Shown piece after piece: positions 1 through 28,746 of a stretch of DNA of 28,746 nt. Position 1 is the first letter of the stretch; the number at the start of each line of letters is the position of its first letter. The stretch is from a virus. Location: positions 1 to 28,746 of the IMG/VR virus record IMGVR_UViG_3300040811_000833; one strand, 5' to 3'. The translations under genes and the position numbers were made by a program. A model generated the notes under the pieces. That model was not told the DNA's origin. It saw only the letters and a list, made by a program, of their open reading frames with translations, and made no database searches.

Positions 1-174
1 CACATCTATGAAACCAAAGGTTACAAGACAGCAGGTGTGCGTTCGCGTAAAAACCTGTTAGCACTTTATCCTTTGCTAAAACGTAGACGCAAAGAAATTC
101 TACAAGGTATGAAAAACAAAAAAACACAAGAAGAACATCCAAGTTGGGAGGGTATAGAAGATGATAACTACTAG
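1..174 (+). CDS. C-terminal fragment of an unidentified late gene
   Basis: The frame is open from the first base to a TAG at 172-174, giving 57 residues; the start lies outside the window. The tail is strongly basic in the middle (RSRKN, LLKRRRKEI) and ends acidic (GIEDDNY). Its place just before a scaffold-capsid pair suggests a head gene such as portal, protease or terminase, but no diagnostic motif remains. It overlaps the next small ORF by 14 nt, which suggests translational coupling. Confidence 0.6.
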   Translation, partial: HIYETKGYKTAGVRSRKNLLALYPLLKRRRKEILQGMKNKKTQEEHPSWEGIEDDNY

Positions 175-325
175 TGCTTCCATTGGAGGCGTAATTGGTG
201 AACGTGGAATGCGTAGAAGTTTCAGTTTACAATATAAAGGAGCGACTTTTATGGCTATGAAGAAAAACAAAAAAGGCGGCAAGCGTGGTGGTAAACGCGG
301 CGGTAAACGCGGCGGTAGACGATAA
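161..325 (+). CDS. Tiny Lys/Arg/Gly-rich basic protein
   Basis: This frame gives 54 aa from ATG 161, preceded by GGGAGGG nine bases upstream. A second in-frame ATG at 251 has its own AAGGAG at 237-242 and would make a 24-aa protein, MAMKKNKKGG followed by KRGG repeats and RR. Either start is plausible, and the internal one has textbook spacing. The C-terminal half is almost entirely Lys, Arg and Gly, as in RGG-type or protamine-like nucleic-acid-binding tails. Function is unknown; binding DNA or RNA during head assembly is only an inference. The 3' end overlaps the next gene in another frame. Confidence 0.5.
   Translation: MITTSASIGGVIGERGMRRSFSLQYKGATFMAMKKNKKGGKRGGKRGGKRGGRR
275..319 (+). 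repeat. Tandem 12-bp repeat coding in two frames
   Basis: Three clear copies of the unit CGYGGYGGTAAA run from 284 to 319, with a degenerate copy just before. In the frame of the basic protein the unit reads KRGG; in the frame of the following ORF it reads VNAA. Such short in-frame repeats expand and contract by slippage. Confidence 0.75.
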
Positions 326-647
326 AGCACTTTGGGAGACATACTTCAAGGGCATAGGGAGGGTGTGTCCTTGGAGTTATAGTGCTTGGAAACGCAACAA
401 GATTGAAATCACATTATGGAAGGGTATGGCCCAACCATTGGGTAAACTAGAAGCAAGGGTAAACCTTATAGGCACAATCAAACCCAGGCTTCTTAAGAAG
501 ATAGAACAGAGATTAAACACGGAGCGTGAGGATGAGGAATGGTTACACAGCCATCCCAATTTTGGTGTCAATTCAACACCATTTCCTGCTCTAATACAGC
601 AGGATAGACAGCATTTAGCACAGGCTCGTGCTACATTGACTAAATAA
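285..647 (+). CDS. Hypothetical phage protein, about 120 aa
   Basis: The frame is open only after a stop at 258-260, so GTG 285 (or GTG 288) is the earliest start; an AAGG about nine bases upstream supports it. The N-terminus overlaps the basic miniprotein by 41 nt, and the first residues (VVNAAVNAAV) are simply the repeat read in this frame, so the functional protein may begin near DKALWETYF. Conserved-looking stretches are CPWSYSAWK, LGKLEARV and EEWLHSHPNFG...TPFPALIQQ. The product is probably soluble and mixed alpha/beta. I do not recognise the family with confidence; its place upstream of the scaffold suggests a head-assembly or packaging accessory. Confidence 0.65.
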   Translation: MVVNAAVNAAVDDKALWETYFKGIGRVCPWSYSAWKRNKIEITLWKGMAQPLGKLEARVNLIGTIKPRLLKKIEQRLNTEREDEEWLHSHPNFGVNSTPFPALIQQDRQHLAQARATLTK

Positions 648-705
648 ACACATACTACTATTGAGGGTAGGTGGTAGAACTCAACCAATTAGAAAGAGGA
701 CGAAT

Positions 706-1407
706 ATGGACGCAGAAAACACAGCGGTTAATGATACAGAGCAAACTGACGCTCAACCTACGGTTAAAGAGCAGGTAGCAACACAGGAAAGTAAGGAAAA
801 CCTTTTATCACAAGACGAAGTAAATCGCATTGTGGCGGAAAGGGTAGCAAGAGAAAAGGCAAAGTTTGAAAAGAAATACTCAAACGTTGACTTGGATCTC
901 TACAATAGTTTGGTAGAAGAAAAAGAAACAGCACGCCAACAAGAATTAGAAAAGCGTGGTGAGTTCGAAAAACTTTTGAAGGAACAGGCTGAAAAATTCC
1001 ATGGAAAGATTCAGCAATACGAAAGTGAACTAACTTCTATTAAGGTAGACGGAACTTTGCTTAATGAAGCAAGTAGTCAAAAGGCAGTGAACCCACAACA
1101 AGTGGTGTCATTGTTAAAAGGACAACTTCGTTTAAATGAAGCAGGTAGCGTTGATGTTGTAGACACGAACGGACAGGTTAGATATGATGATAGGGGTAAC
1201 CCATTAAAAGTATCTAGTTTGGTAAATGAGTTCCTTACTGCGAATCCGCATTTTGTTCAAGCAGGACCAAGTGGTTCAGGCACTGGACAAGGAGTAGGTA
1301 AGCAAACATCTGTGGTAGATAACGATGTTACAAAACTTAATATGGAGAATCCCGAACATCGTGCTCGTTATAAAGAAATAATGAGAGCAAAGGGAGTCCG
1401 TATATAA
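706..1407 (+). CDS. Capsid scaffold protein
   Basis: ATG 706 is chosen over the upstream TTG because AAAGAGGA precedes it at the right distance and the protein then begins MDAENTAVND. The 233-aa product has the usual scaffold layout: an acidic, disordered, Gln-rich N-terminus (about residues 1-40), a long charged coiled coil (VNRIVAERVAREKAKFEKK through EKLLKEQAEKF, about 45-115), and a C-terminal domain ending in a basic helix (NPEHRARYKEIMRAKGVRI). The last segment typically contacts the capsid protein. The gene lies 26 nt upstream of the major capsid gene, the classic order. No protease active site is visible, so a separate protease may lie upstream. Confidence 0.85.
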   Translation: MDAENTAVNDTEQTDAQPTVKEQVATQESKENLLSQDEVNRIVAERVAREKAKFEKKYSNVDLDLYNSLVEEKETARQQELEKRGEFEKLLKEQAEKFHGKIQQYESELTSIKVDGTLLNEASSQKAVNPQQVVSLLKGQLRLNEAGSVDVVDTNGQVRYDDRGNPLKVSSLVNEFLTANPHFVQAGPSGSGTGQGVGKQTSVVDNDVTKLNMENPEHRARYKEIMRAKGVRI

Positions 1408-1433
1408 TTGCTATCTAAATAAGGAGACTAACA

Positions 1434-2291
1434 ATGGCAAATGAAGCAACAAGTAGCGTATTATCAGAACTATACGCAAATATTGTCCAGTCCGCTCTTT
1501 ACACACTAAATGAGCAGACGGTAATTCGTCCTGTAGTAAGAAATTACGATATGTCAGGAACACCAGGCTTAACAGCACAGGTGCCAATTTATCCGGCATT
1601 AAGTGCGGCAGGCGTTAATGACGGCGACGACTTGGCAAACACACCATTCAACACAACATCTAAAACTATCACAGCAAGTGAAGTTGGTGTTATGGTTGAA
1701 TTAACTGACCTAGCGGCAGAATCAGCAAACGAAGATGTTGCGGCGGCTATCGGACGTCAAATTGGTGCGGCTATGGCAGAAAAAGTTGACACAGATTTAG
1801 CGGCTCTATTCAGCGGCTTTTCTAACTCAATCAACTCTGCTGGTGCGGCTATCACTATTGATAACATTTTCCAAGCGGCGGCTACATTAAGAGCAAACAA
1901 AGCAAACCAAAACGGTGGTTTTGTTGCTGTGTTACACCCATACCAAGCGTATGACATCAAGAAACAATTAACTAACGCAGGTGCTACTATGTCACACTCT
2001 TTAAGTGATGTAGGTAACACAGCGTTAAAAGATGGTTTCATTGGTAGAATCGCTGGTGTAGACATCTTTGAATCAACGGTTATTGCTGGTGATTCTGCAG
2101 GTGCTTACGTTGGTGGTGTAATGACACAAGACGCTTTAGGTTATATGGTTAAGAGAAATATGCGTATTGAAACAGAACGTAATGCTTCAAAACGTTCATT
2201 AGAAATCGTAGGTTCAATGGCTTACGGAACTTCTGAACTATTTGATCAATACGGTGTTGCAATCGTAAGTGACTCTTCAGCAGTAATCTAA
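1434..2291 (+). CDS. Major capsid protein (HK97-type fold expected)
   Basis: The gene encodes 285 aa with an AAGGAG ribosome binding site eight bases before ATG 1434. The sequence has the features of phage coat proteins: an N-terminal helical arm (SELYANIVQSALYTLNEQTV), a segment promising an E-loop or strand rich in Thr/Ala, a spine-helix-like region (AAAIGRQIGAAMAEKVDTDLAAL), the pattern FVAVLHPYQAYDIKKQL, and a C-terminal segment with ALGYMVKRNMRIETERNASKRSLEIVGS split over strands. Position directly after the scaffold gene and before a strong terminator supports the call. It carries one DSAG motif (2091-2102) in a loop near the C-terminal strands. Confidence 0.9.
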   Translation: MANEATSSVLSELYANIVQSALYTLNEQTVIRPVVRNYDMSGTPGLTAQVPIYPALSAAGVNDGDDLANTPFNTTSKTITASEVGVMVELTDLAAESANEDVAAAIGRQIGAAMAEKVDTDLAALFSGFSNSINSAGAAITIDNIFQAAATLRANKANQNGGFVAVLHPYQAYDIKKQLTNAGATMSHSLSDVGNTALKDGFIGRIAGVDIFESTVIAGDSAGAYVGGVMTQDALGYMVKRNMRIETERNASKRSLEIVGSMAYGTSELFDQYGVAIVSDSSAVI

Positions 2292-2314
2292 TTACATACT
2301 GATTAGAAACACGG

Positions 2315-2341
2315 GAAAGGGCGGAGAAATTCGCCCTTTTC
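2315..2341 (+). terminator. Rho-independent terminator after the capsid gene
   Basis: AAAGGGCG (2316-2323) pairs perfectly with CGCCCTTT (2332-2339) around an eight-base loop, followed by a short T run. It lies 24 nt after the capsid stop codon. It would give the scaffold-capsid messages a defined 3' end and reduce expression of the connector genes downstream. Confidence 0.85.
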
Positions 2342-2351
2342 TCTTCTATAC

Positions 2352-2359
2352 TATAAATA
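2352..2359 (+). promoter_or_regulatory. TATAAATA element, late-promoter-like
   Basis: TATAAATA stands alone just after the capsid terminator and 62 nt before the connector gene. It equals the T4-type late promoter consensus recognised by a phage sigma factor. No -35-like hexamer lies at the right distance, as expected for that class. In AT-rich DNA the match may be chance. Confidence 0.35.
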
Positions 2360-2420
2360 CATTTGTTAACAAAAAGATGGTTTGGGAAGGACCCAAAGCA
2401 GTTTAAAAGGACAGAATCCT

Positions 2421-2876
2421 ATGGCTATAACACTTGCGACAATTAGTGACATACAAGACTACGAACCGGATATTTTAGATTTCGGTATTCCCAACTTTGA
2501 CGAAGAACTTACCAAAGCACAGAATGATGTGTTTAGGGATTTACGCATTCGTTGGTGGCCTACTTATACGGTAGGAATGTATGATATTTCACGTGTTGCT
2601 ACTGGAGCCGTTGAACCGGACGAAGACTTATACACAGCAAGTCAACTGACAAGAGCCTGTTGCTATCACGCACTGGGTTTTCACGTATATCCTAAACTAT
2701 CTAAATTTGAACCAGAACAAGATATCTTTGAGCGTAAAATGGAATTCTATAGAAAAGAATATGAACGCGAAATGGATTTAATTTTAAGAGACGGTGTGGA
2801 ATATGATTTGAACTCTTCGGGAACGGTTGACGACAACGAAAGAGAACCTACTCATTATCTACGCCTAAAAAGGTAA
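2421..2876 (+). CDS. Head-tail connector protein
   Basis: ATG 2421 is selected because AAAAGGA ends about nine bases upstream; a longer reading from 2382 has no ribosome binding site. The 151-aa product starts MAITLATISDIQDYEPDIL and is predicted mostly helical, with DELTKAQNDVFRDLRIRW-like and KMEFYRKEYEREMDLIL helices separated by a hydrophobic region (LTRACCYHALGFHVYPKL). Short helical proteins of this size right after the capsid gene are typically the adaptor ring of the HK97 gp6 / SPP1 gp15 class that sits on the portal. The C-terminus, YDLNSSGTVDDNEREPTHYLRLKR, is polar and probably exposed. The exact family was not verified. Confidence 0.65.
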   Translation: MAITLATISDIQDYEPDILDFGIPNFDEELTKAQNDVFRDLRIRWWPTYTVGMYDISRVATGAVEPDEDLYTASQLTRACCYHALGFHVYPKLSKFEPEQDIFERKMEFYRKEYEREMDLILRDGVEYDLNSSGTVDDNEREPTHYLRLKR

Positions 2877-2880
2877 GTAG

Positions 2881-3330
2881 ATGTCAAACAGAGAAGATAT
2901 AATTTCTAACATCATTGATGTTTTGGGTGATATGGAAAACCCAAAAGTCAAGTTCGTGACACGCGAACCTTTTGATACAGAAAAATTAGCATTAACCCAA
3001 TTCCCAGCATTACTAGTCACAACTGGAAACGAAACCCGTGAAGAAAACACAATGGGCGGAAACCGTCGTGGAGAATTAGAGGTTAACATACGAGGTTTTG
3101 TGCGATCCGACGGACGCCAAGGGTTCGTTCAAAGCGTGGATCAAAAACGCAATGAATTGATTGAACGCATTGAAGAAGCACTTAACACAAACAGAGATAG
3201 AGAACTAAACAAAACGAGAGCGGCAACAACACACGTCACTACCGTTGAAGTCATAGACAGAACACCACCACTTGGTGAATTTGTAATGATTGCTCTAGTT
3301 CGATATTCATTTACAAAAGGAGCAGTATAA
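2881..3330 (+). CDS. Tail terminator / tail completion-like protein
   Basis: The product is 149 aa. An N-terminal helix (REDIISNIIDVLGDM) is followed by KVKFVTREPFD, then a strand-turn region FPALLVTTGNE, and later a helix (KRNELIERIEEALNT) and a closing strand pair (GEFVMIALVRYSFTK). This helix-strand order, size and place between connector and tail tube match tail-terminator proteins (lambda gpU / HK97 gp10-neighbour class), which cap the tail tube and join it to the head. The call is based on pattern and context. It starts 5 nt after the previous stop and its own stop overlaps the next ATG (TAATG). Confidence 0.6.
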   Translation: MSNREDIISNIIDVLGDMENPKVKFVTREPFDTEKLALTQFPALLVTTGNETREENTMGGNRRGELEVNIRGFVRSDGRQGFVQSVDQKRNELIERIEEALNTNRDRELNKTRAATTHVTTVEVIDRTPPLGEFVMIALVRYSFTKGAV

Positions 3331-3647
3331 TGCCAAGTGTAAAATATGTAAAAATGTGGAAAGACGGATCCTTTGAGTTAGTTGAAGAGGATCGCGTAGA
3401 AAGATTTCTTGCTGTAGGTTTCACATTAGATGAAGCAACAGCAGAAAAAAAGTCACCAGCCAAACGTGGTAAGAAAAACAAAATTACTGCCGACGCTCAA
3501 GTGACTTCAATTAAAGAGGATGAAGAAGAAGAATGGTGGGATCCTAATTCAGGAGAAGATTGGGCAGATTCAATTGAGTCTGTTTCAGCACCTGAAGGTG
3601 AACGCCTTTCAGATTTAGATTCCGACAACGCTAAAGAGGAGAACTAA
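3330..3647 (+). CDS. Small acidic protein of the tail module
   Basis: The product has 105 aa and is translationally coupled to the gene before it. The N-terminal part (VKYVKMWKDGSFELVEEDRVERFLAVGFTLDEA) looks like a small folded unit; a short basic linker (KRGKKNK) follows; and the last 50 residues are highly acidic (EDEEEEWWDPNSGEDW and further Asp/Glu). The acidic tail suggests a disordered chaperone-like or decoration role. I do not recognise a family. Confidence 0.6.
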   Translation: MPSVKYVKMWKDGSFELVEEDRVERFLAVGFTLDEATAEKKSPAKRGKKNKITADAQVTSIKEDEEEEWWDPNSGEDWADSIESVSAPEGERLSDLDSDNAKEEN

Positions 3648-3649
3648 AA

Positions 3650-4057
3650 ATGGCGACATACACAGGAGAAAACGGTAAGGTAGAAATCACTGCGGAAGAT
3701 TCAGCAGGGACGGTAACCGTTGCTGAAGTTCGCTCTTGGACGGTAGAACATACTAAAGATGTTATTGAAGACACCGTAATGGGCGACGCGGCGAGAACTT
3801 ATAAACCAGGGTTACATTCATTCACTGGATCTATGGAAGTGGTATATGATGATGGACATACAGGATCATCAAATGCTTTCAACCCAGATCAAGATGGTGC
3901 TTTGAGTGTGGAATTTTGGCCTTCAACAACAGGCGGAGAAAAATTTACAGGATCTGTAATTGTTACTTCAGTATCAAGAACAGCATCGTATGACGATTTA
4001 GTATCTGCTACGGTTAATTTCCAAGGCACTGGTGCTCTATCAGCATCAACAACTTAA
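3650..4057 (+). CDS. Major tail tube protein
   Basis: The 135-aa product is rich in beta strands, Gly, Ser and Thr and starts MATYTGENGKVEITAEDSAG. A pattern of strand, 'WTVEHTKDVIEDTVMGD', 'YKPGLHSFTGSMEVVYDD' and 'FTGSVIVTSVSRTASYDDLVSATVNFQGTG' is typical of siphophage tail tube subunits, whose rings stack around the tape measure. Position between the tail terminator and the tail assembly chaperones is the expected one. AGAGGAG precedes the start. One DSAG motif lies at residues 17-20. Confidence 0.75.
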   Translation: MATYTGENGKVEITAEDSAGTVTVAEVRSWTVEHTKDVIEDTVMGDAARTYKPGLHSFTGSMEVVYDDGHTGSSNAFNPDQDGALSVEFWPSTTGGEKFTGSVIVTSVSRTASYDDLVSATVNFQGTGALSASTT

Positions 4058-4067
4058 GGTTGAACTA

Positions 4068-4364
4068 ATGTTAAAAATTAGTGTTCGAGGCACTAAAGAT
4101 GTGCAGAGGCAACTTGAAAGAGAAAAAGAGGCTTTCTTCACAAGAGTGGCAGAAGATATAAAAACGGTAGCAGTTCGCAGAACTCCTATCGACAAGGGAC
4201 AAGCAAGACGCGGTTGGCGTCTCGAATCCACCTTCAGAGAGAAGAGGATTGTCAACCGTGTGTCCTACATTATCCCTTTAGAAAATGGTCACTCAAAACA
4301 AGCACCAAACGGTATTTTAGGACCTACCGTTAGGGAGATATCACAAAGGAGATATAAAATATGA
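4068..4364 (+). CDS. HK97 gp10-like tail/head-closure protein
   Basis: ATG 4068 is preferred to an upstream TTG-type start because the protein then begins MLKISVRGTKDVQRQL after AAGG. The 98-aa sequence carries the hallmark of this family: a helix followed by 'RRTPIDKGQARRGWRLE', then a strand 'NRVSYIIPLENGHSKQAP' and 'GPTVREI'. Proteins of this family are minor tail or neck components in HK97-like phages. It overlaps the chaperone gene start by four bases (ATGA). Confidence 0.8.
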   Translation: MLKISVRGTKDVQRQLEREKEAFFTRVAEDIKTVAVRRTPIDKGQARRGWRLESTFREKRIVNRVSYIIPLENGHSKQAPNGILGPTVREISQRRYKI

Positions 4365-4702
4365 GCATAGTATTAGATAATGCTAAAACACACTTTAAAG
4401 GCAAACTATCAGGAGAACTTAAAAAACTACCTGTCCCAGAATGGAAGACAGATGTTTTTTACAAAGAGGCACATCCTTTTGCTGTAGAATCAAAAATTAT
4501 TGAACTACAACAAGCGGGTAAAACGGTTGAAGCACTAGTAGAGTCAATTATTGCTAAAGCATTGGATCCAGAAGGTAAACCATTGTTTAACAAGTTTGAC
4601 AAGAACACGCTGATGCACGAAGTAGATCCTCAAGTTTTAATGAGAATAGCCACGGTGTTGAATAGCACTACAACCGAATACGAGGCTGTCGAAAAAAACT
4701 AA
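4361..4702 (+). CDS. Tail assembly chaperone, short form (G-like)
   Basis: The 113-aa zero-frame product lies directly upstream of the tape measure, the normal place for the lambda gpG equivalent. It contains 'EWKTDVFYKEAHPFAVESKIIELQQAGKTVEALVESII', a strand then helices pattern seen in such chaperones, and ends VEKN. These proteins bind the tape measure and tail tube subunits during assembly and are not found in the finished virion. The last sense codons GAA AAA AAC form a slippery sequence just before the TAA, so a longer form is made by frameshifting. Confidence 0.75.
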   Translation: MSIVLDNAKTHFKGKLSGELKKLPVPEWKTDVFYKEAHPFAVESKIIELQQAGKTVEALVESIIAKALDPEGKPLFNKFDKNTLMHEVDPQVLMRIATVLNSTTTEYEAVEKN

Positions 4703-4881
4703 AAGAGGACACTGAACTCCAACTAATTGTGCGTATTGCCAAAGAGTTGGGGAAAAGTATAGCAGAAGTAATGCAGTTTAGTGTCCTAGAAATAAACATT
4801 TGGGCCGCTTGGTTCAAAATGGAACAGGAGACAATGAAACGTGCCGGCAACGCAAATAGTAGAAATAAGGGCCGTAGATAA
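4361..4881 (+). CDS. Tail assembly chaperone, -1 frameshift form (GT-like)
   Basis: Reading shifts back one base at the heptamer A AAA AAC (4693-4699) and continues to TAA at 4879-4881, giving about 173 aa (113 + 60). The extension LKEDTELQLIVRIAKELGKS, then IAEVMQFSVLEINIWAAWFK and MEQE, looks like the T domain of lambda-type GT proteins, where a helix with a W-AAW/YF motif and acidic partner residues is common. The extension has no sensible start of its own and fills the gap up to the tape measure. In lambda, the G:GT ratio controls tail assembly. Confidence 0.8.
4693..4699 (+). promoter_or_regulatory. Programmed -1 ribosomal frameshift site
   Basis: The heptamer A AAA AAC is in the correct phase with the zero frame (GAA AAA AAC TAA) and matches the canonical X XXY YYZ pattern. 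The zero-frame stop follows at once. No obvious upstream Shine-Dalgarno stimulator was identified. Confidence 0.8.
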
Positions 4882-7198
4882 AGTTAGTGCCAAACTTGGC
4901 ATTATCAATAAAAATCTCGGTCGTATAAACAAAAGTGTCCAAGGCTTGAATACAGGCTTTGGAGGACTCACGGGTAAAATTGCCGCAGTGGGTAGTGCTA
5001 TAGGTGCCGCTTTTGGAGTTAAGAAAATACTTCAAACAGCCAGCCAAGTAGAACAACTGGGTGTGCGTTTTCAATTCTTATTTGGTAGCGTAGAAGAGGG
5101 TAACAAAGCATTCCAAGAAATGCTAGACTATGCTGGTAAAGTTCCATTCACTCTAGAACAAATCCAACAGGGTGCGGGAAGTTTAGCAGTTATATCAGAC
5201 AATGCTGAAGAACTTGCTAAAAATATGCAGATTGTGGGTAATGTTGCCGCAGTATCAGGTTTAGATTTTAGAACAGCATCTGAACAGATTCAAAGAGCAT
5301 TTAGTGGTGGTGCCGCGGCGGCTGAAATATTTAGAGAGCGAGGTATTTTAGCATTATTAGGGTTCCAAGCAGGAGCCAAAGTCACAGCGGATGAAACAGC
5401 AAAACGTTTTGAAGAAGTGTTTGGACCAGGTGGTAGATTTGAAAATGCTACACTGGCATTGGCAAATACCTATGAAGGTGTCTTGTCAATGGTTCAAGAT
5501 AAAATCTTTAAATTTACACTAGCACTTGGCAATCAAGGTGGATTATTAGACTTTGCTAAAGGTATACTTGGCACACTTGATGAAATACTAACAGAACAAT
5601 TTGGTAGTATTGAAAAGTTTGCTGAAATGGCTGGACAAAAAATTATTGAAGTGGTTCAAGGATTTGCCCTTGGATTGGCAAGAATGGGAGATTTGTTAAC
5701 ACCAGTATTCAATCTTGTAGCAACAGGTATCAACAATCTACTTAATTTTGTTATGGCATTACCACCTATGATTAGAGACTTTGGTGTTATTGGTTTCTTC
5801 TTGTTAGGTTTCAAATGGAAAATAATAACGGTTTTATTTGCCGCACTATTTGATGAAATACTTTGGGGAATAGGATGGCTTGCTGGTAAAGTTCAGGATC
5901 TTGGTAACACACTTGTTAGTTGGTGGAGCGGTATTAAGGAATTCTTTGGTGGGGATCCTGTTGATTTCAAATTTACATTCGCAGGTGAAAGTCCAGAAAA
6001 ATTTAGTGAAGGTGTTAAATCAAAATTCAATGAAATAACAGGAAGCATTGAAGGTTCAGGCAATGAAATGGGCCGCCTAGAAATGCTAACAACACAATTC
6101 TTTGAAAAGGTTGGTTTGACAATTGAACAACAGAAAAAATTAAGAAAAGAAATTGAAGACACGGTTGCGGCATCTAATGTTCAATTGACAGATGCTCAAA
6201 AATTAGATAATGCTATGGGCGATGTTGTTAAGAAAATACAACAACAAAAAGATAGTATTATTGGATTAACAACCGATCAAAAAGTAGCATTAGAATTAGA
6301 AAAATTAAAAGTAGATGAATTACTTGCTGGTGTTAAGGTAAGCGAAGAAGCAAGAGCACTGAAAAAACAAGAAATTGCTGACCTAGTTCGTGCTAATATC
6401 TTGTTAAAAGAAAGAGAACAAATTGAACAAGCATTAGGTGGCATAGCAGGCAAAACTGGTGGCATCCTAAAAGATTTCGACCCAGGCAAAACTGCCCTTG
6501 ACAAAGAATTAGAAGTTCTTGAAGATGCTAGAAGACGTGGTATCATAATTGATGAACAATACTACAAAGCAAGAGCAAAATTACAAGCAGACTATGATAG
6601 AGCAACTGCTGACAAACGCAAACGTGAAGTTAGTGATACACTTGATTTAATTAAATCAGGAACAGCAAAAGTAGAAGATATTGAAGCATTAAGTGGTAAA
6701 CAGCGTGTTCAATTGTTAGGATCTATTGGTAAAGAACTACTAGGAACACTTGGACAAACAAACGAAAAAGCATTTAAACTTGCCAAAGCGGTTGCTATTG
6801 CTGAAGCCATTGTAAACGTAGCACGTGGTATTTCGGCGGCATTGGCATTACCGTTTCCGTTTAACATTGGAGCGGCGGCTTTGGTTGCGGCACAAGGTGC
6901 TGTTCAAATTAGTGCTATCAAAAATCAACAATACACAGGACCAAGAGAAAAAGGTGGTCCGGTGGGTCCAAACCAAACATACCTTGTTGGAGAACGCGGT
7001 CCAGAATACCTCACAATGGGAGCCAATGCTGGTATGATTACACCTATGGGTGGTGAAAGAGATGTGAATGTGACATTTAACATTCAAGCAAATGACACAA
7101 GAGGTTTTGATGATCTCATTACATCAAGACGTGGCTTAATAGTAAACTTAATCAATACTGCTATGAATGAGAGAGGCAGAGCAGGAGTGACAACATAA
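4841..7198 (+). CDS. Tape measure protein
   Basis: This is the longest gene of the tail module before the tip (785 aa), starting at GTG 4841 with AGGAG ten bases upstream and overlapping the frameshift extension. The N-terminus is helical and Gly/Ala-rich (LNTGFGGLTGKIAAVGSAIGAAFGVKK broken here), followed by a conserved tape-measure-like block (VEQLGVRFQFLFGSVEEG, KVPFTLEQIQQGAG). A strongly hydrophobic region lies at about 307-350, long charged coiled coils at about 410-640, a second hydrophobic stretch at about 647-693, and a C-terminal VGERGPEYL motif (about 716) typical of tape measure tails. Length predicts a tail of roughly 110-120 nm under the usual 1.5 A per residue rule. Confidence 0.9.
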   Translation: MPATQIVEIRAVDKVSAKLGIINKNLGRINKSVQGLNTGFGGLTGKIAAVGSAIGAAFGVKKILQTASQVEQLGVRFQFLFGSVEEGNKAFQEMLDYAGKVPFTLEQIQQGAGSLAVISDNAEELAKNMQIVGNVAAVSGLDFRTASEQIQRAFSGGAAAAEIFRERGILALLGFQAGAKVTADETAKRFEEVFGPGGRFENATLALANTYEGVLSMVQDKIFKFTLALGNQGGLLDFAKGILGTLDEILTEQFGSIEKFAEMAGQKIIEVVQGFALGLARMGDLLTPVFNLVATGINNLLNFVMALPPMIRDFGVIGFFLLGFKWKIITVLFAALFDEILWGIGWLAGKVQDLGNTLVSWWSGIKEFFGGDPVDFKFTFAGESPEKFSEGVKSKFNEITGSIEGSGNEMGRLEMLTTQFFEKVGLTIEQQKKLRKEIEDTVAASNVQLTDAQKLDNAMGDVVKKIQQQKDSIIGLTTDQKVALELEKLKVDELLAGVKVSEEARALKKQEIADLVRANILLKEREQIEQALGGIAGKTGGILKDFDPGKTALDKELEVLEDARRRGIIIDEQYYKARAKLQADYDRATADKRKREVSDTLDLIKSGTAKVEDIEALSGKQRVQLLGSIGKELLGTLGQTNEKAFKLAKAVAIAEAIVNVARGISAALALPFPFNIGAAALVAAQGAVQISAIKNQQYTGPREKGGPVGPNQTYLVGERGPEYLTMGANAGMITPMGGERDVNVTFNIQANDTRGFDDLITSRRGLIVNLINTAMNERGRAGVTT

Positions 7199-7809
7199 TG
7201 GCTTATATTGGCAATTTTCCTTCATCTCCAGGATTTCAAAATGTGAGATTGGATATTAACACTACAACAACAGGCACAACAAGTTTAAGTGGTAGACGTA
7301 TTAGAAGTGCTACAGGCACAACCGTTTGGGGAGCAACAGCAACATTTCCTCCAATGACAACAACAGAATTTAGACCTATCTTTGCTTTTATTACACAAGC
7401 AAGAGGTAGCCTTAATAGTTTTGATGTAGTATTTCCTGAAGTATCATATTCAAGCATGGAGAGCAAAACACACACAATAACCGTTGCTAGTGATACCGTA
7501 GGTGGTAGCACAGAAGTTCCTGTTACAGCAACAACCAGTGACGGTGATGAAATTGTTAAGGTAGGTGATATGATACGTTTTTCAAATCACTCAAAAGTTT
7601 ATATGGTGCAAGAAACACTAACAGAAGATAGTGCTGGTTCACAATATATGAAAATTACGCCAGGATTGGTTCAAGGTATCAGTTCAGGTAATACAATAAC
7701 CTATGACGCTGTTCCTTTTAGAATGACTCTTGCTAGAGACGTTCAAGAGATTACCGTAGGCACAGAACAATATTATAGATATGAAATAGACTTTCTAGAG
7801 GAGATATAA
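7198..7809 (+). CDS. Tail tip protein (distal-tail-like)
   Basis: The product has 203 aa, coupled to the tape measure by TAATG. It begins MAYIGNFPSSPGFQNVRLDI and contains 'FPPMTTTEFRPIFAFITQARG', a region where the protein probably grips a partner ring, and ends 'VPFRMTLARDVQEITVGTEQ' then YYRYEIDFLEEI. This ending is common in phage minor tail proteins located right after the tape measure, functionally equivalent to Dit or lambda gpM. It is beta-rich with an inserted domain (about residues 85-165). One DSAG lies at 7627-7638. Confidence 0.6.
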   Translation: MAYIGNFPSSPGFQNVRLDINTTTTGTTSLSGRRIRSATGTTVWGATATFPPMTTTEFRPIFAFITQARGSLNSFDVVFPEVSYSSMESKTHTITVASDTVGGSTEVPVTATTSDGDEIVKVGDMIRFSNHSKVYMVQETLTEDSAGSQYMKITPGLVQGISSGNTITYDAVPFRMTLARDVQEITVGTEQYYRYEIDFLEEI

Positions 7810-8405
7810 TGGCAAGAATTAGCACTCCTCTATCAGTAGCATTTGCCGGAAGGGCAATAGTAAGTGCTCATTTGATTGAGGTCGGATTACCATCAACTTA
7901 TCTAGGTAAGAATGCACTATATCTTACCGAATCACCGTTTTCAATAAGTTATGACACAGACACAGCACCAGATACAGGTGCTAATACATATACCAGTGAT
8001 GGTGTATTGTTAGGTGTTGGCGAAAGCAAAGAATCGGGCACACTTGCTATTACAGGATGTAATATTACATTAAGTGGACTAGAACCAAACATAAGAAATG
8101 CTGTAATGAAGCCAGGTATTGTTAATCAAAGCGTAAGTTTCTACAGGGTATTTTTAGATGAAGATACTTACGGATTGGTTGATGTTCCATTGCTACTATT
8201 CAAAGGCAAAGTAAGCAGTTATCAACATAGAGATGGTGAGGGTGAAAGCATTATAACATTGGCTGTCAAAAGTAATTTTGCTGACTTTGAAAAAACAAAA
8301 GGTATTAGAACCAACCAAGGCAGTCTTAAAAAGATTGATCCTAATGAATATGGTTTTGAATTCAGTCACGAAAGCGTAAGTGATATCAAATGGGGTAAAG
8401 CATAA
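7809..8405 (+). CDS. Tail tip / baseplate hub assembly protein (gpL-like)
   Basis: The product has 198 aa, coupled to both neighbours by TAATG. It starts MARISTPLSVAFAGRAIVSA and carries 'YLTESPFSISYDTDTAPDTG', 'YTSDGVLLGVGE' and 'LTLSGLEP'-like strands, then 'KGKVSSYQHRDGEGESIITL' and a C-terminal 'NEYGFEFSHESVSDIKWGK'. The 'FKGKVSS...I.LAV.S..ADFEKTKG' region resembles tail tip proteins with DUF2163/DUF1833-type folds found between the distal tail protein and the J-like hub. Role in the tip complex is inferred from this order. Confidence 0.6.
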   Translation: MARISTPLSVAFAGRAIVSAHLIEVGLPSTYLGKNALYLTESPFSISYDTDTAPDTGANTYTSDGVLLGVGESKESGTLAITGCNITLSGLEPNIRNAVMKPGIVNQSVSFYRVFLDEDTYGLVDVPLLLFKGKVSSYQHRDGEGESIITLAVKSNFADFEKTKGIRTNQGSLKKIDPNEYGFEFSHESVSDIKWGKA

Positions 8406-10981
8406 TGGGTTGGTTTAGTGATGCATGGGACGCAATTAAAGACGTTGGTAAAAGCGTTGTCAAAACGGTTAAAAATGTTGTAGAAGGCATTATTGACTTT
8501 GTTGGTGATGTAATTGATTTTGTTGTATCTCCATTTACAGCATTATTTGATATTCCGGATCCAAACATTGGAGAGCAAAGTGCTCAATATGCCCAAGGTG
8601 TTACAATTACAAAATCAGGCACAACAAATCCATTACCTGTGGTTTATGGTTATAGACGTTTGGGCGGCAATATTGTTTTTGTTGATACACAGGGCGATTC
8701 AAACAAATACCTATATGTGTGTTACGCACTATCGCATGGAGAAGTTACTGGATTAAAAAGATTATTCATTGATGACAATGAATTACCTAGAAGTTTGTTT
8801 ACCAATAGCGATAAGTTTCCAAATGAAACCGTTGTTACCGTAAACGCAGGTAGATATTCAGGCAGAGCAAAGTTTCAATTTTTTAGAGGAACTGAAACAC
8901 AAGCACAAAGTAATTTGTTGAATGAATCTAACGAATGGAGCAAAAAACGCAGACGTTTGAAAGGCATTTGTTATCTTGCCGCACGTTATGAATGGAAAAA
9001 AATTGAAACACAAGAAGATCAAGACAACAATCCATTTAGTGGAGGTATTCCTAGAATACAATGTGATATACTAGGACAAAAAGTTTATGACATTGGTGCT
9101 AATCACAACGGTTCAACAGATATTACAAATTTTTCAAGTGCTACTAAAACTTTAAGTTATAATCCAGCAGATTGTTTGTTAGATTATCTTACAAACGAAA
9201 GGTATGGTGCTGGATTACCTATTTCAGAAATAGACGGCGAAAGTTTTTATATAGCACATAACAAATTAGATCAACAGGTTACATACTATACTGGTGCAAA
9301 AGGCAAAGTTATGACTACTAATGCTGTTATTGCCACTGGCAACAAATTATTAGATAATACCAAACAACTGCTATCAGGATGTAGAGGTATTATGCCTTAC
9401 ATACAGGGTAGATATAAACTTAAGATTGAAGATGCTGGTAATGATTATGATATTATTAGTAGTGTAACAAATGTTAAATTTGATGTTGACGAGAACTTTA
9501 TTGTAGGTGATATAGCACTTGTTGGCGAAAGAAAAAATAGTTATTACAACCAAGTTACGGTTAATTATGTAGATCCTGATTTACAATTTACAAATCAGCA
9601 AATTGTTTATCCTGAAAAAGACAGCACACTTGAATCAACATATCTTGCTGAAGATAATGACGAAGTATTATCAGGAGAATTTGGTTTTCCTACAATCACA
9701 AACAAGTATGTAGCAAGACACATTGCCAAAATGATTTTAGAAAAATCAAGAAGTCAAAGATTATTAAACTTTACAGGAACACCCGATCTACTTGCTATAG
9801 AACCAGGCGATGTTATTCGTATTAATCATACACGTTTAGGATTAACCAATGTGTTATTTAGAGTAGTAGGTATGCAGATTACACAAACAAGTAATGTGCT
9901 TATGGAGTGTGTTGAAGTTATTGCTACAACATATCCATTTATTACAACTGATGAAGAAGACATACCAATTCCGCCTAAAAGACCGGATCCTATTCTTCCT
10001 AATCCTATTTCACCACAACCAGTGGTTCCACCTATTGGTATTGTGCCACCTGAAGATCCTACACCACCTAGTATTGGTTTTGATAGTGCAAATGATCCAA
10101 TTGATGATCCAGAGCCACAACCAGAACCTATTATTCCGGATCCACCGGATGAGCCGGAGTTTCCACCAGTTATTCCGCCAGAAGAGCCAGAGGTGCCACC
10201 AGAATTACCAGAAGATCCAGAAGATCCTCAACAGCCACCTATTGAGCCACCACCTCCACCGCCACCACCATTACCACCGGGCGTGAGAGAATTTAAAGGT
10301 TTGGGTTTATCAGATTTAGGATTTCCAGGACAATGCCATAAGACAAGTGTAGGCACAAGTTTTGCGGCATTTGGCACGGGCGATGCTAATGGTATAAACG
10401 GTGTTAGACTTACAAAATATCCTTACAGCGTATTTCACAATGGATCAAGAAAATATGGATATAAAATTAGTGGTTTGTATTTGAATGTTCCTGCGGATTC
10501 AACCGTTGACACAATGCGTATTTGGAGAGGCAAAAGAGGTGATCCAAAAAGTCTTGAATATCTAGAAGGAATAAAAGTATATCCTAATAGATTTTCAGCA
10601 CAATTATTTGATTTAGAAAGCACAGGCTATTGGTCAATTGATTGGAGCAATAGTTCAAGATTAATTTTTAGTGCTGATGAATATTGGCGTTTTGATTTTG
10701 TAAGAAACCTAAATGGTAGTTCAACGGTGCTACCTGACAAGTCACCTGATGGTGCTAGTTTTGCCGAAGTAGCAGAAGTTGAATATCAAAGAAGTGCTAG
10801 TAATACAAGCAGAGAATTTATAAACACAAACGGTAAACAGGTAGTAAGATACTTGGATATCAACAACAACGTAAGATACGGAACAAGTTTTGAAGCGTTT
10901 TGGAATCACGTTATACAAACACAATTTCCAGGATCAACAGGATTTGCTGGGTTTAGTGCTAGTGTGGATTTAGGAGGTTAA
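8405..10981 (+). CDS. J-like tail hub / host-specificity protein with proline hinge
   Basis: The product has 858 aa. Residues 1-50 form an amphipathic to hydrophobic segment (WFSDAWDAIKDVGKSV, then IIDFVGDVIDFVVSPF) like the start of many phage tip attachment proteins, followed by 'GVTITKSGTTNPLPVVYGYR' and 'GGNIVFVDTQGDSNKYLYVC', a common signature of J-type hubs. Domains with 'DCLLDYLTNERYGAGLP' and 'SGCRGIMPYIQGRYKLKIED' match the conserved central part. About residues 519-624 are an extreme Pro/Glu/Asp-rich linker with a run of eight prolines. Residues 625-858 form a separate Gly/Ser/aromatic beta-rich domain, probably exposed and receptor-facing. Confidence 0.8.
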   Translation: MGWFSDAWDAIKDVGKSVVKTVKNVVEGIIDFVGDVIDFVVSPFTALFDIPDPNIGEQSAQYAQGVTITKSGTTNPLPVVYGYRRLGGNIVFVDTQGDSNKYLYVCYALSHGEVTGLKRLFIDDNELPRSLFTNSDKFPNETVVTVNAGRYSGRAKFQFFRGTETQAQSNLLNESNEWSKKRRRLKGICYLAARYEWKKIETQEDQDNNPFSGGIPRIQCDILGQKVYDIGANHNGSTDITNFSSATKTLSYNPADCLLDYLTNERYGAGLPISEIDGESFYIAHNKLDQQVTYYTGAKGKVMTTNAVIATGNKLLDNTKQLLSGCRGIMPYIQGRYKLKIEDAGNDYDIISSVTNVKFDVDENFIVGDIALVGERKNSYYNQVTVNYVDPDLQFTNQQIVYPEKDSTLESTYLAEDNDEVLSGEFGFPTITNKYVARHIAKMILEKSRSQRLLNFTGTPDLLAIEPGDVIRINHTRLGLTNVLFRVVGMQITQTSNVLMECVEVIATTYPFITTDEEDIPIPPKRPDPILPNPISPQPVVPPIGIVPPEDPTPPSIGFDSANDPIDDPEPQPEPIIPDPPDEPEFPPVIPPEEPEVPPELPEDPEDPQQPPIEPPPPPPPPLPPGVREFKGLGLSDLGFPGQCHKTSVGTSFAAFGTGDANGINGVRLTKYPYSVFHNGSRKYGYKISGLYLNVPADSTVDTMRIWRGKRGDPKSLEYLEGIKVYPNRFSAQLFDLESTGYWSIDWSNSSRLIFSADEYWRFDFVRNLNGSSTVLPDKSPDGASFAEVAEVEYQRSASNTSREFINTNGKQVVRYLDINNNVRYGTSFEAFWNHVIQTQFPGSTGFAGFSASVDLGG

Positions 10982-10982
10982 T

Positions 10983-11771
10983 ATGGCAGGTAATGGATAT
11001 TACGATAGAGAACGTGCTGTATACCTACCTCGTAGCACGACAACATGGGCGGATCTAACAGGCAATTGGAGCAGTTATACCAGTTGGCGTTACACACCTA
11101 GTCTACCTTTAGAGTTTACCAGCAATGTGTATGACGCAAGTGAAAAGAATTATTTTAATGTAACAACCAACGTTGAATATCAACCACTAGGAAACATTAC
11201 TATGACGCTGTTCTATGGAGATACCGTAGATAGTGCGGGTGGTAGCATAGATTCACCTAGCAGTATCAGTTGGACACCAGGAGACACGGTGCCTGCTGTA
11301 TATGCCCGTTATTTTCAATTAAAAGTATCAATTACTGAAGATAGTGCGGGCACAGGACTAGCACAACTAACAAGAATGAGTTTTAACGCACTACAAGAAT
11401 ACGCTGTGGAAACACTTACAGATATAAACACAGCAACATTAAGTGGTAGCGTTGGAGCAAGAACACTGGACATCGCAACAGGCTTTAGTCAAATAACCAG
11501 CCTTATTTGTCAACCAAGAAGTTCAAGTTCAACTTATGTTGTTTCTAACTATGTGTCAAGTGATGATAGTGCGGGTGAAGTTTATGTAGAACAGGGAATT
11601 ACACCAATACCACACGTTACCGTGGTAAGTAAGGGTGCGGCTCCAGAATTAAAAATTGTAGATTTAACAACCTACGGACAAACAAATGTCGATGCTACGT
11701 TAGATATCCGCATTGAAGGATTAAGAGCACTAACGGCTGATGCTACAGACGGAAATGTGAGGACATCATAA
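10983..11771 (+). CDS. Tail fibre-like virion protein with three DSAG motifs
   Basis: The product has 262 aa and begins one base after the J gene with GGAGG upstream. It is beta-rich, starting MAGNGYYDRERAVYLPRSTT with aromatic/Trp-rich strands (WADLTGNWSSYTSWRYTPSL). Three DSAG tetrapeptides lie at 11229-11240, 11340-11351 and 11565-11576, each on a strand boundary. The C-terminal part (GITPIPHVTVVSKGAAPELK and onward) looks like an Ig or jelly-roll type fold. No exact family is recognised. Position after the hub supports a tail-tip or fibre role. Confidence 0.6.
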   Translation: MAGNGYYDRERAVYLPRSTTTWADLTGNWSSYTSWRYTPSLPLEFTSNVYDASEKNYFNVTTNVEYQPLGNITMTLFYGDTVDSAGGSIDSPSSISWTPGDTVPAVYARYFQLKVSITEDSAGTGLAQLTRMSFNALQEYAVETLTDINTATLSGSVGARTLDIATGFSQITSLICQPRSSSSTYVVSNYVSSDDSAGEVYVEQGITPIPHVTVVSKGAAPELKIVDLTTYGQTNVDATLDIRIEGLRALTADATDGNVRTS

Positions 11772-12322
11772 TGCCAAGTATTAGTTTACCAGATGCTACA
11801 AAATTTGATAGCGATTCAGATACTATCAAAGAATCAAGACCAGAATTAAAAACAATGGCAGATGCCATTAACACAATTGGTGCTGAATACAACGCAGGCA
11901 CACTTGGCGGCAGTGGCGGATTTAGTGCTGTTCAAGTGCAATTAACCAACGGTGGCAGTTATACACTAGAAGGCGGTAATAAACATTATTTTATAGAAGT
12001 AGGCTGGGATGACAATGATAGTTCAGGCACATTAGATATTGATTTGAATGTTGATAATCTAGTAGGCAGTGAAGTGTTTTTTATAACTTTTTTTAGTGCT
12101 ACAGAAGACGGAACAGGCAGTGGTGCTGTAAGTGTTAATGTTAATTGGAAATACGGCGGCAGTTTATTGAATACTGACTTAAGAACAGCAAATGCTTCAC
12201 AACAAGTGATGTATAGTGTTATGACGTTCCCAGCACAAACACAATATGGGGACAATTATAACGCAGATTTGAGGATACACTACACTACACTTGGAGGCAA
12301 TCAGATTAACTGGACCTTATAA
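11771..12322 (+). CDS. Fibre-type virion protein with shared N-terminal module
   Basis: The product has 183 aa, coupled upstream by TAATG. The N-terminus (DATKFDSDSDTIKESRPELK then TMADAINTIGAEYNAGT) shares the pattern D-S/T...ARP/SRP-D/E-L-K...A-I-N with the genes at 12414 and 26150. The rest is Gly/Ser/Asp-rich beta structure (LTNGGSYTLEGGNKHYFIEV, NVNWKYGGS, YNADLRIHYTTLGGNQINW). It is probably a small fibre or decoration protein attached through the N-terminal helix. Confidence 0.6.
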   Translation: MPSISLPDATKFDSDSDTIKESRPELKTMADAINTIGAEYNAGTLGGSGGFSAVQVQLTNGGSYTLEGGNKHYFIEVGWDDNDSSGTLDIDLNVDNLVGSEVFFITFFSATEDGTGSGAVSVNVNWKYGGSLLNTDLRTANASQQVMYSVMTFPAQTQYGDNYNADLRIHYTTLGGNQINWTL

Positions 12323-12417
12323 TGGTGTCTAAAACGCAAAATAAGCGTCATACAAGCGTTTTTATAGGTAATACGATGTATGACATTAAATATAACATAA
12401 GAGAGGAAATAATATGA
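12322..12417 (+). CDS. Possible 31-aa coupled miniprotein
   Basis: ATG 12322 overlaps the previous stop (TAATG) and its TGA overlaps the next start (ATGA at 12414), so a complete 31-aa frame bridges the gap exactly: MVSKTQNKRHTSVFIGNTMY then DIKYNIREEII. Double coupling fits the style of neighbouring genes. Against it, the frame is short, it contains a hairpin with a T run (12331-12363), and composition is ordinary. It could merely carry ribosomes across the gap. Confidence 0.35.
   Translation: MVSKTQNKRHTSVFIGNTMYDIKYNIREEII
12331..12363 (+). terminator. Weak hairpin with T run
   Basis: AAAACGC (12331-12337) pairs with GCGTTTT (12356-12362) over an 18-base loop and T residues follow. This could be a leaky terminator between fibre genes, but it lies inside a possible coupled miniORF. 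Confidence 0.35.
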
Positions 12418-12845
12418 CTTGGGGAACGGTAGGAAACATAGTCACTACAAATTTAGATGACTCAACGGATTCACCAGCGGCGGCTAGACCCGATTTAAAA
12501 GCCGCATTGGATGAACTAAAAAATGTAATTAACGGACGCAATACTGCGAATGGTGTTGCTGGCTTGAATAGTTCAAGCAAGATTGTGGCAACCTATCTTC
12601 CAGACGAATTCAACTCAAGTTCAAGCAATCCTCTCACGCTTGATCCTGACACAGGCAAAGTAAAACTAGAAGAAATTCTCAATCTTAAACCACAAACAGC
12701 GGCACAACTAAACTCTAGAACGGACCAAGCAACAGGTGATGTTGCTTACTGTTCAGATGGAGGCGATGACAGTGCAGGTGTTGGCTGTATTGCTGTGTAT
12801 GACGGCAATGATTGGCGTGCTGTGCAACTTGGAGAAGTTCTATAA
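12414..12845 (+). CDS. Fibre-type virion protein with shared N-terminal module
   Basis: The product has 143 aa; AGAGAGGAAAT precedes the start. The N-terminal module reads 'NLDDSTDSPAAARPDLKAAL' then DELKNVINGR, a common phage fibre attachment pattern. A linker 'GVAGLNSSSKIVATYLPDEF' resembles short fibre repeats, followed by 'LNLKPQTAAQLNSRTDQATG' and a C-terminal domain with cysteines (YCSDGGDDSAGVGCIAVYDG) and a DSAG (12768-12779). The C-terminal 'GCIAVYDGNDWRAV' pattern is common in phage fibre tips. The gene ends in a TAATG overlap with the next. Confidence 0.6.
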   Translation: MTWGTVGNIVTTNLDDSTDSPAAARPDLKAALDELKNVINGRNTANGVAGLNSSSKIVATYLPDEFNSSSSNPLTLDPDTGKVKLEEILNLKPQTAAQLNSRTDQATGDVAYCSDGGDDSAGVGCIAVYDGNDWRAVQLGEVL

Positions 12846-13033
12846 TGAGCGACATGGCAGAACTAGACAAAAGATTAGCATTGGTTGAACAGAAACTGGA
12901 AATCATAGTTAGTAACCACCTAACACACATGGAAGCAGATGTAAATGAAATCAAACGTATGTTCAAGTGGGGTGTTGGTGTTGTGTTTGTGCAACTGATT
13001 GGAGTTATTGTAGCATTGGCATTGATGTTGTAA
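12845..13033 (+). CDS. XhlA-like small membrane protein (lysis accessory?)
   Basis: The start is the coupled ATG 12845 (MSDMAELDKRLALVEQKLEI), giving 62 aa; an upstream reading begins in the preceding gene and is unlikely. A coiled coil of about 35 residues with heptad leucine/isoleucine spacing is followed by one C-terminal membrane span (VGVVFVQLIGVIVALALML). This architecture matches the XhlA / hemolysin-type phage proteins that accompany holins. No endolysin is seen in the window, so a lysis role is inferred only from architecture. Confidence 0.6.
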   Translation: MSDMAELDKRLALVEQKLEIIVSNHLTHMEADVNEIKRMFKWGVGVVFVQLIGVIVALALML

Positions 13034-13248
13034 TGGAAGCACGGTATCTAATGCTAGATCCACGCACCTATAAATTGGAGCATGGACAACTTTTCAAAAT
13101 ACAAACCTGTCAGTTCTGTGGACACCACGAATTCAACTATCAACGCTATAAAAACACACCATACAACAACAACAATTCAGTGGCTTGGGTGCAACGCTGT
13201 AAAGGTTGTAAAAAAACCGTTTCTACGGTGAAAAAACACGCCGCATAG
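13033..13248 (+). CDS. Small zinc-ribbon protein
   Basis: The coupled start TAATG at 13033 gives 71 aa (MEARYLMLDPRTYKLEHGQL...). Two CxxC pairs, CQFC (residues 26-29) and CKGC (56-59), are spaced as in zinc ribbons, with basic residues after the second pair (KKTVSTVKKHAA). It may bind nucleic acid or protein. It closes the rightward tail operon; the next 200 nt are noncoding. Confidence 0.6.
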   Translation: MEARYLMLDPRTYKLEHGQLFKIQTCQFCGHHEFNYQRYKNTPYNNNNSVAWVQRCKGCKKTVSTVKKHAA

Positions 13249-13308
13249 TAAATATTAGTGAACAAAGATTATTCTTACTGACATTGGTTTGATCGTTGTT
13301 TAATTCCC

Positions 13309-13386
13309 GGGGATTATACCAAAAGTTCTACCTTGCAAGGCTGAACTCCATAATTAAAATTAACTCCTTTAATTGGTATAATCCCC
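13309..13386 (+). other. Three-way-junction inverted repeat
   Basis: GGGGATTATACC (13309-13320) is perfectly complementary to GGTATAATCCCC (13375-13386). Inside are two further hairpins: AGTTC (13324-13328) with GAACT (13343-13347), enclosing CCT/AGG around TGCA, and AATTAAA (13352-13358) with TTTAATT (13368-13374). A T run follows (ACTTTTT). This may end the tail operon as an elaborate terminator, be a small structured RNA, or act as a DNA cruciform. Bases 13249-13308 hold only a weak AACAA/TTGTT pairing. Confidence 0.65.
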
Positions 13387-13398
13387 ACTTTTTATCTC

Positions 13399-13427
13399 TT
13401 GACTTTTGCCAGTTTTAAGCCTATAAT
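13399..13427 (+). promoter_or_regulatory. Near-consensus sigma70 promoter
   Basis: TTGACT (13399-13404) and TATAAT (13422-13427) are separated by exactly 17 bp; 11 of 12 positions match the bacterial consensus. Transcription should start near 13434 and read through the 142-aa gene into the structured RNA candidate. Confidence 0.85.
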
Positions 13428-13459
13428 TACAATATAGACTAAATAAGAGTATGGCACAT

Positions 13460-13885
13460 ATGAAAAGAGATCCTATAAATGATTGGAGCAAAACGATTAG
13501 CACAACTATTCGTATGAGCAAACAAGCACCAATCAAAAGACAAAAAGCATTCAAATATAGTGTTCACAAAGGCTTATCCGACAAGCAATTGAGAGAAAGC
13601 GTTGAACAAGAACAACTAATTGGATATTGGATACGTGATAAGGGCATGAAACACTCTGATTTTGTGGGACACCCTTATATAGATGATGTCATCATGTTAA
13701 TCAACATAAGAGACTCTGTTTGGAATATGCTAAACAAATCAGAACAAGCGGTTTGGGGAGCGTATTGGAATCAAGTCTATCACAAAAGGCACAAACTCAA
13801 AAACAAGGCACTAATTAAGTTTGAAAAAATCATTTCACAGGCACTAGCAAGACACAAAATACAGGCTTTAAGACAGAACCCTTAA
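13460..13885 (+). CDS. Hypothetical basic helical protein
   Basis: ATG 13460 is preferred to ATG 13451 because AAGAG (13445-13449) sits ten bases before it but only one base before the earlier ATG. The product (about 141 aa, MKRDPINDWSKTISTTIRMS...) is basic and mainly helical, with 'HPYIDDVIMLINIRDSVWNM', 'SEQAVWGAYWNQVYHKRHKL' and a Lys/Arg-rich C-terminus. It is driven by a strong host-type promoter and immediately followed by a large structured RNA, so it may be a partner of that RNA; this is only a guess from position and charge. No family is recognised. Confidence 0.65.
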   Translation: MKRDPINDWSKTISTTIRMSKQAPIKRQKAFKYSVHKGLSDKQLRESVEQEQLIGYWIRDKGMKHSDFVGHPYIDDVIMLINIRDSVWNMLNKSEQAVWGAYWNQVYHKRHKLKNKALIKFEKIISQALARHKIQALRQNP

Positions 13886-13888
13886 AAA

Positions 13889-14345
13889 AAGGATCAAGAT
13901 AATGACGGTAAAGGGTCCTTCGTTGCTGAACAGGTTTTCTGCTGTTCAGAATAACAACGGTGCCACGTTCGCCCGCAAGGGTGCGAGTTAGACATAGCCA
14001 AACTTCTCGCTTAAAGGATACAGAAAATCGTTTGCCCTAGAGATAGGGACAAGAGTCCAAGATTTGGATTTGGAGCACGGTGGCAAGTGTAGTGAGCACT
14101 TTTTTTTGTGCGGAAACTACATTTGCCGTCGTATGACTTCAAGTCCAAGTTGAAATAATCACTTTTAAAAGAAAATGTAAATCACGCAAGTGATTTACAG
14201 ATGAACGTAGTTCATCTACAAACATATCATAACAATACCACTTGGAGTTTGAACGATAGTCGTTTCTAGTGACATAGGAATAGTTCTGACTAAATAATGT
14301 TGTGGATGGCACTGACGCCAAATATCATAAAAAGTGCCATTTTTA
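13889..14345 (+). ncRNA. Large structured noncoding RNA candidate
   Basis: No coding frame fits this 410-nt gap, but it folds densely. Pairings seen include: GACGGTAAA (13904-13912) with TTTGCCGTC (14122-14130, one G-U); CTGAACAG (13926-13933) with CTGTTCAG (13942-13949), extended by CGTTG/CAACG; TGCCAC (13961-13966) with GTGGCA (14080-14085); CGCCC-GCAA-GGGTG (13970-13983); GCGAG/CTCGC (13983-14010); CCCTA-GAGA-TAGGG (14035-14048); TCCAA/TTGGA (14056-14068); TGTAGT/ACTACA (14088-14121); a 10-bp stem with a GCAA loop (14176-14199); AGATGAAC/GTTCATCT (14199-14217); and TCCAAGT/ACTTGGA (14144-14246). Three loops are GNRA type. A 5' hairpin AAGGATC/GGTCCTT (13889-13920) crosses the long-range stem. 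A terminator ends it. Known large phage RNAs (GOLLD, ROOL, T-large) are possible relatives. Confidence 0.75.
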
Positions 14346-14347
14346 TT
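14305..14347 (+). terminator. Intrinsic terminator of the structured RNA
   Basis: ATGGCACT (14306-14313) pairs perfectly with AGTGCCAT (14333-14340), followed by TTTTATT. It lies at the 3' end of the structured RNA and upstream of the methyltransferase ATG at 14393, so reading that gene from ATG 14297 would mean translating through a terminator. Confidence 0.7.
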
Positions 14348-14392
14348 CCTAAATGGATAGGTGCCATTCACACTCAATCGCAAAGACACACA

Positions 14393-14917
14393 ATGGCAAA
14401 ACACTACGAAGACTGGCATACACTATTTCCTAATTCGGGCAAGGGCAAAGAGTTTCCTTGGATGCGTGATACACTACTGCGATTCAACCCCGAATCAGTT
14501 TTAGATTATGGATGTGGCAAGGGTGGCACAGCAGACTACATAGAAAGCACCACACACTTTAAGGTTGACCGTTACGATCCAGGCTATCAACCCTACAGCC
14601 TAAAGCCAACTAAAACCTATGACTTTGTGTATTCAACGGATGTGTTTGAACACATAGAACTGGAGGATGTGGGCCCAGCAATACAATACATAAACACACT
14701 GACCACACGCTATCACGCACACATTATAGACTTGGATCCAGCGAGAAAACACCTGCCAGATGGACGCAACGCACACGTTACACTACTGGATGAAGCAGAG
14801 TGGCTAAACACATTCAATCAGGTGTGCGAGGTTGTGGACTACACTACACAGGGCTATGAGGACAAATATCTACCTCAAAGAACGAGATTACACGTGGTAT
14901 GTCTAGCACACTCATAG
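14393..14917 (+). CDS. Class I SAM-dependent methyltransferase
   Basis: The start is set at ATG 14393 (MAKHYEDWHTLFPNSGKGKE), downstream of the terminator; an in-frame ATG at 14297 would add 32 atypical residues. Neither has a clear ribosome binding site. The 174-aa product has motif I 'VLDYGCGKGGTADYI' (about residues 35-49), an acidic position after the second strand (VDRYDPGY), and 'DFVYSTDVFEHIELEDV', the usual motif after strand 4 of the Rossmann methyltransferase fold, followed by 'HAHIIDLDP'. The substrate is unknown; the next gene is a glycosyltransferase overlapping by 19 nt, so glycan or nucleotide-sugar modification is likely. Confidence 0.75.
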   Translation: MAKHYEDWHTLFPNSGKGKEFPWMRDTLLRFNPESVLDYGCGKGGTADYIESTTHFKVDRYDPGYQPYSLKPTKTYDFVYSTDVFEHIELEDVGPAIQYINTLTTRYHAHIIDLDPARKHLPDGRNAHVTLLDEAEWLNTFNQVCEVVDYTTQGYEDKYLPQRTRLHVVCLAHS

Positions 14918-15627
14918 TAACTTCATATAACAAGCGACTAGAAGAACAGTATGCACATCGCTTTTTTAATACATACAAGGGCGAACTGGATACTATGTTA
15001 GTAAGTGAAGATATACTATCTAGCGGTGCAACACACACTATACCCCTAACAGCACACGAAAACTTTGCGAGAATGAACAGTTGGCGCAAGACACAAGACT
15101 TTAAACAGGATGCTGTGAGATTCTCACACAAACCATACGCAATATGGACAGCAGTATATGACGTGTATGAACCCCACGAACAGGGCAAGTATGATTCACT
15201 GATGTGGATAGACGCGGACACAGTATTCAAACAACCGATAACACAGCAGTGGATTGATGACGCCTTTAGACACACAGGCATAATGACCTACATGGGCAGA
15301 CCTAACTATCATTCAGAAACCGGCGTGTTATGGTTTAACTTAAACAACCCAAGCATGAGAGATTACATAGAAAGTGTGATAGAACTATACAATACTAACC
15401 GTATATATGAATTAGCGGAAACACATGACAGTTATGTATGGGATTGGGTTAGACAGCACTATGAACAGTTAAAGAGCGAGGAAAAGCGTAGAGGATTTAG
15501 AGACATAGGTGTTGACTATAAAGTAAGTGGAGGACATATACAAGCACACTTATTTGGTGACTATATGGATCATCTTAAAGGCAGTAAACGCAAAGCACAA
15601 GGATATAGCGTAGAGAACACGAAGTAA
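14899..15627 (+). CDS. Glycosyltransferase, GT-A-like
   Basis: The product has 242 aa and its start overlaps the methyltransferase 3' end. The N-terminus 'STLIVTSYNKRLEEQYAHRF' is a strand-helix typical of nucleotide-sugar binding. The key motif is 'YDSLMWIDADTVFKQPI' (about residues 96-112) with the DxD metal/nucleotide-sugar site. Later, 'TGVLWFNLNN' and 'SYVWDWVR' resemble the acceptor side of GT8/GT-A enzymes, and 'VSGGHIQAHLFGDYMDHLKG' supplies a His near the end. It probably acts in the host cytoplasm on a phage- or host-encoded glycan or modified base. The gene ends before about 600 nt without a gene. Confidence 0.7.
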   Translation: MSSTLIVTSYNKRLEEQYAHRFFNTYKGELDTMLVSEDILSSGATHTIPLTAHENFARMNSWRKTQDFKQDAVRFSHKPYAIWTAVYDVYEPHEQGKYDSLMWIDADTVFKQPITQQWIDDAFRHTGIMTYMGRPNYHSETGVLWFNLNNPSMRDYIESVIELYNTNRIYELAETHDSYVWDWVRQHYEQLKSEEKRRGFRDIGVDYKVSGGHIQAHLFGDYMDHLKGSKRKAQGYSVENTK

Positions 15628-15930
15628 TCGCTCAAAGACAAATAGTAGAAACTATAACAAATAGACTAGATTATAACCACTTTTACCGGTAATATAGTAA
15701 GGATATGAACACTATAGGCACGGTAGAGATACGGTGATAGGGGCATAGGATAGAGGCAAGATTTGATTTATGTTTGACAGGCCCCGCCGAAATTTCTCTT
15801 TAAAATCAAAGACTTACAACAATATCCTAACGTAGGACTCTAGCGGCGGGATTATATCCTCATTCTGATCCAAAGTCAACCCCAATCTGCCAATAATTTC
15901 TTGATTATTTCAAGATTATCCACACCTTTC
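15628..15930. other. Noncoding stretch with pseudoknot-like foldings
   Basis: No convincing ORF is found here. TTTGATTT (15762-15769) pairs with AAATCAAA (15803-15810), while CCCGCCG (15783-15789), inside that loop, pairs with CGGCGGG (15844-15850) downstream: an H-type pseudoknot arrangement. TCCTA-ACG-TAGGA (15825-15837) is a small hairpin, and CTAT..CAC/GTG..ATAG (about 15711-15740) another. It may be a regulatory RNA or the 3' UTR of the glycosyltransferase message. Confidence 0.5.
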
Positions 15931-15960
15931 GGTTGACATCCTAGCAAAAGGTGTTATAAT
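15922..15960 (+). promoter_or_regulatory. Perfect sigma70 promoter with operator-like inverted repeat
   Basis: TTGACA (15933-15938) and TATAAT (15955-15960) are both exact consensus with a 16-bp spacer. An 8-bp inverted repeat, ACACCTTT (15922-15929) and AAAGGTGT (15947-15954), brackets the -35 box and abuts the -10 box, a likely repressor site. Confidence 0.85.
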
Positions 15961-15966
15961 ATTATT

Positions 15967-16060
15967 ATAGTGAGAGGTGTGGCTGTGCCTCACGGTAGAT
16001 ATCGGTATTACCACCATGCCCCCCTATGGTTCTCCCACGCGTGGCCCACCGTGAATCAAT
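15967..16060 (+). ncRNA. Possible small RNA or leader from the first promoter
   Basis: Directly after the perfect promoter, no ORF begins, but GTGAG (15970-15974) can pair with CTCAC (15989-15993), and alternatively TCACGGT (15990-15996) with ACCGTGA (16048-16054); ACCAT (16013-16017) pairs with ATGGT (16026-16030). The two larger pairings are mutually exclusive. A short regulatory RNA is plausible. Confidence 0.4.
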
Positions 16061-16063
16061 GTG

Positions 16064-16104
16064 GGTATACCATGGTTGACAGGGTGGATGGATGGTGTTA
16101 TAAT
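16064..16104 (+). promoter_or_regulatory. Second perfect sigma70 promoter
   Basis: TTGACA (16076-16081) and TATAAT (16099-16104) are exact consensus with the optimal 17-bp spacer. Like the first promoter it reads GGTTGACA...GGTGTTATAAT, showing duplication. The palindromes GGTATACC (16064-16071) and CCATGG (16070-16075) lie just upstream, and ACCAT/ATGGT bracket the -35. Confidence 0.85.
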
Positions 16105-16110
16105 TGTTTA

Positions 16111-16200
16111 TAGGGTGTGGGGGCCGTCCTCACAATGGCGAGAGGGGCGTTGGGCAACTTGCTTTGTATCATATCAGTTTGCGACCGTATACCGGTTTTT
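16111..16200 (+). ncRNA. Possible about 90-nt small RNA
   Basis: After the second perfect promoter, GTGGGG-GCCGT-CCTCAC folds into a 5' hairpin similar to the one after the first promoter. A weak terminator-like hairpin, ACCG-TATAC-CGGT followed by T residues (16184-16200), could end it. Downstream genes are on the other strand, so this transcript has no gene to serve. Confidence 0.45.
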
Positions 16201-16231
16201 CCAAAATACCCACCACAAAAAAATCCGCCAT

Positions 16232-16432
16232 TCAAAACCGCTTACCACAGGCTGGACACTCTTCCCCCGTATTCAATTCACAAGGTGTATTCAAATCGCC
16301 TAAACCATGTCCTCTATTGCCCTTGGTGATTTCCCACCATTCTGCCCACTCACGCATTTCATTGCCCGGGGCTTTCCAACAGGGGTCATCTTGATAGTTT
16401 AGGGCGTGAATATAATCTCTCAATTCACCCAT
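16232..16432 (-). CDS. Small protein with C-terminal CPACGKRF zinc knuckle
   Basis: The minus-strand frame encodes 66 aa beginning MGELRDYIHALNYQDDPCWK; GGTAAG is a modest ribosome binding site. Trp/Glu-rich helices (EMREWAEWWEITKGNRGHGL) are followed by 'CELNTGEECPACGKRF' at the very end. Four cysteines overall could form one zinc site (C18 or C51 with the CxxC at 59/62). Function is unknown. It lies 68 nt after the ParB-like gene, separated by a terminator, so it may be expressed by read-through or its own promoter. Confidence 0.5.
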   Translation of the reverse strand: MGELRDYIHALNYQDDPCWKAPGNEMREWAEWWEITKGNRGHGLGDLNTPCELNTGEECPACGKRF

Positions 16433-16456
16433 TTTTGCTTACCGTTTTCTACCGCT

Positions 16457-16490
16457 AAAAAGCGGAGGCTCCGCCTAGTGAAACCTCCGC
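16457..16490 (-). terminator. Intrinsic terminator of the ParB-like gene
   Basis: On the minus strand GCGGAGG pairs with CCTCCGC (16484-16490 and 16462-16468 on the given strand) and is followed by TTTTT (16457-16461). A second small hairpin, CCGCT-AAAA-AGCGG, overlaps it. It lies 11 nt after the stop of the gene ending at 16501. Confidence 0.8.
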
Positions 16491-16500
16491 GTGTGCTGTT

Positions 16501-17391
16501 TTAGAATACCAATGATTCAAAGTCGTCAGCATCTTTTACAGGTTTGTCCCATAGATCTTTTATGGGTTTGATGCTTGGAACCGTTCTACCCAAACTGCGT
16601 TCTGTTTGGAAGTAGTGTCTTGCCAAACCATAAGCAACAGCATCATACCATGGTCCTGCGTTGCGATACTTCTTGAACTCAAGGTTTTTAGGACTAGCAC
16701 CAATCCTTTTGATGTCCTTTAACCATTTGACAAAACGTCTGCCAATTGCCTTGTTTGGATCGCCCAGTTCATGATATTCGTCTATGCTTAACAAACGGGC
16801 CATACCACTTAATAGATTGTCAGCGGGTCCTGTGGGAAACACTTCATCTATGATAGCCGCACTTCTCAAGAACGCTGTTTCACCAAATCCAATTGCCTTT
16901 ACAATGTTGGCATATTTGGCTGGACGATGTTTTGGATCGGCATTTACCTTGCCCACACTAAAACGTGTTTTTCGTATAGTGTCCGCAATGCTGATAGCAA
17001 ACTCATCACCTGCCTGTAGTTTTGCCCAAAAGGTTTCTTCACTTTTTAGGGTTGAACTAGATCCGCCATTCATAGCATCAAAATAACGTGCCGCTAGTTC
17101 AGGTGTGCCATCCATTAGGTGTGCTGGAACCTCTAGAACATCAGGCAGTAGCGTTTTAACCAGTTCTACCCTGTGTTGTCCATCAACAAGCACAATTTTG
17201 CCGTTGTGAAAACGCATTGCCGTTACATAACCAAAAAGATTCCAATCAAGACCCTTGTGTTTCATGATATATTCTTTTATCTTGGTTGTGTTTAACTCAC
17301 GCTGTGATACAGCGAGTGGTGTGTGCACCGAAACTCTTTCACCCAGTGCTGGTGTGTTATAGGCTGTGCCTATGTAGTCATCTATTTTCAT
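16501..17391 (-). CDS. ParB/sulfiredoxin-fold protein
   Basis: The product has 296 aa; GAAGGAG nine bases upstream of the ATG is a strong ribosome binding site. Residues about 30-95 hold the ParB-like nuclease (sulfiredoxin) fold: a start 'AVSQRELNTTKIKEYI', then 'GKIVLVDGQHRVELVKTLLP' with the GQHR signature, then 'EVPAHLMDGTPELAARYFDA'. The rest (PAKYANIVKAIGFGETAFLR, GRRFVKWLKDIKRIGA) is helical and could bind DNA. Such phage proteins may have CTP/ATP-dependent or DNA-nicking roles. Its own promoter, a leader hairpin and a terminator make it a single-gene unit. Confidence 0.75.
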   Translation of the reverse strand: MKIDDYIGTAYNTPALGERVSVHTPLAVSQRELNTTKIKEYIMKHKGLDWNLFGYVTAMRFHNGKIVLVDGQHRVELVKTLLPDVLEVPAHLMDGTPELAARYFDAMNGGSSSTLKSEETFWAKLQAGDEFAISIADTIRKTRFSVGKVNADPKHRPAKYANIVKAIGFGETAFLRSAAIIDEVFPTGPADNLLSGMARLLSIDEYHELGDPNKAIGRRFVKWLKDIKRIGASPKNLEFKKYRNAGPWYDAVAYGLARHYFQTERSLGRTVPSIKPIKDLWDKPVKDADDFESLVF

Positions 17392-17447
17392 CGTTTTCTT
17401 CTCCTTCGATGTTGTTGTTAAACCCTACATACTACCTTTCTGTAGAG

Positions 17448-17465
17448 GTAAGTTTTTTAACTTAC
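17448..17465 (-). promoter_or_regulatory. Leader hairpin of the ParB-like gene
   Basis: GTAAGTT and AACTTAC form a perfect 7-bp stem with a 4-base loop, between the promoter and the ribosome binding site; CTAC/GTAG (about 17432-17445) adds a second small stem. It may protect the mRNA 5' end or bind a regulator. Confidence 0.5.
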
Positions 17466-17472
17466 AAATATT

Positions 17473-17500
17473 ACTATACACTATTTTAAAAAAATAGCAA
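17473..17500 (-). promoter_or_regulatory. Promoter for the ParB-like gene
   Basis: On the minus strand TTGCTA (17500-17495) and TATAGT (17478-17473) are 16 bp apart, a moderate sigma70-type promoter. The leader would be about 75 nt long. Confidence 0.5.
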
Positions 17501-17523
17501 TCGGTAATTTCGCCAAACTGATA

Positions 17524-17691
17524 TCATTCAGGATACTTTGGTGTGGTGTATATCCTGTCTCCCACAATTCTATAGTCTGATGTTATGCTGTTGCCAAGGT
17601 TGCCAGGGGCGGTCAACAAGTCGGTCATGGCTGAACACCCTTGTAGCAGAATCACCGCAAAAACCGCTGTCGCTAGTCGCTTTGCTCTCAT
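17524..17691 (-). CDS. Small lipoprotein (55 aa), possible outer-membrane spanin-like
   Basis: The frame begins at ATG 17691 and overlaps the preceding gene's stop (ATGA). The protein opens MRAKRLATAVFAVILLQGCS: two positive charges, a hydrophobic core and a lipobox-like LLQGC with Cys19, a signal peptide for lipid attachment. The mature part is about 37 aa (SAMTDLLTAPGNLGNSITSD then YRIVGDRIYTTPKYPE). Small phage lipoproteins include Rz1-type outer-membrane spanins and superinfection-exclusion factors. No inner-membrane partner is seen, so the role is open. Confidence 0.7.
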   Translation of the reverse strand: MRAKRLATAVFAVILLQGCSAMTDLLTAPGNLGNSITSDYRIVGDRIYTTPKYPE

Positions 17692-18014
17692 TGTTCCATC
17701 CACGGTGTGTCTTGAGGTGCGTCCAAATCAGTGACTTTGCATACACCAGCCAATTCGGGGCATACGTCAGCGTCCAGCCGTTCTTCGTTCTTTTTAAGCA
17801 CTTTGAGGTTGCTGATCAGTATGGCTTTGCCTTCGCAGATTGGATCCTGCACCATTTCCACCAATTGTTCCCAGTGCTTCCAATTCATCATTTTGGGGTC
17901 TGCCCACAGTGTGCGTTCACGACCTTTTTCGCAGATCACCTTACACTTGTAAACGTGTCCGCCGTATTTTGAGTTCATTCTGTGTGCTGATACCAGTGCT
18001 CCGGAAGTAATCAT
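17688..18014 (-). CDS. Hypothetical Cys-containing protein, 108 aa
   Basis: AAGGAGGT lies just before the coupled TAATG start at 18014. The sequence (MITSGALVSAHRMNSKYGGH, VYKCKVICEKGRERTLWADP...) holds several cysteines (YKCKVICEKG, DPICEGK, DVCPELAGVC) spaced loosely, possibly a small metal-binding or disulphide fold. The tail is acidic (DLDAPQDTPWMEQ). It overlaps the lipoprotein gene by four bases. No family is recognised; co-expression with a lipoprotein is the only hint. Confidence 0.6.
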   Translation of the reverse strand: MITSGALVSAHRMNSKYGGHVYKCKVICEKGRERTLWADPKMMNWKHWEQLVEMVQDPICEGKAILISNLKVLKKNEERLDADVCPELAGVCKVTDLDAPQDTPWMEQ

Positions 18015-18430
18015 TATACCACCTCCTTGTTCATATCTTCATAAATTGCGTCCGCTTCTTGTTTGCTTAACCCAATTTCTTCAAGGAAGGATTTATTGTT
18101 TTGAAGATTTTTTTTAACATAAGTGCTTTGGTTGACGTTGTTCAATAGAGGCCAACCCATTTGGTAATAATCACTTATAAAATGTGCTTTTCGGCTAATT
18201 GCTTGACTTTTAGCCATTCCGGTATATATATTTTCTACCGAGCATTTATCTTTGTTTTTGTAAATTTGATCCAAATAATCAGCAAGAAATTCTCCTTGAT
18301 CAATTCGATATTTTGCTTCTTCAAACATATCATCAATTGATCTGTTATCAGTTCTTGCGGTAAACATAACACCGATTGGTGTTGTAATTTTGGCAACCGT
18401 ATAATTGCCGTTGTTATAAGTAATAGTCAT
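18014..18430 (-). CDS. Hypothetical protein, 138 aa
   Basis: The gene follows a 30-nt leader identical to that of the next gene upstream, with AAGGAG before the ATG. The product starts MTITYNNGNYTVAKITTPIG with a beta-hairpin-like stretch, followed by helices (SIDDMFEEAKYRIDQGEFLA, AISRKAHFISDYYQM) and ends with 'SFLEEIGLSKQEADAIYEDM', an acidic helix. It is translationally coupled to the next gene. I do not recognise a family. Confidence 0.65.
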   Translation of the reverse strand: MTITYNNGNYTVAKITTPIGVMFTARTDNRSIDDMFEEAKYRIDQGEFLADYLDQIYKNKDKCSVENIYTGMAKSQAISRKAHFISDYYQMGWPLLNNVNQSTYVKKNLQNNKSFLEEIGLSKQEADAIYEDMNKEVV

Positions 18431-18458
18431 TTTAGTCTCCTTGTTTCAGTTTCAGTTT
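18429..18458 (-). repeat. 30-nt leader, copy A
   Basis: This segment is identical over 30 nt to 18880-18909. On the minus strand it carries the tandem CTGAAACTGAAAC, then AAGGAG and the AT before the start codon. Two genes thus share the same translation leader. Confidence 0.85.
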
Positions 18459-18494
18459 AAAATGCCTTGCCACGGTAGCACAGCAAGGCATTTT
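18459..18494 (-). terminator. Strong hairpin in the leader of the 138-aa gene
   Basis: AAAATGCCTTGC (18459-18470) pairs over 12 bp with GCAAGGCATTTT (18483-18494). It lies between the copy A promoter and the leader on the minus strand, so it may be an attenuator or protecting 5' hairpin, or a bidirectional terminator; on the plus strand it is followed by six T. Confidence 0.6.
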
Positions 18495-18526
18495 TTATCA
18501 TACAAACTTCTATATATGCTCCAACC

Positions 18527-18583
18527 GTTATATTATTATAATACACTCATTGACAAATAAAGCAACCGCTTTTTTGTCCAATT
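18527..18583 (-). promoter_or_regulatory. Promoter/operator cassette, copy A
   Basis: This block shares GTTATATTATTATAATA and the AAATAAAGCAACCGC... segment with copy B (18929-18984). Read on the minus strand it offers TTGCTT (18565-18560) and TATTAT (18543-18538) with a 16-bp spacer; the palindrome AAAGC-NNNN-GCTTT overlaps the -35 box and could be an operator. Confidence 0.65.
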
Positions 18584-18587
18584 TGTT

Positions 18588-18881
18588 TTAGTGTTGAGTT
18601 GGCATTGTTTGCGTTTCAAATTGGATATCACCTTGCTGTGCTAGGTGCTCCATACATTCAGCATATGAAGCGTATTCACTAACGGTAATATCACCTTTGT
18701 GTTTAGTCAAATATGTTTTACGCAAGTAATTGACAAATGCCGCTAATTCAATATTGTCATCCTTTGCTCGATGATAACGCATGGTATCTAGTTCACGCAT
18801 TTGGGTTGAAGCAGTCATTGTTAAACCGCCGTGTTTGTTGCTGGTTAATTTCCAAACATACATTGTTTTTTGTTTTGACAT
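18588..18881 (-). CDS. Hypothetical protein, 97 aa
   Basis: This is the first gene of the leftward block, with AAGGAG in the shared 30-nt leader. The product (MSKQKTMYVWKLTSNKHGGL, TMTASTQMRELDTMRYHRAK...) is polar with a hydrophobic N-terminal strand, a helix 'DNIELAAFVNYLRKTYLTKH' and a C-terminus rich in Gln/Thr/His. No family is recognised. Short genes under strong repeated promoters in such blocks are often early host-takeover genes, but nothing in the sequence shows this directly. Confidence 0.65.
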   Translation of the reverse strand: MSKQKTMYVWKLTSNKHGGLTMTASTQMRELDTMRYHRAKDDNIELAAFVNYLRKTYLTKHKGDITVSEYASYAECMEHLAQQGDIQFETQTMPTQH

Positions 18882-18909
18882 TTTAGTCTCCTTGTTTCAG
18901 TTTCAGTTT
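18880..18909 (-). repeat. 30-nt leader, copy B
   Basis: Identical to 18429-18458; it precedes the 97-aa gene with the same AAGGAG position. Confidence 0.85.
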
Positions 18910-18912
18910 CAA

Positions 18913-18930
18913 ACAATTATTAGTAATTGT
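18913..18930 (-). promoter_or_regulatory. Leader hairpin, copy B
   Basis: ACAATTA-TTAG-TAATTGT is a perfect 7-bp stem-loop between the copy B promoter and the shared leader, placed like the hairpin of copy A although its sequence differs. Confidence 0.55.
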
Positions 18931-18984
18931 TATATTATTATAATAGCATCATTGCAAAATAAAGCAACCGCTTTTTTGTCCAAA
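18929..18984 (-). promoter_or_regulatory. Promoter/operator cassette, copy B
   Basis: Near-duplicate of 18527-18583. On the minus strand TTGCTT (18967-18962) and TATTAT (18945-18940) are 16 bp apart, and the AAAGC/GCTTT palindrome is retained. It is divergent to the rightward FkbM gene. Confidence 0.65.
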
Positions 18985-19063
18985 ATGCTCTATAACACTC
19001 ATATTTACCAACTCTTTTGTTATCAATGGTTAAATAAGACTAATAATGCAAAAAGAGGCACCG

Positions 19064-19879
19064 ATGAATACACAAGCAATACACAGCAAAAACGGAAAAA
19101 CATACTGGGTTGAAGTGGGCGACACTTTGTATAGTGAAAGATTGCGTCACACTCAATATCAAAAATTAAATTGGGATTTCGCACAAACTATTATACCTGA
19201 ATTTAGACGTTGCATTGACATAGGATCAAACAATGCTTGTAATGCCATACACTATGCTGAACGCTTTAATGTTGTGGAGTGTTTTGAACCCACACCACTT
19301 GCTATTGAACTATGGAAGAACACCGTTCGCGATAATAGTGTTGTGAACACCAATTTATATGAAACAGCACTTGGTGAACGACCTACAAAAACCAAAATTA
19401 TATGTCATGAAAAGAATGGTGGACACAACCACGTTTTACACTATGACAAAAATCCAAGAGCGGACATAAAAAACCTTCAACGTGCTACGGTTGATGTGGA
19501 AGTAAAAACATTGGACTCATACAAGTTTGCTGATGTGGACTTTATCAAAATTGATGTGGAAGGATATGAATGGTTTGTGCTTCAAGGTGCGGAAACAACG
19601 CTGTCGCAGAACCGTCCTGTTTTGCAATTGGAAATAGTCGCAAACCAATGCCGCAAATTTAACTATGAAGCAGAACAAATGATTGCGTGGTTGCGTGAAC
19701 GCGATTATCTAGTTGTTAGCAAACGTGATGGACATTTGGATGGAGAATTTCAAGGCAAAGGCACACGACTATACTATAACGGTGTTGCAAGAAAAGGTGA
19801 TATGGACTTGTTTTTTGTGCCACAAGAACATAACATGACACTGCAACCCGCGTTGGAGTTATTTGAATGGGGAGTTTAA
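19064..19879 (+). CDS. FkbM-family methyltransferase
   Basis: ATG 19064 is favoured over ATG 19046 because AAGAGG sits seven bases upstream. The 271-aa product shows FkbM features: 'CIDIGSNNACNAIHYAERF' (motif I, SAM binding), 'VECFEPTPLAIELWKNTV' (acidic ribose-binding site), and the family signature 'VDFIKIDVEGYEWFVLQGAE' followed by 'PVLQLEI'. FkbM enzymes O-methylate sugars and polyketides; in phages they usually lie in glycan or virion-decorating gene sets. Its last codons overlap the following glycosyltransferase-like gene, suggesting a joint pathway. Confidence 0.85.
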   Translation: MNTQAIHSKNGKTYWVEVGDTLYSERLRHTQYQKLNWDFAQTIIPEFRRCIDIGSNNACNAIHYAERFNVVECFEPTPLAIELWKNTVRDNSVVNTNLYETALGERPTKTKIICHEKNGGHNHVLHYDKNPRADIKNLQRATVDVEVKTLDSYKFADVDFIKIDVEGYEWFVLQGAETTLSQNRPVLQLEIVANQCRKFNYEAEQMIAWLRERDYLVVSKRDGHLDGEFQGKGTRLYYNGVARKGDMDLFFVPQEHNMTLQPALELFEWGV

Positions 19880-20763
19880 AGCAAATGGGATGGGGTTACT
19901 GGGAACTAAACAAACACGCACACCAAATTAGAACGGTGAACGGTGTAAAAACACCACCAATACCCTTTGACACAGTAAAAAGAACGTGGAGCAAGGACAA
20001 AACATACCTGCTGGTTGGGTGTGAACCTGAAACCATGTTTCGTCCAGGCACAGAGCCAGAAGGATTTCGTTGGTTTTGGTGGGACAATTCAATGATGCCA
20101 CATTTGAGATATGTAAACGCTTCAAATCCTGAAGGAAACAAGTGGTGGAGCAGAATTACATACTGTGGTTGGAGTATGCCCTTGGGCACTCCTATGGATT
20201 GGTCGCATAGAGATAGAGTAAACAAACGGTTGCACACATTATCAAACGGGTGGGCAAAAGACATAAGTGACATTTGGGGTGGTTGTGTTGACACAAGAGA
20301 AACAAAAAAGAAACACGCTCTTATTTGTGCTAGTTCAGAACGCAATCACAGAGAGTTTTATGGTGAAACACGCACTGATTGGATTGAACGTATGAAGCAG
20401 TCACTATCACGTTGGGGTTATACCTACGAAGTAAGAAACAAAGTGGGCATAAAAGCAAGACAAACCAATCAAGTAACCATGCAGTTGGATAGAGGTTGTG
20501 ATCTATTGGTAACCAATCATTCAGCGGCCGCAAGTGAAGGGGTTATACACGGTGTCCCTGTTGTTTGCTCAAGTGATTGGAATGGAGCACGTGAAGTTTC
20601 AACACCGTGGCAACAATTTAACGAAACTGGTGAGTTGAACTATTACACAGCACAAGAAATTGATGACTGGGTTACTAGAATATGTGCTTACACATATTTT
20701 AGATCAGACATTGACAACATGAGTTGGGTTAATGTTCATCCAAACGGTAAGGATATACTATGA
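19867..20763 (+). CDS. Glycosyltransferase-like protein, GT-B fold suspected
   Basis: The product has 298 aa; ATG 19867 overlaps the methyltransferase end, and ATG 19885 is an alternative start. A Trp/Tyr-rich N-terminal half (GWGYWELNKHAHQ, FRWFWWDNSMMPHLRYV) is followed by 'KKHALICASSERNHREFYGE', a strand then a turn, and 'RGCDLLVTNHSAAASEGVIH' then GVPVVCSSD, which resembles the nucleotide-sugar-binding C-domain of GT-B enzymes, where a Ser/Ala-rich loop precedes 'GVPVV'. The acceptor is unknown. It is coupled by ATGA to the next gene. Confidence 0.55.
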   Translation: MGSLKQMGWGYWELNKHAHQIRTVNGVKTPPIPFDTVKRTWSKDKTYLLVGCEPETMFRPGTEPEGFRWFWWDNSMMPHLRYVNASNPEGNKWWSRITYCGWSMPLGTPMDWSHRDRVNKRLHTLSNGWAKDISDIWGGCVDTRETKKKHALICASSERNHREFYGETRTDWIERMKQSLSRWGYTYEVRNKVGIKARQTNQVTMQLDRGCDLLVTNHSAAASEGVIHGVPVVCSSDWNGAREVSTPWQQFNETGELNYYTAQEIDDWVTRICAYTYFRSDIDNMSWVNVHPNGKDIL

Positions 20764-21140
20764 GAAAAGAAAGAGACAAAAGCACTTACCATAGGCTTTA
20801 TGATTTGCCTGAACCCTATGGCACAAGATATGCTAGAAGCAAAGCACAGGCAAAGTATAGACGCGATGAGTGGGCATTTACACCGGAGTCGTGGTATGCT
20901 GTATGGAACAACAGCGGTGTAATTGAACACATGGGCAGAAGCGTTCATCAATACTGCATGGTTAGGGTTGATGACATGGAAGCATGGGGACCACACAACA
21001 CAATTATCATTCCAAGGCGTATGCATTTCAAAAAACGCTTCTATGAATATGTGTTGAATTATCCTAAAACAGAATATGATCCTACAAAACACGCATACTA
21101 CTGTCCACCGCAAACACTGGAGAAATACAATGTTGAGTGA
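20760..21140 (+). CDS. HNH-like homing/DNA-binding protein, degenerate
   Basis: The product has 126 aa. The pattern 'RYARSKAQAKYRRDEWAF' then 'VHQYCMVRVDDMEAWGPHNT' and IIIPRRMHFKK follows the layout of small phage HNH/AP2-type proteins (R-x-D-x...P-x-N-x-x...), which recognise and cut or bind DNA. The canonical His-Asn-His set is not clearly complete, so it may be only DNA-binding. The next gene shows a similar 'R-D-D...APGNC' arrangement, suggesting paralogy. Coupled at both ends. Confidence 0.5.
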   Translation: MRKERDKSTYHRLYDLPEPYGTRYARSKAQAKYRRDEWAFTPESWYAVWNNSGVIEHMGRSVHQYCMVRVDDMEAWGPHNTIIIPRRMHFKKRFYEYVLNYPKTEYDPTKHAYYCPPQTLEKYNVE

Positions 21141-21573
21141 TTATACATTTATGCGAAAGGAATATCCAAGAACTTGGAGAGTATGGTATAGAATGTGCAA
21201 AAGATGCCAACTGCCACAGAAAGGTTATGTTGATGTTGCTGTTTATGAAGACTGGGATTACTTTGAAGTTGGCGGTGCCGGCTTTTTAAACTTTATTGAT
21301 GACATAGGTCCTGCGGAAGATCCTGAACTTGAAATTATTCGTGATGATGCGTTTGGTGACTATGCTCCAGGAAACTGCTCTTGGAAAAAAACAGCCAAGA
21401 GAATGATAGGGCGACGTTGGAACAAATCAAAAAGTGGGCAAATGGTAAAAGAAGCAAAAAAGAATGGCATCAATAGACACACACTATACAGCAGATTAGA
21501 AAGAGGTTGGAATGAAAAGGATGCTGTTTCATTACCAGTCAGTTATAGACCTTATAAGAGTAGAATAGTATGA
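21130..21573 (+). CDS. Phage HNH/AP2-like DNA-binding protein
   Basis: ATG 21130 has GGAG ten bases upstream and overlaps the previous gene by 11 nt. The 147-aa product has the common layout 'TWRVWYRMCKRC...', a Val-x-Val strand with an acidic Trp segment (VAVYEDWDYFE), 'FLNFIDDIGPAED' and 'IIRDDAFGDYAPGNCSWKKT' then AKRMIGRRW, exactly the order of phage HNH-like recognition proteins. A C-terminal helix-turn-helix (KKNGINRHTLYSRLERGWNE) matches the 'I-x-x-T-L-Y-x-R-L-x-x-G-W' element that binds DNA. Nuclease activity is uncertain because an obvious catalytic His pair is missing. Confidence 0.65.
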   Translation: MLSDYTFMRKEYPRTWRVWYRMCKRCQLPQKGYVDVAVYEDWDYFEVGGAGFLNFIDDIGPAEDPELEIIRDDAFGDYAPGNCSWKKTAKRMIGRRWNKSKSGQMVKEAKKNGINRHTLYSRLERGWNEKDAVSLPVSYRPYKSRIV

Positions 21574-21764
21574 AACAAGAATGGGATCCATATGAACAAC
21601 TATTGGAGTTGATTACGTTTGCCAAGGCGGCGGATCAACACATAGGCAATCTTCTAAAGAATCAACAGGAGATGGTTAAGGCAATAAACAGCCAATCAAA
21701 AAGATTGGATAACTTACAGGAAATATTAAGGAGGTTGAACGATGAAATTACCAGAGAGAAGTGA
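21570..21764 (+). CDS. Small coiled-coil protein, 64 aa
   Basis: The start is coupled by ATGA. The product (MKQEWDPYEQLLELITFAKA...) is a helix with heptad-type spacing (QHIGNLLKNQQEMVKAINSQ, SKRLDNLQEILRRLNDEITR). It has no membrane span. It overlaps the next membrane miniprotein gene by 23 nt, so the two may work together as a coiled coil plus membrane pair. Confidence 0.6.
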   Translation: MKQEWDPYEQLLELITFAKAADQHIGNLLKNQQEMVKAINSQSKRLDNLQEILRRLNDEITREK

Positions 21765-21924
21765 TAGATATCTATTACCAACAACAAGTGTTACAGGACT
21801 AGCACTTATGATCCTACACCTAACAGGACACATCACTGGTTGGGGTTGGCCCATATTATACATAGCATTGTTGTTTATGGGACACTCGATTGAATACAAA
21901 GACTTGCGTTTGTGGAGGAGTTAA
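21742..21924 (+). CDS. Two-span membrane miniprotein, holin-like
   Basis: AAGGAGG lies nine bases before the ATG. The 60-aa product has a short polar N-terminus (MKLPERSDRYLLPTT), a first hydrophobic span (TSVTGLALMILHLTGHI), a short Gly/Trp turn and a second span (GWPILYIALLFMGHSI), then a charged end (EYKDLRLWRS). Size and two spans fit small holins, but the window holds no endolysin, so this could be any inner-membrane miniprotein. Confidence 0.5.
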   Translation: MKLPERSDRYLLPTTSVTGLALMILHLTGHITGWGWPILYIALLFMGHSIEYKDLRLWRS

Positions 21925-22499
21925 TGGACGACAGCCATTACACAGCATTTCCCAACGGCACAACACGCCCAAGGGTTCACGTTATTGGCAACGGTGCTTC
22001 AAACAGCCTATTTGATATAGAAAATGAATACAGGTGTGTTTGTAACATACCACAGCACAATATTCCCTATAACAGCATAGCAATCATAGATTTGATTGTT
22101 GTAAACTGGATGAATGACAATGGTTGGAATCCAAGTGTGCCCGTGCTAACAACCAACAAGGTAAAACAACACGCAATTAAACGCAACAGACAAGGACATT
22201 GGTTTGATGTGTTTGAAATAAAGAGCAGATATAGTGCTGGACATCATGCCGTTGAATATCACGCACCTATGACGGACGAAGTTCATATGTGGGGCTTTGA
22301 CAGCATATGGACCAATGACTATACCAGCCAAATGGACAACCTAGTTCCACGTGGTAAACGCCCTAATCTAAATCAGCAATGGATACCACATTGGCAAAAC
22401 ATATTTGACGCCAACAAAAACACCCAGTTTATTATACACACACCCGTTGAAGTAGTTTTGCCAGATATAAGCACAAATGTCACACATATTTCGCACTAG
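21924..22499 (+). CDS. Hypothetical Rossmann-like protein (DUF115-type suspicion)
   Basis: ATG 21924 overlaps the previous stop, with GGAGGAG upstream. The 191-aa product (MDDSHYTAFPNGTTRPRVHV...) begins with 'RVHVIGNGASNSLF', a strand then Gly-rich loop like the nucleotide- or sugar-binding loop of DUF115 and sialyltransferase-related proteins. Later, 'SIAIIDLIVVNWMNDNGWNP', 'VPVLTTNKVKQHAIKR', 'AVEYHAPMTDEVHMWGFDSI' and 'NTQFIIHTPV' suggest an alternating alpha/beta fold. A glycan role would fit its neighbours, but this is not proven. Confidence 0.5.
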   Translation: MDDSHYTAFPNGTTRPRVHVIGNGASNSLFDIENEYRCVCNIPQHNIPYNSIAIIDLIVVNWMNDNGWNPSVPVLTTNKVKQHAIKRNRQGHWFDVFEIKSRYSAGHHAVEYHAPMTDEVHMWGFDSIWTNDYTSQMDNLVPRGKRPNLNQQWIPHWQNIFDANKNTQFIIHTPVEVVLPDISTNVTHISH

Positions 22500-22541
22500 T
22501 GCTAAATATTGTTGGGGCAAATAAAACCAGGAGATTAACAC

Positions 22542-23528
22542 ATGGCTATTACTTTAAGACAAGAAAGTGCAACAGGGGCTACTACCAAAGGTGATAGTCT
22601 TACATTTAGTGAACTCGATAATAACTTTATCGATATATTACAAAACAAAATTCAAGCAATTCAAATAGATGCTGATTCAGGAAGTGTAAACGTAGGTGAA
22701 GCACTTTCAAACGGTGTGCTAACACTATCAGGCGGCACAAACATTACAACAAGCGTAACTGAAGATAGTGCGGGTAATGCCAATGTTGTTATCAACGGAA
22801 CAGATTTAAACACAACCTACACAATTGGTGCGGCAGTTGATGGAGCAAATGCCAATATCAATCTAGCAGGCAGTGATGCTTCTACTGATACCGTTCAATT
22901 AGTAGCAGGAACGGGTATCACGTTAAACGTTGATAGTGCTGGTGCTATTGAAATTGTTAACACGGTTGCTGACACAGATACAGATACAACTTATACAATC
23001 AATGCTCAAGCGGATGGTAGCAATGTAAACTTTAATCTTGCTGGTTCAGATGCTTCAACAGACACAATTCAATTTGTTGCTGGAACAGGTATTACACTAA
23101 ACACAGATAGTGCCGGAGCAATTGAAATTACAAACTCTGTATCCGGAGGTATCGCAAACGTAGTTGAAGACACTACTCCACAACTTGGTGGCAATCTAGA
23201 TTGTCAAGGCAATGAAATTCAAAACCCTGTATTGGAAGACTATGCTGAAACGGTTTACGCATTGGGTTCAACAGATTCACCAACTATTACAGTTTCAAAC
23301 GGCAACGTTCAAACAGTAACTATTAGTTCAGGTTTAAGTTTACCAGCATTTAGTGATGCGGCAACAGGACAAACTGTTACACTTATTGTAACAGGAAGTG
23401 GAACTGCTTCAGGAACAGGTGCTTATAAATTTGCGGGAGGCAATACTACACTTACGTCATACAGTGTTGTTTCAATCTTTTATGACGGAACAACATACTG
23501 GGCATCTGTATCAACAGATTATCAATAA
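22542..23528 (+). CDS. Tail fibre protein with internal repeats
   Basis: The product has 328 aa with AGGAG upstream. The N-terminus 'KGDSLTFSELDNNFIDILQN' is a well-known phage fibre attachment pattern (G-x-x-L-T-x-x-E-L-D-x-N-F). Two tandem repeats of about 62 aa follow (TYTI..A.DG.N.N.NLAGSD, ASTDT.Q.VAGTGITLN), each ending DSAGAIEI; a third DSAG lies before them. The C-terminal part (TPQLGGNLDCQGNEIQNPVL and TLIVTGSGTASGTGAYKFAG) is typical of cyanophage-like structural proteins. Confidence 0.75.
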   Translation: MAITLRQESATGATTKGDSLTFSELDNNFIDILQNKIQAIQIDADSGSVNVGEALSNGVLTLSGGTNITTSVTEDSAGNANVVINGTDLNTTYTIGAAVDGANANINLAGSDASTDTVQLVAGTGITLNVDSAGAIEIVNTVADTDTDTTYTINAQADGSNVNFNLAGSDASTDTIQFVAGTGITLNTDSAGAIEITNSVSGGIANVVEDTTPQLGGNLDCQGNEIQNPVLEDYAETVYALGSTDSPTITVSNGNVQTVTISSGLSLPAFSDAATGQTVTLIVTGSGTASGTGAYKFAGGNTTLTSYSVVSIFYDGTTYWASVSTDYQ

Positions 23529-23538
23529 GGAGTAGACA

Positions 23539-26139
23539 ATGCCATTAGGAGCAAGTAGACTTTCATTTTTAGCAAAGACAGCGGCAGAAGCGGCGGTTGA
23601 ACAGAGAACAGCACTAACAGTCACTGGATACGGTGATGCCCAAATAGATACAGCACAATCAAAATTTGGTGGTTCAAGCATTAGATTAGATGGAACTGGT
23701 GACTTTTTGAATGCTGTTAATTCAGGTGGAACAGATATAGACTTTGGAACTGGTGATTTTACAGTTGAAGGATTCATTCAATTTAACACAGCACCAAGTG
23801 GTGATGAAGCACTGATTGTAGGACCCGCTCAAACAGGAAGTTTATATATTCAGTTCTTTAATAGCCTTATAAGGGTGGGAAGAACTAACACGGCTTGGGA
23901 CGCAACATCAAGTAGTGTAAGCATTTCAACAGGTGTATGGTATCATTGGGCTGTTAGTAGAACAAGTGGCACAATGGAAATCTATTTTAATGGTAGCAGA
24001 ATTTACAATGCGGCTAACACAAACAGTTACAGATTTGCCAGCGGACAAATTAGAATAGGAAGTTATCTTACTTCAAATCCACCAACAGCAAACGCATTTT
24101 ACTTTATTGATGGTTGGATGGATGAAATCCGTATTTCAAACACATCAAGATATACAGGTAGTTCATTGACTGTTCCGACATCAGCCTTTGTTAATGACAG
24201 CACAACAGAACTATTACTTCACGCAGATGGAACAGACGGTGACACAGTATTCATTGATGACAACGGTGATAGAGCACCAGTTGGCATTAGTGCCACAAAT
24301 GCTTCTATCAATACATCATCAAGCAAAATTGGAAATTCAAGTGTAAAACTTGATACCAGTGGTGGTAGAGTTCAACTTAATGATTTAAGAACTGCTATTG
24401 ATTTAAACAGCGATTGGACTATTGAATTTTGGTATCGCACACCAGGAAATAGTGGATTTGATATGTTAGCAGGACAATGGGGAAGTGGCAGTCAAGGATA
24501 CAGAACAATATTCATTGGATTAAACAACGGCAGTCAACCCACATTCTATTATACAGATAGTTCAAATTCAACTTCAACATTTACAGGATCAAATGCCACT
24601 TACGCAAACGATACTTGGCATCATTATGCCGTGGTAGCAACAGGCAGTGATATTAAGATATACATCAATGGTAGTCAGGATGGCAGTTTAGGTAGTCGTC
24701 CTACTTTTACCAATGATAGTGTATATGAATTTACACTATTTGAAAATTTCAATGATGGTGATGCCGCGGTAGCAAATACTTACATAGATGAATTGCGTGT
24801 ATCACAAACAGCAAGATACACAGCAGGTTTTACACCATCAACAACAGCATTTGAAAATGATAGCAACACACTTCTGCTATTACACGCTGAACAGCATGAT
24901 GCTGACACAACCGTAATATTTGATGACAATGGTGCTACATTGCCATCATACACCCCACCAGCAAGTTGGGGCGATTGGGCATCAACTACAGGAACATTAA
25001 TATCACAACCAACGGTTCCATCTGCTTACGGCGGACATAGAGATCTTATGTTATTCAATTTTGGTGATGATAGTAGTGTCTATGTAATGGGTGGAACTAA
25101 TGCCTCTAGTTTTTATGATTATAAGATTTATAGATGGACATTATCAAACGGAACATTAACTTATCAAGATAGAACAGATTGGACAGCATCTTATAGACAG
25201 GTATTCACACGTTGTAATGTTATTGATTTACCAGAATATAATAAAGCAATAAACATTAACGATCACGAATACACCGTTTTAACACAAAATACTTCTACAA
25301 AAGCAGTGACGGTAGGAACAGATAAATCTTGGAATGCATCTGCACAGACTCCAACAACTACACAATGTTTTGTAAATCCTGATGATTCAACTGAAATTGT
25401 AATTGCAGAAAATGATGGAGTATTGTATTTCTTAAGTTTTGCAAATTCAACAGATACACTATCAACAACTACAAAAACTAATTTATCAGGTTCGCTTTCA
25501 AATGGACAAGGTTTTATAATCGATGAAGGTGGAACCAAAAAGTTTGCATATGGTTATCTTGATGGTAGCAATTGGAAAGTTTACAAGGTAAACTTTGATG
25601 GCACATCGGGTAGCACAACAGATTTAGGAACCGGTGGACCGACACTTGTTTGTTATGCGTATAAGAAGTTTGAAGATGCGGCTAGCAATCAATGTGTATG
25701 GGCGTTTGATAATGATTCTACAAATATACCAATAATGGCAATAGTATGGAATGGTAGTTCATTTACACAAGGTTCAACCACAAACCTAACAATTGATGCT
25801 ACAGATAGTGCAGGTGATGGTATAAACAACACAAGAACGGGACATGGAAGCACTTGGACAAGAGAAAACAATTATCATTTTATAAGTGTTCACATGGATA
25901 GTAGTGGTAGTGCTCCAAGACAAGAAAAATTTGCCCTAATAGAAGTCAACGCTTCAACAGGTGCAACAACACAGATTGGCAATTGGATAGATGCCTCAAC
26001 TATATCTGAACAGGCAAGTAATGTGCGACTTGGTTCTAGAGCAACTAGTGATGCCGCGTATTTTATAACAATGAGTGATGACGGGAATACAGACAGAGGT
26101 GATGGAATTCCTAGTGTAAGCGTAATAACAAGAGATTAA
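23539..26139 (+). CDS. Large LamG-domain adhesin / receptor-binding protein
   Basis: The product has 866 aa with AAGGAG before the ATG. Two concanavalin-like (LamG) lectin domains are seen: residues about 30-220 (SKFGGSSIRLDGTGDF, FTVEGFIQFNT, GVWYHWAVSRTSGTMEIYFN, WMDEIRISNTSRYTG) and about 235-435 (SKIGNSSVKLDTSGGRVQLN, WTIEFWYRTPG, DTWHHYAVVATGSDIKIYIN, YIDELRVSQTARYTAG). The C-terminal half (residues 470-866) has propeller-like Ser/Thr/Asp-rich strands (YVMGGTNAS, EIVIAENDGVLYFLSFANST). It probably binds host surface sugars. One DSAG is at 25804-25815. Confidence 0.75.
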   Translation: MPLGASRLSFLAKTAAEAAVEQRTALTVTGYGDAQIDTAQSKFGGSSIRLDGTGDFLNAVNSGGTDIDFGTGDFTVEGFIQFNTAPSGDEALIVGPAQTGSLYIQFFNSLIRVGRTNTAWDATSSSVSISTGVWYHWAVSRTSGTMEIYFNGSRIYNAANTNSYRFASGQIRIGSYLTSNPPTANAFYFIDGWMDEIRISNTSRYTGSSLTVPTSAFVNDSTTELLLHADGTDGDTVFIDDNGDRAPVGISATNASINTSSSKIGNSSVKLDTSGGRVQLNDLRTAIDLNSDWTIEFWYRTPGNSGFDMLAGQWGSGSQGYRTIFIGLNNGSQPTFYYTDSSNSTSTFTGSNATYANDTWHHYAVVATGSDIKIYINGSQDGSLGSRPTFTNDSVYEFTLFENFNDGDAAVANTYIDELRVSQTARYTAGFTPSTTAFENDSNTLLLLHAEQHDADTTVIFDDNGATLPSYTPPASWGDWASTTGTLISQPTVPSAYGGHRDLMLFNFGDDSSVYVMGGTNASSFYDYKIYRWTLSNGTLTYQDRTDWTASYRQVFTRCNVIDLPEYNKAININDHEYTVLTQNTSTKAVTVGTDKSWNASAQTPTTTQCFVNPDDSTEIVIAENDGVLYFLSFANSTDTLSTTTKTNLSGSLSNGQGFIIDEGGTKKFAYGYLDGSNWKVYKVNFDGTSGSTTDLGTGGPTLVCYAYKKFEDAASNQCVWAFDNDSTNIPIMAIVWNGSSFTQGSTTNLTIDATDSAGDGINNTRTGHGSTWTRENNYHFISVHMDSSGSAPRQEKFALIEVNASTGATTQIGNWIDASTISEQASNVRLGSRATSDAAYFITMSDDGNTDRGDGIPSVSVITRD

Positions 26140-26149
26140 GGAGATATAG

Positions 26150-26653
26150 ATGCCAAACTTTCCAAGTCTAACACAAGCAAACACAACCAACGTAGACAAT
26201 CCTAATGATTTGGTTGCCAATGCTCGTGCCGACATCAAAGACAACATTGACAACGTAAACAGCATCATTACTACCTATGATGGACTTAATCTTGTTGCCA
26301 CAAGTCAAACACAAAATTTTACGGCACAGCAATACTTTGGTTTACAAACTTTAAGTGACAGCGATAGTGCTAACACATATGAATGGGATTTGGGTTCAGC
26401 ACAAACGGCAACAATCACACTTGATGCTAATTCAACACTGGCGGCACCAAGCAATCAACAGGCAGGTGCCACATACATTCTAATTGTTAAACAGAATGGC
26501 ACCGGTGGATACACATTAAGTTTTGACAGCACCTATAAATTTTCATTTGGTGTAGAACCAACAATTACATCAACAGCCAATGCAATAGATGTGTTTACAT
26601 TTGTTTCAGACGGCACAAGTTTATTAGGAGTGCATTTAGAGGACTTCTCATAA
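26150..26653 (+). CDS. Fibre-type virion protein with shared N-terminal module
   Basis: The product has 167 aa with AAGGAG before the ATG. The N-terminal 'TNVDNPNDLVANARADIKDN' then IDNVNSIITTYDG follows the same D-x-P...AR-x-D-I/L-K...N-x-I pattern as the genes at 11771 and 12414. The rest (TLDANSTLAAPSNQQAGATY then ILIVKQNGTGGYTLSFDSTY) has the trailing beta repeats seen in phage fibre knobs. It is coupled to the next gene by TAATG. It probably acts as an adaptor or small fibre. Confidence 0.65.
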   Translation: MPNFPSLTQANTTNVDNPNDLVANARADIKDNIDNVNSIITTYDGLNLVATSQTQNFTAQQYFGLQTLSDSDSANTYEWDLGSAQTATITLDANSTLAAPSNQQAGATYILIVKQNGTGGYTLSFDSTYKFSFGVEPTITSTANAIDVFTFVSDGTSLLGVHLEDFS

Positions 26654-27504
26654 TGCTGACTTTTCCACTAGGTAAAGCACCAAGCACATTTCCAAGCCTA
26701 GGTGGCGATTCTACACAATTTGTTGACTTGGCTGGCATAAGTGCAGGCACACAAGATGACGAAGTTATTGGTGGCAGTGATGGTTTTTATCCTAACACTG
26801 GTGATTTTTTAGATAGTGCCTTTATTGCCTTTTGGGCAAAACCCAGCGAAAGTTCTAGTAACAATAACAGGGTTTGGTGTTTTGATAGTGCTAATCCAAG
26901 CACAAGTTTTGGTGCACTTCCAGAGTTTTTTGCTGAACTAGGTAAAACTGGTTTGGTAATGAAACACGTCACAAACAATAGAACAGCAGGCGTGACAACC
27001 ACATATACAAATATCAACATCTCATATTCTGCTAACCTAGGCGATTGGCATCACTATATGTTTTTCTATTTGGCACCAGGCAACCAATTTGCAAGAAATC
27101 ATTATGCCAGTGTATATGTGGATGGTGTAGAAGTAGGATCAGGCAGTTATATTACAGGTGGTGACAAACAATCACCAGATATAAGAACAATAGGCGGTAG
27201 AGAATTTACTTTTTATTCAGGAACAGCCGGTGGTTCAAATTTTTACTTTGACAAAGGATTTGCAGGCAGAATAGGTGGATACTATGAAGATTTAAATGGC
27301 TTTTATAATAGCCTTAATGTTCCCAGCACTTTAAGCAGTTTAATAGACAGACATTATGGTGATTATTATGATAGTTCAACAACCTATATTGGCCCAACAC
27401 CAGACACAATACCACAAGGTGCATACCTATCAGGATTTGGAACAGGTGTAGATTATACAGGTGTTTCAATGCCAAGTTATACAAGACCTACAACAACTTT
27501 ATAA
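26653..27504 (+). CDS. LamG-like virion protein
   Basis: The product has 283 aa. 'DSAFIAFWAKPSESSSNNNR' then VWCFDSANP, 'YSANLGDWHHYMFFYLAPGN' and 'HYASVYVDGVEVGSGSYITG' reproduce the strand-loop order of one LamG/concanavalin domain, and 'GFAGRIGGYYEDLNGFYNSL' is its closing segment. A Pro/Thr/Ser-rich C-terminus (STTYIGPTPDTIPQGAYLSG then FGTGVDYTGVSM) may be a collar. It is coupled to the adaptor gene before it and is likely a second, smaller lectin. Confidence 0.65.
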   Translation: MLTFPLGKAPSTFPSLGGDSTQFVDLAGISAGTQDDEVIGGSDGFYPNTGDFLDSAFIAFWAKPSESSSNNNRVWCFDSANPSTSFGALPEFFAELGKTGLVMKHVTNNRTAGVTTTYTNINISYSANLGDWHHYMFFYLAPGNQFARNHYASVYVDGVEVGSGSYITGGDKQSPDIRTIGGREFTFYSGTAGGSNFYFDKGFAGRIGGYYEDLNGFYNSLNVPSTLSSLIDRHYGDYYDSSTTYIGPTPDTIPQGAYLSGFGTGVDYTGVSMPSYTRPTTTL

Positions 27505-27592
27505 AATAGCATAAGATAACTTATTACTTGGATTTTGCTTAAATACGAGTGTTAATTAACACACAAAACAAACCTTATAAGGAGACAAAACA
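27505..27592. promoter_or_regulatory. Intergenic region with palindrome
   Basis: ATAAG-ATAA-CTTAT (27511-27524) is a weak hairpin, CTTAAATA (27538-27545) resembles a late promoter box, and GTGTTAATTAACAC (27549-27562) is a perfect 14-bp palindrome, possibly an operator. AAGGAG then serves the next gene. Confidence 0.4.
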
Positions 27593-28015
27593 ATGAGTGC
27601 GGCTTCAAATTATACAGAAGACAAAACGTTGGACTTTTGGTTAAAAAACAATAGTGCAACTACAACACCACCAGCAACGGTGTATGTGGCTTTATTCAAT
27701 TCAGATGATTCAGCAGGTTTAACTGCAGAGAACCTAGAAGCAGGAACAATTACAGATGAATGCACAGGCGGAGCATATGCTCGTCAGGCAGTGACATTTG
27801 GAACTATTTCAGGTGGTTCAGTATCTAATTCAGGCAACGTGACTTTTCCAGCGGCAAGTGATGCTAACTGGGGAACAATTACACACGTGGCAGTAATGGA
27901 TGCTTCAACTTCAGGAAACGTATTGTTCTATGGTGCTCTAGATACATCAAAAACAATCGACAGCGGCGATACATTCCAAATTACAACTGGTAATTTAACG
28001 GTATCATTGGCGTAA
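27593..28015 (+). CDS. Phage tail fibre-associated virion protein
   Basis: The 140-aa product belongs by pattern to a widespread phage family: 'SNYTEDKTLDFWLKNNSATT' then 'PATVYVALFNSDDSAG', 'GGAYARQAVTFGTISGGSVS', 'NVTFPAASDANWGTITHVAV' and 'GNVLFYGALDTSKTIDSGDT'. Members are beta-rich, form small virion or fibre parts and are found with tail fibre genes in many phages. One DSAG (27707-27718) lies in a loop. AAGGAG is eight bases upstream. Confidence 0.75.
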   Translation: MSAASNYTEDKTLDFWLKNNSATTTPPATVYVALFNSDDSAGLTAENLEAGTITDECTGGAYARQAVTFGTISGGSVSNSGNVTFPAASDANWGTITHVAVMDASTSGNVLFYGALDTSKTIDSGDTFQITTGNLTVSLA

Positions 28016-28038
28016 TACGTCATAGGGGGGATTAACCC

Positions 28039-28746
28039 GTGGCGGAGTTTGTTAGTGACTTATATGTCGCAGAGGGTTATGCGACAACAGGCTATGTAAG
28101 CGATACCTATGTTAATATAGGATACGTTCAAGGTGCGATCCTTGGCGAGGCATCCTTATCGGTATCTGCTTCTGTTACTGCACAGGCTGATAGGTTAAAA
28201 CAAACTTCAGCAACACTCACATCTACCGCCACAACCACTACCACACCACAAAAAGTCAATGGTGGTAGTGCCACAATATCAAGTGCGTTATCATTCTCAC
28301 TTGAAGCAAGTCAAATCAAACGTAGTGCCACACTTCAAGCAAGTGCGGGAACACTAACAGCAACGGCTGTTCAAACAAAACGTTCAACATCAACCATAAG
28401 TGCCAATGCCACACAAACAGCAGTTGGTGTTCAAACAAAACAAGGATCGTCAAGCATATCAGGTGCTGGTGCCCTTGTTGTTGCGGCTGGAAGAATACAT
28501 CCGGGTGCTAGTTTAATTGCTAATTCAGGAACACTAACAGCAGACGCAGATGTTATTCGTGATGGTGTTGTTAGCATGGATGTCAACGCACACGATGGCG
28601 TGACTTGGGCAAACTACGGAACTTGGAATCACGACACACAACAGATATGGGGACCAACCCTACTTGTTAGTGATATAGATATTTTCTTAAGCGGTGAAGC
28701 AACACTTACAGCAAGTGCCACACTTTCTGCTAGTGCTGTTCAAACC
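28039..28746 (+). CDS. Repetitive tail fibre protein, partial (runs off the window)
   Basis: The frame is open from GTG 28039, preceded by GGGGGG, to the window end (236 codons, no stop). The N-terminus 'AEFVSDLYVAEGYATTGYVS' then DTYVNIGYVQG looks like an attachment module. From about residue 45 the sequence is a degenerate repeat of roughly 20 residues built of Ser/Ala/Thr strands ending in basic turns (RLKQ, QIKR, QTKR, QTKQ, then VIRDG). Such repeats form extended beta-solenoid fibres. A likely Trp-rich interface (VTWANYGTWNHDTQQIWGPT) follows. Function beyond fibre is not shown. Confidence 0.7.
   Translation, partial: MAEFVSDLYVAEGYATTGYVSDTYVNIGYVQGAILGEASLSVSASVTAQADRLKQTSATLTSTATTTTTPQKVNGGSATISSALSFSLEASQIKRSATLQASAGTLTATAVQTKRSTSTISANATQTAVGVQTKQGSSSISGAGALVVAAGRIHPGASLIANSGTLTADADVIRDGVVSMDVNAHDGVTWANYGTWNHDTQQIWGPTLLVSDIDIFLSGEATLTASATLSASAVQT

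Follow-up and report, generated by a model that had tools for sequence, protein, structure and literature searches.

An uncultured aquatic phage carries a structured noncoding RNA of about 265 nt that belongs to a previously uncatalogued family, absent from Rfam. The RNA lies on the plus strand at positions 13885–14150 of a virus record (IMG/VR IMGVR_UViG_3300040811_000833), the full 28,746 nt of which is referred to here as the window. Its core fold is preserved by matched mutations in about 20 other phages, and we regard the family and its pseudoknot as real with near certainty. As to function, we favor, at a probability of about 0.5, a late trans-acting RNA or RNP that would be released from a gene transcript or would be its stable 3′ part.

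The RNA begins a gap (13886–14392) that contains no ORF of note, as a first-pass annotation made from the sequence had claimed. The upstream ORF ends at 13885, and the downstream methyltransferase ORF starts with the ATG at 14393; tail genes flank the RNA on one side and sugar/methyl-transferase genes on the other. The phage capsid is 64% identical to that of DSL-LC06 (OR003941), the nearest named phage of the lineage, which represents the proposed family Nanhuiviridae (PMC10611076), and is about 47% identical to those of Pelagibacter phages such as HTVC026P. No comparable gap follows the tail genes of related Pelagibacter phages. Near-identical phage contigs (L002/L085 and L003/L084) break off inside or just before the RNA (window ~13969 and ~13815), perhaps owing to strain-to-strain variation of the region. 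ARAGORN predicted neither tRNA nor tmRNA in the window, and a tmRNA or tRNA-like identity was rejected on this ground.

The 457 nt initially delimited as the RNA (13889–14345) fold at −145.9 kcal/mol, compared with −107.2 ± 5.5 kcal/mol for dinucleotide shuffles (z −7.0, 0/100), and the core alone yields z −5.8. Thus, the dense structure noted earlier folds far better than shuffles, and the reading as a large structured noncoding RNA was right and is now backed by covariation, but the extent was overestimated: the conserved RNA ends near 14150. A conserved coding frame, named at the outset as the observation that would speak against an RNA, was not found, as no plus-strand ORF of at least 60 aa lies within the core and the upstream frames stop before the first hairpin (P1), in P1 or in P2. 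A recoding signal (readthrough or frameshift) was ruled out, since the stop codon is not at a fixed distance from P1 but ranges from −19 to +60, and a group I or II intron was rejected because Rfam gave no match and the upstream ORF stops before, in or just after P1.

Divergent copies of the RNA in L004, L008, L095/L093 and L011 were detected by blastn against loci fetched by their neighboring genes. Further copies, in L121, L128, L133, L145, L151, L154, L174, L176, L177, L178 and L179, came from pattern searches and from using the conserved gene at 12414 as query, and a search by the small upstream protein added L194, L197, L198, L202 and L203. Two other matches, L123 and L124, look like chance matches and were not accepted as copies. 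RNAalifold placed 27 pairs in the 5′ half of eight A-type sequences, 20 of them changed on both sides, and no shuffle reached the covariation score of this alignment. From these eight sequences we built the covariance model (R1) that the first-pass annotation had proposed, and its pairings are conserved. R1 finds a single copy in the window (13885–14015, 131 bits), corresponding to the 5′ half of the core. It also finds L174, L176, L177, L194, L197 and L198, none of which was used in building it, with E values of 5e-8 to 8e-18 (the first three elsewhere put at ~1e-8 to 1e-10); B-type copies score E 0.001–0.16. Among 19 R1 matches, whose alignment was fitted to R1 and favors the R1 structure, 26 of the 27 pairs show two-sided changes and 91.6% of pair cells are standard; the covariation score of these 19 sequences is 0.776, against 0.200 for shuffles and no more than 0.158 when partners are slid.

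The 5′ part of the core consists of successive hairpins. P1 (13889–13895/13914–13920), the loop of which holds a strand designated X, has two-sided changes at 7/7 pairs and 94.7% of cells paired. P2 (13921–13959) comprises two helices, 13921–13925/13955–13959 and 13926–13933/13942–13949, with two-sided changes at all pairs of both. Its loop reads CUCCUCC in L095, L178 and L179, and an anti-Shine-Dalgarno mimic was considered there and rejected, being absent from the window and L008. P3 (13971–13982) carries the GNRA loop GCAA, and P4 (13983–14010; 88.4% of cells paired) has the most conserved loop, TANACATAGNCAAAC. P5 (14035–14048) is capped by the GNRA loop GAGA; of 11 A-type sequences scanned, 8 have GAGA, GGAA or GTAA at this site. 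Across homologues, the P3 loop appears as GCAA, GCGA or GUAA and the P5 loop as GAGA, GGAA or GUAA. All three GNRA loops described earlier are present; two are in the core, where they recur at the same site, while the third (14186–14189) belongs to a simple hairpin downstream.

A nine-pair helix between 13904–13912 and 14122–14130, also described earlier, is present with one G-U pair and proved to be a pseudoknot strongly supported by homologues. Here, strand X (GACGGTAAA, 13904–13912) inside P1 pairs with strand Z (TTTGCCGTCGT, 14122–14132), which immediately precedes a 3′ tail, GACU in most copies. Because the MAFFT alignment misregistered X by one base, duplex energies rather than column counts were used to test the pseudoknot. 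In the swap test, X was taken as the whole P1 loop, with the P1 arms picked by eye, and Z was set to the 13 nt immediately 5′ of the tail; cognate X:Z duplexes averaged −10.2 kcal/mol against −5.6 kcal/mol when swapped, with 0/20,000 permutations as low. The initial X:Z swap test likewise gave 0/20,000. The definitions of X and Z were fixed for the 19-sequence swap test and for a test on four later-found homologues. Z is the best partner of the P1 loop in the whole RNA in 15 of the 19 sequences, and in each of the four later homologues Z comes out top among more than 200 windows. In L008 one window beats Z, and X:Z is weak in L133, L145 and L179. The paired strands covary as GACGGCUAA/UUAGCCGUC (L095), GACGACUA/UAGUCGUC (L151), GGGAUAAA/UUUGUCCC (L174), GGGGUAA/UUUGCCCC (L177), AGAACG/CGUUCU (L010), AGCACG/CGUGCU (L138) and AACACG/CGUGUU (DSL-LC06).

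The 3′ part of the core forms a rod of P7, a helix Y:Z and P6. Strand Y (14076–14087) is the local partner of Z and is complementary to it in every A- and B-type copy tested (swap test 0/20,000). P7, which lies outside Y:Z and is very strongly supported, joins 14059–14074 to 14136–14150 (mean −16.3 vs −7.8 kcal/mol, 0/20,000), its segments, like those of the initial X:Z, Y:Z and W:Y swap tests, having been chosen after complementarity was seen. P6 (14089–14120) consists of GUAG/CUAC and GCAC/GUGC around a U8 loop (14100–14107), and a run of 7–9 T recurs at the loop position in most A- and B-type copies. An A7 run before P1 (13884–13890) is complementary to the U8 loop, and long A runs before P1 accompany U runs in several copies; L151 has no U run. 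The previously described inner helix, in which strand W (13961–13966) pairs with 14080–14085 inside Y, is present as described and clear in the window and L008, but it is partial elsewhere and homologue support is weak (186/20,000 permutations). Since X and Y are both kept complementary to Z, the RNA can adopt two mutually exclusive folds: pairing of X with Z gives a pseudoknot, in which W:Y is possible, and pairing of Y with Z gives a closed rod.

The Rfam covariance search suggested in the first-pass annotation covered the window, 27 other loci and the DSL-LC06 genome and yielded no family at gathering score, and a search around the core up to E 10 returned chance matches only (best E 0.54). 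No published description of the RNA was found in the literature, which was searched with partial coverage. By blastn, three family members detected no RNA copy in 50,697 named phages. The P4 motif gave three matches in bacterial and archaeal genomes, about the chance level by estimate, with no sign of a cellular version. DSL-LC06 (L182) has a divergent D-type copy, unannotated in that genome, in a gap at ~747–1050; its P1-loop pseudoknot is alike, and P1 and the pseudoknot are the only parts recognizably shared with the window RNA.

Past the core, two simple hairpins (14176–14216; GCAA loop and GATGAACGTAGTTCATC) possibly mark the 3′ border of the RNA; paired hairpins likewise follow it in L005, L145, L151 and L153. 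A conserved GTTTGARCGATAG occurs ~100 nt past the RNA (window ~14240–14265; L005, L009, L121, L198, L202), and short AACGNAGTT-type hairpins occur in clusters in this region. Farther downstream, a separate element (14291–14372, plus strand), also seen in relatives, precedes the methyltransferase gene and consists of a TAAATA box at 14291 and an outer stem, 14301–14312/14361–14372. The 8-bp terminator assigned to the RNA does exist as a stem (14306–14313/14333–14340) followed by T5. Its loop, however, is 19 nt long, the stem forms the inner part of this separate element, and the nearest homologues keep the stem (14306–14340) without the T run; it is therefore probably not the terminator of the RNA. 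Elements of this type also occur in L005, L006, L010, L011, L012, L145, L151, L162 and DSL-LC06 (~1634–1730), with TAAATA, a long outer stem a few nucleotides later and often an inner TGCCATT, often just before a methyltransferase gene.

A near-consensus promoter was thought to precede the RNA, but our scan found no sigma-70-like plus-strand site in 13700–13889, and the nearest upstream box is TAAATA at 13440–13445 (plus strand). TAAATA resembles the T4-type late promoter core TATAAATA. The motif is depleted in the window overall (13 found vs 33 expected). Its ten plus-strand sites are at 641, 1416, 2354, 12387, 13249, 13440, 14291, 19031, 22503 and 27540; nine are wholly noncoding, although noncoding sequence makes up 12% of bases (p 6e-8), and lie 11–202 nt before a gene. 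TAAATA is found upstream of the RNA in 21 of 22 relatives, the nearest copy being 59–539 nt before P1. Together the boxes resemble a set of T4-type late promoters within a genome of siphophage-like character; no late sigma gene was recognized. Since a small protein gene and the RNA lie between the 13440 and 14291 boxes, the two probably constitute one late unit with the 13440 box as its probable promoter. Elsewhere, an 870-nt gap contains two perfect sigma-70 promoters (15933–15960 and 16076–16104; TTGACA, 16–17 nt, TATAAT) and, on the opposite strand, an 11/12 site (15879–15851); this gap is a probable early control region.

The small gene (13451–13885, plus strand) encodes a 144-aa protein of what we call the EQEQLIGYW family, to which no Pfam or PHROG family corresponds. 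AlphaFold2 predicts an all-helical protein (mean pLDDT 76), a structure search with the model matched only uncharacterized phage proteins and no solved relative, and tblastn against named phages returned nothing. Wherever an A-type copy extends far enough to judge, a gene of this one family comes before the RNA, in some cases with its end overlapping the RNA. The pairing is kept in L176, L177 and L179 despite different neighbors, and in L179 the pair is oriented opposite to the tail genes. A search with the small protein yielded 14 loci, and the RNA is present in all 11 that run past the gene. L202 joins an A-type protein to a B-type RNA. In A and B types the stop codon lies at −19 to +60 relative to P1, so that the ORF end shifts by ~80 nt. 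Other RNA types at the equivalent locus follow unrelated small proteins, and the link between protein and RNA may therefore be positional. We put the chance that the neighboring protein is the partner of the RNA somewhat short of even.

We propose that transcription from the 13440 TAAATA box would cover the small gene and the RNA as a single late unit, that the RNA would be released from this transcript or persist as its stable 3′ part, and that it would work in trans during late infection, probably in complex with the small protein as an RNP. The two folds may represent assembly or binding states of the RNA: the rod would form first from neighboring strands, and X would open it into the pseudoknot on meeting the partner. 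Action in trans as such stands at even odds or slightly above. The gene after the RNA varies, being the methyltransferase gene in the window and genes of 129, 90 and 148 aa in L004, L095 and L146, respectively; trans action is favored over cis action because the downstream gene differs and a TAAATA box often intervenes.

The position of the RNA, starting near the stop codon or overlapping the ORF end, is also what would be expected of a cis-acting 3′ UTR element that protects or autoregulates the small-gene mRNA, perhaps via its own protein. This is unlikely but the best placed of the alternatives, as the RNA types track small-protein families and gene and RNA share one transcription unit. However, the size, GNRA loops, pseudoknot and two folds are more than mRNA protection requires, and the mobility of the ORF end relative to P1 implies that the RNA, not the ORF end, is constrained. 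The two mutually exclusive and conserved pairings could instead constitute an attenuator-like cis switch, with X:Z plus W:Y against Y:Z setting transcription or translation of downstream genes and a short AUG-started frame in X serving as the leader. An ATG is indeed present at X in most A- and B-type copies, but X lacks an AUG in L174, L176, L177 and the D type, and the rod is not directly followed by a T-run stem. The downstream gene is not constant either, and in many copies transcription restarts at a TAAATA box ahead of the next gene; we thus consider such a switch improbable. A riboswitch or attenuator would call for a constant downstream gene or function, and the downstream genes differ. 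A packaging or virion-assembly RNA in the manner of phi29 pRNA, in which loop–strand pairing joins copies, would suit the late region adjoining the tail genes and an X that could pair with its own Z or that of another copy (the letters vary while complementarity stays), but it is very improbable, because the RNA is away from the terminase gene in the complete relative DSL-LC06 and the gap is absent in related Pelagibacter phages, so that packaging in the wider lineage is independent of the RNA.

Equivalent gaps after homologues of the gene at 12414 are filled by other RNA-like sequences (types C, F and E) in L141, L147, L152, L153, L130, L146, L157 and L009, and another occurs in L115 (4000–4290). 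Several share the motifs GGNAAAGNNNAGAGTCC and CCTRCTTCC, and each is behind a different small ORF; the F-type ORF matches Pfam QSregVF_b and, weakly, ExoX-like_C. Compared with shuffles, the F-type gaps fold better (z −2.6 to −4.2), the D-type gaps are not clearly better (z −0.6 to −1.8), C is mixed and E is not better. We treat groups C, D, E and F as candidates and do not claim them as proven members of the RNA family. It is conceivable, though doubtful, that the locus is a hypervariable cassette site where aquatic relatives of this phage have one of at least five families of small proteins, every family coming with a pseudoknotted RNA type of its own (A/B, C, D, F and others). If so, it would represent an undescribed kind of phage RNP module in which an RNA switches between two folds.

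Comparison with known RNAs places the proposed late trans-acting RNA among several systems without identifying it with any. Like the omega-RNA/HEARO of IscB and TnpB, it is a structured RNA at the 3′ end of an ORF, either overlapping that end or lying behind it, and is associated with the encoded protein. Unlike omega-RNA, it accompanies a protein of ~107–161 aa predicted to be helical, and it has no guide-like variable 3′ end, since its 3′ arm pairs back; an omega-RNA was rejected because no RuvC/HNH nuclease domain was found in the adjacent small protein. With phi29 pRNA it shares a phage origin and loop–strand pairing, possibly intermolecular here, but it is away from the terminase gene and differs in size and fold. 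GOLLD is often longer than 800 nt and found near tRNA islands, and ROOL is ~660 nt long (Nature 2025, PMC12286853); a homo-oligomeric cage is a further hallmark of both. The likeness to GOLLD and ROOL suggested in the first-pass annotation stands only as a matter of class, that of structured phage RNAs with function open: GOLLD, a phage RNA, has an elaborate covarying fold that is conserved in its 3′ part and more variable elsewhere, and ROOL is a phage/prophage RNA with pseudoknots. Identity with either was rejected, because the core is ~265 nt and far shorter, lies below the Rfam gathering score and is away from tRNA genes, with none in the window; it differs from ROOL also in genome place and from GOLLD in the small protein gene attached to it. 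Large structured phage RNAs are few and unexplained, and the window RNA joins them, suggesting that Rfam lacks entire RNA families carried by uncultured aquatic phages. At ~265 nt it is small enough for probing and cryo-EM, its competing helices are testable by compensatory mutation, and in its relatives it comes with a candidate protein partner, a feature that GOLLD and ROOL lack.
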